A DNA stretch of 57,997 bases from a virus, in IMG/VR virus record IMGVR_UViG_3300020733_000018, positions 1 to 57,997 of that record. One strand, given 5' to 3'. The translations under genes were made by a program, and so were the position numbers. Below the pieces are notes generated by a model, which ran no database searches, had not been told where the DNA came from, and saw nothing but the letters and a program-made list of their open reading frames with translations. Shown here one piece after another: positions 1 through 57,997 of this stretch (positions within the stretch are counted from its first letter, which is position 1; the number at the start of each line of letters is the position of its first letter).

Positions 1-3000
1 TCTTACACCCTTAAATGTGGTTGTCATATTATTCGCCGTAATATTGTGCTCAACGTTAGTTATCCAATAACTACCATAAAATAAAGGTACATTTTTAAGA
101 TAAAAATATGTGAGAGGTTGTATCATAACATTACCCATTGATTCTACTTGACAAGTATATGAACGTGTCTCCATCAAGGAAAATAAATTACCAGAAGCAA
201 CTTTTTGTGATGTTTCAGAACCATTATTGGTCAAATTAATTGCAGCTTTTATTGATTCTTCGGTATTACTAAATTCACTCGTATCTAATCTAACTTTACT
301 GAACATATTCTGGTTTTTGTTACCAAAATCAACAATAAATGATGTTATTTTACCTGTTTTAACATCATCAGGTACTAAATTTTTATTATCATTGAAATAA
401 GGTTTGATTGGTTGTAAATCCAATGGAAATGAACCTGAATATGATGGTTTAGAGTTGCTCGTTAATTTTTTACTATCAACGCTTGATGTATGATTGATCC
501 ATTGTAAAATAAATGAAGGGTTTGAATCTATTCTATCTATATCTAAATGTGTTCCAAAAATATTATTTGCATATTTATCAAGTTCATTGTTAACGTTTGT
601 AATTGGTGATAAATAATCAACATATGTATTCACTGGATGTAAAATAAAATCATTGTGTTGTGCAATATCACTGAATAAACCGAATACAGCTTTATTTGTT
701 ATCTCTGAATTTATTACATCGTTATCTGAATTGTTTGTTGTCGAAAATTTAAGTTGTAAACTATCAGACAAAGCTATCAAATCAATTAATATTTCACTAC
801 CAATATCGTTATTAGATCGGTCAACTATATTAATATATTCTATTAAATGTTTAGATTGATCTTTATCAAAAACACTATTTTCACCTGTATAAGAATTAAT
901 TGTTGTATCACAAACGGATATATCTTTGAACAAGTAATTATAAAATAAACCATTATTAATTTTACCCAATTCATCTAAAACATTAATAGAATCATATGGG
1001 ACTTCTAATATTTTATTTGATTTATTATTGAATGCTATATATTTGTCAAAAAGATTTTTTACATTATAATATGTTTTAGATTTTAATTCATCAATAGTAT
1101 TTTCTTTCTGAATTTGTTTTAGTAAAGATGATGCGGCATTAGAATTAAGGAAGTTAGAATTTATAGAATTTTTTATTGTATCAAGATATAAGTTTATATA
1201 TTTTACATTTTTATAGTAAAACGTACTTACAAATCCTGTCAAATAATTAGTAATTTCTTTTGTAAGCAAATTTTTATTTTTTTCAAAGTATTGACCAGCA
1301 CCAACTATTTGCCATAAGTATGAATCATTACTACTATTATAATTCAAAGTTGTATGAAGATTACTTACGGAATCACCAAAAGGATCATTCACAATGGAAG
1401 AATCTGAAGAATCTGAAAATATCCAAACATTTACAATACTTTTTAAATAATCTGTAATTAAATTGAACATCAATACTAAATTATCCTCGTCAAATTTAAC
1501 GTTCAAGTAGTTGAAAAACTCATTAATCAAAAAATTATAGTAATATACACCAAAATTATAATTGTTGTTTTCACCATAATATAATTTTTTTGCTTTAGCT
1601 GCAACTGAATCACTATAGTATTTGAAAGCATCGTCATAGAAATATTTTTTGACTAAATTTGTTGTTTCGATTGACGTATCAGCATTATTTGCTGGGTCAA
1701 TAATGTAATCCCCAAATACAAGTTTTCTGGTATAATATTTTACCTGACCAGCATCAGGATTAGAATTATCATCAGTTAATATACTCAATGGTTTAATCCC
1801 ATATATTTCACCAGCATAAGAATCTGAAACCGTTAACTCGCTTGGACTAACTTTGAAAATAACATCAGGTCTAAATATAAAATTTTGATAGTTTGTATAT
1901 AAAGAATCCTCTTGACCAGGTACTGCAACAGAACCAACGGTGCTGTAATTATTGATTGGTAATTTTTGCGCAGAAAATTCTTCTAATACTTTTTTATTGC
2001 GTATATATTGAGCATTTGTTAATACCGCATTGATTTTTGCGCTGATATAAAAATAGTCACAAAAATAATAATTATAACTCGAATAACCTACCAATAACAT
2101 TTGTGCATCTTCTTGAGTTAGTTCGAATTGATCTGTTTTGTAACCTTGTATGTCATTTTCATCTAATGTCATTATACCCTTCATCAAAGTCTCAAAGTTA
2201 TAATTACCATCATATTTTTTGAAATAATCTTGTGTCGAGTTTGGTTGATAGACTTTATATGAAGATGCAAAATCTAAAAATATTGACTCAAATGTTTTAA
2301 ATTTTTGAATATCTATTGCGTCATACAAATCATATAATCTTAATCTTAATGGGTCATTCGATGTATTTAAATTTGAATAACCATCGACTGATTTATATAT
2401 GTTGGTTGTCAAATTTTGTCCAATTTCACTTATTGATAATTCAGATGTCAAATTATCACGATTTTCACCATTTCCTATATATGTATCTTTTGTACCAAGT
2501 TGTAAACCTCCCATACCAGTATCGTACCACAAAAACCTTGACGTGTTCATCATTACTGATCTATTATCAAAAATAATACTATCTATATTACCGCTTTTGT
2601 TAAATAAATAAAGATTATCTGCATCATAAATATCTGAATTATTAACATCTAAATTTATATATTTTTTTGCCAAATTTCCTGATTCAAAAGCATACTTTTG
2701 AATAACATATGTTTTAGGTTTATAATTTATAGGTAAATATTCATTAATATTTTTTTGTCTATCACTACTATTATATGCTGCTTCTTCACCATTATAACCT
2801 TTGATTAATTCGTATTTATTATTTGTTATAATCTTAGTGTTATTCTCTTTTTTGTTTTGAGTTAATAACTTATTTGGGTAAAAAAAACCTCCAGCAGATG
2901 GATATAATAATACCACCAATTGTCCACTAACATTATTACTATCGAACTCATTAGTATCTTTATAAGTTTTTTCAGAATCCCAAAATTTTAATAAAAAATC

Positions 3001-4341
3001 TGTTACAACAGATATACTATCTAATAATGCATTATTAAATAAACCATTTCCAATAATTGCACCAAAATCATTCGTAAGATCATCATAAACAACGGATTCT
3101 AATGTATTTGTTATACTTGTACCAAATTTTGAAACCGATTCTTCTCCAAAAAATCTACCAAATAAAATTTTATAAATAAAATAAGATATTGGACTTATAT
3201 CTTGAGTTTTTGATAGAGCATTATTTTTCGCAGTAAATTTCAATAGCTTTATAAGCGGTATATTTCCAACAAATGATATACTCATATCTAACATAAGTGT
3301 ATTCATTTGTGTTAAAATTGATAGAATATCAGCTTTTTCTAAACCACCTCTCAAATATGAATATTTCATTCTACATATACACATGTAGAATTTATACATA
3401 AATTGATCGTTCTTATCAAACGTTATATTTTTAACTTGTTTGAAGTAATTAATTATATTATTACTTGTTGTTAATGTTGATGAACCTAATGAATCTTTTA
3501 TAATACTATAGTGACCCATGAAATTAATACCGTCATTGTATGATTTAAATGATTTTACAAACCCATTTTCAGCACCATAATGGTGGAATAATGTGTTAGT
3601 ATCATATTTTGTGTCTGAAAAATATCCTTCAGTTGCACCTATTTGATTATTTACACCATTTTTATCAATCATGAAATTATAATAATCTTTCATGAAGTTA
3701 GAAAATGTACCGTAACCAAATTTAGGAATAAATGTATTGTTTATACCAGTTACAAATTTATCATTGATAATTGGTATACTTGCAAACTCAACAATATTGT
3801 TTTTTTGATCATAACCCCCATAGATTGGTGATGTATTAGAATTTAAATTTAGATTAACTTTTAATACTTTATCTAAATCAATATTTAATGTATATGTGTT
3901 TTTACCAAATAATCTATTATTATAATTGTCCGAATGAAAATGATATAATGCCCCAAGATATAAAATCAATGGCATTGGTAATTCTGTAATACCAACATTA
4001 GATTTAAATAGTGCAACTATATTATCTTTTGAAAATAAAAATTTATTGGATTCTGTTTGTAAAGATGAAATTATATAGTGAGCAGCTTCTTTAAAATTAC
4101 CTGTGATATCACTATTTGTTCCAATAGAAAATGATTCAGCAAAACAAATATTGTTAAGTGGAGTAGCATAATATGAGATTCTATCTGTATTTTTTGTAAT
4201 TCTACTTGTTATACCGTATTCTAAATACGTTGAAAATAAACCTTTTTGATAATCTGTATAATCACTAAATTGATTTTTAGTATAATTATCTATTACACTC
4301 GGATTTGTCAAATATTCATTTGTAATGTTCTTAATATCCAT
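1..4341 (-). CDS. giant baseplate-type virion protein (partial, C-terminus outside window)
   Basis: An open frame runs leftward from the ATG at 4341 to the window edge without a stop (1,447 codons visible), so the C-terminus is missing. The start gives MDIKNITNEYLTNPS, with the ATG two bases beyond the stop of the upstream gene (4343), which suggests translational coupling. The protein is rich in Asn, Ser, Tyr and Thr and has no recognisable catalytic motif, like the two large genes before it. I infer a baseplate or tail-fibre-network component from position, strand and composition only. No family was recognised. Short rightward frames inside it are antisense artefacts. Confidence 0.72.
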   Translation of the reverse strand, partial: MDIKNITNEYLTNPSVIDNYTKNQFSDYTDYQKGLFSTYLEYGITSRITKNTDRISYYATPLNNICFAESFSIGTNSDITGNFKEAAHYIISSLQTESNKFLFSKDNIVALFKSNVGITELPMPLILYLGALYHFHSDNYNNRLFGKNTYTLNIDLDKVLKVNLNLNSNTSPIYGGYDQKNNIVEFASIPIINDKFVTGINNTFIPKFGYGTFSNFMKDYYNFMIDKNGVNNQIGATEGYFSDTKYDTNTLFHHYGAENGFVKSFKSYNDGINFMGHYSIIKDSLGSSTLTTSNNIINYFKQVKNITFDKNDQFMYKFYMCICRMKYSYLRGGLEKADILSILTQMNTLMLDMSISFVGNIPLIKLLKFTAKNNALSKTQDISPISYFIYKILFGRFFGEESVSKFGTSITNTLESVVYDDLTNDFGAIIGNGLFNNALLDSISVVTDFLLKFWDSEKTYKDTNEFDSNNVSGQLVVLLYPSAGGFFYPNKLLTQNKKENNTKIITNNKYELIKGYNGEEAAYNSSDRQKNINEYLPINYKPKTYVIQKYAFESGNLAKKYINLDVNNSDIYDADNLYLFNKSGNIDSIIFDNRSVMMNTSRFLWYDTGMGGLQLGTKDTYIGNGENRDNLTSELSISEIGQNLTTNIYKSVDGYSNLNTSNDPLRLRLYDLYDAIDIQKFKTFESIFLDFASSYKVYQPNSTQDYFKKYDGNYNFETLMKGIMTLDENDIQGYKTDQFELTQEDAQMLLVGYSSYNYYFCDYFYISAKINAVLTNAQYIRNKKVLEEFSAQKLPINNYSTVGSVAVPGQEDSLYTNYQNFIFRPDVIFKVSPSELTVSDSYAGEIYGIKPLSILTDDNSNPDAGQVKYYTRKLVFGDYIIDPANNADTSIETTNLVKKYFYDDAFKYYSDSVAAKAKKLYYGENNNYNFGVYYYNFLINEFFNYLNVKFDEDNLVLMFNLITDYLKSIVNVWIFSDSSDSSIVNDPFGDSVSNLHTTLNYNSSNDSYLWQIVGAGQYFEKNKNLLTKEITNYLTGFVSTFYYKNVKYINLYLDTIKNSINSNFLNSNAASSLLKQIQKENTIDELKSKTYYNVKNLFDKYIAFNNKSNKILEVPYDSINVLDELGKINNGLFYNYLFKDISVCDTTINSYTGENSVFDKDQSKHLIEYINIVDRSNNDIGSEILIDLIALSDSLQLKFSTTNNSDNDVINSEITNKAVFGLFSDIAQHNDFILHPVNTYVDYLSPITNVNNELDKYANNIFGTHLDIDRIDSNPSFILQWINHTSSVDSKKLTSNSKPSYSGSFPLDLQPIKPYFNDNKNLVPDDVKTGKITSFIVDFGNKNQNMFSKVRLDTSEFSNTEESIKAAINLTNNGSETSQKVASGNLFSLMETRSYTCQVESMGNVMIQPLTYFYLKNVPLFYGSYWITNVEHNITANNMTTTFKGVR

Positions 4342-4342
4342 T

Positions 4343-7018
4343 TTAAAAATTATATAGATTTACGTTTCTTGTTTGTCCATTATTTGCATCATTTTTAAAA
4401 CCAATCAATGCTAATAATGTGTCTTTATTATTTATTGTATATGTTAAAGTTGGTGTAATATCTGTATAACTTTTTAAATTAGAATCAACGTTTATGTTGC
4501 TCACCACGGTAGTGTTACTTACAACTTTTATTTCTTCGTCAAATCTTTGGCCATATATGAAACAATTTGTTTCGCCAGATATAACTATATTTTTAGTTAA
4601 TGTACTATAATCTATTTTAGAAATATTAGCTTTTACGTTTGGTGGTACAAAAAAACTTGACTGATTACCATATGCACTTATATCATAATAGGGTGTTTGG
4701 GTTATATTGTTATAAATCAAAGGTGAATTATTATTATAAAATTGTTGTAAAAATTTTATATTTAAACCTGGCGCAAAATTTTTATTATTTGTAATAAATG
4801 AATTAATTTTATTTATGTTTTTAGTTAATTGTTTTGTCGTATAAGAACCATTAATTAAGGATATTTCATTAGTTATTACTTTATCCAAGTCAGTTGTAGT
4901 TACAGTACCATTATTAATAATTTTACTTTTTATAATACCGTAGTAACCATTACTATCAGATGTGTCCAACAATTGTTTGATATTACTAAATATCGATAAT
5001 TGTAACTTAGGATCTGTTGTTTTTAAACCTATATTTGTAAAAATATCTAATTCAAAATTAGCAAAATTTTTGATAATTGATACGTAATCATTTGTAGTAT
5101 AGTTTTTGAATAACAAACCAGAATATATCATATTAAGATTAAAACTATTAATCATATTATATATAATATCATATTGTGTTTGTTTATCTGAATTATAATA
5201 TATATTATTAACACCACTATAAAAAGTATTAGATGTTACAGCTGGGATTGTACCTATTTGTGTGTTTTCGGTTGAAGGTTCAACTATTTTTTTGATAGCA
5301 TCAATTGACTTATATATTTCATCAACAAATTGTACTTCAGACCAATTTTTATTAGATTGTACCAAGCCTGGATATTTTCTTTCAAAAACTTTTTTTTGTG
5401 TGTCATTTTGATCATATGAAACAAAGAAATAGTTTGGAAATGGATAAAATTTTTGTGTTACCCCTTGCGGTGTTGTTACATTTTCATACTCACCACTTTC
5501 TTTTTGTACACTATTTCTATCTTTGTTTGTATCAAATTCATGTAAAGCTTTTTTACCAGCAATATTCAATAATATAAGAAATGTTTGAATATTGTTGAAT
5601 AATATTCTATATATGTTATATGTGTTAGGTTGGAAACCAATCTTGTTTTGTATAACAGTTAGTTCTTCATCTATCAATGCATTATTTTTATCTGATTTAA
5701 TTTTTGCTATATTATCAATCAACTTATTATATAATTCGGTAAACTGTGTATACCCATTATTATTTATTTTTGTATCATAAAATGTAGCCGATGGATCCGA
5801 AACATTCGTAGGATAAAGTGATATAAATGTTTGATTAGATAACGCAGATTTTAATTTGTTTTGTGTATCCGTATCAGTTATTTCATTTATTGAATTATCA
5901 ATATGTTGTAAACCATTATTAAGTATCTCTTGACTTTTACCTATCTCATTAGTAACAATATTGGCATATTCAGCATCAGAAATAGTTTTCAGAATATCTA
6001 ACGAATTTATTATATCTTTGATACCTAATAAACTGGTTGAATCAAACATATTCTTATCTAAATTATCTTTAATTTTATATAGATAAGGTAATGTTGGTGC
6101 TTGTTTGCTTAAATCTATTATATATTTATTTAGTTTTTTTTGGTCGTTACTGTATTGTTTAGTAAAGTAATCATTCTGTGTTTTATATAATTGTTCTAAA
6201 ATTTCATATCCAAGGTATTTACCATTTTTCTTTTTAAACATAAATGGTGCCACATAAGCATATATCAATAAGAATGAATTAAATATAGAAAAGGTTCTGG
6301 AAACAAATTCTGCATCAACAGTATAGTTACCTGTTTCTGGTTCAAATTTTGTATTAGATTTTACTAAATTCAAAGGATAATCAATAGCTTTACCGTAAAA
6401 ACCTTTAACTGTTAATACAAATGTTGGGTATGGAAATGTATAAAATAAATTATAAGGATTATCAATATCATTACCTCTTTCAAATAATGTTCTACCTTGT
6501 ACATCAGTAAATTGTATTTTTACAATAGATGATGTACTTGGATTTTGACTGATAGAAATACTATCTATACCAAATGTTTCTGGATCTTGTATATTACTTG
6601 TACTCTTAAATTCTCCAGTGGCAGCATCAAGTGTTTTGTTACTTGAAAAAAAATCAGTATAATCAGTTGTTAATTTATTTTTATATATAACAACTGAATT
6701 ACCATCTGAATTTGACCCAAATGATTTGATGGGGTTGAGCATATTTATATTGATAGATCCAACTGTTATTGGTTTACCATTATTTTGTGTCTCACCAAAA
6801 AAAACAGATGTTGCTGGTCTTTTAAACGCTTTTAAATTAGCATACATCACCAAGTTTTCTTGTGCGACATATCTATCAGCTACTTGACCATTTTTTATGA
6901 TTTTATTTGGATCAATAATAATTACACCATCATTATTTTTAGTGTTTGTGGTAGTGTCAGTAACAATATACTTATCAATAAATATGTTTTCACTGGTATC
7001 TAATAAATTATTCGCCAT
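4343..7018 (-). CDS. large baseplate protein (hub/wedge type, 891 aa)
   Basis: This 891-residue protein is most probably a baseplate component. Around residues 175-245 it has an aromatic-rich stretch including YNLFYTFPYPTF and LTVKGFYGKAIDYPL, followed by a conserved-looking segment ending in LLIYAYVAP. Similar stretches occur in phage baseplate hub or wedge proteins, but I cannot assign a T4 counterpart. The rest is Asn/Ile/Ser-rich. It overlaps the preceding gp53-like gene by 11 bases and is followed after one base by the next giant gene, so the three are probably translated from one message. No enzyme motif is visible. Confidence 0.72.
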   Translation of the reverse strand: MANNLLDTSENIFIDKYIVTDTTTNTKNNDGVIIIDPNKIIKNGQVADRYVAQENLVMYANLKAFKRPATSVFFGETQNNGKPITVGSININMLNPIKSFGSNSDGNSVVIYKNKLTTDYTDFFSSNKTLDAATGEFKSTSNIQDPETFGIDSISISQNPSTSSIVKIQFTDVQGRTLFERGNDIDNPYNLFYTFPYPTFVLTVKGFYGKAIDYPLNLVKSNTKFEPETGNYTVDAEFVSRTFSIFNSFLLIYAYVAPFMFKKKNGKYLGYEILEQLYKTQNDYFTKQYSNDQKKLNKYIIDLSKQAPTLPYLYKIKDNLDKNMFDSTSLLGIKDIINSLDILKTISDAEYANIVTNEIGKSQEILNNGLQHIDNSINEITDTDTQNKLKSALSNQTFISLYPTNVSDPSATFYDTKINNNGYTQFTELYNKLIDNIAKIKSDKNNALIDEELTVIQNKIGFQPNTYNIYRILFNNIQTFLILLNIAGKKALHEFDTNKDRNSVQKESGEYENVTTPQGVTQKFYPFPNYFFVSYDQNDTQKKVFERKYPGLVQSNKNWSEVQFVDEIYKSIDAIKKIVEPSTENTQIGTIPAVTSNTFYSGVNNIYYNSDKQTQYDIIYNMINSFNLNMIYSGLLFKNYTTNDYVSIIKNFANFELDIFTNIGLKTTDPKLQLSIFSNIKQLLDTSDSNGYYGIIKSKIINNGTVTTTDLDKVITNEISLINGSYTTKQLTKNINKINSFITNNKNFAPGLNIKFLQQFYNNNSPLIYNNITQTPYYDISAYGNQSSFFVPPNVKANISKIDYSTLTKNIVISGETNCFIYGQRFDEEIKVVSNTTVVSNINVDSNLKSYTDITPTLTYTINNKDTLLALIGFKNDANNGQTRNVNLYNF

Positions 7019-7328
7019 AATATGCTAATTTCAATTTCATAACTGCCTTATAATCGGACATACTCTGGTCTAAAGGGTATGGTACTCTTATAGAAGCATT
7101 ATCTGGTATATTCCATTCCAAACCACCATATTCTGGGTTAGCTAACAAGATTAACCAACCAAAATATGGTGTACCATATTTATCTTGGCTTACTTTATCC
7201 ATTCTTGATCTACCTACCTTATAAACAACAAATAAATCTGTTTCTTTTTCAGGTAAATGTACATATGGAACGGTAATACCATTACCGTTATTTGTGAATT
7301 GATTATATCTGTTATAATATGAGCTCAT
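7008..7328 (-). CDS. baseplate wedge protein, T4 gp53-like with LysM-like fold
   Basis: A 106-residue protein whose middle (about residues 31-87) has the LysM-like pattern seen in T4 gp53-type wedge proteins: RMDKVSQDKYGTPYFGW, then a hydrophobic LILLANP and an acceptable 'IPDNASIRVPYP' ending. In gp53 this region holds the wedge together around the central hub; T4 gp53 is longer (about 196 residues), so this would be a short version. It overlaps the next gene by 11 bases. A TATTTATA motif at 7349-7342 lies 13 bases before the ATG and may be its late promoter. Assignment rests on pattern and position, not on a search. Confidence 0.65.
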   Translation of the reverse strand: MSSYYNRYNQFTNNGNGITVPYVHLPEKETDLFVVYKVGRSRMDKVSQDKYGTPYFGWLILLANPEYGGLEWNIPDNASIRVPYPLDQSMSDYKAVMKLKLAYYGE

Positions 7329-7341
7329 ATAAGTTATTTAA

Positions 7342-7349
7342 TATAAATA
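7342..7349 (-). promoter_or_regulatory. candidate late promoter core TATTTATA
   Basis: On the leftward strand TATTTATA lies 13 bases before the ATG at 7328. The same octamer precedes several other structural genes in the coding direction. It is inferred to be the -10 element used with the gp55-like sigma factor encoded at 50981-51688. Confidence 0.4.
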
Positions 7350-7372
7350 TATTTTGATAGAAAATCAACAGT

Positions 7373-10300
7373 TTATTTTACAGGAGGAACAATACTTGAA
7401 TATTGATATGTTAAAATATTATTCGTAGCATTATTTATTGCATTAATTGTAGTACCTGATGGACTATTATTAATAGAACTATTAATTTTGGTATTTATTT
7501 GACTATAATTTTTCAATCTAACCTTAACACTATAATCAGAATCACCACCTTTTAACATTGTTCCAGATGATAATTTTAATTTTTGTGGTGTTGATGGATT
7601 TGAGTTAGCCAATGAATTAAAAGCTGTATTTGCATATGTTGTGTATGGTGCTGTTAATTTATTCAAATAAACAGCATTTAAATTATTAAATTCAGTCAGT
7701 ATACTTTGATTATATTTATCAACATTATTGAAAAAATCGTTTAATATTTTTTTAATATTATCCAGTTTTTTAGATTTTTGTTTGTCAGTTAAATCAAGTT
7801 TATTAATATTTGTTGTATACGATGTCATCATAGCATTTACATGTGTATCTTTGTTTACAAATAATGTATTAAAAAAATCCATCATGCTTGCTTCGGATAA
7901 TGAACTCATAAGATAACCATTTACTTGACCTTTCAATGAATTTAAATTCATTTTAGTTGTTATATCTGGGGTTGTGCCTGACAAAATATAATCAATATAT
8001 GAATCAGTCAAACTGATTGTATAATTTAACACACTGGATAAATTATTCACATTTGTATTGAATTCCGAATCATTTGAATTAACTGATATTACATTATAAT
8101 AATCATAGGATGATACACCATTTGCTGTACTGTTTGCTGGAAAAAGCAAATTATAAAGATCTTCAGTAACACTTGGTGTGTTTTTTTCCATTCTTACTTT
8201 TAAAGAATCTTGAGTACTTTTGATTGTAATTTGGTAATTTTGTGAATAATCATTCAAAATTAAACCCAGAGTTTTGTTTGAAAATTCCAAAAATTCATGT
8301 GATAATTTTTCAAAAACATAAGTCAACTGGTATTTGTTTTGTAAATATGTTCCTTGACTATTAACATTTTTTAATGAAGGTATCAACCCTTGAAATTGGT
8401 AATCTACCACATTAGTTTGTTGGTCAAATTGGATTTGAGGTGTGGTAATTGAAAGATCAAAACTTTTTAATTCATAATTCGTTATATCACCTGTAGTAGT
8501 AATATTATTATCAATATCATCATTTTTTGGTAAAACCATATTTGCATCTATAGTTTTGAAATTTGTGTTATTCAATAACAATGGTGAATCAATAAACGTA
8601 TTATCATTTGAAATTTGTCTAAAATAGTAGTAACCATTACCTAACATAAATTTAGTATTATCGTCCGATTTATAATTATAAACACGGCTCAAATCTATAA
8701 TACTGTTAGATGATGTTCCAGTGTAATTATATATTGTTAAATATTGAGAAAAAGGATCATAACCAAACAATTGTGATACAGGTGTTTTTATTTTATTTTC
8801 GTTTCTAATAATCTCATATAATTGATTAACTTTACTATTTGTTGTTGTACCATCATACCCTGACAACACAGCATTAATTCCTGAAAGATAGGTGTTAAAT
8901 GAATATATATTGTTTGTTTGATCAATATTTTTTTGTTGTTTGGTTAATAATAAATTATTTGTATAATTACTAAGTTGTGTTGAAATGTAATTTTGAAAGA
9001 TTATTTTTAAATCTTTAGAATTCAATTCCTTATTATATCTATCAAATAAACCAGTGTCTATAAACCAATATACAAGTAAATCATTATACAATTTATTTGT
9101 TATATCTATATTAAAATGTGTGATCAAAGCTTTTGTGTAATCATAATTTGTTGGTTTTTTCAAATACAAACCTGCTACATCTGAAGAATCGTATTCACCA
9201 TCCGTCATATATCCTGGATTATATGATTGTCCAGTAAATACTGAAGATATTTTTGCTGTTGGGTTAAATCTTGGTGTTGTATAATACAGCATCTGAGGGT
9301 ATAAATGTAATTGAGTTCCATAAAGATTATTAAAACTTGAACCACCAAACTGGCTATAATCACAATAATCTTTTACATTAACATAGTTACTATATTTTGC
9401 TTTAGAACCAAAAAAACTATTAACAGTTGTTGTATCCGTTGTTCCACCAGTAACAATATTTTTAATTATATTGTCCATGAATGTTTTATCATCATTATCT
9501 GTCGCTCCAGTATAATTTATATTCAATATTTTTGATAATAAAAATGATGATTGATTTGATGAATCAAATACTAATGAATCAGAATAATTCAAAACATTAG
9601 TTATAAACGAATCATAAAAGTTAGTGAATAGTTTTTTATAATTAACATTAAATATTTCAATTGATGCGTTCTGACCATATTCTGATATATAACTCGCTTC
9701 ACCAAAATTTGTGTTAGTCAATAAAGTCCATGCTGTGGTATAAATTAATGGTTTACCAGCAACGTTTAATTGTGCATTATTATTAACTTTATCATCGAAT
9801 AGTCTTTGATAATAATTTTGTCCATAAATACCTGGATTTTCCGTTGGGTCGTAAGAAAATGCATATGGTTGAAATACAATAGAAATATCATAAATAATAC
9901 CAACACTCTTAGCCAATGAATAATTATTACCAGACAAATCTATCAAATCTTTTGTTGTTGTATCTGGAACACCAATGGTGCCTTTTGGAACATCGTATGT
10001 AGAATCTGGTATTTGGTATTCTTTAGCTTTTTGTACAATCGGTATTAAATCGAGAGTATTATTATCAAAAAATGATGTTTCTTGATTTACTAATTGTCTT
10101 TCTACTGGATCAATATTAGCGGAAGTTCTTGAATCATATACATCAGCATTTGCATAATAATTGAATGATAATGCATTTTGTAATTCATTTATAGGTGTTC
10201 TTAAACCTGATCCACCAATATATTTAAAACTTAAACTGACGTTAGCGATCATTGGTTGTACACCTATACCTTCTGGATTTAAATCAAAAACCAAAGGTTC

Positions 10301-13300
10301 ATATGATATATTACAAGAATTTATCAAAATTTTTGTGTTATAGAAATCGCCAATTCTTAATACGCAAACAGGTGGTTTACCAAAAACTGTATTTGTTGCG
10401 TCACATGATTCATTCTGTGAATTTAATATTGTATCACCAGGTCTAAGACACTGTTGTAAAAAAGTTAAACGTGAGTTCAACCCTTCTGGAGTCATAGAGT
10501 GAAATGCTGGTGTAAAATATTTCAATTTTTCTTTCACCGAATTATATACAGTTGGGGTATTCGCTTGTAAATATTCAAAATAATCCGCCTCAGTGATTAA
10601 CCTATTAAGAATTCTTTGCGCTATTTCTCTTTTAGTTATATTTGTGGCGTTTGTCGGTTGTTGGCTTGATACCTGCGTTGGATTTGCATTAGTTTTTGTT
10701 TCAGTTTTTGGTGGATCTGGATTAACTTCCAATGATACTTTTAGGTTAACCTTTCTTGAATACGAAGCTTGTATTGACAAAACAGAACAAACTATATCAG
10801 CTTGACTGTATGATTGTATTTTAGGTTGCAAACAACCAACAAGATCACTTGTAACATTACTATATGTTTTACCCTCAGCAGTAGTTATATTACCACCGAA
10901 AAAATTTATAGCTGTTAATAAAAGTTTTCTATTATCTTCTGTGTCAGTACAATAATATGTAACTGTATTTGGAGCTTTACCATATGGTATCCTTACCATA
11001 GGTATTGTAGTAAATGAAGCAGTCAATACATTTTCAGGTGTACTAACAGCTTTCATGGAATCTATCGCACTTATTTGTGTTGGCGAATTTAAAACAAATA
11101 TCACCTTATCTTTCTTATTCTCACCATTAGAAGGTCTAACAAAACTTACTTTTGTACCAGTCAAGTATTTTTCAATATTATCTGGTGTTAAAACATCGTT
11201 GGTAGTTTCAACAGTCAAATCTTTAAAAATGTTAAATGCTAACCATTTTATAACACTTTTAAATTTTCTGATACCAAGTTTTGTATTGAAATCAACATCT
11301 TGACTATCCAGAGCACTTGTGAATGAATCAACAGTAATTGTTATATTATTACCTCTGTTGTTTGCATAACTTGTTATTTGATCTCTAAAATTTGTAAAAC
11401 TTTGATATAGTTGATAATATGGTGCAGAACCTTTCGGTAATTGGCTAAAATATCCGTCTTCACTATTAGAACCTATAACCTGATCATATTTTACGAAATA
11501 AGCATATGATTTACCTTTTTTAGATTCAGCAGATTGAACAGATGGGTCAGCAATAGATAGTTTATAATAAGTATCAAAATATGTATCGTATGTATTAACA
11601 TTAGCATCCTCAGTATCCAATGGTGTTTGATTTTCGAAAAATAAATCAGCTTGGATAGTTGGAATAATTGGTGGCGTAGTTGTATCCTGAGTTACTTGTG
11701 CTGTGGGTTCTTTAGCATCACTTTGATCAAGTTTTGATTTGATATCAGCATTAGCTTTTGTTGTTTGAATTTCACCAATTACTCTTTCAAAATATGCAAT
11801 ATCTTTATTACTAAAAACACCCCAGATTCTTGCTAATTCAAATATATCAAAATTCGTGCAACCAGCCCAGAATGAATCAAGTATCTCATCCACTACAGTG
11901 TCTGGATAATTCTTTAATTCTTTTTGAGTTAATATATTTAGTATTGATGGATGGTCAACAACAATTTTGAATGAAAGGGTACCTTGTCTTTCAGTATTAT
12001 TATATGTATATATTGGTTCTGGTCTTCCTAAAAATTGATGTGAAGTCCAATTCACAGATGTATCATCTGTGAATTTAATATCGTATGGTGGAAACCACAT
12101 TATTCTACCACCGTTAGGCCCAACTTCAAATGGTTTGAGGTCATAATCCCCTTTCCATTTATTTTGTCCCCTCCAAGCAAGATTCTCAATTGAGAACATA
12201 TATTTTTTAGCATTTCCAGCTGATTTATCTGATTTTGTATAATTTATGTTCGTTTCTGATGGGAAAATACTATAATTGTTATATCTATCCAAAACAGAAT
12301 TTCTTTCAAGTCTTAATAATTCCGTAAATCTCATCAAATTTAACGTACCAGAATAAGGTCTTACTTTAGTCCAAGTTCTACAAAATTCTGCATTGTCTCG
12401 CATATTATTAACATCATCTCTGGTACCATTATATAATCCAGGTACAGAATAATTATTACCTATTACATTACCAGCATCATCCTTTCTTTGTGTTTTTGCA
12501 GTAGCTAAAACACCACTACCTTTAGAGTATAGACTATAACCATCAAACAATTTAGTTTTTGTTTGGTCTATCACCAAATTTATTGGATTACTATTATCAT
12601 CTGCCTTTTCAAGAAGTCTTTGTGTTTTAAATAATATCGAGCATTCTCTGAAACGGTCATAATAATTATCACTACCAGCTTTCGAAAGAATTCTTTCAGC
12701 ATCGTTATTGTTACTGTCAATTTTACTTACCGTATCGTAATTTATATTACCCTTAGAATCAGATGATACTGTTTGAGGATCATAAAATGTTTCTTGATAA
12801 TCTGTTTTGTGCCATATAAAATCAGTATTTAATGAACCATATTTTGCCGTTTCATTCAACCCTGGTTCATAATATGTGGTTCCATCAAGATAGTTTGTTG
12901 ATATAATTTTTGTAATTTCTTCAGGACTCTTAACTTGATCACCCTCAGAATCTTGTAAAGCAAAAAATGGTGCTGATTTAATATCTCCAAAATAATATCT
13001 TGATTGCGGTTTTTTACCGCCAGTCATACCAAGGAAACCTGTAACACCACCGATAGCTTGCAATGTTTTATCTATCGCTTGGAAAATACCACTTTGGTAT
13101 TGTGGGTCATAATTGGGTGCATATTTATTGAAATAAATGTTTGAAAATAATTGGAATTTTTGCCCACTACCAGTATTACTCAAAAATGCTACATCTTCAG
13201 AATTATCATATCCTTGTTTGGACATACCAAAAGCATCATTAAGCAATTTACCTAAAGCTGATTTATCTGTTGTTGTAACACTTTGATCTGAAGTATTAAA

Positions 13301-14278
13301 ACATCCTGGTGTAAGTGTAGGTTTACTTTTTAAATTCAAATACGTTATAATATCTGTGGCTCCAACTAACGAACTTGTAAATAATGCTGCATATCCGATT
13401 GGATTATTTGGAACTGTTATATTATAGTTTTTAGCAATAAGATTATTTGATGGGTCTTTTAATATATTAATTGCTTGTGCTGGGTCAGCTAACGCATCAT
13501 TAATATTTGTTAATGGAGAATCTGAAAGTATATTTTGTTGTATTCTTGTTTCGAAAGCAGATTTTAATTCTAATGCAGCAATATTCATCAATAACGTTTC
13601 GTTTTGAAGAACCTTACCAGAATAATTTATATAACTTACAGGGTCAATTGTGAAATCAATAGCAGAGTTTTTATTTACATTTATTCCAAGGATATCTTGT
13701 GGTGTATATTGCGTAACATAATAATCTCTACTTAATTGACCATTATCGTCAACATACGGTGTTTGTGGTGCATTAGGTTTTAATGTATTTGTATTAAATA
13801 CATCAAATGTTTGTGGAATATATTTATTTAAATTAGCATTTAGTTTTAATGAATAATCTGAAGATAAATCATATAAACTTGAAACAGATTGTAATGTTGG
13901 TATTGAATAGTCACTAATCACAGCAAGTTTACCAATACCATCGGCCAAAGCTTGGTACGTATAACCTAAACTATCGTTTCCTTCAGTTATAGCTGAAAAA
14001 TCACTTTTATTTAGAGGTCTATTTCTATTCAAAATTTTATTTCTAACTTTATCAGCTTCACTGGTTATATCCCCTGGATTTTTTACGCTGAAATTATCAA
14101 TAACAGTATCCCTACCTAAAGAATATTCATAAGCTTGTAAAGCTCCGATTCCTTCAGTACTAACCAAACCGAGAACAATATCTGGTGGTGTTTTTAAATT
14201 CAATTTTAGAATATTATCTCTAAATTGTTGCGATGTGTTCTTTAAACCAAGTGAACTTTCTGGTGTTTGACTGCTCAT
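7373..14278 (-). CDS. giant baseplate protein (2301 aa)
   Basis: The largest gene in the window. Around residues 670-790 there is a well-defined block containing RGQNKWKGDYDLKPFEVGPNG, then GRPEPIYTYNNTERQGTLSF and VVDHPSIL, a pattern I associate with large phage baseplate/tail proteins whose exact role is not established. A second ordered region around 1,230-1,350 contains a hydrophobic strand-rich segment with paired cysteines. The remainder is Asn/Ser/Tyr-rich and looks like extended beta structure. It starts one base after the tape measure stop (14280), so it belongs to the same message. Function is inferred from position; no lysozyme or peptidase motif was seen. Confidence 0.75.
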   Translation of the reverse strand: MSSQTPESSLGLKNTSQQFRDNILKLNLKTPPDIVLGLVSTEGIGALQAYEYSLGRDTVIDNFSVKNPGDITSEADKVRNKILNRNRPLNKSDFSAITEGNDSLGYTYQALADGIGKLAVISDYSIPTLQSVSSLYDLSSDYSLKLNANLNKYIPQTFDVFNTNTLKPNAPQTPYVDDNGQLSRDYYVTQYTPQDILGINVNKNSAIDFTIDPVSYINYSGKVLQNETLLMNIAALELKSAFETRIQQNILSDSPLTNINDALADPAQAINILKDPSNNLIAKNYNITVPNNPIGYAALFTSSLVGATDIITYLNLKSKPTLTPGCFNTSDQSVTTTDKSALGKLLNDAFGMSKQGYDNSEDVAFLSNTGSGQKFQLFSNIYFNKYAPNYDPQYQSGIFQAIDKTLQAIGGVTGFLGMTGGKKPQSRYYFGDIKSAPFFALQDSEGDQVKSPEEITKIISTNYLDGTTYYEPGLNETAKYGSLNTDFIWHKTDYQETFYDPQTVSSDSKGNINYDTVSKIDSNNNDAERILSKAGSDNYYDRFRECSILFKTQRLLEKADDNSNPINLVIDQTKTKLFDGYSLYSKGSGVLATAKTQRKDDAGNVIGNNYSVPGLYNGTRDDVNNMRDNAEFCRTWTKVRPYSGTLNLMRFTELLRLERNSVLDRYNNYSIFPSETNINYTKSDKSAGNAKKYMFSIENLAWRGQNKWKGDYDLKPFEVGPNGGRIMWFPPYDIKFTDDTSVNWTSHQFLGRPEPIYTYNNTERQGTLSFKIVVDHPSILNILTQKELKNYPDTVVDEILDSFWAGCTNFDIFELARIWGVFSNKDIAYFERVIGEIQTTKANADIKSKLDQSDAKEPTAQVTQDTTTPPIIPTIQADLFFENQTPLDTEDANVNTYDTYFDTYYKLSIADPSVQSAESKKGKSYAYFVKYDQVIGSNSEDGYFSQLPKGSAPYYQLYQSFTNFRDQITSYANNRGNNITITVDSFTSALDSQDVDFNTKLGIRKFKSVIKWLAFNIFKDLTVETTNDVLTPDNIEKYLTGTKVSFVRPSNGENKKDKVIFVLNSPTQISAIDSMKAVSTPENVLTASFTTIPMVRIPYGKAPNTVTYYCTDTEDNRKLLLTAINFFGGNITTAEGKTYSNVTSDLVGCLQPKIQSYSQADIVCSVLSIQASYSRKVNLKVSLEVNPDPPKTETKTNANPTQVSSQQPTNATNITKREIAQRILNRLITEADYFEYLQANTPTVYNSVKEKLKYFTPAFHSMTPEGLNSRLTFLQQCLRPGDTILNSQNESCDATNTVFGKPPVCVLRIGDFYNTKILINSCNISYEPLVFDLNPEGIGVQPMIANVSLSFKYIGGSGLRTPINELQNALSFNYYANADVYDSRTSANIDPVERQLVNQETSFFDNNTLDLIPIVQKAKEYQIPDSTYDVPKGTIGVPDTTTKDLIDLSGNNYSLAKSVGIIYDISIVFQPYAFSYDPTENPGIYGQNYYQRLFDDKVNNNAQLNVAGKPLIYTTAWTLLTNTNFGEASYISEYGQNASIEIFNVNYKKLFTNFYDSFITNVLNYSDSLVFDSSNQSSFLLSKILNINYTGATDNDDKTFMDNIIKNIVTGGTTDTTTVNSFFGSKAKYSNYVNVKDYCDYSQFGGSSFNNLYGTQLHLYPQMLYYTTPRFNPTAKISSVFTGQSYNPGYMTDGEYDSSDVAGLYLKKPTNYDYTKALITHFNIDITNKLYNDLLVYWFIDTGLFDRYNKELNSKDLKIIFQNYISTQLSNYTNNLLLTKQQKNIDQTNNIYSFNTYLSGINAVLSGYDGTTTNSKVNQLYEIIRNENKIKTPVSQLFGYDPFSQYLTIYNYTGTSSNSIIDLSRVYNYKSDDNTKFMLGNGYYYFRQISNDNTFIDSPLLLNNTNFKTIDANMVLPKNDDIDNNITTTGDITNYELKSFDLSITTPQIQFDQQTNVVDYQFQGLIPSLKNVNSQGTYLQNKYQLTYVFEKLSHEFLEFSNKTLGLILNDYSQNYQITIKSTQDSLKVRMEKNTPSVTEDLYNLLFPANSTANGVSSYDYYNVISVNSNDSEFNTNVNNLSSVLNYTISLTDSYIDYILSGTTPDITTKMNLNSLKGQVNGYLMSSLSEASMMDFFNTLFVNKDTHVNAMMTSYTTNINKLDLTDKQKSKKLDNIKKILNDFFNNVDKYNQSILTEFNNLNAVYLNKLTAPYTTYANTAFNSLANSNPSTPQKLKLSSGTMLKGGDSDYSVKVRLKNYSQINTKINSSINNSPSGTTINAINNATNNILTYQYSSIVPPVK

Positions 14279-14279
14279 A

Positions 14280-16844
14280 TTATCTTGCTATTGGTGCGAT
14301 TGGCATTTTTTGGTTATTATATCCTGAGTTACCTTTACTTACCCCATCGGTTATACTGTTTATGTATGTTCCCAAAGTGTATCTACCAATCTTTTCTAAA
14401 TCGTTTATTGTTATTTCTTTACCGTCCTCAGATCTAACGGTTATTGTTCCGCTATGTTTTATTTCTCCAGAACTATTACCACTATTATTTGTTAATCCAG
14501 CTTGGTCAAATAAGACTCCAATATCACCTTTTCCACCTTTAAATACTCTTCCTCCTGGTGTCATTAATGCATCATTAGTTGGTTCTGGTAATGCATCATT
14601 AGTTGGTTCTGGTTTTGATGTTGCGAGACCGACAGCTCCGCCTATTCCAGCGCCTACGGCAGCTCCACCTTGCATAAGAGGTAATATTGTTCCTATTGTA
14701 GCTCCGCCTGAAAGAATTGCTCCACCAATACCAACAGCTAAACCAGCAGCTCCACCAATTATTGCACCAGTTTTTGCACCTTTTATTGTATCCCAAATAC
14801 TTTTTATTGATAAATCATCTTCATGTTCTTTTATATCACCAAGATATTTATTTTTTTCATCTGGGTTTACAACATTTTCAAAACCTTTTCTATTTTTATA
14901 ATTTTTATCAACATCCAATAATAATTTTTCACCCATTCTACTTATACTATCAAAACCTGTAGCTTTACCAATTGACATTAATAAATTACCCATAGCTTGC
15001 TCAAGATATGGTGCAATTAAATCCCATACACCCTTAAGTAATGCTACAATACCTTCTTTTATTTTATCCATAAAAGAAGCTTTACCAGAAAATATATCAA
15101 TTAATGTACTCGAAATACTTTTTACTTTTTCTATCACATCATTTAACATTTTACCCATTCTTCCACTATCCCCAAATAAATCCTTTATTTTCGGTATAAT
15201 AAAATTGATAAAATCATCCGTAAATTTACTTACTGTGTCTATGAAACCGCTATCTTCAAGTTTATTGAAAATTTCAGCAAACACCTGACTGAATGAATTA
15301 TAAATCCTTTCTAAAGGTATTTTTAATCTTTCCATGAAATTCAAACGATCTTGTGCTGCTTTTTCATCCTTTTTTCTTGATTCAATAATGCTTTCGAATT
15401 CGTCTTTGCTTGTTAATGATGTAAGTAATTTGTTTGCACCATCAGATGTTTTGATATAATATTGTTTATCCTTATCATTAAATGTTACTAAATTAGCTAA
15501 TGCTTGTTTGTCTTCATCAGAAAACATACCACTCATACCAGCTTTAGTTAACGCACCCATCTTATCAGCTAATTTAGCTTGTTCAAGCGCACCATTTTTA
15601 AGTTGTTCAAAATCCACTCCGAGATTTCCAGCAGCTTCTTTTAATAGTTTCATTTGTGCTGGTGGAATATAGAAAATACCTTGTGCGTTTTTAGTTGCAA
15701 GACCCTTAGTCATATCCATCAAGTCTTTCAATAATTCATCTGGAGAATTTTGTGCCTTAAACATTAACGTGAATGCATCACCAAATTTATCAGCAAATGA
15801 ACCACCTAATACTTGCATTTTTGCTGCCGCTTCTACAGCACCCTCTGGATCAAAAAATGCATCCGACATTTTTTCTGCAATACCAGTTAAATCCATTCTT
15901 AATTGTACAGCTTGTGTTGCTAATTTAGTCATATTTTCAAGGCCACTTTTCATAGCGAATCCTGTCAATCCGTTTACTAACGATGAATAACTATCGAGAA
16001 CTTTTTTACTATTTAACCCAAGTTTTGCCGCTTCATTTGTTGCTTTATTTGTTATATCATTAACTTTTTTGATACTGACACCAATATTACTGAATTGTGC
16101 AGCCAATTCTGTAGCACCATCTATACCTAACGCTGTTGACCTACCTATTTTTTCAATCAAGTCAACATCTTCTTTATCAAAAATTTTATTTTTACCTGTA
16201 GTATCACTAAAATTTTGCATCATGTTGGTGACATCTTCCATTGAACCACCATATTTTATAGCAACATCAGTAAGTTCAGTCATATTTAACAGAAGACCTT
16301 TGGATTCTGCCCTTGTTAAACCAATATCAGCTGCCATATTACCAACAGCTTTTTGCATGGCCATGTATCTATCAAAAGCTTGAGATAATATACTTTTAGC
16401 TAAAGACCATAAATTACCAAGAATACTATTAACCATTCCAGCTATAGAGCCAACAATATTTTTTGCCGCATCAAGAATACCTCCGAATATGTCTTTCAAA
16501 CCTCCCAAAATATCACCTGAAAATAATTTTGCAACACCTGTAAATGTACTTTTAAATAAACCACCAGTTGCCATTGCAACGCTTCTCATACCTCCTAATA
16601 GAATTGGACCAATACCAAGTGTAACTTTATTTAATGACTCGCCAAAAGAAGCTGCACTACCTTTTAACTGACTTGTTAATGTATTAGTACCTGTACTTAA
16701 ATCTGGTAACTTAATTTTACCCCTCTCACCATAGCTACCACCACCACCTTTTGATTTAGGCATTTTAGCTTCACCCTGTGTAACAAGTTTTTGTAATAAA
16801 TTTACAATATCATTACTTTTATCATTATTTGTATTGTCAGCCAT
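14280..16844 (-). CDS. tail tape measure protein (854 aa)
   Basis: Tape measure protein that sets tail length and fills the tube before DNA ejection. Support: position immediately after the tail chaperone pair, long helical Ala/Lys/Gly-rich sequence, several hydrophobic segments near residues 90-150 (GIGPILLGGM, IVGSIAGMVNSILGNL), and a glycine-rich membrane-type stretch around 690-745 (GAIIGGAAGLAVGIGGAIL). Near the C-terminus the peptide PEPTNDAL occurs twice. At 854 residues it is shorter than many contractile-tail tape measures; at roughly 0.15 nm per residue this would imply a tail of about 125-130 nm, an inference only. A terminator and then a TATTTATA motif precede it, so it probably has its own promoter. 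Confidence 0.85.
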   Translation of the reverse strand: MADNTNNDKSNDIVNLLQKLVTQGEAKMPKSKGGGGSYGERGKIKLPDLSTGTNTLTSQLKGSAASFGESLNKVTLGIGPILLGGMRSVAMATGGLFKSTFTGVAKLFSGDILGGLKDIFGGILDAAKNIVGSIAGMVNSILGNLWSLAKSILSQAFDRYMAMQKAVGNMAADIGLTRAESKGLLLNMTELTDVAIKYGGSMEDVTNMMQNFSDTTGKNKIFDKEDVDLIEKIGRSTALGIDGATELAAQFSNIGVSIKKVNDITNKATNEAAKLGLNSKKVLDSYSSLVNGLTGFAMKSGLENMTKLATQAVQLRMDLTGIAEKMSDAFFDPEGAVEAAAKMQVLGGSFADKFGDAFTLMFKAQNSPDELLKDLMDMTKGLATKNAQGIFYIPPAQMKLLKEAAGNLGVDFEQLKNGALEQAKLADKMGALTKAGMSGMFSDEDKQALANLVTFNDKDKQYYIKTSDGANKLLTSLTSKDEFESIIESRKKDEKAAQDRLNFMERLKIPLERIYNSFSQVFAEIFNKLEDSGFIDTVSKFTDDFINFIIPKIKDLFGDSGRMGKMLNDVIEKVKSISSTLIDIFSGKASFMDKIKEGIVALLKGVWDLIAPYLEQAMGNLLMSIGKATGFDSISRMGEKLLLDVDKNYKNRKGFENVVNPDEKNKYLGDIKEHEDDLSIKSIWDTIKGAKTGAIIGGAAGLAVGIGGAILSGGATIGTILPLMQGGAAVGAGIGGAVGLATSKPEPTNDALPEPTNDALMTPGGRVFKGGKGDIGVLFDQAGLTNNSGNSSGEIKHSGTITVRSEDGKEITINDLEKIGRYTLGTYINSITDGVSKGNSGYNNQKMPIAPIAR
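14566..14613 (-). repeat. 24-bp tandem repeat, two copies, in tape measure gene
   Basis: Two adjacent identical 24-base units (14566-14589 and 14590-14613) in the tape measure gene encode PEPTNDAL twice in the linker after the glycine-rich segment. This looks like a recent in-frame duplication. Confidence 0.8.
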
Positions 16845-16860
16845 ACAATCGTTTCTTTTC

Positions 16861-16868
16861 TATAAATA
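16861..16868 (-). promoter_or_regulatory. candidate late promoter core TATTTATA (tape measure)
   Basis: TATTTATA on the leftward strand, 16 bases before the tape measure ATG at 16844 and directly downstream of the terminator that ends the chaperone gene. The terminator-promoter order makes a promoter here likely. Confidence 0.5.
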
Positions 16869-16882
16869 GTTTATAATAAAAA

Positions 16883-16909
16883 AAACCAATTACATATTAT
16901 AATTGGTTT
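16883..16909 (-). terminator. Rho-independent terminator after tail chaperone
   Basis: Leftward-strand hairpin with a perfect 10-bp stem (16909-16900 pairing with 16892-16883, half-site AAACCAATTA) and a 7-base loop, followed by a T-rich run. The stem overlaps the stop codon of the frameshifted chaperone extension. Confidence 0.7.
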
Positions 16910-17129
16910 AATTTGTATTTTTACTTGCTTGTTCAGCTCTTTCTTGTCTTTTTTCCGCTTCTGTAATAAGATGATCTAACATTATTTTTCTTTCATAAAC
17001 TGGCATTATCAATAAATCTGAATATGAAAATCTACCATGTTTTATCAAAAGATAAAACTCATAAATCATATCATACTTATACGTTGAGGTAGGGCCAAAG
17101 AAACTTGGTTGTGATGGGAAGTTCACCAA
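16908..17129 (-). CDS. tail chaperone frameshift extension (GT-type C-terminal part)
   Basis: A second open frame overlaps the end of the gp26-like gene and continues 170 bases past its stop. Its sensible part, from about LVNFPSQPSFFG through MIYEFYLLIKHGRFSYSDLL to IMPVYERKIMLDHLITEAEK, resembles the T half of G/GT tail chaperone pairs. A slip of -2 (or +1) at the T9 run (17136-17128) would fuse residues 1-237 of the upstream protein to 73 extra residues, giving about 310 in total. The frame also has an ATG (MIYEF) just after the upstream stop, so a separate short protein is possible, but the open, phage-like sequence before that ATG favours frameshifting. Gene order tube, chaperone, tape measure is the usual one. 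Confidence 0.65.
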   Translation of the reverse strand: MVNFPSQPSFFGPTSTYKYDMIYEFYLLIKHGRFSYSDLLIMPVYERKIMLDHLITEAEKRQERAEQASKNTN

Positions 17130-17838
17130 AAAAAAACTCACCACTCGGTGCTTCAACATTGATACGTGTATCAAGTCCTGGTTCATTGTCAACAATGAAT
17201 TTTCTTAGTTGGGAAGCTTCAATTGGCATCATATTGTTAACAAACTCAATTATTTGTTGTTTATCTCTAATACCATCAATCTCCATAACCTGAGCTTGCA
17301 ATCTCTTTGTTAAAAGTTCCGATACAGCATTCACACCCATTTTTTTTCTCTTAGCTTCATCTTCTTTAGCAATAATATCTTCTTCATCAGATGTTAAATA
17401 TCTATATTTTATAACTTTCTTAGTTTTTGGTAATTGGAAAGTTATTTCACCATTTTGGTCTGGCTCAACACTAATTTCTTTAGCTTGAAAAGTACTGATG
17501 TCAACTTCTGTTTCAAAATTTTCTTTGGTTTTTGGGTCTACCAATTCAACTGAATACATTTCACCATACCCAGTAGCTCTTAACCAAAATAAGATAGCAT
17601 TTCTGTCACAAGCAAGCATATCTTTAGGTCTCAAATCTTTATCCAATACTTTCTTATCCAATAACATATCCAATACTTTTCCAGATTGAATAAGATTTGG
17701 TGAAGTTAAAAGGTTTTCATCCGATGCTGTTAAATATGCAACTTTTACAGCAGCTTTTTTATTTTTGTAAAATAAACCACCTGAAGGTAAAGCAATTACA
17801 TCATGTGCTGGTTCGATAATTTGTTGAAAATCATTCAT
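17077..17838 (-). CDS. tail assembly chaperone / T4 gp26-like baseplate hub assembly protein
   Basis: A 253-residue protein with ALPSGGLFY near the N-terminus (about 17-25), an internal MLACDRNAILFWLRATGYG segment (about 94-112) and IKYRYLTSDEEDIIAKEDEA (about 153-172). This arrangement fits the T4 gp26 family of hub assembly proteins, which sits at the place of the lambda gpG-type chaperone. It probably binds the tape measure and recruits tube subunits. Near the 3' end nine Ts encode Phe-Phe-Phe, a likely slip site into the frame that ends at 16908. The start overlaps the end of the small GIY-YIG gene by 4 bases. Confidence 0.72.
   Translation of the reverse strand: MNDFQQIIEPAHDVIALPSGGLFYKNKKAAVKVAYLTASDENLLTSPNLIQSGKVLDMLLDKKVLDKDLRPKDMLACDRNAILFWLRATGYGEMYSVELVDPKTKENFETEVDISTFQAKEISVEPDQNGEITFQLPKTKKVIKYRYLTSDEEDIIAKEDEAKRKKMGVNAVSELLTKRLQAQVMEIDGIRDKQQIIEFVNNMMPIEASQLRKFIVDNEPGLDTRINVEAPSGEFFFGELPITTKFLWPYLNV
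17128..17136 (-). other. T9 slippery run, probable frameshift or polymerase slip site
   Basis: Nine consecutive Ts on the coding strand, read as three Phe codons between GAG and GGT. Moving back two bases (or forward one) enters the second frame, which stays open to 16910. The same run could also act by transcriptional slippage. Confidence 0.6.
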
Positions 17839-18167
17839 ATTTTTAGTCTTTTTAATATATAGTAGTTATTTTCTTTTTTTAATAATTCTATGTTATTAGT
17901 AATAGTAATACATCTTTGTTCAAAAGTCAATACTTCGTCAATAGAAAGTTCAAACCATTCCCCAATTAATTTTTTTGTTATAAATTCTCTATGAAGTGTT
18001 TTTTCAATCAAATTAGCATATTCAGATTCAAATACTTTCAATATTTCAACTTTTTCACTATTACCAGTCTGTAAATTTTTTACTCTGTTGTTAATATTTT
18101 TTGTCGTTGATACACCGATTTTGTATTTATCACCTGATCTAATCAAATAAATGATTTTTTTTGACAT
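17835..18167 (-). CDS. MUG113-type GIY-YIG nuclease-like protein
   Basis: A 110-residue protein of the small GIY-YIG branch related to T5orf172/MUG113. Visible: IYLIRSGDKYKIGVS at residues 6-20 (degenerate GIY-YIG strands, with the second tyrosine motif as YKIG), an arginine in NNRVKNLQTGN, a glutamate in the helix ending LIEKTLHREF, and the typical GEWFEL. Proteins of this type are often free-standing mobile endonucleases in phages. It lies on the tail-gene strand and overlaps the chaperone start by 4 bases. Catalysis is not certain because the family motif is degenerate. Confidence 0.75.
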   Translation of the reverse strand: MSKKIIYLIRSGDKYKIGVSTTKNINNRVKNLQTGNSEKVEILKVFESEYANLIEKTLHREFITKKLIGEWFELSIDEVLTFEQRCITITNNIELLKKENNYYILKRLKI

Positions 18168-18208
18168 ATATATAATATATACATAATATACATTAAAGTA
18201 AAGTTTAT

Positions 18209-18625
18209 ATGAAGAAAAAGAAAAAAATCAGTAGTTTTGGAAAAAAAATGAAAGAAATGAATGGTACCTCAAAACTTGAGGTTAAATTTAGTCAATTATT
18301 AGACGAATTGAATATCAAATATATTACACATTATATCTTTAAGGATAGGGAATATGATTTTTTTCTGTTAGAGCACAATATATTGGTTGAAACCCATGGT
18401 TGTTTCTTTCATTGTTGTAAAGAAGACGGATTTAAACCAGAATATGCTTTTCAAAGAAAAAATATAAAAAACGATCAATATAAAAGTAAAATAGTTAAAT
18501 TTGATAAAGATTATAATCTATTAATTGTATGGGAACATGAAATGAAAGACAAGAAAGTGTTAACTGAGAAGATCAATAACTTTGTTGGAAAATATAGTAA
18601 AAATTTATTGATTGAAAAAAAGTAG
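18209..18625 (+). CDS. Vsr-like (EDxHD-type) endonuclease, probable homing nuclease
   Basis: A 138-residue protein with the Vsr fold signature: YDFFL with Asp50, then ILVETHGCFFHCC (residues 58-70), and a late LLIVWEHEM. Vsr enzymes nick at T:G mismatches; phage relatives with Vsr-like cores act as homing endonucleases. The usual long N-terminal Vsr zinc site is not evident. It reads rightward inside a leftward tail operon, typical of an inserted free-standing mobile gene. Its start is ATG after an A-rich leader. A hairpin at 18634-18661 with T-rich tail follows. Confidence 0.75.
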   Translation: MKKKKKISSFGKKMKEMNGTSKLEVKFSQLLDELNIKYITHYIFKDREYDFFLLEHNILVETHGCFFHCCKEDGFKPEYAFQRKNIKNDQYKSKIVKFDKDYNLLIVWEHEMKDKKVLTEKINNFVGKYSKNLLIEKK

Positions 18626-18633
18626 TAAGTACC

Positions 18634-18661
18634 AAGACTAATTTCAATTATTTTTAGTCTT
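18634..18661 (+). terminator. probable terminator of the Vsr-like gene
   Basis: Inverted repeat AAGACTAA (18634-18641) with TTAGTCTT (18654-18661), 12-base loop, followed on the rightward strand by a T-rich stretch. It lies between two convergent genes and overlaps the stop codon of the leftward one. Confidence 0.5.
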
Positions 18662-19067
18662 TATTTTTGTTCATTTTACGATAAACAGTATCAAAACGTC
18701 TATCTAATTGTTTTTCAAGTTCCTTCTTTTCATCTTCAATTAAACGATATATTTCATTTAATTTTGTTTCTAAAGAATTATCTCGATTTTCGAAGTCTCT
18801 ATCAGTATTATTGAATCTATCTTCAATAGTCCTGAATACATCTTCGATTTGTCTTGCAAGCTCTGTATTGAGCTCTTTTATTTTATCACCATGATTTCGA
18901 TCCTGATCATCAAAATGACGATAAATTCCGTCAATTATACTTTCAGTTTCGTTACGCAAAACTTCTAATTTTGAAACCTTACGTGTTAACTTTACAATTG
19001 CCCAAGTCATTAAACCTAAGAATATCACACCAAGTGTGATTGATATTGTAGCTATTATTATTTCCAT
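18654..19067 (-). CDS. membrane-anchored coiled-coil protein (137 aa), function unknown
   Basis: One N-terminal transmembrane segment (residues about 3-25, IIIATISITLGVIFLGLM) is followed by a long charged helix, about residues 30-130, rich in Glu, Asp, Arg and Lys with heptad-like hydrophobics, which looks like a continuous coiled coil. No signal peptidase or lipobox site is visible. The topology matches an inner-membrane spanin, and could also suit a small membrane-anchored accessory protein; no partner lipoprotein is seen next to it. It lies between the tube gene and the chaperone, outside any obvious lysis cassette. Confidence 0.7.
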   Translation of the reverse strand: MEIIIATISITLGVIFLGLMTWAIVKLTRKVSKLEVLRNETESIIDGIYRHFDDQDRNHGDKIKELNTELARQIEDVFRTIEDRFNNTDRDFENRDNSLETKLNEIYRLIEDEKKELEKQLDRRFDTVYRKMNKNKD

Positions 19068-19149
19068 ATATATTTTTTTTTAATTTATACGAAATTAATC
19101 ATGATACTTACTAATACAATTATAATATTGAAATTCTTAAAATAAATAA

Positions 19150-19194
19150 AAAACCTTCAAATATCCAAAAATAATTGAATAAATTGAAGGTTTT
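19150..19194 (-). terminator. terminator after tail tube gene
   Basis: An 11-bp perfect stem (AAAACCTTCAA at 19150-19160 with TTGAAGGTTTT at 19184-19194) and a 23-base loop, followed leftward by TTTATTTATTTT. It lies 22 bases after the tube stop, so it probably limits readthrough from the abundant tube message. The gap 19068-19215 holds nothing else recognisable. Confidence 0.55.
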
Positions 19195-19215
19195 AAGTAT
19201 TTCAAATTTAAAATA

Positions 19216-19704
19216 TTAGTAAACTAATATAGCTCTATCAAAACGTAAGGTTATGTCAATCTCTGCAAGATCGTTAGAATCATAACCTAAATCTTTGAAA
19301 TCACCTGAAGTTATAAATGCTCCTTGTAAAATCCATTTTTCAACAACAACTCCTGTAGGATCCAGCATTTCTAATTCAACGTCTTTTTTGTAACCTGCCG
19401 CATAACCCATTCTACCAGTTACAGATTCTGCACAAAGACGAATCCATTCCATGATAGCTTGTGATGCTGAAGGACCAATTGGATCTCTCAAAGTAACTGT
19501 AATAGTTTCCCATACAAATCTACCAGCAACCCAAGTTGAAGTATTCAAAAAAGGAATTTCAGTTTCTGCTACTGTAATTTTAGGTCTTGAAGCCGTTTTG
19601 ATAAACCACTCATTAATTCCTAATGAACTTGGAAATCTTAATATAAACCTATTCTTTTTCTTTGGTTCATACGGAACAGGCATTTTCATCAACAAATTAG
19701 CCAT
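19216..19704 (-). CDS. tail tube protein, T4 gp19-like (162 aa)
   Basis: Tail tube subunit that stacks as hexamers inside the sheath. Its length (162) is almost exactly that of T4 gp19 (163). The sequence shows the tube pattern: KNRFILRFPSSLGINEWFIKTASRP at the start, then WVAGRFVWETITVTLRDPIGPSA, WIRLCAESVTGRMGYAAGYKK, and an ending with AEIDITLRFDRAILVY. It follows the sheath on the same strand, the usual order. A TATTTATA motif lies 37 bases upstream, and a strong hairpin follows the stop, so it is likely a separately expressed, abundant message. Confidence 0.93.
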   Translation of the reverse strand: MANLLMKMPVPYEPKKKNRFILRFPSSLGINEWFIKTASRPKITVAETEIPFLNTSTWVAGRFVWETITVTLRDPIGPSASQAIMEWIRLCAESVTGRMGYAAGYKKDVELEMLDPTGVVVEKWILQGAFITSGDFKDLGYDSNDLAEIDITLRFDRAILVY

Positions 19705-19741
19705 AATATATTTTTTTAAAATTTAATTTTATTTTCTTACT

Positions 19742-19749
19742 TATAAATA
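19742..19749 (-). promoter_or_regulatory. candidate late promoter core TATTTATA (tail tube)
   Basis: TATTTATA on the leftward strand, 37 bases before the tail tube ATG. The sheath gene has a one-mismatch copy at almost the same distance (36 bases), suggesting a shared leader length for the two most abundant tail proteins. Confidence 0.5.
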
Positions 19750-19845
19750 GTTTAAAAGATGATTTCTACGCATTCAATTTAAAAATATTTGAAAATAATT
19801 TTAAAAAAACTTGTTTTTATCATTTTCTTTTCCTAATTTTATATA

Positions 19846-19960
19846 GGTCCTATATAATAATAGGACCAATATATAATATATATAATATAATAAATAAGGA
19901 CCTGGTCCTAATATAATATATAATATAATAATAAGGACCTAATATATATTAGGTCCTTAT
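19846..19960. repeat. cluster of GGACC/GGTCC palindromes in AT-only DNA; includes sheath terminator
   Basis: Three dyads built from the same hexamers: GGTCCTAT/ATAGGACC at 19846-19867 (6-base loop), AGGACC-T-GGTCCT at 19897-19909, and a perfect 30-bp palindrome at 19931-19960. Between them is almost pure A/T. The last one lies 6 bases after the sheath stop and probably serves as a transcription terminator or 3' RNA stabiliser. This region plus the tube promoter fills the 262-base gap 19705-19966. Confidence 0.8.
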
Positions 19961-19966
19961 ATTTTT

Positions 19967-22900
19967 TTACAAATTTTCAAATGAAACACTTGTTGGAGTT
20001 ACATCAAACTCAAGTTCAATAAACTCTAATGCATCAATTGGTTTCAAGAATATTTTACCTGTTAAGGTATTTCTATCTGTATCAGAAGCTGGATCCAATT
20101 TGATTCTAAAATCACTTAGACCTCTTTCTTTTCTAATATTATCCAATATTGGATTAACTAATGATAAGAATTGTGTTCTTACAATATCGTCATTTGGATC
20201 GAATAATAATCTATTAGAAACAGATATAATAAGTTTTCTTGCTTGAAGTAATAATCTTCTGATATTCAATCTGTTAAGAGCTGAATCTCTTTCTTGTAAG
20301 TTTCTATTACCCCAAATTACTGTACCAACATCAGAGAAGGTTGCTATTGGGTTAACTCTTGAAGGATAAAGAATATCTCTTGCGTCTTGGTCAAGAACAA
20401 TTCTTGTTCTTTTACAGTTAACTAAACCTCTATTATAACCTGCGGTAGCAAACCAAGGGAATGCAACGTTATCGGTATAAGCTAAGTTTCTTACTACTTC
20501 AAGAGTAGGTGGTAACCATAGGTAAGCATTGTTTTCAACGTCAGCTATTTGTAACCAAGGATAGAAAAGAGCTGTATAGTTTGAATCTAAGTTCAAATTA
20601 TCCATCATATCAGAGATATCATTAGGGAACATCCATTGAGTTGTATCTGCTGGATTTGTATTGTTATATACAGATATATCTGGTATTGTTGCGATATAGA
20701 TTGAATCTAATCTTTTCTCTTCAACTATTGTTATTACCTCTTGTGCTAATTCATTGTTATTTACAACATCAATACCTGGAGTTACTAATACATTTATATT
20801 AGTTTTTTCTGGGTTTTGGAATGTTTTATAACCATATAGGTAAGCATAGTAATCCGAAGAACCCCAAGTTTCGTCATATTCAGCATTAGTGAATGAAGCA
20901 AAATGTCCATTAACAAAGCTTGATTGTCCAATTCTGTATAAATCACCATTAGTTCTTGTATCTCTATAGAAATCCCAACCATCAAATCCTCCAGACATAA
21001 GCGCTGTGAATTTTCTTGTTTTGATATCGTAATATGTTTGAGTTGTATCTGTAGCTAAAAGTACTGGGTCAGTGAATTGTCCATCTCCAACAGCATATAA
21101 AGAAGTATCAGCATTTACGTCAAGGTGGAAACCTTTTGTCATACCACCCCAAGGGTTACCTGTATTATATGTAATTGTACCAATATTTTCAGCACCAATG
21201 AATGATGTTATATCAGCGTCAAAACCATAATCATAGTCACTGAAACCTAAGTAAGTTTTTCTAACTTTATCTCCAGAAGATATCAAAGTAGTTCCCAAAG
21301 GATTAGTTTGCCATACATCACCAGGTTGATAATACTTAGTTTTGTATGCAATTTCTGGTATAGCCACATCAGAATATGTTCTGAAAGAATAACCTTCGAA
21401 ACCAGCTGGAACAGCATCAGAAGGTGCGTTTGGATCAACATCAATTATGATATATGAACTATTTAATGTATATTTGTTATCAAGTGTACCAACTAATCTT
21501 CCGATAAAGTTAGAACTTGCTTCATCCATTGTACAATTCAAGTATCTTTCGAATATAACAGGCACAGCATCAGTATCAGAGAACGATCTAACCAAAAGGT
21601 CAAATGTACCCTTAGCAAGATCTACGTTTGCAATAGAAACCTTAATTTCAGTATTTGCATGATTACCATCAGATATAGAAACCACTCTGAATAGATTTTG
21701 TGCTTTTCCACCTCTTAACTCGGAAACAAAGAACGGAGTAGAAGGGGCTTGGTATTGGAACATAAAGTTATTCCAACCACCTGCACCAGCTGGGATATAT
21801 TTCAATTCAGGATGAAGTCCTTTTATTTTACCATTTAACCAACCTTTTGCAAGTGTTGAATCATATGTTTCTTCAACATACATTTCAGTAGTTTTATCGG
21901 TATTTGTAACACCAAGTACGTTTTTGATATAATTTCTTTTTGTTTCATCCAAAGAAAGATTATATGTGAATGTAGTACTTGTTGTAGTTTTACCTGTTAT
22001 TGTAATGTCAGCATAAGGATTTGATTCAGCGCTAACAATACTACCATATCCTACAGTTGAACCACTAACTAAAAAGTCTAATGTATCATTCACATAAAGA
22101 CCTTTTCCTCTAATTGTAGAAACCAACATATTATGATATTCTGCATATGGATCAGCAGCATATGATGTAACGTATATTTTAACTTTACCAAAGATTGATG
22201 TACCGTTTTCATATACATGGTCTGTTGTCATTATGAATGAAACACCACTATATGTTTCAGTCATAGTATCGTATACAAACGTATCATTTATAAAGTAAGC
22301 ATCTTCATCGCTTGAAGGTACAGTTGATGGATAAACATAAGAATCAACAGTAGATGGTGCATTATTCACATACGTAGAAGTATTACCACCAGTCGTTTTA
22401 GCTGCATTTGTTACAGTTGTAACTGTTGCTGAAGGGTTAACACCCCATTTCATTATATCGTGCTTCCAATAGTTACCTGTAGTACCTGTAGCAGTAGTGT
22501 ATTTTGCAAAGTAATTGTTATAAGCATTCACAATCAGTGATGAGTCAATACCTACCAAACTTGCTATATTTGCAAGAACTGATGTTGATGTTCCTGTTAC
22601 ATTATAAACAGTATCAGTTGTTGTACCTGAGAAACCAAAAGTATAAGATGTTGTTGTAGGTACCATTGTGGTTTGATCAACCGCACCGAGCGTTCTAATT
22701 GCCCAAGCATCTCCTTTATCGTAACCAGATAAACCAAGAATACGAGTTACGTACAATTGGTTTGATTGACTCAAATAATTTTTTGCTATATATGAAAGTT
22801 CATATTTAACAATTTGGGTATTTCTAAATTTTTCAGGATTAATTCCACCAAAAACCTTAGAAAATTGGTCATAATTTGCAATAGGAATTGGCTGAAATGC

Positions 22901-23020
22901 TGGGCCTTTTACGGTTTCGCCAGCCGCACCTAAAGTCGTTATACCAATCGTCTCAATGCTGTATGTTAAATCTTTCTCTGAAGTGTAAACACCAGGTGAC
23001 GCATAAACTATATTTGCCAT
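19967..23020 (-). CDS. tail sheath protein, T4 gp18-like (1017 aa)
   Basis: Contractile tail sheath subunit. The N-terminus has the family pattern SPGVYTSEKDLTYSIETIG followed by LGAAGETVKGPAFQPIPI and FSKVFGG. The C-terminal quarter carries the conserved sheath domain: AYLWLPPTLEVVRNLAYTDN, FPWFATAGYNRGLV, LDQDARDILYPSRVNPIATF, then NLQERDSALNRLNIRRLLL. T4 gp18 has 659 residues, so the central part holds several hundred extra Thr/Ser/Gly/Asn-rich residues, most likely surface domains. Upstream is a one-mismatch late promoter motif; downstream is the GGACC palindrome cluster. Confidence 0.95.
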   Translation of the reverse strand: MANIVYASPGVYTSEKDLTYSIETIGITTLGAAGETVKGPAFQPIPIANYDQFSKVFGGINPEKFRNTQIVKYELSYIAKNYLSQSNQLYVTRILGLSGYDKGDAWAIRTLGAVDQTTMVPTTTSYTFGFSGTTTDTVYNVTGTSTSVLANIASLVGIDSSLIVNAYNNYFAKYTTATGTTGNYWKHDIMKWGVNPSATVTTVTNAAKTTGGNTSTYVNNAPSTVDSYVYPSTVPSSDEDAYFINDTFVYDTMTETYSGVSFIMTTDHVYENGTSIFGKVKIYVTSYAADPYAEYHNMLVSTIRGKGLYVNDTLDFLVSGSTVGYGSIVSAESNPYADITITGKTTTSTTFTYNLSLDETKRNYIKNVLGVTNTDKTTEMYVEETYDSTLAKGWLNGKIKGLHPELKYIPAGAGGWNNFMFQYQAPSTPFFVSELRGGKAQNLFRVVSISDGNHANTEIKVSIANVDLAKGTFDLLVRSFSDTDAVPVIFERYLNCTMDEASSNFIGRLVGTLDNKYTLNSSYIIIDVDPNAPSDAVPAGFEGYSFRTYSDVAIPEIAYKTKYYQPGDVWQTNPLGTTLISSGDKVRKTYLGFSDYDYGFDADITSFIGAENIGTITYNTGNPWGGMTKGFHLDVNADTSLYAVGDGQFTDPVLLATDTTQTYYDIKTRKFTALMSGGFDGWDFYRDTRTNGDLYRIGQSSFVNGHFASFTNAEYDETWGSSDYYAYLYGYKTFQNPEKTNINVLVTPGIDVVNNNELAQEVITIVEEKRLDSIYIATIPDISVYNNTNPADTTQWMFPNDISDMMDNLNLDSNYTALFYPWLQIADVENNAYLWLPPTLEVVRNLAYTDNVAFPWFATAGYNRGLVNCKRTRIVLDQDARDILYPSRVNPIATFSDVGTVIWGNRNLQERDSALNRLNIRRLLLQARKLIISVSNRLLFDPNDDIVRTQFLSLVNPILDNIRKERGLSDFRIKLDPASDTDRNTLTGKIFLKPIDALEFIELEFDVTPTSVSFENL

Positions 23021-23056
23021 ATTTGTCTTTTTTTCGTTTTATATTATTATCTTAAT

Positions 23057-23064
23057 GATAAATA
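23057..23064 (-). promoter_or_regulatory. candidate late promoter core TATTTATC (tail sheath)
   Basis: Leftward-strand TATTTATC, one mismatch from TATTTATA, 36 bases before the sheath ATG at 23020. Confidence 0.35.
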
Positions 23065-23111
23065 TTATAAAATAATCCAAAATACTTTACTTTTTGAGAA
23101 TTATTTATATT

Positions 23112-23891
23112 TTAGCCGTTTTTTCCTTCCTTAAGAATTATCACTCTATTTATGGCTGGAACCACTTGGAAATCTGCTGGGTCGAGAATGAACCCTTGTA
23201 GTGTAAAATTGTATAAATGGACATAAAATCTTCTCTGGTCTAAGTCTTGAACTTGACTTTCATCTGAATCATCTTCCAGTAGAATTGGGATATAATGCCC
23301 ATTAACCATTGTATATGCTTGTAAGCTTCTGAATTCTTTCATTACTATTTTGTTAAATTCATTTAAATCAGCTTGTCTTGTAGAAAATAATCTAACTTCA
23401 TAAATTATATCAATTGGTGTTGGCATAGGGATTTTATAAAGATCAACACCTTTTCTGTTACCATCCCAAGTAGGAACTTCAGAGTATGTGTATGTTCTGT
23501 TACCTGGAATATTGTGTAAAAGATTTGCATTTGTTCCTGGACGTGTATTTGGTTTACGAACAATTGTTATAAACGGCATCTCAATATTTTTATATTCATC
23601 TAACAAAGACCATGTTTGTGTAAACTCATTCCATTTTTGCAAACTAAGCATGATTACAGGCACTTTTTTGTTATCAATGACCGTTTGCATACTTTCAGTA
23701 ACAAAGTTCTTAAAACCCTTGTCTAAATCGAAATGAAGAACACCTTTAGGTAGATAAACATCTTTATCCACAATTAAATTTTTCATATCATCAGCAGCAG
23801 AACTTGCCATAGACTCAGACTGCGGATATTCCACATTTGGTCTTGGATGATACAAATTAACATTTTTTTTATATGTGCTTGGTAAACTCAT
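23112..23891 (-). CDS. tail completion / sheath terminator protein, T4 gp15-like (259 aa)
   Basis: Probably the tail terminator that caps the tube and sheath and joins the tail to the neck. It lies directly before the sheath gene and has about the length of T4 gp15 (272). Matching features are a run of beta-strand segments with IPMPTPIDIIYEVRLFSTRQ (about residues 152-171) followed by ADLNEFNKIVMKEFRS, a pattern of gp15-type proteins, and a C-terminal strand YVHLYNFTLQGFILDP. Sequence similarity is judged by eye, so gp14 or another connector cannot be excluded. The ATG is at 23891, next to the divergent GIY-YIG gene. Confidence 0.6.
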   Translation of the reverse strand: MSLPSTYKKNVNLYHPRPNVEYPQSESMASSAADDMKNLIVDKDVYLPKGVLHFDLDKGFKNFVTESMQTVIDNKKVPVIMLSLQKWNEFTQTWSLLDEYKNIEMPFITIVRKPNTRPGTNANLLHNIPGNRTYTYSEVPTWDGNRKGVDLYKIPMPTPIDIIYEVRLFSTRQADLNEFNKIVMKEFRSLQAYTMVNGHYIPILLEDDSDESQVQDLDQRRFYVHLYNFTLQGFILDPADFQVVPAINRVIILKEGKNG

Positions 23892-23895
23892 AAAC

Positions 23896-23903
23896 TATTT
23901 ATA
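23896..23903 (+). promoter_or_regulatory. candidate late promoter core TATTTATA in an 18-base repeat
   Basis: TATTTATA lies 11 bases before the ATG at 23915. It is the start of an 18-base string (23896-23913) that recurs exactly at 36586-36603 before another gene. The core is a dyad (TATTTAT-A-ATAAATA), so it could also act on the leftward gene starting at 23891. Confidence 0.45.
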
Positions 23904-23914
23904 ATAAATATATC

Positions 23915-24529
23915 ATGAGTTGCGTTTATATACATACAAGAAAAGATAATAATGAAGTTTTTTATGTTGGTATAGGTAAAACCGAAAAAAGGGCTTATTC
24001 TAAGTTTAATAGAAATAAACATTGGTTAAATATTATAAATAAAGTAGATTATAATGTATTAATTTTGAAAAGTAATATTAGTTGGGTTGATGCTTGTTTG
24101 GAAGAAGAAAGGCTAATTACTTTATATGGTCGAATTGATTTAAATAGTGGTACCTTAGTTAATTTAACAAATGGTGGTGAGGGTAAAATTAATTTTATTG
24201 TTACTGATGATATAAAAAAGAAAATGTCTAAAGCTCAGAAAGGTAGAATTATAACTGTTGAACATAGAGATAAAATATCCAAATCTATGAAAGGACGTAT
24301 ACCAGTAAATAAAGGTAAAAAACTAACTGATATTGAATTAGAAAAATTTAATAAACTATATTACAAACCAATATTACAATATAAATTAAATGGTGAGTTT
24401 ATTAAGGAATACCCATCTGCTAAAATAGCATCTAAAGATGTTAATATATTAAGGACAAGTATTAATAATTGTTGTTACGGTAGATCTAAATCCGCTGGTG
24501 GTTTTAAATGGGTATTTAAAACCAATTGA
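23915..24529 (+). CDS. GIY-YIG homing endonuclease with NUMOD domains
   Basis: A 204-residue free-standing homing endonuclease. An N-terminal GIY-YIG nuclease domain is visible (CVYIHTRKDNNEVFYVGIGKTEKRA, residues 3-27) with EEERLITLYG as the catalytic glutamate region (about 62-71). It is followed by a NUMOD3-like DNA-binding repeat (KKKMSKAQKGR, then RDKISKSMKGR) and a NUMOD1-like C-terminal domain (ILQYKLNGEFIKEYPSAKIA through SAGGFKWVF). It reads rightward between two leftward neck genes, as expected of an inserted mobile gene. Confidence 0.88.
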   Translation: MSCVYIHTRKDNNEVFYVGIGKTEKRAYSKFNRNKHWLNIINKVDYNVLILKSNISWVDACLEEERLITLYGRIDLNSGTLVNLTNGGEGKINFIVTDDIKKKMSKAQKGRIITVEHRDKISKSMKGRIPVNKGKKLTDIELEKFNKLYYKPILQYKLNGEFIKEYPSAKIASKDVNILRTSINNCCYGRSKSAGGFKWVFKTN

Positions 24530-24551
24530 AATTATGTACTTGGTGTTGCCA

Positions 24552-25070
24552 TTATATTCCTTTAAAATCTGCTTTGTCTATAACAATGCATCTAACTTTT
24601 TTATAATACGTTTTGTAATTATATAACATTTGGTTGGTATCTGGTATATAATTAGGATCTGTTACAGAAAAATATACAATACTATCATTATCAAGTACAT
24701 AACCAATTATATCACCATATGTTATATCCACATTTTTTCTTTTCAATTCATTCAAATAAACGATAAAGTCAAGGTTACCAAAATTTGATGTTCTTAAGGT
24801 ACCGTTTTGGTTGTATGCTTTGTTAACAGCTTGTTCAAGAGTTAATAAAACATTTAATTCGACTGGTGGAAGATAGATTATTTGGTCTTTTTTTGTTTCA
24901 CCATACACATCATCGTAATTCGTATTAACCCTATCTATTCTATAAAGAATTAATCTGAAATTACTATCTTCATTAACAATATCGTCACCAATTCCAACAT
25001 CTAAGTCAAAATCAGCCTGATCATACCATTTGGATAATCTTGTATTTGGAATCCTATTTCTTCTTTCCAT
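24552..25070 (-). CDS. neck protein, T4 gp14-like (172 aa)
   Basis: Probably a neck (head-completion) protein. It follows the T4 order 14, 15, 18, 19 on this strand. The C-terminal half has YGDIIGYVLDNDSIVYFSV followed by DPNYIPDTNQMLYNYKTYYKK, which parallels the GDLIYFPMDNSLFEI and DPFYQLGQN region of T4 gp14. At 172 residues it is shorter than T4 gp14 (256), lacking the C-terminal tail. No other motif is visible. A TATTTATT sequence lies only 3 bases before the ATG (25081-25074), too close for an ordinary leader, so its promoter may be further up, in the shared 58-base gap with the divergent gene. Confidence 0.55.
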   Translation of the reverse strand: MERRNRIPNTRLSKWYDQADFDLDVGIGDDIVNEDSNFRLILYRIDRVNTNYDDVYGETKKDQIIYLPPVELNVLLTLEQAVNKAYNQNGTLRTSNFGNLDFIVYLNELKRKNVDITYGDIIGYVLDNDSIVYFSVTDPNYIPDTNQMLYNYKTYYKKVRCIVIDKADFKGI

Positions 25071-25095
25071 ACTAATAAATAGTATAATATATTTG
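25064..25095 (+). promoter_or_regulatory. host-type (Bacteroidota) promoter before helicase operon
   Basis: TATATTTG at 25088-25095 fits the -7 box TAnnTTTG. A TTTC (one off TTTG) lies exactly 20 bases upstream at 25064-25067, inside the start of the opposite gene. The next gene begins at 25129. Confidence 0.5.
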
Positions 25096-25128
25096 CTTTT
25101 ATCAACATTTATTATTAATATTGTAATT

Positions 25129-25629
25129 ATGTTAGATTTAAAAAAATTATCCGATATTATTGAATATCTGGAATTAATACCAGGTTATAACGATTGTATT
25201 TTGAATAAAACATGTTATAGAATTGGTGAATTTTGGTCATTAACCTATGATTTTGAAAAGTTTAGAAAAAAACTGAACGCAAATTGGGATGAAAACGAAG
25301 TTTTAAACTACATATATAAAAATTATAATTATAAAGATAATTTTTTTGTTAAAATTATAGAAAACCCAACCAGAAAGAAAATTGCTAAATATGATAATAA
25401 AATGCTTTTTTGCGATGGTTTAGATGAAGCACTTATTGGTGTTAGATTTGGTTTTGATGAAAATAAAAATATAGCGGTTTATGATTACGATAGATGTATA
25501 GATTCTATCTTAGCTGAATCGGACGGAGAAATGGAAGAATGTGATGCTATAGAACATATGGAATATAATGTTACTGGTGCATATGTTGGTGAATACACTC
25601 CATGTTTTTTAACAAATATTGATGAATAA
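25129..25629 (+). CDS. conserved phage protein of unknown function (166 aa)
   Basis: The start is taken at ATG 25129 (MLDLKKLSDIIEYLEL), not at the further-upstream ATG, because the extra upstream 33 residues would be a hydrophobic run over the promoter and over the opposite gene. The C-terminal part, YDYDRCIDSILAESDG and then EHMEYNVTGAYVGEYTPCF, looks like a conserved phage domain, but I cannot name it or give a function. Its stop overlaps the ATG of the helicase gene by 8 bases, so the two are probably translated together, from the promoter at 25064-25095. Confidence 0.7.
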   Translation: MLDLKKLSDIIEYLELIPGYNDCILNKTCYRIGEFWSLTYDFEKFRKKLNANWDENEVLNYIYKNYNYKDNFFVKIIENPTRKKIAKYDNKMLFCDGLDEALIGVRFGFDENKNIAVYDYDRCIDSILAESDGEMEECDAIEHMEYNVTGAYVGEYTPCFLTNIDE

Positions 25630-28513
25630 TATACCAATTGAAATACAAGCTAAAGAAATTCTAATAAATTACCAAGGATCCAATGATTATTTACTGGAAA
25701 TAAAAGGTTATTTATTAAGCAAAAAAGCGTTTCCGTTAACTTCAAATATATGTAAATACATAATATCTAATCAGAAAGTAAAACCTATTGTTTTGAATAA
25801 AAAATATGTTTTACATAAAAGTATTAGAGGTTTTTTAAAAAGCCAATATAAATTAGATTTTATACCTGAAGAAATTTTTATTAATAAATTATTAACACGA
25901 AAAGTCGATAACCTTCACCTTTGGGCTTGTTTTAATCAAGATTGTAAATACTATTTTTCAGTTTATTTGGATAAAAATTGTATCAAAAATAGTAAAACTA
26001 TTGAATTACCTTCTTTTGATCAGTATGATAGGCCGCCAAAAAAACACCAATTAACAGCAATCAAAACTTTATTGGAAAATGATAAATTTATCTTGGCTGA
26101 TGATATGGGTTTGGGTAAAATGGAATTTGTTGATAACCAATTGTTTACACCATTTGGTAGGAAAAGAATTGGTGATATAATTGTCGGTGATAAAGTTATT
26201 GGTTCAGATGGTAAACCATATAATGTTGTTGGTGTTTTTCCACAAGGTAATAAAGAATTATTTAAGGTAACCTTTAATGATGGTTATTCTATTTTAGTCG
26301 GTGGTGAACACCTTTGGTCTGTTTCAACTAATTGTAATGGTGAAAATAATAAAAATAGAAAAAATAGATATATTACATTAAGTACAAATCAAATGCTTGA
26401 TAAAAATTTGATTTTACAACAAAATGGTTCGGATTGGAATGAAAAAAGACCCTACAAATACTCAACATACTATAAAAAAAATAATGGCGCATCTAAATGG
26501 CAGATACCTATCGTTAAACCTATAGAATTTTACAATAATTATGAATTACCTATTGAACCATATTTATTAGGTGTTTGTTTGGGTGATGGTAACATAAAAA
26601 ATTCATCAGTAAAATTTGAGATACATAAAGATGATTTTGAAGAATTATTTACAGGTGTTGAATTTAATGAATTATCACCTGTTGGCAATAGACGATCATG
26701 TAATTTAAACTTCGGTAATAAATTACAATTATTAAATATTAATAATAAAACTTCAGATACTAAATTTATACCAGATAAATATAAATATAGTTCAATAGTT
26801 AATAGAATTGCGATTTTGCAAGGTTTGATGGATACTGATGGTCATTGCATGAAATCAAAAAAAGGTTTGTTTGCTGGTACGGAATACGCTACGGTATCTG
26901 AAAAATTAGCTGACGATATTGCTGAGATAGTTCATAGTTTGGGTGGTATTGTGCGTAAAAAAAGTAAAATTGGTTCCTATAGAAAGCCAGATGGAACTAA
27001 GGTTATTTGTAAAAAATGTTATCGTTTAAATATAAAGATGCCTACAGGTATTAATCCTTTTAGATTAAAACGTAAAGCTATATTATATAAAGAACCTGAA
27101 AAATATAAAGTTGGTAGATATATTAAGGATATCCAACCTTGTGGTACTGGTGAAGCTGTTTGTATATCAGTAGATAGTCCAGATAAATTATATGTTACAG
27201 AACACGCAATTGTAACACATAATACAACATCTACCATTCTTGCTGCGATAACTGGTGGATATAAAAGGATTTTGGTTGTCTGCCCAGCATCTCTTAAATT
27301 GAACTGGAAAAAAGAAATAAGTTTGTATGATAACCCAAACGATATTAGTATTGTAGAAGGTTCTGATTTTACATTCAAAAAATGGACTATTGTAAACTAT
27401 GATATCCTTAAAAACTTCCATAATTTGAAAGAAAAAGGTCAAGATCCAGAAGATGTAAAAGAATCAATAATCGATTTTTATAAATTTGATTTAGTTATAG
27501 CTGATGAAGCACATTACCTTAAAAATGCTACCGCAAATAGAACAAAATTATTTAATGATTTTGCGATGAAAATTGGTACCAGATGGTTACTAACTGGTAC
27601 ACCAATAACTAATAAACCAATTGATTTATATAATTTATTATATCTTTGTGAATCCCCACTTAGTACAAATTGGGTTGGGTATGTTAGGCGTTATTGTGCT
27701 GGTAGACAATTCAAAAGAAAAGGGTCAACACAAAAATATTGGGTAACTGATGGTGCAACAAATCTTGAAGAATTAAAAGAATTTACAGACGATTTGATCC
27801 TTAGAAGGCTTAAAAAAGATGCTGTTGATTTACCACAAAAGACAATAAAACCAATATATTTACCATTATCCTCTTCAAGAAGATATCAGGATTATATGGA
27901 AGAATATCAAAATTGGTATGATGAACAAGTAGAAAATGGGATTGAACCTAAACCAACAGAACATCTTACACAATTGATAAAGGTTAGACAATTACTATCT
28001 GAAGACAAATTAAGTACAACAATCAATCTTGTAGAAGATATAATTGAAAGTGGTAGAAAAGTTATTATTTTTTCATGTTTTTCTAATAGTATTAGAACAA
28101 TTCATGACCATTTTGGTAAAAAGTCTGTTTTAATTGATGGTGCTGTAAGCGCTAAAAATAGAGATATTGCCGTTGAAAAGTTTCAAAACGATGATAAAAT
28201 CAAAGTTTTTTGTGGTAACATTGTTGCGGCAGGTGTTGGTTTAACTTTAACTGAAGGTTCTGTGGTGATATTCAACGATGTTGATTGGACACCAGCAAAT
28301 CACTTACAAGCTGGTGATCGTGCACATAGAATGGGACAAACGAATGAAGTACACATAATTTATCCTTTAATAGATGGTACTTTAGATACGGTTATGTACA
28401 ACAAACTACAGGAGAAAATTAAAAATATTAGTACTGTAATGGGAGATGAAAATAATGATATTTTCAATGATACATCTATGATTTCTGATGTTATAAAGTC
28501 TTTAAAAGATTAG
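25622..28513 (+). CDS. SNF2-family DNA helicase/ATPase interrupted by an intein (963 aa precursor)
   Basis: Superfamily 2, SNF2-type DNA translocase. Residues 1-166 and 535-963 form the extein (595 aa after splicing). Motif I is split: LADDMGLGK (to residue 166) continues as TTSTILAAITGG after the intein. Further motifs are ILVVCPASLKLNWKKE (Ia), DEAHYLKN (DEAH at 628-631), RWLLTGTPITNKPIDLYNLL (III), and a second RecA domain with KVIIFSCFSNS, NIVAAGVGLTLTEGS and AGDRAHRMGQ (V and VI). The role in the phage is probably replication, recombination or fork remodelling. The start is ATG 25622, one codon after an in-frame TTG. The stop overlaps that of the opposite gene by 4 bases. Confidence 0.92.
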   Translation: MNNIPIEIQAKEILINYQGSNDYLLEIKGYLLSKKAFPLTSNICKYIISNQKVKPIVLNKKYVLHKSIRGFLKSQYKLDFIPEEIFINKLLTRKVDNLHLWACFNQDCKYYFSVYLDKNCIKNSKTIELPSFDQYDRPPKKHQLTAIKTLLENDKFILADDMGLGKMEFVDNQLFTPFGRKRIGDIIVGDKVIGSDGKPYNVVGVFPQGNKELFKVTFNDGYSILVGGEHLWSVSTNCNGENNKNRKNRYITLSTNQMLDKNLILQQNGSDWNEKRPYKYSTYYKKNNGASKWQIPIVKPIEFYNNYELPIEPYLLGVCLGDGNIKNSSVKFEIHKDDFEELFTGVEFNELSPVGNRRSCNLNFGNKLQLLNINNKTSDTKFIPDKYKYSSIVNRIAILQGLMDTDGHCMKSKKGLFAGTEYATVSEKLADDIAEIVHSLGGIVRKKSKIGSYRKPDGTKVICKKCYRLNIKMPTGINPFRLKRKAILYKEPEKYKVGRYIKDIQPCGTGEAVCISVDSPDKLYVTEHAIVTHNTTSTILAAITGGYKRILVVCPASLKLNWKKEISLYDNPNDISIVEGSDFTFKKWTIVNYDILKNFHNLKEKGQDPEDVKESIIDFYKFDLVIADEAHYLKNATANRTKLFNDFAMKIGTRWLLTGTPITNKPIDLYNLLYLCESPLSTNWVGYVRRYCAGRQFKRKGSTQKYWVTDGATNLEELKEFTDDLILRRLKKDAVDLPQKTIKPIYLPLSSSRRYQDYMEEYQNWYDEQVENGIEPKPTEHLTQLIKVRQLLSEDKLSTTINLVEDIIESGRKVIIFSCFSNSIRTIHDHFGKKSVLIDGAVSAKNRDIAVEKFQNDDKIKVFCGNIVAAGVGLTLTEGSVVIFNDVDWTPANHLQAGDRAHRMGQTNEVHIIYPLIDGTLDTVMYNKLQEKIKNISTVMGDENNDIFNDTSMISDVIKSLKD
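26120..27223 (+). mobile_element. class 3-type intein with LAGLIDADG endonuclease (368 aa)
   Basis: In-frame protein insertion in the Walker A loop. Intein residue 1 is Met, not Cys/Ser/Ala; the end is VTHN followed by Thr of the extein. Splicing blocks: RIGDIIVGDKVIGSDG (block A region), GGEHLWSV with Trp66, VCISVD with Cys348 and THN with Thr366-His367-Asn368. The W-C-T set and a non-nucleophile first residue define class 3 inteins, in which the block F Cys starts splicing. A LAGLIDADG homing endonuclease sits between, with LLGVCLGDG (about 149-157) and LQGLMDTDG (about 233-241); both acidic residues are kept, so it may be active. Confidence 0.9.
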
Positions 28514-29613
28514 TGTTCAGTATGTATTATTTTCTTAACATCTGATCTATAAACAGCATCGTCACCATCATCTGGTGTTATAATAACATAATATTTTGGA
28601 ACACCTTTATCTTTTGTACTCATCATTTCGTCATAAGAAAGTATATTATCTATGTTAGTTATACCATAGTATTCGGCAACTCTTTCCTTTAAGATTTCAA
28701 AATCATCTAATCTCGATAAATCTAAATCTCTGAATTGACTATAAGGTAATCTATCAGAAATTTTTTGTTTTTCAGGATTGATTTTACTTAATTCCTTTTT
28801 GTTAGCGTCAGCAGAAAAACTGGTTGAATCGAAATCTGGGTTTTTAGTAACAGCAGCAATTTTAGTATGAGCGGCGCTAATAATATTGTAACCCTCAGAT
28901 TTCAATCGATTCATTACGTTATTTGCTATTTTTACATATTTTTCAGTAAAAAAATCACCAGAATCATTCCATCTGAACATAACTCTATGTTTATATCCTT
29001 TGACAGCCTTATGTTCAACACATTTTTCCTTTAATTCGATATATAACCTTTCTTCATATTCTTTTGGAAAGTTCAATAAATAATTTAATCTTCTTGTCAT
29101 ACTATCATATGACGCTGGATATTGAATATAATTTCCAGATAATGCATAACAACCTTGCCTGCATTTACCAGCGCCTGGACAAGTGTTAATTATATAGAAC
29201 TTTTTACTTTGAATATCATAAGCTAATCCTCTAAATGCTGGTAAACCAGTTTTATAAACAAAATCATTTCTACCACCACTTTTTAACATTTTATCGTTGG
29301 TATTCACCAAATTATTAGGTGGTGTAGTCATTCTTTCAATAAATGTTGGGATATCCACTTCCTCAAATTCTGTACCAATCAATCTTGATTTTGCGTGTAC
29401 AAATGGCATACCTGTACTAAATTTTTCTCTATCTGCGGTACTTAATTCTCTGTTAGCTATTACACGATTTAAATAATTAACAACTTCTGGTAAAGGCATA
29501 CATGTAGCCTTTACATCCTTGAAATCCTTTTTCCAATCAATTTCATCTATCTGAATTCCAGATATTTTTTTGATTTTATCAATTGACTCTTGAAGAGATA
29601 AAGCTTTTTTCAT
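28510..29613 (-). CDS. GP88-like phage protein with Cys cluster (367 aa)
   Basis: The middle has NTCPGAGKCRQGCYALSG (about residues 143-160), and later MFRWNDSGDFFTEKYV, which fits the 'gene product 88' family of phages; the biochemical role of that family is not established. The three spaced cysteines could bind metal or an Fe-S cluster. An upstream helix and a charged C-terminus with TPDDGDDAVYRSDVKK complete it. It is the only leftward gene between 25129 and the right end and converges on the helicase, their stops overlapping by 4 bases. A TATTTATA motif lies 10 bases before its ATG. Confidence 0.7.
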   Translation of the reverse strand: MKKALSLQESIDKIKKISGIQIDEIDWKKDFKDVKATCMPLPEVVNYLNRVIANRELSTADREKFSTGMPFVHAKSRLIGTEFEEVDIPTFIERMTTPPNNLVNTNDKMLKSGGRNDFVYKTGLPAFRGLAYDIQSKKFYIINTCPGAGKCRQGCYALSGNYIQYPASYDSMTRRLNYLLNFPKEYEERLYIELKEKCVEHKAVKGYKHRVMFRWNDSGDFFTEKYVKIANNVMNRLKSEGYNIISAAHTKIAAVTKNPDFDSTSFSADANKKELSKINPEKQKISDRLPYSQFRDLDLSRLDDFEILKERVAEYYGITNIDNILSYDEMMSTKDKGVPKYYVIITPDDGDDAVYRSDVKKIIHTEH

Positions 29614-29623
29614 ATAATATTGT

Positions 29624-29631
29624 TATAAATA
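29624..29631 (-). promoter_or_regulatory. candidate late promoter core TATTTATA (GP88-like gene)
   Basis: TATTTATA on the leftward strand, 10 bases before the ATG at 29613. It is paired with an opposite copy only 5 bases away at 29636-29643, so the 48-base gap holds back-to-back motifs. Confidence 0.4.
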
Positions 29632-29635
29632 GAAG

Positions 29636-29643
29636 TATTTATA
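29636..29643 (+). promoter_or_regulatory. candidate late promoter core TATTTATA (gp13-like neck gene)
   Basis: TATTTATA on the rightward strand, 18 bases before the ATG at 29662, with an A/T-only leader in between. Confidence 0.45.
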
Positions 29644-29661
29644 GATATAAATATAATAAAC

Positions 29662-30753
29662 ATGAGAATAAGTCCAACCGAAAGGCAAAAAATATACACG
29701 CAAGCCAAGCATAGATTAGGAGCACCAACCAGAAAAATACAGTTGGAGACCGAAACTATGGATAGTTTATTGGAAATTGCAACTGAAGACTATGTCGAAT
29801 ATATACAAAATTATTTAATAGAACAACAGTGGCCTTCACTTGTTGGTGTAAATGTTACAGAAGCAGATCTTACCAGAGCTTTTGTGAGCAGAAATTATGA
29901 TCTTTTGACACAATACACTTACTCCTACTCAAAAATAGTTGGTTTGGGGGCTGGAGAAGGTGGATATATATTAAAAAAAGATTATGTGACTTTACAGTCT
30001 GGTGTACAAATGTATGAAATTCCAGCTAATCGTGAAATTAACGAAGTTCTTTGGTATAACCCAGCAACTTTGGATCAATCGGTTATTGATCCTTTTTTAG
30101 GTGTTTGGAACAATCAATTTGGCGCAGAATATATTGGATTAGGTTCATATTATATATTACCTGCATTTGATATTTTAATGAGGGCTTCAGACAGAAATTT
30201 AAAAAACCGTTTGGTTAAGGGTGAATTATTATATAAAATCACAAACGCACCAAATGGAAAAAAATATTTACACCTTTTAAATACACCTGGTGGTCAATAT
30301 GACCAAAACCAGGAAATATTACAATATGGTAGGGTTTGGTATTGGTATTACGATATTAATGGAAATAAAGAAGATTGCCTGGAAAAAAATAAAGATATTA
30401 TTAAGACACCGTCTGACGTTCCTCTTGATAATTTATCTTTTGATGATTTAAATGATCCATCTAAAGTTTGGATAAGACGTTATTTTGTTGCATTATGTAA
30501 AGAAACCTTGGGTAGAATTCGTGGTTATGCAAACGGAAAAATTCCTTCAGGAGAACAGCAAGCTTTAGAACTTGAATACCAATCTTTATACACTGAAGCT
30601 AAAGATGAAATGAGTATACTTAAAAAAGAGTTGGAAGATAGATTAATTAAATTCCACCCAACAGCAACATTAGAAAGAATGTCGAAAGAGGCTGAATTTA
30701 TTAACACTGGTCTTAAATACAGACCAATGCCAAGACCAATTAGATTGATATAA
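29662..30753 (+). CDS. neck protein, T4 gp13-like head completion (363 aa)
   Basis: Probably the gp13-type neck protein that closes the filled head and joins the tail. The N-terminus has AKHRLGAPTRKIQLETETMD followed by a helix (LEIATEDYVEYIQNYL), like the 'RLGAPV..EI..' start of gp13 proteins. A hydrophobic core YVTLQSGVQMYEIPA and a late RRYFVALCKETLGRIRGYAN match the region where gp13 has its LG.IRGKF-type motif. T4 gp13 has 309 residues. It opens a three-gene rightward unit with two virion-type proteins, started by a TATTTATA motif. Confidence 0.68.
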   Translation: MRISPTERQKIYTQAKHRLGAPTRKIQLETETMDSLLEIATEDYVEYIQNYLIEQQWPSLVGVNVTEADLTRAFVSRNYDLLTQYTYSYSKIVGLGAGEGGYILKKDYVTLQSGVQMYEIPANREINEVLWYNPATLDQSVIDPFLGVWNNQFGAEYIGLGSYYILPAFDILMRASDRNLKNRLVKGELLYKITNAPNGKKYLHLLNTPGGQYDQNQEILQYGRVWYWYYDINGNKEDCLEKNKDIIKTPSDVPLDNLSFDDLNDPSKVWIRRYFVALCKETLGRIRGYANGKIPSGEQQALELEYQSLYTEAKDEMSILKKELEDRLIKFHPTATLERMSKEAEFINTGLKYRPMPRPIRLI

Positions 30754-30754
30754 C

Positions 30755-32911
30755 ATGTATAAAGTATTTTTAGTTGAAAATGATTTCGATTTTGAACTTG
30801 CGGACGATGTTACAGAATACAGTCGTGATTATAGTTCATATGAAGCATTTTATATTGATGTGACAAAATCTTTATATTCAACAGGCGGAACTACTCAACA
30901 AACAAGTGTTTTACTAAATAATATTAGTTTAACTGGTTTTGATAATGGATTTTTGGGTGATGATATACCCAAACAATATCAAGGAATTGTAGTTGCAAAT
31001 AGTTATACATCTTATACACTTTCTGGTGACATGAATTGGGCATATATATTTAATGATTATACATATGATTATACAGGATATACAGGACAAAAAGATTTAT
31101 TAATAGAATTTAAACCACCTATTATCAGAAATACTTACGATTCATTAGTTTTTGTTGTTTATGATAATAATAGTTCCTTTTATGAATATATACCATTTGC
31201 ATACGAAGATGGTATATCAAATTTTTATACTTGCTATGATAATAATGGTTCTTTAAATGGTATAATAAATTCAGGTGATACTATATCTTTTTATATCAGC
31301 AACAACACACTATATGTGCAAGTTAATGGTACAACAATTAGGGTAAATAATAACCCAAATACCAATAATGACTATAGATTTGAATTTGGCGCATTAGCTA
31401 CTGTCAGCGGTGAAACGTATACAGTTAATGATTTTTCCATATATTCACAAAGAATAATTTATACTGGAACATCAAACAATATTACAGACTTAAATCCTCA
31501 ATTAACAGGAACAACTTATACTTGGGGTAAAACCAAATTTAAATTACTACCTGTTTCAACTTTAAATATTGGGCAAAATAACAATATAAAATATGATATA
31601 ATTCCTCAATATGATTACAAAGAATTGAATGGTGGATTCTATCAAGGTGCTTTTAAACTATACAACTACCCTGTCCAATACTTCAAAACGAGAGCAAATA
31701 AAGGTTGGACAATTAATACTTTGATAACAAATCCTTCTGTTGTAACTGGTTCAACTAATTACTTGAATTTTTTACATCCTGATAATAGCGGAATTATATT
31801 TTATATCGGAACAAGAGCTGAAAATAAATATTGGTCAGTTACAGGTTCCGCAATAAATGTAATGAAAACCCAATATAAATTACCTACAAGTGGTGATACT
31901 GCAAGTGTCTTTAATTATAATAATAATTACAATAATACAGATTATCAGAACACTTACTACTATGAAGTACCAAATGATATTTCAAATAATGTTATAACTG
32001 GAATCACGGAACCAATTAGTAAAATCAATGACGAAATTGACCATGGTTTGATTGATGAAAATAATATGTACACCGTTGACGCTATTTTCACCTTAAATAA
32101 TCAACCTTATTCTGGATATTATAATAGTAAAAATGGTTTATATTATTCTGGTAGAACATATGACGGAACAGGCAATGGTTTATTAAAGAAGATTAATTTT
32201 TATAAAGATGTTATTGATAATTCATTTGGAATCTTTTTAGATAAACATGGTAATATAGGATATAAGTTGATTTATGCTACAGATCCTTGTTATACTGGAA
32301 CATGTCAAGACCCATTAACAATCACTAATAATAGTTTCATAGATTACACAACTGATTCAGATACGAATAAAATTCAAGAAATTAGAACAAAGTATTTTTC
32401 GATAAAAAAGGTTACTTCTAAAACACCAATTATAAATACTGGTGATACAATGAATAGATTTATATATTTGACAACAATTTTTGAAAGAGATTTTACTTAT
32501 GACACTGATTGTATGTTAAAATATGGAAAGTATAAAAATGGTACTTTGAGTATATTCATTAACGGTAAAAAAGTTTTCGAAGATAAAAATTGTAATGAAA
32601 TTATCCCACATGAGTTAGATACCGATTCGTTTTACCAAGAAGGTGTCCCATTCAACATATCATTTGGGGGTGGTACTCAAGGATTAATAAACTCCGTAGA
32701 TATTTTAGGTAATTATACAAGTCCATATAATAAACTTATAATTGATGAATTTTTTAGTGGTACATATTTTGGTGGTGTCAAATCTATACAAATGTTAATG
32801 GTGCCGCTTGATGTGACAGAAATAAAATCAAATGTGGATAAAATAAAAAATATATATAATTTACCAACAATAACTGGTGGTAGATATGTTAAATTAAAAC
32901 AATTATACTAA
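30755..32911 (+). CDS. large virion protein, beta-rich, lectin-like fold possible (718 aa)
   Basis: A 718-residue protein rich in Tyr, Asn, Ser, Thr and Gly with alternating strand pattern and no signal peptide. Around residues 185-230, SFYISNNTLYVQVNGTTIRV and a later LSIFINGKKVFEDKN resemble paired strands of ConA-like jelly-roll domains, a fold often used in tail or neck decorations to bind sugars. No catalytic residues are evident. It lies between the gp13-like gene and a small virion-type gene, with 1-base spacing on both sides, so it is probably a neck, collar or fibre component. Function inferred. Confidence 0.6.
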   Translation: MYKVFLVENDFDFELADDVTEYSRDYSSYEAFYIDVTKSLYSTGGTTQQTSVLLNNISLTGFDNGFLGDDIPKQYQGIVVANSYTSYTLSGDMNWAYIFNDYTYDYTGYTGQKDLLIEFKPPIIRNTYDSLVFVVYDNNSSFYEYIPFAYEDGISNFYTCYDNNGSLNGIINSGDTISFYISNNTLYVQVNGTTIRVNNNPNTNNDYRFEFGALATVSGETYTVNDFSIYSQRIIYTGTSNNITDLNPQLTGTTYTWGKTKFKLLPVSTLNIGQNNNIKYDIIPQYDYKELNGGFYQGAFKLYNYPVQYFKTRANKGWTINTLITNPSVVTGSTNYLNFLHPDNSGIIFYIGTRAENKYWSVTGSAINVMKTQYKLPTSGDTASVFNYNNNYNNTDYQNTYYYEVPNDISNNVITGITEPISKINDEIDHGLIDENNMYTVDAIFTLNNQPYSGYYNSKNGLYYSGRTYDGTGNGLLKKINFYKDVIDNSFGIFLDKHGNIGYKLIYATDPCYTGTCQDPLTITNNSFIDYTTDSDTNKIQEIRTKYFSIKKVTSKTPIINTGDTMNRFIYLTTIFERDFTYDTDCMLKYGKYKNGTLSIFINGKKVFEDKNCNEIIPHELDTDSFYQEGVPFNISFGGGTQGLINSVDILGNYTSPYNKLIIDEFFSGTYFGGVKSIQMLMVPLDVTEIKSNVDKIKNIYNLPTITGGRYVKLKQLY

Positions 32912-33312
32912 TGGTTTTTACAATCAGAAAAAATGCGACTCTACCTATATTGAAATTGAAAGTATATAAAGATGGTAGAAATGATTTTTATAAATTGATG
33001 GACTTATTGCCAACAGCATCTATAACTTTTGCTATGAAGGATAATATTACTGGTATCTATAAGGTTGCAAATAGAGCCGCTCAGATATATCTCAAAGACC
33101 CTTCAGTTACAGATGGTGTAAAGGAATATTATATAGGTTATCAATTTACATCTGAAGATACAGATACACCAGGAGTTTATACTGGAAGTTTTAAGATAAA
33201 TTGTTTTAATTCAGATAATTCATTATACGGTGAATTGGTAGTCCCAATTAGAGAAGAATTATATATTCATGTTATAGATAACTTTGTCAAATCTGACGTA
33301 GTCTATATTTAA
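32911..33312 (+). CDS. small virion protein, BppU-like beta fold (133 aa)
   Basis: The ATG overlaps the previous stop (TAATG), a coupled start. The sequence FTIRKNATLPILKLKVYKDG at the N-terminus and YQFTSEDTDTPGVYTGSFKIN in the second half resemble the N-terminal beta domain of baseplate upper proteins (BppU type), which attach receptor-binding or fibre proteins. Assignment is by pattern only; it may instead be a neck accessory protein. It ends the gp13-like unit. Confidence 0.5.
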   Translation: MVFTIRKNATLPILKLKVYKDGRNDFYKLMDLLPTASITFAMKDNITGIYKVANRAAQIYLKDPSVTDGVKEYYIGYQFTSEDTDTPGVYTGSFKINCFNSDNSLYGELVVPIREELYIHVIDNFVKSDVVYI

Positions 33313-33344
33313 TTTGTTTTTTGACTTTATTTTTATTATATTTG
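33313..33344 (+). promoter_or_regulatory. host-type (Bacteroidota) promoter before DNA polymerase
   Basis: TTTG at 33313-33316, exactly 20 bases, then TATATTTG (TAnnTTTG) at 33337-33344. This matches the -33/-7 promoter consensus of Bacteroidota. The predicted start of transcription is about 33351, giving a leader of about 10 bases before the ATG at 33361. Confidence 0.7.
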
Positions 33345-33360
33345 TGCTCAAAATAGTGTT

Positions 33361-36300
33361 ATGAGTGAATATAGTATCCCAATGGAGTCTGTGGAAAAGT
33401 TTCTTTCTGGTCATGGTGAAGAGAAATATATTGTAAATATTGAATATGAATCTGACACAAATACAATATATAAAATCAAAGATATACCAGAACAAGGGAT
33501 TGTTATTGAGAAAGAATTCTTAAAATCTTTCATGTGGATTAAAAACCTTAATGAAGTTAAAAAGATTTGCAACTTTTATCATAACAACGATCTTACCATT
33601 AAACTCAAAATGAAGGAGTATGGCATCCAAATTAAAAAGCTAAGACACGATGACCACCCAAGATTAGTGAATGGTTACACATATTTAGTTACATGTGAAC
33701 AAGGACACAAAAGAATGCTATCATTTTTTGCTGATGGTGGTATAAATTTCTACAACAAGTTTGAAAAGAGAATTAATTTAAAGGAATATTTTACAATATT
33801 ATCCCCAATTGAACAGTATTTTATCAGTACTGGTAATCGTTTATATAAAGGTATTGAAGATTATAATGAGTTGACAAAACTTATTTTTGACTTGGAAACA
33901 ACAGGCTTGGATCCAAATATAGAAAAAATATTTTTGATTGGTTGTAAAACTAATAAAGGATATGAAAAATTGATTGAAATCGACATAAACGACCCTGAAT
34001 CTGAAAAAAATGGGATTATACAATTCTTCAATGAAATCGATGCAATAAAACCAACTATCATTGGTGGTTACAATAGTGCAAACTTTGACTGGTATTTCAT
34101 ATTCAAAAGATGTCAAATTCTTGGTATTGATATTGAAAATATCGCAAAGACTCTGAAAAAAGATAAACAAATATACGTTACTGAACAAATACTAAAACTT
34201 GGTAACGAGGTTGAAAGATATATCCAAACAAATATGTTCGGATATAGTATTATCGATATTAACCACTCAACCAGAAGAGCACAAGCTATTGATTCTGATA
34301 TGAAATTTACCAGATTGAAATATGTTTGTAAATATAATGATGTTGCTAAATCAAATCGTGTATACATCGTTGGTGAAAATATTGGAAAATATTGGAAAAG
34401 CGACAAGAAATATTATTTTGATGATAAAAGTGGTTCATATTCTGAAATTAAACCAAAAGTTGAGTATATGGATTTTATCACGAGACAGATTGTTAAAGAT
34501 AATCCAGACAAAATATTTATTTTCGGTGATAATGATCTAAGAGAAGGTTTTGGTGGTCAGGCCAAAGAAATGAGAAACGAAAAAAACTCTATTGGTATTG
34601 TCACAAAAAAAGCGCCAGGTACAACTGATGATTGTTATTATAATGATGATGAGTTTGAATTAAATAAAAAGAAAATAAATCTCGACCTAAAAATTATAAT
34701 TAACGAAATAAAGAAAGGTAAATGTATTGTTATACCTTCTTCTGGTATTGGTACAGGTTTAGCTAAATTACAGGAAAAAGCTCCAAAAACCTTCAAATTT
34801 TTACAAAATTCTTTAAACTTATTAAAGGTTTATTGTGATAGTTTTGTAGAATGTGATGGTAAATATATTGTTAACAGATACTTGATGGATGACCTTTGGG
34901 AAACACTCGAAGTTGATAATATTTACAATCAATCATCATTTATGTTGGCTAAATTAATACCAACAAGTTATCAAAGAGTATCTACAATGGGTACTGCTGG
35001 ACTATGGAAAATGTTGATGTTAACATGGTCTTATGAAAATGATTTAGCAATTCCAATAAATGATGAAAAACGAGATTTCGTTGGTGGATTATCAAGACTG
35101 TTTAAAGTTGGTTTTTCTAAGAAATTAAGAAAGATGGACTATTCATCTCTTTATCCTTCTATACAGCTTGCACATGAGGTGTTCCCATCTTGTGATATAA
35201 CACATGTAATGAAATCTTTACTTAAATATTTTCACTCTGAACGTTTTAAAGCAAAGAATCTCGCTAAGAAATACGGTAAAGCTGGTGATAAACAAATGAA
35301 AAGTTTTTATGACCGTAAACAATTACCTCTGAAAATATTCATCAACTCAATGTTCGGTGCCCTTGGAGCACCAACAGCATTTAACTGGGCTGAAATGGAT
35401 GTTGCTGAAGGTATTACTGCGAGAGCAAGACAATACTTAAGGATAATGGTTAAATTTTTTATGGCTAAAGGTTATGAACCATTAGTACTTGATACGGATG
35501 GTGTTAACTTTATGGCACCAGAATCTGGAGAGGAAAATTTTAGATACATTGGTCTGGGTAATAATGAAGCTGTAATTAAAGATAAAGAATACACAGGAGT
35601 TGATGCAGTGATTGCTGAATTTAATGATTTATTCATGAAAGGTGAAATGGCATTAAGTTTGGATGGTACATGGCCGTCAACCATAAATCTTGCTCGTAAA
35701 AACTATGCCTTACTTGAAGATAGTGGTAAAGTAAAATTGACTGGTAATAGTATCAAATCTAAAAAAATGCCAGCCTATATTGAAGAATTTTTGGATAAAG
35801 CCTTGGTTTTACTATTAAATGAAAAAGGTTCTGAATTTGTTAACTACTACAATACCTACGTTCAAAAAATATATAATAAAGAAATTCCACTTTCAAAAAT
35901 TGCAACAAAAGCAAGAGTTAAAAAAACTTTAGAAGATTATAAAAATCGTGGGCTTAACAAGAACGGTAAACCATTACCAAAGCAAGCTCATATGGAATTA
36001 GCCATAATCAATAAATTAAATATTAATCTTGGAGATACTTTATATTACGTTAATAATGGTACAAAATTAACTCAAGGCGATATTCAAACAGTAAAAGTTA
36101 CAAAAAAAGGTTGGTCAGAAAAAGATATAGAAGATCATATAACTCATTATGGTAAATCACCAGTGGGTCTAACATCGATAAATAAATTAAATTGTTATAT
36201 GTTAGATAGCAAAGAATTGGAAGATAAACCAGATATGTTAGGTGAGTACAATGTAGCAAAATATTTGGATGCTTTCAACAAGAGAATCAAACCGCTTTTA

Positions 36301-36567
36301 GTTGTCTTTAGTGAAGATATTAGAGCTGGTTTACTATTAAAAAACCCTTCAGATAAAAAGGATTATTTAAAAAATGAGTTGAAGCTAATCAATGGTATAC
36401 CATATAAAGAGGCTGACCAAGATACTATACAAGATTTATTTACACCATCGGAACTTGAAAATGTTTACTGGAAAAAAATGAATTATAATCCAAATTTCTG
36501 GTTTAATGATAAAATAAACTTTACTGTTCCAGGGTTAGATAGGGTGGTTGAGATAGAAAATATATAA
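33361..36567 (+). CDS. family B DNA polymerase with an extra domain in the exonuclease region (1068 aa)
   Basis: Replicative DNA polymerase with proofreading. Exo I is FDLETTG (Asp177, Glu179), Exo II GGYNSANFDW (Asn238, Asp243), Exo III YLMDD near residues 507-511. Polymerase motif A is MDYSSLYPSIQ (Asp593), motif B KIFINSMFGALGAP (Lys658), motif C VLDTDGVNF (Asp711, Asp713). T4 gp43 is 898 residues; most of the excess is an inserted segment at about residues 363-490 containing IFIFGDNDLREGFGGQA and CIVIPSSGIGTGLAKLQEKAP, a domain otherwise found as a separate small phage or plasmid protein. A host-type promoter precedes the gene. Confidence 0.95.
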   Translation: MSEYSIPMESVEKFLSGHGEEKYIVNIEYESDTNTIYKIKDIPEQGIVIEKEFLKSFMWIKNLNEVKKICNFYHNNDLTIKLKMKEYGIQIKKLRHDDHPRLVNGYTYLVTCEQGHKRMLSFFADGGINFYNKFEKRINLKEYFTILSPIEQYFISTGNRLYKGIEDYNELTKLIFDLETTGLDPNIEKIFLIGCKTNKGYEKLIEIDINDPESEKNGIIQFFNEIDAIKPTIIGGYNSANFDWYFIFKRCQILGIDIENIAKTLKKDKQIYVTEQILKLGNEVERYIQTNMFGYSIIDINHSTRRAQAIDSDMKFTRLKYVCKYNDVAKSNRVYIVGENIGKYWKSDKKYYFDDKSGSYSEIKPKVEYMDFITRQIVKDNPDKIFIFGDNDLREGFGGQAKEMRNEKNSIGIVTKKAPGTTDDCYYNDDEFELNKKKINLDLKIIINEIKKGKCIVIPSSGIGTGLAKLQEKAPKTFKFLQNSLNLLKVYCDSFVECDGKYIVNRYLMDDLWETLEVDNIYNQSSFMLAKLIPTSYQRVSTMGTAGLWKMLMLTWSYENDLAIPINDEKRDFVGGLSRLFKVGFSKKLRKMDYSSLYPSIQLAHEVFPSCDITHVMKSLLKYFHSERFKAKNLAKKYGKAGDKQMKSFYDRKQLPLKIFINSMFGALGAPTAFNWAEMDVAEGITARARQYLRIMVKFFMAKGYEPLVLDTDGVNFMAPESGEENFRYIGLGNNEAVIKDKEYTGVDAVIAEFNDLFMKGEMALSLDGTWPSTINLARKNYALLEDSGKVKLTGNSIKSKKMPAYIEEFLDKALVLLLNEKGSEFVNYYNTYVQKIYNKEIPLSKIATKARVKKTLEDYKNRGLNKNGKPLPKQAHMELAIINKLNINLGDTLYYVNNGTKLTQGDIQTVKVTKKGWSEKDIEDHITHYGKSPVGLTSINKLNCYMLDSKELEDKPDMLGEYNVAKYLDAFNKRIKPLLVVFSEDIRAGLLLKNPSDKKDYLKNELKLINGIPYKEADQDTIQDLFTPSELENVYWKKMNYNPNFWFNDKINFTVPGLDRVVEIENI

Positions 36568-36585
36568 TTTTTACCTTTTCTTTGA

Positions 36586-36593
36586 TATTTATA
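36586..36593 (+). promoter_or_regulatory. candidate late promoter core TATTTATA, 18-base repeat copy
   Basis: TATTTATA 16 bases before the ATG at 36610, within the 18-base string shared exactly with 23896-23913. A further TATTTATA at 36601-36608 touches the ATG. Confidence 0.45.
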
Positions 36594-36609
36594 ATAAATA
36601 TATTTATAA

Positions 36610-37158
36610 ATGCAAAAAAAGGTTTTAAAAGAGTTTATAGATGGCGATGGTAATATTCCAGACTCTAAAATACCGCCAGGACTTAATGCTAAATCAACCT
36701 CGCATATAACATCTGACAAGATGATGAGGATGGTTGCACAGCCATTTGTGTTCGTTAACTACAGACGTTATTATGGTGAATCTGAACTCCCATATAATGA
36801 GGAGGCTGATAAACACGCTAAAGATCCTAAAAAATTCTACGAGTTTTTGAAAACTAAAGGTGCTGAAGCTACCTTTGAAGAATATTTTACTAAAGACGAA
36901 AAATCCCTTCAAGAAACTTTAAAAGACATTAGAAAACAAAAAGCTATTGATCTTATCGAAGACATATTAACAAAAAGACAAATATATAATGATGTTTTTG
37001 CTAAACAAGCTGAAAACACAAAAAGTATCGATGAAATCAAAAATGATAATAAACTAATTTTTGGTCAACTTGACAAAATATTAGAATTTATTAAATATAA
37101 TATGGATACAGGTGAAAAACATTTGATTTTATCTCATATTATGGAAAATCTAAAATAA
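36610..37158 (+). CDS. unknown phage protein, helical (182 aa)
   Basis: Not recognised. The first 60 residues include PDSKIPPGLNAKSTSHITSD and MVAQPFVFVNYRRYYG; the remainder is charged and helical with likely coiled-coil character around 90-160 (DILTKRQIYNDVFAKQAENTK). No membrane segment. It opens a run of six small genes (36610-39478) with end-to-start spacing of -17 to 37 bases, preceded by a late-type motif and closed by a terminator. A virion assembly or packaging accessory is possible but unproven. Confidence 0.65.
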   Translation: MQKKVLKEFIDGDGNIPDSKIPPGLNAKSTSHITSDKMMRMVAQPFVFVNYRRYYGESELPYNEEADKHAKDPKKFYEFLKTKGAEATFEEYFTKDEKSLQETLKDIRKQKAIDLIEDILTKRQIYNDVFAKQAENTKSIDEIKNDNKLIFGQLDKILEFIKYNMDTGEKHLILSHIMENLK

Positions 37159-37634
37159 TGGCAAATTCTCAGTTAAGAGGTATGGTTTTCAACATACCTG
37201 AAAAAATATACTTAGAATTGACTGGAATATACAACAAATATCCAGACAGAAAAGATACGTCTGGTTACAAAAGATTACAATTTTTGTTGAAAAATCGTTC
37301 CTGTACTTATGAACAAATGAAAAGGATTAAAAACTTTTTTGACCATTTCATTCCTGACCAAAATAACAGTGTTGAATACGAATTAAATGGTGGCCAGAAT
37401 TTTAGGAATTGGGTTGAAAGAACCTTAGCAGATGCAAGAGGTGAAATTAAGGATAGGAAAACTCACCATACCAATGCTGGATTAACAAATCAATTCAGAC
37501 AACATTCAGACAACAATAAATTAATAAATGCTATAAAACCTCCACAAGTTAGAGCTTATCCAGATATAATGACTAATAGCGCATTGATGGAGCAAATTAA
37601 TAAAATAAAAAAAATAATATATTTAATTGATTAA
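37158..37634 (+). CDS. unknown phage protein (158 aa)
   Basis: Start overlaps the previous stop (TAATG). Sequence: an N-terminal basic-helical region with YKRLQFLLKNRSCTYEQMKRIKNFFDHF, a QNFRNWVERTLADARGEIKDRK segment, and a C-terminal helix. The basic/helical nature could suit a nucleic-acid or protein contact, but I know no family. Adjacent to other unknowns of the same unit. Confidence 0.65.
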   Translation: MANSQLRGMVFNIPEKIYLELTGIYNKYPDRKDTSGYKRLQFLLKNRSCTYEQMKRIKNFFDHFIPDQNNSVEYELNGGQNFRNWVERTLADARGEIKDRKTHHTNAGLTNQFRQHSDNNKLINAIKPPQVRAYPDIMTNSALMEQINKIKKIIYLID

Positions 37635-37636
37635 TT

Positions 37637-37864
37637 ATGGATAATAGAACACCAGCGTCAACTCAACTTAGAGATACCGCTAAAATTCAAGAAAACACAC
37701 TTGAAGCTGTAAATAAATTCAAGCCAAACTCAAATGAGTATGGTGCAACAAATAATGAGGTAATTAGTGAAGGTAACGGTACACCAATTGATATTCAACA
37801 AAGAAACACCCTCGAAGCTATCAATTATTACGGTGCAAACAACGAATATAAAACCCCAGAATAA
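37637..37864 (+). CDS. small unknown protein (75 aa)
   Basis: A 75-residue polar protein with an internal near-repeat: PASTQLRDTAKIQENTLEAVNKF in the first half and PIDIQQRNTLEAINYYGANN in the second, both ending with a shared Asn-Glu rich motif (SNEYGATNNE, ANNEYKTPE). Two copies of a short helix-plus-turn unit are likely. Two bases follow the previous stop. No function known. Confidence 0.6.
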   Translation: MDNRTPASTQLRDTAKIQENTLEAVNKFKPNSNEYGATNNEVISEGNGTPIDIQQRNTLEAINYYGANNEYKTPE

Positions 37865-37901
37865 CTTTACAAATTAATAAAAACTATTAATATTATAGAT
37901 A

Positions 37902-38621
37902 ATGAATAATACAATACCAACTGATAAAGAGGCTTTATTACAATTTGCCATAGAACGTGGTATTGAAATTGTGTTTTTTTATAAAGGTGTTGATTTTGCT
38001 CAAAGGCAGAAAAGAAACGCTGACCGAAAAGAACAAGGTTTACGATATGTGCAACCCACACAATTGTTTATTCATAAAAATAGTAAAAATATGTTATTAT
38101 CTGCTTTTCAGTGGGGTGGTATTACAAATACAGATACAAAAGCTGTTGGTAGTACAACCAAAGGTGGTAAACCACACTGGAAAAGTTTCAGACTTGACGA
38201 AATGAGTAATGTTCAGTTGAGATATAAAGGTAATAATGAATTTGATTATTTTGATGTTCCAAGTAAAAAGGGTGCTACTGGAAATAATGTGTCAAGTGGT
38301 TTTCCTGTTGGAAATTATACTGGACAAAGTAATATAAATGCGCTTGGCGGTAAAGCTTTAGTTTATTTTGATTTAAATAAAGCTAAGGTATTAAGACAAC
38401 AAGACAAATCATTAGAGGAACCAAAAGAACCACAAGAACCTAATTTACAGAAGGAACCTGAAAAACCTAATCAACCAAAGAAACAAGGTTTATATACACC
38501 AGATGAAATTAAAAAGGTTCAAAAAATAAAACAAAACCTTGATAGCTATGAGCCTATAGAGGAAAGCTATAGCTCAGGGTTCTTTAAATGGGTACAAAAT
38601 TTGTATGGAAAGACAAGATAA
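37902..38621 (+). CDS. WYL-like-domain protein with charged tail (239 aa)
   Basis: The first 100 residues show a beta pattern like WYL domains: IEIVFFYKG, then RYVQPTQLFIHKNSKNMLLSAFQWGG and KSFRLDEMSNVQL. WYL domains bind nucleotides or nucleic acids in regulators. The similarity is weak and by eye. A second part (PVGNYTGQSNINALGGKALVYFDL) and a Pro/Glu/Lys-rich stretch with repeated KEP/QEP units follow. The last 17 bases overlap the next gene. Confidence 0.5.
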   Translation: MNNTIPTDKEALLQFAIERGIEIVFFYKGVDFAQRQKRNADRKEQGLRYVQPTQLFIHKNSKNMLLSAFQWGGITNTDTKAVGSTTKGGKPHWKSFRLDEMSNVQLRYKGNNEFDYFDVPSKKGATGNNVSSGFPVGNYTGQSNINALGGKALVYFDLNKAKVLRQQDKSLEEPKEPQEPNLQKEPEKPNQPKKQGLYTPDEIKKVQKIKQNLDSYEPIEESYSSGFFKWVQNLYGKTR

Positions 38622-39288
38622 AATAGATTTTATTGCTCAAAGTATAGCAAAAGCAAAAAAAGTTATGGAAAAAACTGAAACCATCTCACCAACAGGTAAT
38701 AAATCTATTGGTGGTGGTAGACAAGTATATACTGAAGAACAGTATGATAATATGGATGTTGATAATACACAATATCTTACTGAAGATCAAGTTAGACGTA
38801 TGGGTGCACCAGCTCCTAAACAACAAAGATATGATTTGTATGAAGATAACGAAAGAGAAATACCAATGATACCTCAACAATCATCTCAACAAAACGCACA
38901 ATATAGACCTTATAAAAATTTAAATAGCACAAGCATGCCAAAAGAAATAGTAGAGTCTTTTCTCAAGAAACCAATGATTGATCCGACTCAACCACTTGGT
39001 ATGGAAACAATTTTTGAAAAGGTTCATCAAAAAGAACAATCTGCTCGACCAGCACCATCATATGAACAAAAACCAAAAGCTAAACCACAACCAGTATATG
39101 AAGAAAGAACAACACAATCTGGGGGCGGTATGGATATGCAATTACTTGAGTTTGTAATTAAAAAAACTGTTGAAGAAACATTGAAACAAGTGAGTGAGCA
39201 AACCAATATCAATGAAAATATTCAAATTAAAATCGGAGAAAAAACCTTTGGTGGTACAATAAAAAGTTTAAAAACAATAAAAAAATAA
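38605..39288 (+). CDS. unknown phage protein, low-complexity middle (227 aa)
   Basis: The start is ATG 38605, inside the end of the previous gene. A short N-terminal helix (KIDFIAQSIAKAKKVMEK) is followed by a Gln/Pro/Tyr-rich flexible region (about 60-170) and a final ordered domain with LEFVIKKTVEETLKQVSEQ and IQIKIGEKTFGGTIKS. Such a layout is seen in scaffolding or adapter proteins; no specific assignment. No cysteine, no membrane segment. Confidence 0.65.
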   Translation: MERQDKIDFIAQSIAKAKKVMEKTETISPTGNKSIGGGRQVYTEEQYDNMDVDNTQYLTEDQVRRMGAPAPKQQRYDLYEDNEREIPMIPQQSSQQNAQYRPYKNLNSTSMPKEIVESFLKKPMIDPTQPLGMETIFEKVHQKEQSARPAPSYEQKPKAKPQPVYEERTTQSGGGMDMQLLEFVIKKTVEETLKQVSEQTNINENIQIKIGEKTFGGTIKSLKTIKK

Positions 39289-39289
39289 T

Positions 39290-39478
39290 ATGAGTAAGAC
39301 TATCACTTTTTGCAAAGCAAAATGTTGCCCAGTTGTTGAAATTTATGAAAATGAAATTAAACTTGGTGACGAAAAAGGCCCTGAAGGCGTAACAACCTGG
39401 TCAAAAAAACAATTTAAAGATTTTATCGATGCCGCCAAAGAAGGAAAATTCGATGAAGCTGTAAAAGATGTAAATTAA
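39290..39478 (+). CDS. small Cys-containing protein (62 aa)
   Basis: The N-terminus carries CKAKCCPVVEIYENEIKLG: three cysteines within six residues (8, 12, 13) that could bind metal. The C-terminal helix is KKQFKDFIDAAKEGKFDEAVK. No family recognised. Last gene of the unit; a strong terminator follows after 1 base. Confidence 0.6.
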   Translation: MSKTITFCKAKCCPVVEIYENEIKLGDEKGPEGVTTWSKKQFKDFIDAAKEGKFDEAVKDVN

Positions 39479-39479
39479 T

Positions 39480-39509
39480 AAAAAGGAGCCTTTAAAGCTC
39501 CTTTTTTTT
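39480..39509 (+). terminator. Rho-independent terminator
   Basis: A 10-bp stem (AAAAAGGAGC at 39480-39489 with GCTCCTTTTT at 39497-39506), 7-base loop and eight Ts. It ends the 36610-39478 unit and separates it from the glycosyltransferase block. Confidence 0.9.
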
Positions 39510-39561
39510 ATACAAAACTTGTTTTTTACGTATTTTTTTATTACTATTATTAAAAGTAATT

Positions 39562-40788
39562 ATGAGTACGTATAAAATATTAGTTGCCCCTGGCGATAAT
39601 GCTGGATCTGGTAAATATAGATGTGTAGACCCACATATTAAATTACAAGAATTATTTCCGAATGATTTTTTCGTAGAAATAAATAACGCTGTTGATTTCA
39701 GTGATTTCACATATTTGAAACAATTTAGCGCTGTGTTTATACACAGGGTTCCCCAACACAATTATAAAGATGCTATCAACATCATTACCAATTTAAAAAA
39801 ACTTGGCATAAAAGTTATTATTGATATTGATGACTATTGGCATCTTGACCCTTCTCACGGTTTGTATGAACAAGTGAAAAGAGAGGGTATTCCACAAATA
39901 TCTATAAACTGTTTAAAATTAGCTGATTTGGTTGTTGTACCAACAAGTATATTAGCTAACGAAGTTAAACAATTCAACCAGAATGTTGTTGTCTTAGCCA
40001 ATGCTTTAGATCCAACAGAGGAACAATTCAAAAGTAAACCATCAGAAAGTGAGAAATTAAGAATTGGTTGGTTAGGTGGTAGCTCACATATCAAGGATTT
40101 AGAATTAATAAAAGGTATATCATCAATTGGTGAATACAATAATAAATCACAAATTGTTTTATGTGGTTTTGATACAAGAGGTAGCGTAAGGCAAATCGAC
40201 CCTCAAACAGGTCAAGTACAAGAAAGACAAATGAATCCAACAGAAACTGTTTGGTTCATGTACGAGTTATTCATGACAGATAATTATCGTATGTTAGAGT
40301 CATATCCTGATTATGTAAAATTCCTTGTACAATTTAAAGAGGATAAATCTTTTGATGATTCCAATATGCCTTATAGAAGAGTTTGGACTAAATCCATCAA
40401 CCAATATGCTAAGAACTATAATCTTTTTGATGTATCATTAGCTCCACTTGTAGATAATAAATTCAACTTATATAAATCTCAACTTAAAGTTATTGAAGCT
40501 GGATTCCATAAGAAAGCAATTATTGCTCAAAATTACGGCCCTTATACTATCGATTTAGTAAGTGCAATAAAATCAGGTGGTGAAATAGACCCTAATGGTA
40601 ATTGTTTACTTGTTGACCCATCTAAAAATCATAAACAGTGGCAAAAATATGTTAAGAAGTTAATCGATAACCCACAAATGGTTAAAGATCTTGGTGAAAA
40701 ATTATATGAAACCGTAAAAGATAAATACAACCTTAATAATGTTACTAAAACAAGAGGTGAAATATATTTAAATTTATTAAATAAATAA
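39562..40788 (+). CDS. GT4-like glycosyltransferase (408 aa)
   Basis: Glycosyltransferase with the two-Rossmann (GT-B) layout. Features: N-terminal APGDNAGSGKYRCVDPH, an acceptor-side region with IDIDDYWHLDP, LKLADLVVVPTSILANEVKQFNQNVVVLANALDP marking the domain boundary (about 126-156), RIGWLGGSSHIKDLELI, and a donor-site region LAPLVDNKFNLYKSQLKVIEAGFHKKAIIAQNYGPY with Glu in the helix (E/EX7E type). Cytoplasmic, presumably NDP-sugar dependent; donor and acceptor unknown. It starts the mixed glycan block after the terminator, with a 52-base leader in which I see no clear promoter. Confidence 0.8.
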   Translation: MSTYKILVAPGDNAGSGKYRCVDPHIKLQELFPNDFFVEINNAVDFSDFTYLKQFSAVFIHRVPQHNYKDAINIITNLKKLGIKVIIDIDDYWHLDPSHGLYEQVKREGIPQISINCLKLADLVVVPTSILANEVKQFNQNVVVLANALDPTEEQFKSKPSESEKLRIGWLGGSSHIKDLELIKGISSIGEYNNKSQIVLCGFDTRGSVRQIDPQTGQVQERQMNPTETVWFMYELFMTDNYRMLESYPDYVKFLVQFKEDKSFDDSNMPYRRVWTKSINQYAKNYNLFDVSLAPLVDNKFNLYKSQLKVIEAGFHKKAIIAQNYGPYTIDLVSAIKSGGEIDPNGNCLLVDPSKNHKQWQKYVKKLIDNPQMVKDLGEKLYETVKDKYNLNNVTKTRGEIYLNLLNK

Positions 40789-40789
40789 T

Positions 40790-41383
40790 ATGAAAAGGAA
40801 GAACGATAAAAAAACATTTTTAGCAATAGCTAACAAATATAATGTATGCTCAAAAGATTTATTGGATTTTTTGGAATTAAATGGTTTATTTGAATGCCCA
40901 GCATCAACAACCACATCTATGCATTATGCATATGAAGGTGGTCTTGTTGATCATATAATAGAAACAACAAAAATTGCTTTAAACCTTTTAAATGGTATAC
41001 CAGAACCTTTAAGACCATCTAAAGAAAGCGTTGTAAAAGTTTGTTTTTTACATGATTTAGGTAAATTAAATTTATACACACCAAACAAGAGTGAATGGCA
41101 CAAAAAGAATCTTGGTAAAATGTATGAATTTAACGAAGATCTTGTATCTATGACAAATGGTGAAAGATCTTTATGGTATATCTATAATTGTGGAAATAAC
41201 GATAAACTAACACAGGAAGAACATCAAGCAATACTTAGTTTTGATAAAAATGATAATTCAGATTTGATGGTTAAATGGCACTCTGAATCACTTTCAAGAT
41301 TATTGAGACACTCTCTTGAATGGGCTATTATGCTTGAAAAAAAAGAATATAAAGATTCAACCAAACCTAATACAAATGAGTAA
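40790..41383 (+). CDS. HD-domain phosphohydrolase (197 aa)
   Basis: HD superfamily metal-dependent phosphohydrolase. The HD signature is KVCFLHDLGKL (His88-Asp89), with upstream HYAYEGGLVDHIIET (His45 and His55 as additional metal ligands). A distal histidine in LSRLLRHSLEWA and Asp in the same helix complete the likely metal set. Substrates of phage HD enzymes include nucleotides and signalling nucleotides; none can be assigned here. One base follows the glycosyltransferase stop. Confidence 0.82.
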   Translation: MKRKNDKKTFLAIANKYNVCSKDLLDFLELNGLFECPASTTTSMHYAYEGGLVDHIIETTKIALNLLNGIPEPLRPSKESVVKVCFLHDLGKLNLYTPNKSEWHKKNLGKMYEFNEDLVSMTNGERSLWYIYNCGNNDKLTQEEHQAILSFDKNDNSDLMVKWHSESLSRLLRHSLEWAIMLEKKEYKDSTKPNTNE

Positions 41384-41603
41384 TTTTTTAAACGCTTTAA
41401 TTGAAAAAAGACCAGAATTAGAATTGAAAGTCAAAGAGTTCGAGCACCCATTGGATAAACAAAATAAATACTTTTCTTTGTATATTAATGGTATCGATTC
41501 AAGATTTATATTACCTGAAACTGAACTTAATATTGAAGATCCTCAAGAAATTAATGAATTAGTTAACATAACTTTAATGTATATAAATAAAAATGGAAAA
41601 TAA
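41376..41603 (+). CDS. small unknown protein (75 aa)
   Basis: The start chosen is ATG 41376 (MSNFLNALIEKRPELELK), 8 bases inside the end of the HD gene. A further upstream ATG in the frame would give a 20-residue basic leader over the HD gene and is less likely. Acidic, with a beta-turn-beta YFSLYINGIDSRFILP. No family recognised. It overlaps the dUTPase start by 11 bases. Confidence 0.6.
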   Translation: MSNFLNALIEKRPELELKVKEFEHPLDKQNKYFSLYINGIDSRFILPETELNIEDPQEINELVNITLMYINKNGK

Positions 41604-42147
41604 TTTAGATGAATTTAATATCTTAGATCAAGATATCAAAAAAATACTTGAAAACGCAAATAATTTAGTCAAAGACTGGGTTTATGTTGACAATGTAATG
41701 AAACTTAAGATTAGATTTGTAAATCAGTCAACAAATCAGGATCCAGCTTACGCTAAACAAGGTGATAGTGGTTTTGATTTGAGAGCATTCTTAAAAGAGG
41801 ATGCTGTTTTGAAGCCATTTCAAAGAGCTTTAGTGCCAACTGGTTTGTATTTTCAAATCCCAGAAAACTTTGAGTTACAAGTTAGACCAAGAAGTGGTTT
41901 AGCTTTGAAAAATGGTATTACTGTATTAAATACTCCAGGTACAGTTGACTCTGGATATCGTGGTGAAATTTGTGTAATACTAATTAATCTTGGTTCTGAA
42001 GATTTCATAATCAAAAACGGTGATAGAATTGCTCAAGCTGTTATTGCCCCAGTTCAAACAAATAATAACCTCGTATTTATGAAGTCTTCTTCGTTAGAAT
42101 CAAGCGAAAGAGGTGATACAGGATTCGGAAGTAGCGGTGTCAAATAA
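41593..42147 (+). CDS. dut: dUTP diphosphatase (184 aa)
   Basis: Trimeric dUTPase, dUTP to dUMP plus PPi, which keeps uracil out of DNA and feeds dTMP synthesis. All five motifs are present: GDSGFDLRA (57-65), PRSGLALK (99-106), GITVLNTPGTVDSGYRGE (108-125, with catalytic Asp119), GDRIAQ (143-148) and RGDTGFGSSG (173-182). About 35 additional N-terminal residues precede the usual start, a helical extension not needed for catalysis. It overlaps the genes on both sides, so it is in a single operon with them. Confidence 0.95.
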   Translation: MENNLDEFNILDQDIKKILENANNLVKDWVYVDNVMKLKIRFVNQSTNQDPAYAKQGDSGFDLRAFLKEDAVLKPFQRALVPTGLYFQIPENFELQVRPRSGLALKNGITVLNTPGTVDSGYRGEICVILINLGSEDFIIKNGDRIAQAVIAPVQTNNNLVFMKSSSLESSERGDTGFGSSGVK

Positions 42148-42443
42148 TGGAATGTTTTAACCAACAAATAAGAGCGTATAAAGCCGTAACTGCTGATATA
42201 TACGACCAAATAATGTATAAAAGAGTATGGTCTGGAGATATGATTCAAGTTGGGGATAAAGTACTTTATGCATTTGTATTTGACCCAACAGACGATGCTC
42301 TGAAATTAATATCTGTGTTAGATAGAGAGTTGGGTTTGATTCAAAACACCTTTGATTTTGTTGCTTTCAAAAATAAAATAATACCAGTTTTAAAATTTAA
42401 AACGGATGCAAAGAATAGGCAATATACAGAGCAAGAAGATTAG
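42147..42443 (+). CDS. small unknown protein (98 aa)
   Basis: Coupled start on the dUTPase stop (TAATG). Sequence with a basic/aromatic N-terminus (RAYKAVTADIYDQIMYKRVWSG), VGDKVLYAFVFDPTDDALKL, and a charged end. No family recognised. The last 38 bases overlap the next gene. Confidence 0.55.
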   Translation: MECFNQQIRAYKAVTADIYDQIMYKRVWSGDMIQVGDKVLYAFVFDPTDDALKLISVLDRELGLIQNTFDFVAFKNKIIPVLKFKTDAKNRQYTEQED

Positions 42444-43098
42444 TGTTGTTTTTTCTACCAGAGCTTTGGATGAAGAATATATTGATCATATAAAAATGAC
42501 ATCTGGCCTTGGGAATAAAATTGAGATTTTACCCTTTGTGAATAATGGTGAAAAATCGTTAACACAAATATATAACGAAGGTTTAGAAAAAGCAAAAAAT
42601 GATATTGTTGTTTTTTGTCATGATGATTTAATATTTCATACAGAAAATTGGGGAATGGCAATAGGTGACCATTTTACAAGGAATCCTGGATTCGGTATAA
42701 TCGGTATAGCTGGAACTAATAAGTTAGTCAATGGAAGATGGTGGGAAATAAAAGAGAACATGCATGGTATTGTTAATCACTCAGATGGTAAAAAAATTTG
42801 GGTTAGCGAATATTCTAAACCACAAGGAATTACCCTCAAAAAAATGATCACAATTGATGGTTTATTTTTTGCTGTACATAAAAATAGAATTAGATGTACT
42901 TTTGATGAAAATGTTAAGGGTTTCCATTTCTACGAATTAACATTTTGTATGGACAATCATATTAATGGTGTTAAGATAGGATTATGTACAAATATACGTG
43001 TTACACACCTTTCAATTGGCGAAACTAACGACCTTTGGGAAGAAAATAAATTAGTATTTGAAGAAAAATATGGGCATTTATTACCCTTAGAAGTATGA
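42406..43098 (+). CDS. GT2-like glycosyltransferase, streptococcal-type (230 aa)
   Basis: GT-A fold transferase. The N-terminus has KISVVFSTRALDEEYIDHI, then LTQIYNEGLEKAKNDIVVFCHDDLIF with the metal-binding-type acidic pair (HDD), and GFGIIGIAGTNKLVNGRWW and MITIDGLFFAVHKN as acceptor-side strands. This is the layout of the 'glycosyltransferase-like family 2' group. ATG 42406 is inside the previous gene; later in-frame starts are possible. Substrates unknown; part of the nonulosonate block. Confidence 0.72.
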   Translation: MQRIGNIQSKKISVVFSTRALDEEYIDHIKMTSGLGNKIEILPFVNNGEKSLTQIYNEGLEKAKNDIVVFCHDDLIFHTENWGMAIGDHFTRNPGFGIIGIAGTNKLVNGRWWEIKENMHGIVNHSDGKKIWVSEYSKPQGITLKKMITIDGLFFAVHKNRIRCTFDENVKGFHFYELTFCMDNHINGVKIGLCTNIRVTHLSIGETNDLWEENKLVFEEKYGHLLPLEV

Positions 43099-43760
43099 TC
43101 AAGTCAATTAAAGAATTAAAAGATATCCATAGAGATGAAGATATTTATGTAATCGGTGCTGGAGCAAGTGTTGATTATATTAATGAATCTTTTTTTGATG
43201 GTAAGATAACAATAGGTACAAATCAAGTTTATAAGAAAATTAAATGTGATTATCTTGTTAGAAAAGAAACTAAATTTTTGAAACAAGCTTTGAATACTGG
43301 TTCAAAAGTTATTGTATCTGAATACGATAGCGGTAATCTTGATACTGGGCAATTTAAATTAAACACCAATAAAATTGATCACGAAAACCTTTATTATTTT
43401 GAACATCTTGATAATCTACATGATAAGGTTGATACATCTGTTATTGGAACAGATAAATTAGTTGTTAGTTATTCAACGATTACATCTGCGTTACATCTTG
43501 CTGCATATATGGGTGCATTCAATATTTACCTTGTTGGTCATGATTGTGGTTCATTGAATGGTAAAATGACATTTGATAAATATTATGATTCAATCAACGA
43601 TACACCATGGCAAAATTGGAACCAATATAAATCCTGGTTAAAAATCATTGAGTCACAAACTGTTTCTGTTAGAAATAAACTTGTTGAAGTTTATGAATGT
43701 AATGTGGTGTCAATAAATCCTTTTGTTTCATTAAATTTAGAAAACAACCTTTTCATGTAA
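43095..43760 (+). CDS. DUF115 / sialyltransferase-like protein (221 aa)
   Basis: A Rossmann-type protein with IYVIGAGASVDYI at residues 17-29, GTNQVYKKIKCDYLV, and a later STITSALHLAAYMGAFNIYLVGHDCGS. This pattern is shared by the DUF115/MptE-like family and by GT42 sialyltransferases (CstI/CstII type), which lie near NeuA/NeuB genes. The next gene is a NeuA-like enzyme and NeuB is 2 kb downstream, so transfer of a CMP-activated nonulosonate is plausible. Catalytic residues cannot be confirmed by eye. It overlaps the previous stop by 4 bases. Confidence 0.6.
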   Translation: MIKSIKELKDIHRDEDIYVIGAGASVDYINESFFDGKITIGTNQVYKKIKCDYLVRKETKFLKQALNTGSKVIVSEYDSGNLDTGQFKLNTNKIDHENLYYFEHLDNLHDKVDTSVIGTDKLVVSYSTITSALHLAAYMGAFNIYLVGHDCGSLNGKMTFDKYYDSINDTPWQNWNQYKSWLKIIESQTVSVRNKLVEVYECNVVSINPFVSLNLENNLFM

Positions 43761-43761
43761 T

Positions 43762-44421
43762 ATGAGTTTTAAATTTATTATACCAGCCAGAAGAAATTCA
43801 AAAGGTTTACCATTTAAGAATCGTAAATTATTTGATATATTTTTAGATAAAACACCTGAAAATCTATTAACAGGATTAATTCATTCTCATTCTTTGATTG
43901 TATCTACAGATGATGAATCAATCATTGAAAAATGTGTATCAAAGAGTATAAATTATCTTAATAGAGATAGTAATTTAGCTTTAGACACAACCTCAACTAA
44001 AGAAGTTATGATTGATTTATATAACAAGAATTACATTTTTAATGATGATATTGTTGTTATGTTATATTTGACATATCCTGAAAGAAATTGGGATGATATA
44101 GGAAATGCTATTGATACTTTTGTCAAAAATGGCTCAAGATCTCTTTTATGTAAAAAAGAAATCACAAGTACCCACCCATACCTTTACATGCTTGAAATCG
44201 ATAAAAATAAAGGTAAACAACTTGTTGCACACGACCTTTATCGTAGACAAGATTATCCAAAGGTATTCGAAATTTCACACTATATTTGTATTTTTAAAGG
44301 TGGTGAATTAAAAAATTTGAATAACAATCTTTACAACGAGGATACATTTTTTTTACCAATTAACTCTGTTATAGATGTTGATACTGAAAATGATTTATTA
44401 AAATATAATGGGAATTTATGA
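43762..44421 (+). CDS. neuA: CMP-nonulosonate (acylneuraminate) cytidylyltransferase (219 aa)
   Basis: Activates a sialic-acid-type sugar with CTP. Sequence: FIIPARRNSKGLPFKN (5-20), the nucleotide-binding loop of NeuA enzymes; LIVSTDDESIIEKC; NRDSNLALDTTSTKEVMIDL; YLTYPERNWDDIGNAIDTF; LYRRQDYPKVFEISHYICIF; and near the end VIDVDTENDLLKY, the second metal Asp pair. Length 219 is within the family. It sits 4 bases before the stop-overlapping GT2 gene. Substrate could be Neu5Ac, legionaminic or pseudaminic acid; sequence by eye does not decide. Confidence 0.88.
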   Translation: MSFKFIIPARRNSKGLPFKNRKLFDIFLDKTPENLLTGLIHSHSLIVSTDDESIIEKCVSKSINYLNRDSNLALDTTSTKEVMIDLYNKNYIFNDDIVVMLYLTYPERNWDDIGNAIDTFVKNGSRSLLCKKEITSTHPYLYMLEIDKNKGKQLVAHDLYRRQDYPKVFEISHYICIFKGGELKNLNNNLYNEDTFFLPINSVIDVDTENDLLKYNGNL

Positions 44422-45173
44422 AATGTATATTAGGTATAACAACATATAATAGGAGAAAATATTTAGAACATCTTTTAGATAGTTTTACACCAACTCATAA
44501 CACAAATTATGAATGGGTAATCATTATCAATGATGACTGTTCAACAGATGACACAGTTAAATTCATTGAAAACTATAATTTTCCATGTGAATATCATTTA
44601 ATCAAAAATGAGAACAGAAAGGGTGTTTCATGGGGAACAAATAATATTTTTTACTTATCTCAAAAGATTGGATTTGATGTTTTATTCAGAAGTGATGATG
44701 ATAATTTTTTCTTGAATAATGGTTGGGATGATCTTTATATTAATGCTATGAATAATTCTGGATTTAAACACCTAAGTTATTATAATAGTAGATGGAAAGG
44801 GGAAAATAAAAAAATAATAGAGAATGATGGTTTAATTGCCGCTTCTAATGTTATGGAATCTATGGGTAATTTCTACACAATAACACCTGAAATCTTAGAA
44901 AAAGTTGGTTACATGGATTATCAAAACATGGGTATGTGGGGTGTTGAACATATTGATTATTCATTAAGATGTTGTAGGCTCAATTATAACAATCCACAAA
45001 CATTTTGGTGCCCAAAGGATTGTAAAAAATTTATTGGTATGAAAGCTGGAAATACCTATACAAGCTCAATGAGTACAATTGAGTTAGCTAATGAAAGGAG
45101 CAGAGATTATCAAAAAAGAATGATAGCAAATAATAATAATAGAATTTATATACCGAATCAGAATGCTCAATAA
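44418..45173 (+). CDS. family 2 glycosyltransferase (251 aa)
   Basis: GT-A type GT2 enzyme. Motifs: ILGITTYNRRKYLEHLLDSF (4-23), IIINDDCSTDD (Asp39-Asp40 for the nucleotide), FRSDDDNFF (about 91-98) as the DXD-like metal site, and WGVEHIDYSLRCCR as the acceptor-site acidic helix. No membrane helix, so it acts in the cytoplasm. Its start overlaps NeuA's stop by 4 bases, so expression is coupled. Donor and acceptor unknown. Confidence 0.85.
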   Translation: MKCILGITTYNRRKYLEHLLDSFTPTHNTNYEWVIIINDDCSTDDTVKFIENYNFPCEYHLIKNENRKGVSWGTNNIFYLSQKIGFDVLFRSDDDNFFLNNGWDDLYINAMNNSGFKHLSYYNSRWKGENKKIIENDGLIAASNVMESMGNFYTITPEILEKVGYMDYQNMGMWGVEHIDYSLRCCRLNYNNPQTFWCPKDCKKFIGMKAGNTYTSSMSTIELANERSRDYQKRMIANNNNRIYIPNQNAQ

Positions 45174-45777
45174 TTATTTTGAAAAAATATATTGTATAAA
45201 CCTTGAAAAAAGAAAAGATAGGTGGAATGAGGTTAGTAAAGAATTTCAAAAAATTAATTGCAATGTTGAAAAATTTGTAGCAATTGATGGTGAAAAATTG
45301 GAACCCAGTCCATACATTTATAGAGGTGAACTTGGTTGTTACATGTCACACATGGTAATCTTAAAAGACATGATTAATAATAACTATAGTAAAATTTTAG
45401 TTTTTGAGGATGATGTTGTTTTCAACGATGATTTTAACGAAAAATTTGATTACTATTATAATCAATTACCTAATGATTGGGATATTGTTTATATGAGTGG
45501 AAATCATACAACAAGTTTAGAAAAAATTACTGATAACATATATAAAACTAATGGTACTTTAGCTATGCATAGTTATTTCATTAGCTTGGAAGGTGCAAAA
45601 AAATTATACAACTTATTAGTCGCTAAAAATATGACAGACCCAATAGATGTTATAGGTATAGAGTATCAAAAAAATAATAATTGTTATACGTTTAGGCCAC
45701 ACCTTACGTATCAAAAAGAAGGATTTAGTGATATACAGAAAAAAATTGTTAATTACGACCACCTATTAAAACGTTAA
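45163..45777 (+). CDS. family 25 glycosyltransferase (204 aa)
   Basis: GT25-type (LPS/LOS galactosyltransferase-like) enzyme. Visible: IYCINLEKRKDRW (9-21), VAIDGEKLEPS, GELGCYMSHMVILKDM (55-70), KILVFEDDVVFNDDF (77-91) with the conserved EDD, and LAMHSYFISLEGAKKLYNLL. These are the standard GT25 blocks. Overlaps the GT2 gene by 11 bases and is followed by neuB after 3 bases. Confidence 0.9.
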   Translation: MLNNYFEKIYCINLEKRKDRWNEVSKEFQKINCNVEKFVAIDGEKLEPSPYIYRGELGCYMSHMVILKDMINNNYSKILVFEDDVVFNDDFNEKFDYYYNQLPNDWDIVYMSGNHTTSLEKITDNIYKTNGTLAMHSYFISLEGAKKLYNLLVAKNMTDPIDVIGIEYQKNNNCYTFRPHLTYQKEGFSDIQKKIVNYDHLLKR

Positions 45778-45780
45778 TAA

Positions 45781-46623
45781 ATGAATAAAGTAAAAATTAT
45801 AGCCGAAATAGGACTTAATCACAATGGGGATATAGATATCGCCAAACAACTTATAATGGTTGCTAAAGCTGCTGGTTGTGATTATGTTAAATTTCAAAAA
45901 AGAAATCCTGATGTTTGTGTACCTGAAGATCAAAAATCTAAAATAAGGCAAACACCTTGGGGTGAGATGACCTATATTGATTATAGATGGAGAGTTGAGT
46001 TTAATCAAGAACAATATCAACAAATACATAATTTTTGTCAAAGTATTGGAATTAAATGGTTCGCTTCAGTTTGGGACAAAGATTCGGTTGATTTTATACA
46101 AAAGATCAACTTGGATAATAACTATCATAGTATAATGAAAATACCATCAGCTCTTATAACCGATACCGAATTATGCAAATACGCATCAACAAGATGTAAT
46201 CAATTACTGATTTCTACAGGAATGAGCACCGAAGAAGAAATTGAAAATTGTGTACGTACTTGTAATCCAGATGTTATAATGCATACAAATTCAACATATC
46301 CCTGTCCTGTTGAGGAATTAAACTTAAACTATATTTTATGGTTGAAGAATAAATATAGAGATAAAGAAATAGGGTATAGTGGCCATGAATATGGTTTAGT
46401 TACAACATTTGCAACAATACCTATGGGAGCTACTTGGATCGAAAGACACATAACGCTTGACCGTAATATGTGGGGTTCAGACCAATCATCATCAATCGAG
46501 CCATCTGGGGTTTTTAAATTGGTTAAGGGGATAAGAGATATTGAAAAATCTTTGTCCTTTGCACCAAGTGAAAGATATGTATTAGGAGGAGAGTTGCAAA
46601 AAAAACAAACGCTTAGAAAATAA
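45781..46623 (+). CDS. neuB: N-acetylneuraminate-type synthase (280 aa, no SAF domain)
   Basis: Condenses phosphoenolpyruvate with an acylaminohexose to give a sialic-acid-like sugar. NeuB marks: KIIAEIGLNHNGDIDIAKQL (5-24), DYVKFQKRNPD, FASVWDKDSVDF, MKIPSALITDTELC, LISTGMSTEEEIENC, GYSGHEYGL, and GATWIERHITLDRNMWGSDQ with catalytic-type Glu/His/Asp. Typical NeuB is about 340-350 residues with a C-terminal antifreeze-like SAF domain; this one ends after the TIM barrel, so the SAF domain is missing and would have to be dispensable or provided elsewhere. Confidence 0.9.
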   Translation: MNKVKIIAEIGLNHNGDIDIAKQLIMVAKAAGCDYVKFQKRNPDVCVPEDQKSKIRQTPWGEMTYIDYRWRVEFNQEQYQQIHNFCQSIGIKWFASVWDKDSVDFIQKINLDNNYHSIMKIPSALITDTELCKYASTRCNQLLISTGMSTEEEIENCVRTCNPDVIMHTNSTYPCPVEELNLNYILWLKNKYRDKEIGYSGHEYGLVTTFATIPMGATWIERHITLDRNMWGSDQSSSIEPSGVFKLVKGIRDIEKSLSFAPSERYVLGGELQKKQTLRK

Positions 46624-46629
46624 ATATAT

Positions 46630-46953
46630 ATGAAAATATTTGTAGATATTGATAATACAATTTGTCATACCGAAGGTACTGATTATAAAAATGCTAAGCC
46701 GTATTATGAAAAAATAAATATTATTAATGATCTTTTTGATCAGGGGCATGAAATAACCTATTGGACTGCAAGAGGATCTGGGTCTGGTATTGACCATAGT
46801 TTTTTAACTATGTTTCAGCTGAAAGAATGGGGTGCAAAATATCATGAACTTAGGTTTAAGAAACCAGTTTTTGATATATTTATTGATGATAAAACAATCA
46901 ATTCTATTGACAAATTAGGACTATGGGTTCAAGAACAAGAAAAAAGAAGCTAA
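46630..46953 (+). CDS. HAD-type phosphatase (107 aa)
   Basis: Small HAD superfamily hydrolase. The nucleophile motif is FVDIDNTIC (Asp6-x-Asp8-x-Thr), the middle YWTARGSGSG (threonine motif II), and FDIFIDDKTI the acidic motif III; no cap domain, only 107 residues. Located immediately after neuB, so it could dephosphorylate a sugar phosphate such as a 9-phosphate nonulosonate; that is inference. Similar small phosphatases are also found alone in phages. Its end overlaps PhoH by 31 bases. Confidence 0.78.
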   Translation: MKIFVDIDNTICHTEGTDYKNAKPYYEKINIINDLFDQGHEITYWTARGSGSGIDHSFLTMFQLKEWGAKYHELRFKKPVFDIFIDDKTINSIDKLGLWVQEQEKRS

Positions 46954-47669
46954 CGCACGAGGAAATAAACGATGCGTATGTGGATATCGAAACATCACAT
47001 AATGAAAATATCCTCAAATCAATTCACTTTAATCTAAAGGCAAAAACACAAAATCAAAAGGAATTAATCAAATTAATTCGTGAGAAAGACATTATCATTT
47101 GTTCTGGATTTCCAGGTACAGGTAAAACATATGTCGCATGTGCTATGGCTTTAGAACTATTGAAAAAAGATCCTAAATACAAGAAAATTGTAATAGTTAA
47201 GTCTGTTACACCTTTAAAAGATGAAGAGGTTGGATATCTTAAAGGAACTCTCAGGGAAAAATTGGAACCATTTATGTATTCTTTTATCCATAATTTCGAA
47301 AAAATTATTGGTAAAGATATGGTTGAAAAATTAAAAATTAATGGTTTTTTAGAAGAAATGCCATTAACTTATATGAGAGGTATCAATATTGATAACGCTA
47401 TTGTTATTATAGATGAAGCCCAAAATATCAAGAAAACAAACATGAAGACTATCATGACTCGTTTGGGTGAAGATTCTAAAATGATATTCTTAGGTGATGA
47501 AGGTCAAATTGACTTGAAAAACCCACAAGAAAGTTCATTATCATTTATCATTAAAAGATTTAAAGAAAAAGATTTTTTTGGTACAATTGCTTTTGGAGAA
47601 GAAGATATTGTTAGACATCACCTCATCAAAATCATAGAGCAAGGTTTTGATGAAATAAATTATCCATAA
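46923..47669 (+). CDS. phoH: PhoH-family ATPase (248 aa)
   Basis: PhoH P-loop ATPase. Walker A is SGFPGTGKTY (61-70), Walker B IVIIDEAQN (160-168, Asp164-Glu165), with VKSVTPLKDEEVGYLKGTLREKLEPF and MRGINIDNA as family-specific blocks and a late MIFLGDEGQIDL (sensor). PhoH is widely carried by phages; its role (phosphate stress, RNA or nucleotide metabolism) is not settled. The ATG lies inside the HAD gene. Confidence 0.93.
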   Translation: MGSRTRKKKLTHEEINDAYVDIETSHNENILKSIHFNLKAKTQNQKELIKLIREKDIIICSGFPGTGKTYVACAMALELLKKDPKYKKIVIVKSVTPLKDEEVGYLKGTLREKLEPFMYSFIHNFEKIIGKDMVEKLKINGFLEEMPLTYMRGINIDNAIVIIDEAQNIKKTNMKTIMTRLGEDSKMIFLGDEGQIDLKNPQESSLSFIIKRFKEKDFFGTIAFGEEDIVRHHLIKIIEQGFDEINYP

Positions 47670-47694
47670 ATAGTTTATTTTCGTACAAAGGTTT

Positions 47695-47724
47695 CATAAA
47701 TTTATTTAAAATAATAAATTTATG
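47695..47724 (+). promoter_or_regulatory. hairpin enclosing start codon of 47722 gene
   Basis: Perfect 12-bp inverted repeat (47695-47706 with 47713-47724) and a 6-base loop. The right arm ends in the ATG of the next gene, so folding of the message would bury that start codon. Almost all A/T, so stability is modest. The 52-base gap shows no clear promoter box. Confidence 0.5.
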
Positions 47725-48375
47725 GTTATTGGTATTACAATAAATAATATAATTAGGGATCATATTTCTAAGTTATGTGAAGCTTACGAAATCATTACGG
47801 AACAACAACCGATAATGCCTATAAACCCTTATGATCTTGAAAAATCATTTCCTGACAAAGCTCCACAGGAATTCGAAACTGTTGAGTTATCGGCATCTAA
47901 TATAGATAATGAGTATGAACTGACACCAATGGATGTTGAAGAAACAAATTTCAACGTAATCGAGTTTATGTATATGGACGCATCCTTTGAAGTATTTGGT
48001 AGGGCTGGTCAATTAGAAAACAATTTAATCACAAAACTTGCTGAACTACAATCTGATGATGTAGATATTATTCTTTTAAACAAAGAATCAACAAGGTCAA
48101 AAAACGCAACTTTATTCTTTTTGTCCAAGAATAATTTCGACTTGAAACAAATAGTATTTCCTGACAAATACGAAGATTTTTACATGTATTGTGATGTCCT
48201 TATCACAGATAATCCTAAATTGATGGATATCAAACCAAAAGACAAGATATTAATTAAGGTTGAAAACGAATTTAATATTGATTATATATCAGATTTTACT
48301 ATTATTAAAGTATCTGATATATTTGAATTAATTGAAGAAATAAAAAATAAACATAATTCATTAAAAAATAGTTAA
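47722..48375 (+). CDS. degenerate NT5C/HAD-like protein (217 aa), catalytic Asp missing
   Basis: The N-terminus GITINNIIRDHISKL looks like the start of NT5C-type 5'-nucleotidases (GIDIDNVIRDH pattern), but the DxD nucleophile pair is replaced by Thr and Asn (T-x-N). A middle charged insertion (PINPYDLEKSFPDKAPQEF, 60-90) is followed by LAELQSDDVDIILLNKE and YCDVLITDNPKLMDIKPKDKILIKVENEF, the usual back end. Probably a catalytically dead HAD fold acting as a binding or regulatory protein. Start codon is enclosed by a hairpin. Confidence 0.6.
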   Translation: MVIGITINNIIRDHISKLCEAYEIITEQQPIMPINPYDLEKSFPDKAPQEFETVELSASNIDNEYELTPMDVEETNFNVIEFMYMDASFEVFGRAGQLENNLITKLAELQSDDVDIILLNKESTRSKNATLFFLSKNNFDLKQIVFPDKYEDFYMYCDVLITDNPKLMDIKPKDKILIKVENEFNIDYISDFTIIKVSDIFELIEEIKNKHNSLKNS

Positions 48376-48376
48376 A

Positions 48377-49438
48377 ATGGCTAAAAAACAAGAAGTTCTA
48401 CAAAATATTGATTCGTCAATAGAAAAAATTAAGAACAAAGAACAAAAAATAATTTTCTTAATACCAGATACAAAAGGTAATGCGAGAGCAAGTGTTAGTG
48501 TTTTGTATAGACAAGCTATGTCTCTTAAAAATTTAGGTTATAGTGTTGCAATGCTAAACGAAAAGAAAGACTCTATAAATGCATCAACATGGTTGGGTTC
48601 TGAGTATGATACTTTGGATCATTTTTCAATTGAAGAAAATAATCTAACAATGGGGCCTCAAGACTTCTTAATAGTACCAGAAATTTTTGGTAATGTTTTT
48701 GAACAACTTGAAAAATTACCGATGGAAAAGATTTTATTTGTACAATCATTTGAATATATGTTAGACGCATATGCACCAGGTAAAAGTTTTATTGATTTTG
48801 GTGTAACTGAATGTATGACAACAAGTGATACACTTTCTAAATTGATTACAGATGTTTTACCTTTAAATACGGTACAAGTTATACCAATTGGTATTCCTGA
48901 CCTTTTTAAACCAACAGAAAATCTTACAAAACCTATTGTAGCAATACATTGTAGAGATGCGAGAAAAGCTGCTAAAATTATTAAAACTTTTTATTTGAAA
49001 TACCCAATCTACAGATTCGTATCATTCAAAGATATGCATACTATGACCGAGGTTGATTTCGCTAATAACCTTAAAGATTGTTGTTTGTCTATATGGGTTG
49101 ATGATGATTCATCATTTGGAACTTTCCCAGTTGAATCAATCAAATGTAATGTTCCAGTTATAGGTAAAGTACCAAACATTATAGGTGAGTGGATGGATGA
49201 TAATAATGGTATGTGGGTTTACGATGAGAATCAGATTGTTGATTTAACCTCTGCATATGTTAAAAATTGGTTGGAAGATAATATTCCTGAAAATTTACAA
49301 AACGTATCAACAACTCTTGATGGAAAATATGGTATGGTTGAATTTGAAGAAAAAACTAAGCTGGTTTATGAATATTATTTCCAAAACAGAATTGACAAGT
49401 TGGAAAAAATAAAAGAGGATTATATGAAAACAGCTTAA
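48377..49438 (+). CDS. GT4-like glycosyltransferase (353 aa)
   Basis: GT-B type transferase: KIIFLIPDTKGNARASVSVLYRQAMSLKNLGYSVAMLN at the N-terminus, a boundary segment TECMTTSDTLSKLITDVL and VQVIPIGIPDLFKP, and a C-terminal donor region LKDCCLSIWVDDDSSFGTFPVESIKCNVPVIGKVPNIIGEW with the conserved FGTFPVESIKC acidic helix (EX7E). Donor unknown. Starts after one base. Confidence 0.75.
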   Translation: MAKKQEVLQNIDSSIEKIKNKEQKIIFLIPDTKGNARASVSVLYRQAMSLKNLGYSVAMLNEKKDSINASTWLGSEYDTLDHFSIEENNLTMGPQDFLIVPEIFGNVFEQLEKLPMEKILFVQSFEYMLDAYAPGKSFIDFGVTECMTTSDTLSKLITDVLPLNTVQVIPIGIPDLFKPTENLTKPIVAIHCRDARKAAKIIKTFYLKYPIYRFVSFKDMHTMTEVDFANNLKDCCLSIWVDDDSSFGTFPVESIKCNVPVIGKVPNIIGEWMDDNNGMWVYDENQIVDLTSAYVKNWLEDNIPENLQNVSTTLDGKYGMVEFEEKTKLVYEYYFQNRIDKLEKIKEDYMKTA

Positions 49439-49439
49439 T

Positions 49440-50141
49440 ATGGATAAATTAATAGAAATATTAAAAATTATTGGGGGTGACGATTACACAAAACCTCTAC
49501 CTAATTTATTAAGTTTACCTGAAGAAACACGTTCTCAAATTTTAATAGAATTAAAAAAACTACCACAATTTGAAGATACAAAAAATTTTATTTTTTTGGA
49601 TAGTCCAATTATTATCAAAGATGGTGAAGCGTCAAGCGTACCGACTATGGTTTTAATGAGTCAAGAACAATTTGATAAAGAAAGTAGTACTCTCAAAATG
49701 GAAATGAAATGGAAAGTTATTGATGGTGACAAAGTTGAATTATATCCTTCAACAATGAAATCTGAAATTTTAATGATGAATGAAACAGTTAAAATTTATT
49801 CCATAGGTCTTACCCCAACAACATATACTCCAATTGATGCTCATGAATATGAAGATGTATTGGTTACACCATCATTATATGACCCAACTAATTTTGAACC
49901 TTTCAGGGAAATCAGGTTGAAATTTTCACCAGAAAAACGTCAAGATATAGCCGCAAAAACAAGTACAGAAGATGAGATCGAAAGTTTCAAAAAAGAAATG
50001 TATGAAAAATTGGACAAGGCTATAGAAATTTTACTAACTAAGGGTACAAATTATAAACAAAATAAAAACATTATTGTAAGAATATCTGATGATTCATACG
50101 CAAAAAAAACTATAAAACAAAGAGAATTTAAAACTATATAA
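49440..50141 (+). CDS. unknown phage protein (233 aa)
   Basis: Not recognised. Predicted alpha/beta with LIEILKIIGGDDYTKPLPNLLSLPEETRSQILIELKKL at the start (which may be a small helical domain), followed by beta strands (FIFLDSPIIIKDGEASSVPTMVLMSQEQ, MKWKVIDGDKVELYPSTM) and a charged C-terminal helix. No membrane segment or cysteine motif. It lies between two glycosyltransferases with 1-base spacing, so it may be an accessory to that pathway. Confidence 0.6.
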   Translation: MDKLIEILKIIGGDDYTKPLPNLLSLPEETRSQILIELKKLPQFEDTKNFIFLDSPIIIKDGEASSVPTMVLMSQEQFDKESSTLKMEMKWKVIDGDKVELYPSTMKSEILMMNETVKIYSIGLTPTTYTPIDAHEYEDVLVTPSLYDPTNFEPFREIRLKFSPEKRQDIAAKTSTEDEIESFKKEMYEKLDKAIEILLTKGTNYKQNKNIIVRISDDSYAKKTIKQREFKTI

Positions 50142-50142
50142 T

Positions 50143-50988
50143 ATGGCAGAAAATACTAAAACACTTGACATTACCGTAATTATACCAATACATTCGGTAG
50201 CAAATGAAAAAACTGGTGAATACCTTGATATTGCTTTGAATAGCATATCTGTTAATGAAGTAAAACCTAAAGAAGTTTTGATTGTTAGATGCGGCTGCGG
50301 AGATGTGAGAGAATTTTTGAATGAGTTTGACCTCACCAAATATAACTTGAACGCTCGTGTAATCGAAAACATAACTGGTAAATCATTCCAGAATCAAATG
50401 AATTACGCTGTATCTCAGGTTACAACCGAATATTTCAGCTTACTTGAATTTGATGATGAGTATGCTTCGAATTGGTTCAAAAATGTTGGTAAATACATGG
50501 AGAAAAACCCTGATATCGATATGTTCCTACCTATCGTATCTGATGTTGATCAAAATAATAAATTTTTGATGATGACAAATGAAGCTGCGTGGGCATATAA
50601 TTTCTCAGAAGAAATGGGTGTTATTGATAACGAAACTTTAATGAACTTCCCTAATATCAATATTGATGGTATGGTTACAAAGAAAGAATCATATTTAGCA
50701 GCTGGTGGTATAAAACCTTCAATAAAATTAAGTTTCAATTACGAATTTCTTTTAAGATTTACAAAGAATGGTTATAAAATCATGGTTGTGCCAAAAATTG
50801 GTTACAAACATGTGAACATGAGGACAGATTCTCTGTTTTGGAATTATAAAAATGATCCAGTTGAAAAAATTTCACCAGATGAAGCGAAATTTTGGATGGA
50901 ATTAGCGCAAAAAGAATATTACTACAAACAAGATAGAAATGTTATCTATGCGCCAACAACACAAGACACAGAAGTAAGTAATGGTTAA
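50143..50988 (+). CDS. family 2 glycosyltransferase (281 aa)
   Basis: GT-A type GT2. Motifs: ITVIIPIHSVANEKTGEYLDIALNSIS, LIVRCGCGDV, FSLLEFDDEYASNWFKNVGKYMEKNPDIDMFLPIV with the acidic DD pair (EFDDE), and GGIKPSIKLSFNYEFLLRFTKNGYKI as acceptor-side strand and acidic helix. The first nucleotide-binding Asp is not in the typical 'DDGS' form, so donor choice is uncertain. Start after one base of 49440 gene; it overlaps the sigma factor gene by 8 bases. Confidence 0.8.
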   Translation: MAENTKTLDITVIIPIHSVANEKTGEYLDIALNSISVNEVKPKEVLIVRCGCGDVREFLNEFDLTKYNLNARVIENITGKSFQNQMNYAVSQVTTEYFSLLEFDDEYASNWFKNVGKYMEKNPDIDMFLPIVSDVDQNNKFLMMTNEAAWAYNFSEEMGVIDNETLMNFPNINIDGMVTKKESYLAAGGIKPSIKLSFNYEFLLRFTKNGYKIMVVPKIGYKHVNMRTDSLFWNYKNDPVEKISPDEAKFWMELAQKEYYYKQDRNVIYAPTTQDTEVSNG

Positions 50989-51688
50989 TAAAAAAAACAA
51001 GAACTATTATGATATCGACCAAGAACAGGCCGTTTTATTATTCTTAAAATCAAAATCTAATGAAGAAAGAACTAAAATCTATAGAGAACATCTCCAGGAT
51101 CCAATCAATAAAATGATTGAAATTATCATCAGAAGATATAAACTGGAAAGAAAATCTGAAAATTTTCCTGATATTCATGCTGACGCTTTATCATTTTTGA
51201 TGACCAAATTTGATAAATTCAAACCAGAGAGAAACAAAAAATCGTACTCATATTTTGGAACGATTTGCAGAAATTACCTAAAAGGTGAATTGATTAAAGA
51301 ATATAAAAAAAATAGGTTACATAAAGATATCGAAACAGCTGAGAGTGAATTACTTGAGAGAGCTGACCAAAAATACAGAATTGATGATGACGGATTTAAC
51401 ACCAGCGTTTTTCTCGAAAAATTGATGGATAAGTTAAAAGAAGAGATAAATTCTGAAAATTTGAACGATAATGAGTTCAAAGTAGGCCATTCATTAATTA
51501 AAATTTTAGAGGATTGGGAAGAACTTTTTGCTGATGCCAGTAACAAAAGTCACACTAAATTCAATAAAAATCTAATATTGCTATATATTAGAAATATGAC
51601 TGGACTATCAACAAAAGAGATAAGAAACAGCATGAAAAGGTTCAAAACTCTTTATTTTATTTTCAAAAACGATTTTATAGAAGAGTAA
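50981..51688 (+). CDS. late transcription sigma factor, T4 gp55-like (235 aa)
   Basis: Probably the phage late sigma factor. ENFPDIHADALSFLMTKFDKFKPERNKKSYSYFGTICRNYLKGELIKEY (about residues 59-107) matches the sigma-2-type block of gp55 proteins: the F-LM-K..F pattern, an RNKKSYSYF core and an I-RNY helix. A C-terminal GLSTKEIRNSMKRFKTLYFIFKNDF resembles a helix-turn-helix for the -35 side or clamp contact. T4 gp55 has 185 residues; the extra length is N-terminal and in an acidic middle. It would direct host RNA polymerase to the TATTTATA promoters. Confidence 0.8.
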   Translation: MVNKKNKNYYDIDQEQAVLLFLKSKSNEERTKIYREHLQDPINKMIEIIIRRYKLERKSENFPDIHADALSFLMTKFDKFKPERNKKSYSYFGTICRNYLKGELIKEYKKNRLHKDIETAESELLERADQKYRIDDDGFNTSVFLEKLMDKLKEEINSENLNDNEFKVGHSLIKILEDWEELFADASNKSHTKFNKNLILLYIRNMTGLSTKEIRNSMKRFKTLYFIFKNDFIEE

Positions 51689-51696
51689 TATTTATA
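51689..51696 (+). promoter_or_regulatory. candidate late promoter core TATTTATA (structural genes)
   Basis: TATTTATA begins one base after the sigma factor stop and lies 11 bases before the ATG at 51708, preceded by AAAGAGC-like purine sequence within the leader. Confidence 0.45.
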
Positions 51697-51707
51697 TTAA
51701 AAGAGCT

Positions 51708-52088
51708 ATGAACATGATTAACAGAAAGAAAAAGGTAGATATCAGTGAGGATTCATTGAAAGATCTTATGCAAGAAACTTATAATGAGATTGTTGATGAA
51801 AGAAATAGAGCTTTAAGCGCTTATAAGAAGTTCACAAAGGATATTAATGAGAATACTGACATAGCCTTGGTTGGTAAGATAACTAACGAACTTCTTAAAA
51901 TAATGGATGCTGCCACTGAGAAAAAACTTAGATTAATCAAACTACAAGGCGATTATCTATATAAAAATGGTAAACCTTCTGATTCTACTTCTTCTGATTT
52001 TGGCCTTAGTGATGATGACAAAAAATGGATTCAATCACAGGTTAAAAACGGTAGTGTTGAAGAAAATACAAAAGAATATGATGAATAA
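51708..52088 (+). CDS. unknown small protein, terminase-small-like helical (126 aa)
   Basis: Helical protein: SLKDLMQETYNEIVDERNRALSAYKKFTKDI, then LVGKITNELLKIMDAATEKKLRLIKLQGDYLYK, followed by a Ser/Asp-rich tail. The pattern resembles small-terminase or packaging adapters in size and helicity, but there is no distinct DNA-binding motif. It precedes virion proteins and starts with a late-type motif. Stop overlaps the next ATG (TAATG). Confidence 0.5.
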   Translation: MNMINRKKKVDISEDSLKDLMQETYNEIVDERNRALSAYKKFTKDINENTDIALVGKITNELLKIMDAATEKKLRLIKLQGDYLYKNGKPSDSTSSDFGLSDDDKKWIQSQVKNGSVEENTKEYDE

Positions 52089-54049
52089 TGGGTGCACAAA
52101 GTGAAATATTTGCAAGATATCGTTCATTATACGATGATTCGGTAATACAACCAACAGAAAGTCCAACAAGTAAGAAAATTGACAACCTTAGCTTTGTCGA
52201 TTTTTTGTTTGAGATAATCAAATCAACCAAAGGTCAAACTCAATTCAAAGATTTGATATTGAAGGGTTGTATGAGCGAATTAAAAAAAGGTGATGAGATT
52301 AATAAAGAAATAATTAATATTTTAATCCAAGATTTTGGTTGTAATAGCAATTTGTTAATTCCCACAAATCTTACTGAATTATCTGTTAATGGTATTGAGT
52401 TGTCAAAAACGGAAATAGATTTGTTTGGTCTACTTAGTTTAGACCCTAATCAATCTCCAGGTAAATATCTTTATGAAGGAAATGACATAACTAAACATGT
52501 AAATTTCTTTTTATATAAAGGACAAACTACAAACGAGAATTCACCAATATCTTTTAAATATAATAATAACACTTTGTTCACAATATATGCAGAAGATAGT
52601 TCAACATTTGTTTTTAAATTTGGTAGTTTTTACAAGAATAAATTGTTTGGTGTATGGTTGGAAGACTATTTAACAGCAATTTCACCAATATTTAATTTTG
52701 CTTTATTTTTATCAACAATCACAGATTTAGTAACTGGTGCCTTATCATTTGGTAGTTCCAAAACCGAAATACAATTAAGTCAACAAAATAGCATACTTGC
52801 GGCATTACAAAAGATTTTTGGGTTTTGTAGTGAATCAAATACTGGAAATAATAATACGAACGGATCTCCTACAGGTTATCTTAATAATCAAAACGGTAAT
52901 TTAAGTAATTCAAATAATGACGGTGCCATAACAACAAATTTTGGTGATACACAAACAAATGATTTGAATAATGGTGATACAACAGATTATTTTGCATTTG
53001 ATGCACCAACACTTGATGAAATTAATACGCAAGCACAATTACAATCTGATAATTTAGTAAGATTTTCAACTTGTGATAACTTAGATGTTCCAGTTGATTC
53101 AGCGGCTGTTATCAATGCATTAGATAGCTTGTTCAACATTTCAAAAAATGATACACAAATTGTTGATTACACTAAAGGTAATTCAGCATTATCTGATCCA
53201 TCTTTAAAATTACCAGTTAATGCTGATCCAACAGCATACGATAACACAAATGTTAAACCAAATGTTGACCAGGCTACAGAATTGTTATCATCATCTATAA
53301 GTCAAGGATTAACAGATTTATTAAATGGTGGTGAAATTACTTTACAGGTAGATTTACCAAATATAAATGCTGAGTTTCAATTAAACATTTTAAAATCAAT
53401 ACCATATGCAGCAATGCAAATGATGCTTTCACCTAAACTATTACTTATACCTAAATTGTATGGTTATTTATCTGGTGATACGTCAACAAAAGCTTCAACT
53501 GAAGTTGTTAATCAATTGTCTGTTATTATTGCAAAAATTGGGGAAGTAATTGTAAAACTTATTATTGACAACATATTCAATTCGATCAAAAATGATTTGA
53601 TCAATCTCGCTAAAAATCTTGCGTTGAATTATTTAAAACAAAGAGGTATAGATTATTTAGCTTGTCTTTCATCATTACTCGGTTTACTTGGTATATTTAA
53701 CGGTTTTAGTAGTAACTGTACAAGTATCCTTGACCAGTTATTAAAGATTTTAAAATTGGCAAATCTGGCAACACCAATGCCACCAATTCCTCCACCGTTG
53801 ATTCTTGTTGCAGGAGCTTTGAAACCTGGTATGAACCATGTTGCACTTATGGGTGATATAAAATCTGCTTTAGAACAAAAAGGAATTGTGACCGCACCAA
53901 CTTTACCAGACGGCTCACCAAATAATATGATGATTGCTATTGAAGAAACCATGAAAGCAACCATAACACACATAAAAACAAATGCTAATATTTCAGTTGC
54001 CGTTTCTGGTAGCCCAGTATTACAATTTGGTTACGGTCAAATTCAATAA
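52088..54049 (+). CDS. large virion/baseplate-type protein (653 aa)
   Basis: A 653-residue protein. First 160 residues mixed alpha/beta (FVDFLFEIIKSTKGQTQFKDLILKG); an Asn/Thr/Gly-rich linker at about 260-330; then a hydrophobic helical segment (IIAKIGEVIVKLIIDNIFNSIKNDLINLAKNLALNYLKQRGIDYL), and a proline-rich MPPIPPPLILVAGALKPG at about 575-592. The hydrophobic helices suggest an oligomeric tail or baseplate component, not a membrane protein, since no signal is present. No family recognised. Confidence 0.6.
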   Translation: MGAQSEIFARYRSLYDDSVIQPTESPTSKKIDNLSFVDFLFEIIKSTKGQTQFKDLILKGCMSELKKGDEINKEIINILIQDFGCNSNLLIPTNLTELSVNGIELSKTEIDLFGLLSLDPNQSPGKYLYEGNDITKHVNFFLYKGQTTNENSPISFKYNNNTLFTIYAEDSSTFVFKFGSFYKNKLFGVWLEDYLTAISPIFNFALFLSTITDLVTGALSFGSSKTEIQLSQQNSILAALQKIFGFCSESNTGNNNTNGSPTGYLNNQNGNLSNSNNDGAITTNFGDTQTNDLNNGDTTDYFAFDAPTLDEINTQAQLQSDNLVRFSTCDNLDVPVDSAAVINALDSLFNISKNDTQIVDYTKGNSALSDPSLKLPVNADPTAYDNTNVKPNVDQATELLSSSISQGLTDLLNGGEITLQVDLPNINAEFQLNILKSIPYAAMQMMLSPKLLLIPKLYGYLSGDTSTKASTEVVNQLSVIIAKIGEVIVKLIIDNIFNSIKNDLINLAKNLALNYLKQRGIDYLACLSSLLGLLGIFNGFSSNCTSILDQLLKILKLANLATPMPPIPPPLILVAGALKPGMNHVALMGDIKSALEQKGIVTAPTLPDGSPNNMMIAIEETMKATITHIKTNANISVAVSGSPVLQFGYGQIQ

Positions 54050-54051
54050 AT

Positions 54052-54264
54052 ATGAAAAATAAAATATTGGAAGAAATTTGTAAAACATATAAAGATAAAT
54101 CTAACAAAGACTTATCTAAAATTGCTGTTAATTTGAATAATGACTTTAATGTTATGAAAGAAACATTATTAGAATTAACGATTGCTTTAGGTGAGATTGA
54201 GGAAACTTATGATAAGGTTTATAATGAGTTACAAAAACGTTTAAAATTTAAGGATAATGGCTAA
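54052..54264 (+). CDS. small coiled-coil protein (70 aa)
   Basis: A 70-residue helical protein with ILEEICKTYKDKSNKDLSKIAV and DFNVMKETLLELTIALGEIEETYDKVYNELQKRLKFK, the second part with heptads of Leu/Ile/Val. No family known; it overlaps the next gene by 8 bases, so it may form a complex with it. Confidence 0.6.
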   Translation: MKNKILEEICKTYKDKSNKDLSKIAVNLNNDFNVMKETLLELTIALGEIEETYDKVYNELQKRLKFKDNG

Positions 54265-55882
54265 TATTGAAGTATTATATGGTGTATGTGTTTTTAATGA
54301 TGATCCTGATAATTCAGAAAGGATCCGTTTTTATGATGTTTCTTTATTAGAAAATGCAACAAGAACAGTTAAAGATATTGAAGCTATAATAGGTACTAAT
54401 GATAATACTAATACCTATTTACCGTGGAGATATTCCACAGGAAACAAAAAAACAGATCCATATCTGTCAGAACCCTTTTTACCAAAATTTTTCAATATTG
54501 TACCAAATCCTGGCCAATTAGTTAAACTAATCAAATACAATACACAACCTGAAAAATATGAATATGTTGGACCTATCACAACGGATATAATACAATCAAA
54601 GCAAGGTTATTACATGGGACTTCAAAAGTCCAGACCAAATAATAATGGCGCATCTGGTATTGTTCCAGACCCTTCTAAATTTACAATAAACGGTAAAGAT
54701 AATGAACAAATTATACTTGGTGGTAATAGTATAATACAAAGATTAGATTATTTTACATCACAAAAACAAAAAAAAGATAATTATCCTTTTATACAATTTG
54801 TTGAATTTCCTTCAAAATCAACTATTGATACTGTAACAAGTACACAAGTAAAAGAAATAGATTTTAGTATAGATTTTGTCGTTTCGGTAAAATTTGACTA
54901 TAAACAAGCAACTTCAGCTGATGATAAAAATCTAACTTGTTATATACAAATTTATGACTCAAAAAAAATTATTAATCCAAACGGTTTGTCTGGACTAAAA
55001 AAATCTATGGTTACCTTCACGGATGGTTTTAGATCTACATTAAATAATCCAGTCATAACTTTTACAATAACAACTAAATCTGCTAATAAATTAATCGAAA
55101 CATTTACTGATGTTTTAACATCAATGAAAAATCAGTTAATATACAAGTACCCTTCAAACTATAACATCGAAGATTTTACCTATACTGATAGCACTCAAAA
55201 TATTAACATTGTTAATCAATTTGGATTTTTACCCAATGATGGTGGTGCGTTACCAGAAACACCTAATACCATAGTAAATAATAATTTTGTTGTTATAGGT
55301 GATATTACCCAAGTAGCTTTTACAACATTGAGTCAAGCCACATTAAGCTCAACATACGGTGTTAAGAATATTTCTGACGATCCTGAATTTCTCACTATAG
55401 CAAATTTTGTATCTCAAAGAACTTATGAAAATTTTGTAACCAAATTACAAAATACGTCTAAAGTTGAAACAACAACATCAGATACTAATAGTTTTCAAAA
55501 CACAACCGATAGTGTACATATACAACATGTAGATAAAATATTACTTTATTCTACAGAGAATGATATACCACTTGTGGAAAAAACAGCGTCAGTAGACGGC
55601 ACAACACAACAAAAAATTGCTGAAATATTCAAAAATTCTGGCTCACAAGAAGAAAGATTCAAATTAGCATCCCCAGCAGTTCGAGGTGACAAATTATTAA
55701 ATATTTTAATACGTCTAATTGGTTTATTATTAAATCATGGTCACGTTGCTGGTGTTAATGTATCCGATTCTTTAGATGAAACATCAAGGCAAGAATTGGC
55801 AAGCATAATACAAGACCTACAAAAAGATTTACAGGACGATAAAAATAGTGTAACTCTTAACCATTATATACGATTAAATTAA
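54257..55882 (+). CDS. virion protein with gp5-type OB-fold start (541 aa)
   Basis: The first 110 residues look like an OB fold of baseplate spike proteins: EVLYGVCVFNDDPDNSERIRFYD, then LPWRYST, and PNPGQLVKLIKYN, which corresponds to the 'P..GD.V.V' strand of T4 gp5. The rest is beta-rich without a lysozyme domain, ending with an alpha-helical tail (SLDETSRQELASIIQDLQKDLQDDK). A baseplate hub/spike or wedge protein is likely; which one is not clear. Confidence 0.5.
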   Translation: MANIEVLYGVCVFNDDPDNSERIRFYDVSLLENATRTVKDIEAIIGTNDNTNTYLPWRYSTGNKKTDPYLSEPFLPKFFNIVPNPGQLVKLIKYNTQPEKYEYVGPITTDIIQSKQGYYMGLQKSRPNNNGASGIVPDPSKFTINGKDNEQIILGGNSIIQRLDYFTSQKQKKDNYPFIQFVEFPSKSTIDTVTSTQVKEIDFSIDFVVSVKFDYKQATSADDKNLTCYIQIYDSKKIINPNGLSGLKKSMVTFTDGFRSTLNNPVITFTITTKSANKLIETFTDVLTSMKNQLIYKYPSNYNIEDFTYTDSTQNINIVNQFGFLPNDGGALPETPNTIVNNNFVVIGDITQVAFTTLSQATLSSTYGVKNISDDPEFLTIANFVSQRTYENFVTKLQNTSKVETTTSDTNSFQNTTDSVHIQHVDKILLYSTENDIPLVEKTASVDGTTQQKIAEIFKNSGSQEERFKLASPAVRGDKLLNILIRLIGLLLNHGHVAGVNVSDSLDETSRQELASIIQDLQKDLQDDKNSVTLNHYIRLN

Positions 55883-55895
55883 ACTATTTATCAAT

Positions 55896-57287
55896 ATGGG
55901 TATTTATAGAACATATTTTGATAAAAATAATACGATTGTTAAGAATAGTTATGTAAACACGGCTAAAAACCCTGTTTCAGAACTATATTGCGGCGCAAAT
56001 ATTAGTCGATTTCTTTTCTTTTGTAATTTTTCTGAGCTATCGAGCATGGTTGCCGATAAGAGTGTAATTTTAGATAGTAACACAAGACATATATTAAAAA
56101 TTAAAAATACATCTGATTTTGATGTAAAAGATTATCTCAATATTGATAATAATCTTGCTATTGGTGATGGTGAAAGAGCAACATCAATAGATCTGGAGCT
56201 CAGACCAATGACACAATTTTGGGATGAGGGTACAGGTTATGATTTTAATCCAGTATTACTTCTGGGTGATCAAAGTTTTAAATCCGAAGCATCTAATTGG
56301 TACCAAGCGACAATAAATAATCGCTTTCATGTTAGTGGTGCAACAGACACCAACATGGTTATTGGTACACAACATATGGATAACGGAGATGAAAATATTG
56401 AGATAGATATTACTAATTATATTAATGCTATTTTGACAACTGGTGTTACGGTTACAACATATACAGGAGTTTCACACAACTACCAAGGTTTTTGTTTGAA
56501 ATATACAGATCAAACCGAAAATGCTATGACTGGTATTACAAGAACCCTCGGTTTATATACAAAATATACCCAAACATTTTTCGAACCTTTTATAGAAACT
56601 TATTACGATGATTTGATAAAAGATGATCGTGTAAATTTTTACCCAAATAAGGATAATAATTTATTTTTATATGTTAATGTTAGAGGTAATGCGACTAATT
56701 TAGATAGTTTACCTACATGTACCATAAGTGGTATCACATATACGGTACAACAAAAGAATAAAGGTGTATATTTTGTAACGGTACCAGCTGCAACAAGCAA
56801 TATGTTCGATACTTATACCCAATATAACGATATTTGGTCTGGTTTGGTTGTAAATGGTGTTAGTTTACCAAACGTTTCACTTAAATTTATACCGCTGGAT
56901 AATTCAAGTTATTATCAGATAGGTTCAAACACTTCAGAACCAGTTAAATATGCGGTTTCATTGAGTGGAATTAAATTTGGGGAAGTTCTTGACCAAGGAA
57001 ATATTAGAAGAGTTAATGTATTATTGAGAAAGCCATATACCTTAAATGATTACGACTTTGTTGATAACGTATTCTATAGATTATATGTAAAACAAGGTAA
57101 TAATTTGGTAGAAGTATTAGATTGGCAAGAAATAGGTAAGTCTTATGATAGCCATTTTTTTAATATTAATACAACTTGGATGATACCACAAACTTATTAT
57201 ATTGACATCAAAACTGTTATAGCTGGCGAAGTGAATATTTATAATGAGGAATTAAAATTCACAGTTAACAGTAAAATTTTTAATTAA
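55896..57287 (+). CDS. virion structural protein, beta-rich (463 aa)
   Basis: A 463-residue protein with regular beta-strand pattern, e.g. SIDLELRPMTQFWDEGTGYD, YQGFCLKYTDQ, LFLYVNVRGNATNLD and LPNVSLKFIPLDNSSYYQIG, and no catalytic motif. It resembles tail or neck decoration proteins in composition only. ATG follows the previous stop by 13 bases. A TATTTATC (55885-55892) sits only 3 bases before the ATG. Confidence 0.6.
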   Translation: MGIYRTYFDKNNTIVKNSYVNTAKNPVSELYCGANISRFLFFCNFSELSSMVADKSVILDSNTRHILKIKNTSDFDVKDYLNIDNNLAIGDGERATSIDLELRPMTQFWDEGTGYDFNPVLLLGDQSFKSEASNWYQATINNRFHVSGATDTNMVIGTQHMDNGDENIEIDITNYINAILTTGVTVTTYTGVSHNYQGFCLKYTDQTENAMTGITRTLGLYTKYTQTFFEPFIETYYDDLIKDDRVNFYPNKDNNLFLYVNVRGNATNLDSLPTCTISGITYTVQQKNKGVYFVTVPAATSNMFDTYTQYNDIWSGLVVNGVSLPNVSLKFIPLDNSSYYQIGSNTSEPVKYAVSLSGIKFGEVLDQGNIRRVNVLLRKPYTLNDYDFVDNVFYRLYVKQGNNLVEVLDWQEIGKSYDSHFFNINTTWMIPQTYYIDIKTVIAGEVNIYNEELKFTVNSKIFN

Positions 57288-57289
57288 TT

Positions 57290-57685
57290 ATGTATTTAGT
57301 TTATATCAACCCATTAGGTAGAAATTACAAAGGTGAATTTATATATGAATTTATTTTTAGTGACTCAAAAGAAATAGAACTTGGTGAAGATTGGATGGTT
57401 AATCCAGCATCAAGTGGTCAACTTACACCACCACCAATTTCTGAAATAAAAAATGTTGAGGTATTACAAAACGAAAATATCGAATTAGAATTAGTTATAT
57501 ATTCAGATAATTTTTCTATGCTTGAGGCTGTTGAAAATATCATAGCTTTGGGTTGGGAAAAAGAAACACCTGATAATGACACCAGATTAGTGTTTCATTT
57601 TGGAGAGGAACAAAGAAGTGTTATAGATAAACTATACGAAAGAGATATAGCCTTCAACAATAAAAAAACAGTAAAAACAACATAA
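57290..57685 (+). CDS. unknown phage protein (131 aa)
   Basis: N-terminal aromatic strand segment (YLVYINPLGRNYKGEFIYEFIFSDS) with GEDWMVNPASSGQLTPPP in the middle and an acidic C-terminal part (LELVIYSDNFSMLEAVENIIALGWEKE). Conserved-looking but of unknown function. It lies two bases after the previous stop, within the structural block. Confidence 0.6.
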   Translation: MYLVYINPLGRNYKGEFIYEFIFSDSKEIELGEDWMVNPASSGQLTPPPISEIKNVEVLQNENIELELVIYSDNFSMLEAVENIIALGWEKETPDNDTRLVFHFGEEQRSVIDKLYERDIAFNNKKTVKTT

Positions 57686-57687
57686 TC

Positions 57688-57997
57688 ATGACAAAACAAG
57701 AAATATTAAAAGAGCTTCAATCAAAACAACCAGTTTTAAATTTGAATGCGGTAAATAAACAAAATTTGCCAAAAATAACTCAGAGTCTACAAAAAGTTAT
57801 TCAAGCTCAAGACAATTTAAATAAACAGAACCAAACATTAGTACAGACAGCATCTGGTATGAAAGGGCAACAATCACAACAGACTTCTGGCGCACCAATA
57901 TCAGAGGATGATGAAAATACAGGTTCACCGTACCCTGGTACCGTTGACGGTACAGGTGAAAGTCATGCCTATGAACCTAAAGGTGTTCCTGAAGCTG
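57688..57997 (+). CDS. partial protein, polar and flexible (truncated by window end)
   Basis: From the ATG at 57688 the frame is open to the window end (103 codons). It begins MTKQEILKELQSKQPVLNLN, becomes Gln/Asn-rich, then acidic (SEDDENTGSPYPGTV). Low complexity suggests a scaffold, adapter or disordered structural protein; no family recognised. Confidence 0.5.
   Translation, partial: MTKQEILKELQSKQPVLNLNAVNKQNLPKITQSLQKVIQAQDNLNKQNQTLVQTASGMKGQQSQQTSGAPISEDDENTGSPYPGTVDGTGESHAYEPKGVPEA

Follow-up and report, generated by a model that had tools for sequence, protein, structure and literature searches.

A putative full-length class 3 intein that interrupts the P-loop of a tailed-phage SNF2 helicase, and covariation of its first residue with block B

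The helicase gene and its inserted segment

The window (the whole stretch of DNA analysed, 57,997 nucleotides of virus record IMGVR_UViG_3300020733_000018) carried an open reading frame for a SNF2-family helicase on the plus strand (25619-28513, ATG at 25622), which was open throughout and encoded 963 amino acids (Table 1). Its Walker A loop read ADDMGLGK, followed by 368 extra in-frame codons and then TTSTILAA. The original prediction, made from the sequence, that an in-frame segment at 26120-27223 splits the GLGK/TT of the SNF2 Walker A motif was exact in its coordinates, and Met1, Trp66, Cys348, Thr366, His367, Asn368 and the +1 Thr were all found where it had placed them. The Pfam SNF2-rel_dom match started at profile position 47 in the precursor and at position 1 after joining of the flanks. 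Within the insert, the Pfam profiles LAGLIDADG_3 and Hom_end scored above cut-off and Hom_end_hint below it. The predicted LAGLIDADG endonuclease with intact-looking acidic residues was likewise recovered, with Asp156, Asp238 and Asp240 all present. The Pfam profile Intein_splicing (PF14890) did not match the helicase intein, so that silence of this profile is uninformative. Profiles of class 1 and class 3 inteins detected no further intein in the window.

Table 1. Coordinates of the helicase gene, its intein and key residues in the window.
Feature	Position	Strand	Description and evidence
SNF2-family helicase precursor gene	25622..28513	+	963 aa (extein 595, intein 368), stop codon included; ORF, Pfam PF00176 and PF00271, PHROG 62 DNA helicase
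N-extein, last residues ADDMGLGK (first half of Walker A)	25622..26119	+	sequence; empty alleles
Class 3 intein, Met1 to Asn368, 368 aa	26120..27223	+	sequence, alignment, conservation, tree
Met1, intein residue 1, at N-splice junction	26120..26122	+	
Gly61, block B:7, covaries with residue 1	26300..26302	+	
His64, block B:10	26309..26311	+	91/91 in intein family
Trp66, block B:12, W of WCT	26315..26317	+	family: W 87/91, F 4/91
LAGLIDADG motif 1, LLGVCLGDG, contains Asp156	26564..26590	+	
LAGLIDADG motif 2, LQGLMDTDG, contains Asp238 and Asp240	26816..26842	+	
Cys348, block F:4, C of WCT, predicted initiating nucleophile	27161..27163	+	91/91
Thr366-His367-Asn368, block G, T of WCT, Asn predicted to cyclise	27215..27223	+	THN in all family members
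Thr+1, predicted second nucleophile and Walker A threonine	27224..27226	+	
C-extein, remaining helicase motifs	27224..28510	+	

Three other genes in the window were noted. A free-standing homing endonuclease-like gene (23915-24529, plus strand; PHROG 314, with a GIY-YIG-like start by eye) lies approximately 1.1 kb upstream of the helicase gene. An unusually long tail sheath protein (1017 aa; 19967-23020, minus strand) showed Pfam sheath domains in its last 280 residues only, and a family B DNA polymerase (33361-36567, plus strand) contained DUF7831 (PF25176), which occupies residues 368-483 and separates the exonuclease match from the polymerase match.

Splicing residues and the first residue across relatives

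A whole-protein scan returned 80 viral loci, and all those long enough to show it carried the insert at the helicase site. Two further scans brought the helicase-intein family at the GxGK/T site to 91 distinct inteins. Cys F:4, Thr G:5 and His B:10 were each present in all 91 and the terminal THN was invariant, while B:12 was Trp in 87 and Phe in four; the W-C-T residues whose absence from close homologues would have spoken against the prediction were thus conserved across the family, with replacement of Trp by Phe as the exception. Residue 1 was Ala in 24 family members, Cys in 20, Phe in 18, Gly in 17, Met in six, Leu in three and Ser in three. On a tree of 72 clusters it had changed at least 27 times, at least ten of these between Cys or Ser and other residues; on a tree of 48 that was built with more care, the figures were 21 and nine. 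Since residue 1 changes freely and Cys F:4 never does, Cys F:4, rather than residue 1, behaves as the catalytic residue.

Lack of a nucleophile at residue 1 is a textbook trait of class 3 inteins. With Cys1 or Ser1 in 23 of 91 members, it is not a trait of this family, although it holds for the copy in the window. A conserved W-C-T set combined with a variable residue 1 matches the definition of class 3 given in PMC3196547 and PMC7664689. Instead of the Cys, Ser or Thr at residue 1 that marks class 1, the window intein has the non-nucleophilic Met1, together with Cys F:4, Trp B:12, Thr G:5 and His B:10 as in class 3; sequence comparison suggests that residue 1 is dispensable as a nucleophile. 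Met1, rightly taken by the original prediction as the first intein residue, is no special feature: residue 1 is highly variable and some relatives have Cys or Ser there.

Class assignment by alignment, tree and structure model

The class 3 route is the less common one among inteins. Among solved structures, the insert matched gp41-1 and the DnaB inteins of class 3, and its residue 1 aligned with theirs. The position of Met1 at the splice junction, which an alignment might have overturned, was borne out by its register with residue 1 of gp41-1, by empty alleles that join K to T and by exact DNA junctions. As modelled with AlphaFold (pLDDT 82, pTM 0.84), the precursor segment matched PI-SceI over most of its length and class 3 DnaB structures locally, so that the modelled fold resembles intein and homing-endonuclease structures, class 3 DnaB inteins among them.

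A class tree was built with 16 class 3-type inteins of other loci (TerL, DnaB, exonuclease and helicases) and ten class 1-type inteins; the class 3 references were a presumed ET08 orthologue and inteins chosen by similarity, instead of curated Bethlehem and Catera sequences. Class 3 and class 1 were separated at 100/100, with the window family inside class 3. The family shared one 100/100 clade with ET08 gp202, Rousseau DnaB and others, and its sisters were L166 and L083, which likewise interrupt the P-loop of SNF2 proteins. Among Bixzunavirus genomes, ET08 gp202 (L172) is probably the orthologue of Mycobacteriophage Catera Gp206. The intein of Catera Gp206 is a proven class 3 intein (PMC3196547). 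The W-C-T residues, the 100/100 clade and the model matches all point to the predicted class 3 identity.

Covariation of residue 1 with block B:7

Within the family, Phe1, Met1 and Leu1 occurred with Gly at B:7 in 27 of 27 cases and Gly1 with Asp in 17 of 17, while the partners of Ala1 and Cys1 were Cys, Asp, Gly, Ser or Thr. By corrected mutual information, residue 1 and B:7 ranked 15th of 67,528 column pairs, and the strongest partners of residue 1 were positions 60-61. Tree-independent contrasts between a bulky residue 1 and Gly61 were on average 8.9 concordant to 0 discordant (median p approximately 0.004); for Gly1 and Asp61 there were five such contrasts only, too few for significance.

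The expectation that a bulky residue 1 is accompanied by Gly and Gly1 by Asp was fixed before the out-of-family set was assembled, at which time 16 reference inteins had already been seen. This set consisted of 127 clusters of class 3 inteins at GK/ sites, including some of the 16 references. Gly at B:7 was found in none of 93 clusters with Ala, Gly or Ser as residue 1 and in 22 of 34 with another residue 1 (Fisher p 2e-16). It accompanied a bulky hydrophobic residue 1 in 10 of 16 clusters and, which had not been foreseen, Asp1 or Glu1 in 12 of 13; Gly1 had Asp at B:7 in 3 of 3. The contrasts between residue 1 and B:7 were 7.7 to 0. Exceptions were found among clusters with Leu1, which had Cys, Ser or Asp at B:7 in 6 of 11. 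Side-chain volumes at the two positions were anticorrelated both within and outside the family (rho -0.75 and -0.48, respectively).

These results indicated that residue 1 and B:7 are probably coupled in class 3 inteins: large or acidic residues (Phe, Met, Val, Asp, Glu and often Leu) go with Gly, whereas small ones (Ala, Ser and Gly) are in most cases paired with Asp, Cys or Ser and never with Gly in inteins outside the family. If so, residue 1 is not fully free even though it is not a nucleophile. Class 3 inteins have been described as having no conserved residue at B:7 (there N3:7), with Gly or Asp in those characterised (PMC7891396), a finding that the coupling may explain. The covariation also fits the contact seen in a crystal structure, in which Asp62 (B:7) lies near Ala1 (PMC6195587). 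Compensation of size, and perhaps of charge, at the N-junction would be a plausible cause. A literature search on intein coevolution and block B returned nothing relevant, which is weak evidence of novelty.

Four copies (L020, L037, L076 and L184) were the only family members with a class 1-like TxxH block B and are possibly mixed class 1/class 3 inteins. Their Thr at B:7, in each case accompanied by Cys1 and in L020 also by Phe at B:12, would fit a drift of some family copies back to a class 1 start, in which Cys1 with a TxxH block B would be used in place of Cys F:4. We consider such drift rather unlikely: Cys F:4 and Thr G:5 are retained in all four copies, Thr at B:7 is also seen together with Ala1 in out-of-family inteins, and the tree shows only about three origins of this Thr, not enough for a test. 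It would in any case have no bearing on the Met1 copy in the window. Likewise, a test for a general association between Cys1 and Thr at B:7 gave too few cases on the tree to support a claim.

Empty sites, mobility and selection

Empty alleles were retrieved in a scan with the joined P-loop region and filled loci in separate searches, so that proportions of filled and empty sites are meaningless. The helicase was uninterrupted through the insertion point at 79 related loci, nearly all of which read GLGKTT. Such loci, empty at exactly the same point, together with the splicing residues conserved in the family, argue that the insert is not a product of chance. In the closest filled/empty pair, L057 (with intein) and L165 (without), the exteins were 94.9% identical over 588 residues and the DNA junctions were exact. 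Presence or absence of the intein required 18 changes on an extein tree of 114 rows, and at least 13 of these changes were forced by supported branches. This number of gains or losses indicates that the element is mobile. In addition, extein and intein trees disagreed for L005, whose extein grouped in one clade with those of L014 and the window copy and whose intein belonged to the other intein clade, as horizontal transfer predicts.

Between relatives, dN/dS was 0.03-0.23, alike in the splicing and endonuclease parts, so that neither part looks decayed; by this sequence measure, both intein domains are under purifying selection in relatives. The endonuclease residues Asp238 and Asp240 were present in 68 of 68 rows and Asp156 in 63, its loss being confined to five related rows. 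Two family members (L235 and L236; 933-base matches) were shortened by approximately 57 residues relative to the usual 365-371, to 311 aa in L235, possibly as a result of partial endonuclease loss.

A decayed relic, in which Met1 marks a lost class 1 nucleophile, splicing has ceased and helicase function is lost or provided in trans, would share with the window copy a residue 1 that is not a nucleophile, and a class 3-like intein that is a proven pseudogene is known from Arthrobacter Arth_1007 (PMC3196547). However, Arth_1007 lacks Cys F:4 and His B:10 (PMC3196547), whereas all other splicing residues of the window intein are intact. The purifying selection in relatives, the equally varied residue 1 across the whole family and the open C-extein with its retained helicase motifs also oppose decay, which we regard as very unlikely.

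Other features of related loci

A second intein was observed in helicase motif VI (EDR / C...VHN / C-F/Y-RIGQ) of L023, L026, L035, L052, L053, L066 and overlapping loci, 15 in all. It has Cys1 and Cys+1 and grouped with class 1, so that a single polypeptide of these relatives holds one intein of each class, class 3 and class 1. The same combination occurs in Mycobacterium smegmatis DnaB. An approximately 50-codon copy of the helicase 3' end, comprising the motif VI region, was found separate from the intact helicase gene, about 1 kb downstream of it, in L011 (5130-5282), L013 (7937-8089), L048 (3601-3744) and L062 (3372-3524), and represents a partial duplication. Genes in RefSeq phage records (e.g., NC_028972, NC_071007, NC_028986 and NC_054727) were named 'DarB-like antirestriction' where GenBank gave TerL, GyrA or helicase; the former name is probably an annotation error carried by the shared intein part.

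Proposed splicing and homing mechanism

Sequence and model evidence together make it highly probable that the insert is a full-length class 3 intein, mobile and lodged in the ATP-binding loop of a tailed-phage SNF2 helicase, and it is predicted to splice itself out and to home. As expected for its class, Cys348 would attack the Lys(-1)-Met1 peptide bond, aided by His64 and Thr366, to yield the block F branched thioester, from which the N-extein would pass to Thr+1. Cyclisation of Asn368 would then release the 368-aa intein, and the resulting helicase of 595 aa would have an uninterrupted GLGKTT Walker A motif. Residue 1 would have no chemical role, although its side chain must suit B:7, as Met1 may suit Gly61 in the window copy. 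The putative LAGLIDADG endonuclease would cut uninterrupted alleles at the same site, into which the intein would be copied. Because Lys(-1) and Thr(+1) form the Walker A pair, no ATPase activity is expected of the precursor before splicing; such a block by an intein in the P-loop of RadA has been reported (PMC6195587). A class 2-like route, with direct attack of Thr+1 on the N-junction and Cys348 not serving as branch point, shares the absence of a residue 1 nucleophile and the use of +1 (PMC5222942) but is the least credible reading, since Cys348 and Thr366 are invariant, the intein falls in the class 3 clade and class 2 inteins have been described only from KlbA genes (PMC3196547).

Comparison with known inteins and implications

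Class 3 inteins are already known, as are insertion into the P-loop and the presence of a class 3 intein in the Snf2 protein of a bacterium (PMC3196547, PMC5050341, PMC6195587), so that the window intein adds a member and not a kind. The mycobacterial inteins DnaBi1 and MchDnaB1 (PDB 6bs8 and 6rix) share with it the P-loop insertion in an ATPase, the WCT set and a non-nucleophilic residue 1 (PMC6195587, PMC7664689), as well as sequence and local structural similarity; unlike it, they are mini-inteins without endonuclease, in DnaB instead of SNF2, and have Ala1 and Asp at B:7 in place of Met1 and Gly. The Snf2 helicase of Deinococcus radiodurans contains a class 3 intein whose splicing was shown by experiment, as cited in PMC3196547 and PMC11219805, but it lies on a bacterial chromosome; it was compared by description. 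Full-length class 3-type inteins of phage helicases were found in Mycobacteriophage C1 (Pinkcreek gp172, L082) and Brevundimonas phage Domovoi (L176), at GxGK/S or GxGK/T sites like that of the window, and the Domovoi intein also has Met1 and Gly at B:7. Both were approximately 31-33% identical to the window intein and lay on separate branches of the class 3 tree. ET08 gp202 falls in the same 100/100 clade and has the WCT set and LAGLIDADG motifs, but differs in its extein, its Ser1 and its Asp at B:7. The rule that links residue 1 to B:7 is the part for which no precedent was found in the literature searched.

The family constitutes a natural mutation experiment, with 91 distinct copies and seven different first residues at one site, in which approximately ten gains or losses of Cys1 or Ser1 contrast with an internal Cys that stayed constant. 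With residue 1 variable and Cys F:4 constant, the class of an intein cannot be read from residue 1, and approximately one fifth of the family would be missed by a count in which class 3 is defined by the absence of Cys from residue 1 (as in PMC7891396). The rule for residue 1 and B:7 would help in the engineering of class 3 inteins.

Follow-up and report, generated by a model that had tools for sequence, protein, structure and literature searches.

A DUF7831 domain inserted once between Exo II and Exo III in the family-B DNA polymerase of a jumbo-phage clade

The DNA analysed here, called the window below, is the complete 57,997-nucleotide stretch of the IMG/VR virus record IMGVR_UViG_3300020733_000018. 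Its DNA polymerase carries a long segment between the Exo II and Exo III motifs, and the locus raises the question of whether this segment is an ordinary part of the exonuclease fold or a foreign domain, and what such a domain would do there. To our knowledge, whole foreign enzyme-like domains, inteins aside, are rarely accepted by replicative polymerases. The polymerase and its motifs are located as follows.

33361..36567, plus strand: open reading frame of a family-B DNA polymerase (PolB), 1068 aa, whose 3'-5' exonuclease domain holds an inserted domain (Pfam, AF2 model)
33889..33897, plus strand: Exo I, D177-x-E179, invariant in 53 PolBs
34072..34089, plus strand: Exo II, N238-SAN-F242-D243, with N238, F242 and D243 invariant in 53 PolBs
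34408..34443, plus strand: pre-insert segment, strand 350-353 and predicted strand residues near 360-361 (AF2 DSSP, alignment)
34459..34812, plus strand: DUF7831 insert (PF25176 / PHROG 2072), residues 367-484 (Pfam, AF2)
34879..34893, plus strand: Exo III, Y507-xxx-D511, 3' of the insert, invariant in 53 PolBs
35137..35157, plus strand: palm motif A, D593-YSSLYP-599, with D593, S596, L597, Y598 and P599 invariant in 53 PolBs
35491..35499, plus strand: palm motif C, D711-T-D713, invariant in 53 PolBs

The open reading frame matches DNA_pol_B (1.9e-12), DNA_pol_B_exo1 (1e-7) and RNase_H_2 (5.5e-8) in Pfam, and the AF2 model of the whole protein (pLDDT 86, pTM 0.75) matches the KOD, 9N and RB69 polymerase structures with VIA Z-scores of 22-26. 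A profile comparison with T4 gp43, meant to locate the insert with respect to the T4/RB69 strand-separating hairpin, aligned only the palm. An initial annotation of this DNA had stated that the polymerase and exonuclease catalytic residues remain intact, and D177/E179, D243, Y507/D511, D593 and D711/D713 are indeed invariant across 53 relatives.

The segment, which lies downstream of Exo II (N238..F242-D243) and upstream of Exo III (Y507..D511), is a DUF7831 domain. The Pfam match spans residues 368-483 and profile positions 2-117 of 118, with an E-value of 1.8e-42 for the whole protein and 4.2e-44 when the segment is searched alone; the score is 149.6 bits, where the Pfam gathering cut-off is 27 bits. 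PHROG 2072 covers the same region. The limits of 363-490 proposed earlier were right within a few residues, the actual ones (about 367-484) being slightly tighter, and both motifs quoted at that time are found in the segment, IFIFGDNDLREGFGGQA at residues 385-401 and IPSSGIGTGLAKLQ at residues 458-471 of the polymerase. A sequence search of the insert against the PDB gave nothing credible (best E 0.37). Searches of the PDB and the literature returned no DUF7831 protein with a known activity or a solved structure, and no paper naming DUF7831 or phrog_2072 was found in the searchable literature.

Modelled alone by AF2 with 66 relatives, the insert folds with a pLDDT of 95.6 and a pTM of 0.88, and its secondary structure is unchanged inside the model of the whole polymerase. 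BFVD models of DUF7831 match the insert model with E-values to 3.5e-14. The extra domain between Exo II and Exo III is thus borne out both by the DUF7831 match and by the independent fold. Since the entry and exit of the insert are close in sequence, the exonuclease fold can close around it. With an insert that folds alone and with the catalytic residues kept, the enzyme should still copy and proofread, judging from the motifs and the model.

An intein was considered and rejected, as the segment gives only DUF7831 in Pfam at E < 0.1, with no Hint or homing-endonuclease match; the same Pfam search does detect Hint/LAGLIDADG in another open reading frame of the window.

Several other features of the window were observed. 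A SNF2-type helicase open reading frame (25619-28513, plus strand) is interrupted by an intein directly behind the Walker A lysine (GLGK^MEF...VTHN^T). The intein starts with Met, not Cys, Ser or Ala; its block B contains a Trp, a Cys lies close to block F and the +1 residue is Thr, features that resemble those of a class-3 (WCT) intein. The 484-kb uncultured phage LR756508 aligns in one piece across the helicase-intein region. On the minus strand, matches to a tail sheath (19967-23020), a baseplate hub (17077-17838) and, weakly, a tape measure (14280-16844) mark the window phage as a contractile-tail myovirus. A NeuB-family sialic-acid-type synthase (45781-46623, plus strand) and a glycosyltransferase (39562-40788, plus strand) suggest a surface-sugar module.

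To compare the polymerase with its relatives, we searched IMG/VR with the PolB core and widened the set by using the insert and the PolB alignment as further queries. Among the 86 polymerases obtained, 23 (window included) have the insert and 63 do not. A 24th carrier, L032, has a frameshifted open reading frame and was omitted from the tree. Non-carriers run from residue 363 to residue 486 (window numbering) with a short linker only, and the pre-insert segment is common to carriers and non-carriers in the alignment. Between conserved anchors, carriers have 141-157 residues where non-carriers have a median of 26; the net difference of about 115 aa is the size of one DUF7831 domain. On a tree of the 86 polymerases with the insert columns removed, the carriers form one clade with an SH-aLRT support of 100. 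Their distribution needs one change on this tree, where shuffled labels need about 20. This shows that DUF7831 was inserted once, in the ancestor of the clade, and has since been inherited vertically. Contigs reach 309 kb in non-carriers and 321 kb in carriers, so both are jumbo-type phages. In the 320,934-base contig of L032, the insert-carrying polymerase frame stops at residue 797 with an apparent frameshift near the palm/thumb, which may be genuine or due to a sequencing error.

The same tree bears on the possibility that the segment belongs to the normal make-up of this polymerase family and that some relatives have lost it. The insert is indeed present throughout the immediate clade, and no carrier has lost it. 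However, the segment is missing from 63 of the 86 related polymerases, including all sampled sister lineages, and about 98 records of other kinds of phage have DUF7831 as a free-standing protein, which makes an ancestral subdomain highly improbable. The initial annotation would have been contradicted by a segment that is ordinary in all relatives; most relatives lack it. Still harder to credit is an assembly or annotation artefact that fused two genes, for which we found no supporting point. Over 20 contigs, assembled from different metagenomes and as divergent as 60% identity, have the same junction with an open frame, which excludes chance and mis-assembly, and the segment is under purifying selection throughout. 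Both explanations were rejected, the artefact on the recurrent junction and the ancestral subdomain on the 63 of 86 relatives without the segment.

We next turn to what kind of domain was inserted. Its putative pocket is built from the following elements.

34525..34533, plus strand: invariant G389-D390-N391 at the end of strand 2, first putative pocket loop (66 DUF7831 sequences)
34552..34575, plus strand: glycine-rich loop GGQAKEMR, residues 398-405, with G399, A401 and R405 invariant (66-sequence alignment)
34744..34758, plus strand: second glycine loop GIGTG, residues 462-466, after strand 4, with G464 and G466 invariant (alignment, AF2)

Twelve positions are invariant in the 66 DUF7831 sequences (window numbering: G389, D390, N391, G396, G399, A401, R405, G412, P419, G464, G466, P475). 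Strands are predicted at residues 384-391, 410-416 and 455-459, and strand 4 lies at A2 96-100 in the isolated AF2 model. According to the alignment and the model, nearly all invariant residues are located where strands 2, 3 and 4 end or shortly beyond, and there the conserved set reads GDN..GxGGQA..R, T-K..P and GxGTG. The strand-end side is the usual side for a nucleotide-type pocket in an alpha/beta domain. In the model the invariant residues cluster like a putative ligand pocket, for which the position is given by the alignment and the ligand would be of the nucleotide type.

The earlier description of the insert as macro-domain-like is not established by the comparisons. The top of the VIA list for the insert is formed by two ADP-ribose-bound macro domains, 3gqo (Z 5.6, rmsd 3.8, 113 aligned) and 3ewp (Z 5.2), with unrelated folds following at Z 4 to 5, and a Z below 8 may reflect a common arrangement. 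The other searches did not point to macro domains: a Pfam search of the segment up to E 1 has no Macro (PF01661) hit, Foldseek found no PDB structure for the insert at E 0.001, and hhalign against 31 bacterial Macro domains gave a score of 14.6 and a probability of 0.4%, within the range of 20 column-shuffled control profiles (7.6-19.6). Because the profile comparison is at the level of the shuffled controls and the structural scores are weak, we do not file the insert as a macro domain, though it may be one.

DUF7831 is found in many other contexts. The initial annotation had noted a likeness to a small free-standing phage or plasmid protein, and free-standing copies of about 130-220 residues, annotated as hypothetical, are present in about 98 INPHARED records, with DUF7831 also on 8 plasmids. 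The domain is found in giant viruses (Tupanvirus, Hyperionvirus, Yasminevirus) and in a few bacterial contigs, and PF25176 is rare in one bacterial genome set (2/150). Around free-standing copies in six phages the neighbours are mixed early genes (dCMP deaminase, exonucleases, rIIA/rIIB, helicase, metallophosphatase), with nothing pointing to ADP-ribose and no clear function. Neither a second DUF7831 copy nor a switch between the free-standing and the inserted form was found in the window record or in the contigs of 27 relatives.

DUF7831 is also located inside very large multidomain phage or bacterial proteins, beside other domains. The same protein contains a cpYpsA SLOG domain in L073 (4.5e-29), a YpsA SLOG domain in L112 (2e-6) and a DUF488-N3a domain in L108 (1.6e-7). 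Weaker signals are a DUF4326 in L062 and a NADAR in L088 (0.004, below the cut-off). Giant proteins with DUF7831 beside SLOG, DUF4326-like and NADAR-like segments were observed in L062, L066, L074, L073, L053, L088 and L112. According to the accessible text of Iyer, Burroughs and colleagues (PMC9503650), SLOG, Macro, NADAR and DUF4326 domains are similarly fused in a viral NAD/ADP-ribose network, are predicted to process or sense ADP-ribose derivatives, and include SLOG fusions to exonuclease, helicase and kinase domains. Given the SLOG and DUF488/DUF4326-type partners, the most likely ligand of DUF7831 would be a nucleotide, NAD or an ADP-ribose derivative. The ligand binding proposed in the initial annotation thus agrees by inference with the pocket anatomy and the fusion partners, while the relation to Macro that it implied has no counterpart in the profiles. 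Nucleotide-type ligand handling is our best guess for the insert, and one towards which we lean.

To examine how the insert has evolved within the carriers, we compared omega in close pairs, disregarding pairs with saturated dS. The insert has an omega of about 0.03-0.2 in the usable pairs and is thus under purifying selection, generally weaker than that on the flanks, where omega is 0.01-0.06 in most pairs; the insert is in general the less constrained and faster-evolving part. The pair of the window and L028 gives an insert omega of 0.49, from very few changes.

In 18 of the 23 carriers the GDN and GGQA-type motifs are essentially retained through deep divergence, their inserts being 54-68% identical to that of the window, although L034 has AGQA, and L039/L063 keep GDN and GGQA with PGSG in place of GIGTG. 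The other five are eroded and fall in two sets, L121/L122/L127 and L125/L126, where GDN is changed to SDN, SEN or DEN, GGQA to GEQS, GEES or GQQS (G399/A401 altered), and GTG to GND, GAD, GTD or GNG, with the rest of the domain retained in frame. On the insert tree supported branches split the two sets, which forces at least two losses on that tree; the polymerase tree favours two losses and is compatible with one as well. The same pocket residues thus seem to have disappeared independently in two sub-lineages. Loss of these residues in a domain kept in frame under purifying selection argues that the pocket chemistry would be dispensable for replication. A side observation is that L039/L063 group with L125/L126 by the insert and weakly with L042 and its kin by the polymerase, a conflict that may be due to recombination of the insert.

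The erosion also fits a purely structural or neutral domain and counts to that extent against a ligand role. The insert might be a passenger that is tolerated in a surface loop, is hard to excise precisely and only needs to fold, any ligand binding being a leftover. Such a passenger would explain why most close pairs show the insert evolving faster (omega up to 0.2) than its flanks (0.01-0.06), why the GDN, GGQA and GTG residues could be lost in two sub-lineages that keep the domain, and why no carrier has lost the domain itself. However, a pure passenger is expected to lose its pocket residues first and everywhere, and the 18 carriers with essentially intact motifs, in spite of the low identity of their inserts, do not follow this expectation. 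We regard the passenger as unlikely, but as the rival to be taken most seriously.

Our preferred explanation, in which we have moderate confidence, is one in-frame insertion of a nucleotide-type ligand-handling DUF7831 domain with an auxiliary role at the replication fork. In the ancestor of a large-genome myophage clade, a free-standing phage DUF7831 product entered an exonuclease-domain loop of the replicative PolB by one in-frame insertion, and it has been inherited vertically since. The exonuclease fold would close around the independently folding insert, and the catalytic residues of both exonuclease and polymerase are kept. The replicase-borne module would then bind or clear its ligand, most likely a nucleotide, NAD or ADP-ribose derivative, at the fork, with a benefit against some hosts only. 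Such an auxiliary, host-dependent role fits the repeated loss of pocket residues with the body of the domain kept.

A more specific version is that the insert is an ADP-ribose eraser or reader, with which the replicase would pass or remove ADP-ribose put on phage DNA by DarT-type enzymes of the host. DarTG ADP-ribosylates DNA and thereby blocks phage, and mutations in phage polymerases can overcome it (PMC11348598, PMC10684548, PMC11481870). The fusion partners of DUF7831 are members of the ADP-ribose network, ADP-ribose-bound macro domains top the weak structural list, and the 320-kb carrier contig L032 also encodes NADAR. Of 12 phage contigs searched, however, one has a NADAR and none a Macro domain, which, like the mixed neighbours of the free-standing copies, weighs against the preferred explanation. 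Against the eraser or reader stand the missing profile relation to Macro and a structural Z below the level that separates a real fold match from a common arrangement, and we consider an eraser or reader quite improbable. We are just as doubtful about the wider proposal that an ADP-ribose or NAD-derivative module in the proofreading domain counters host DNA ADP-ribosylation or NAD-based defence, with pocket mutations switching it off where the defence is absent.

Although DUF7831 and PolB are each known, we found no prior report of their combination in the searchable literature, and the accessible text of a jumbo-phage survey (PMC7824862) mentions no polymerase fusion. Across a diverse clade of phages the single insertion is retained in all sampled carriers; polymerases with a naturally empty site allow a comparison, and those with a naturally eroded pocket can serve as controls. 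DUF7831, present in many phages, some plasmids and giant viruses and with no function assigned, becomes testable here in a place where the link to replication is already given, and the locus is relevant to how phages shield their replication from host defences based on nucleotides.

Compared with known systems, the insert shares with Macro domains an alpha/beta architecture of about 120 aa with two glycine loops, one following strand 2 and the other late in the domain, but the core of its model has four strands of three or more residues where the Macro fold is six-stranded. As in the viral NAD/ADP-ribose network, DUF7831 is found in giant phage proteins of the same kind, beside cpYpsA/YpsA SLOG and DUF488-type domains; the accessible text of PMC9503650 describes no DNA polymerase fusion of such domains, whereas the DUF7831 of the window sits in a DNA polymerase. 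Relative to large-phage and archaeal/T4-type polymerases (KOD, 9N, RB69 gp43), the window enzyme has the same exonuclease and palm motifs and the same overall fold, with an additional domain (about 118 aa) that separates Exo II from Exo III. Within its own family, the window copy matches the profile over its full length and shares the same invariant residues with 65 relatives. However, the members known so far either stand alone as small proteins or belong to giant multidomain (polyvalent-type) proteins, while the window copy is located inside a replicative polymerase.
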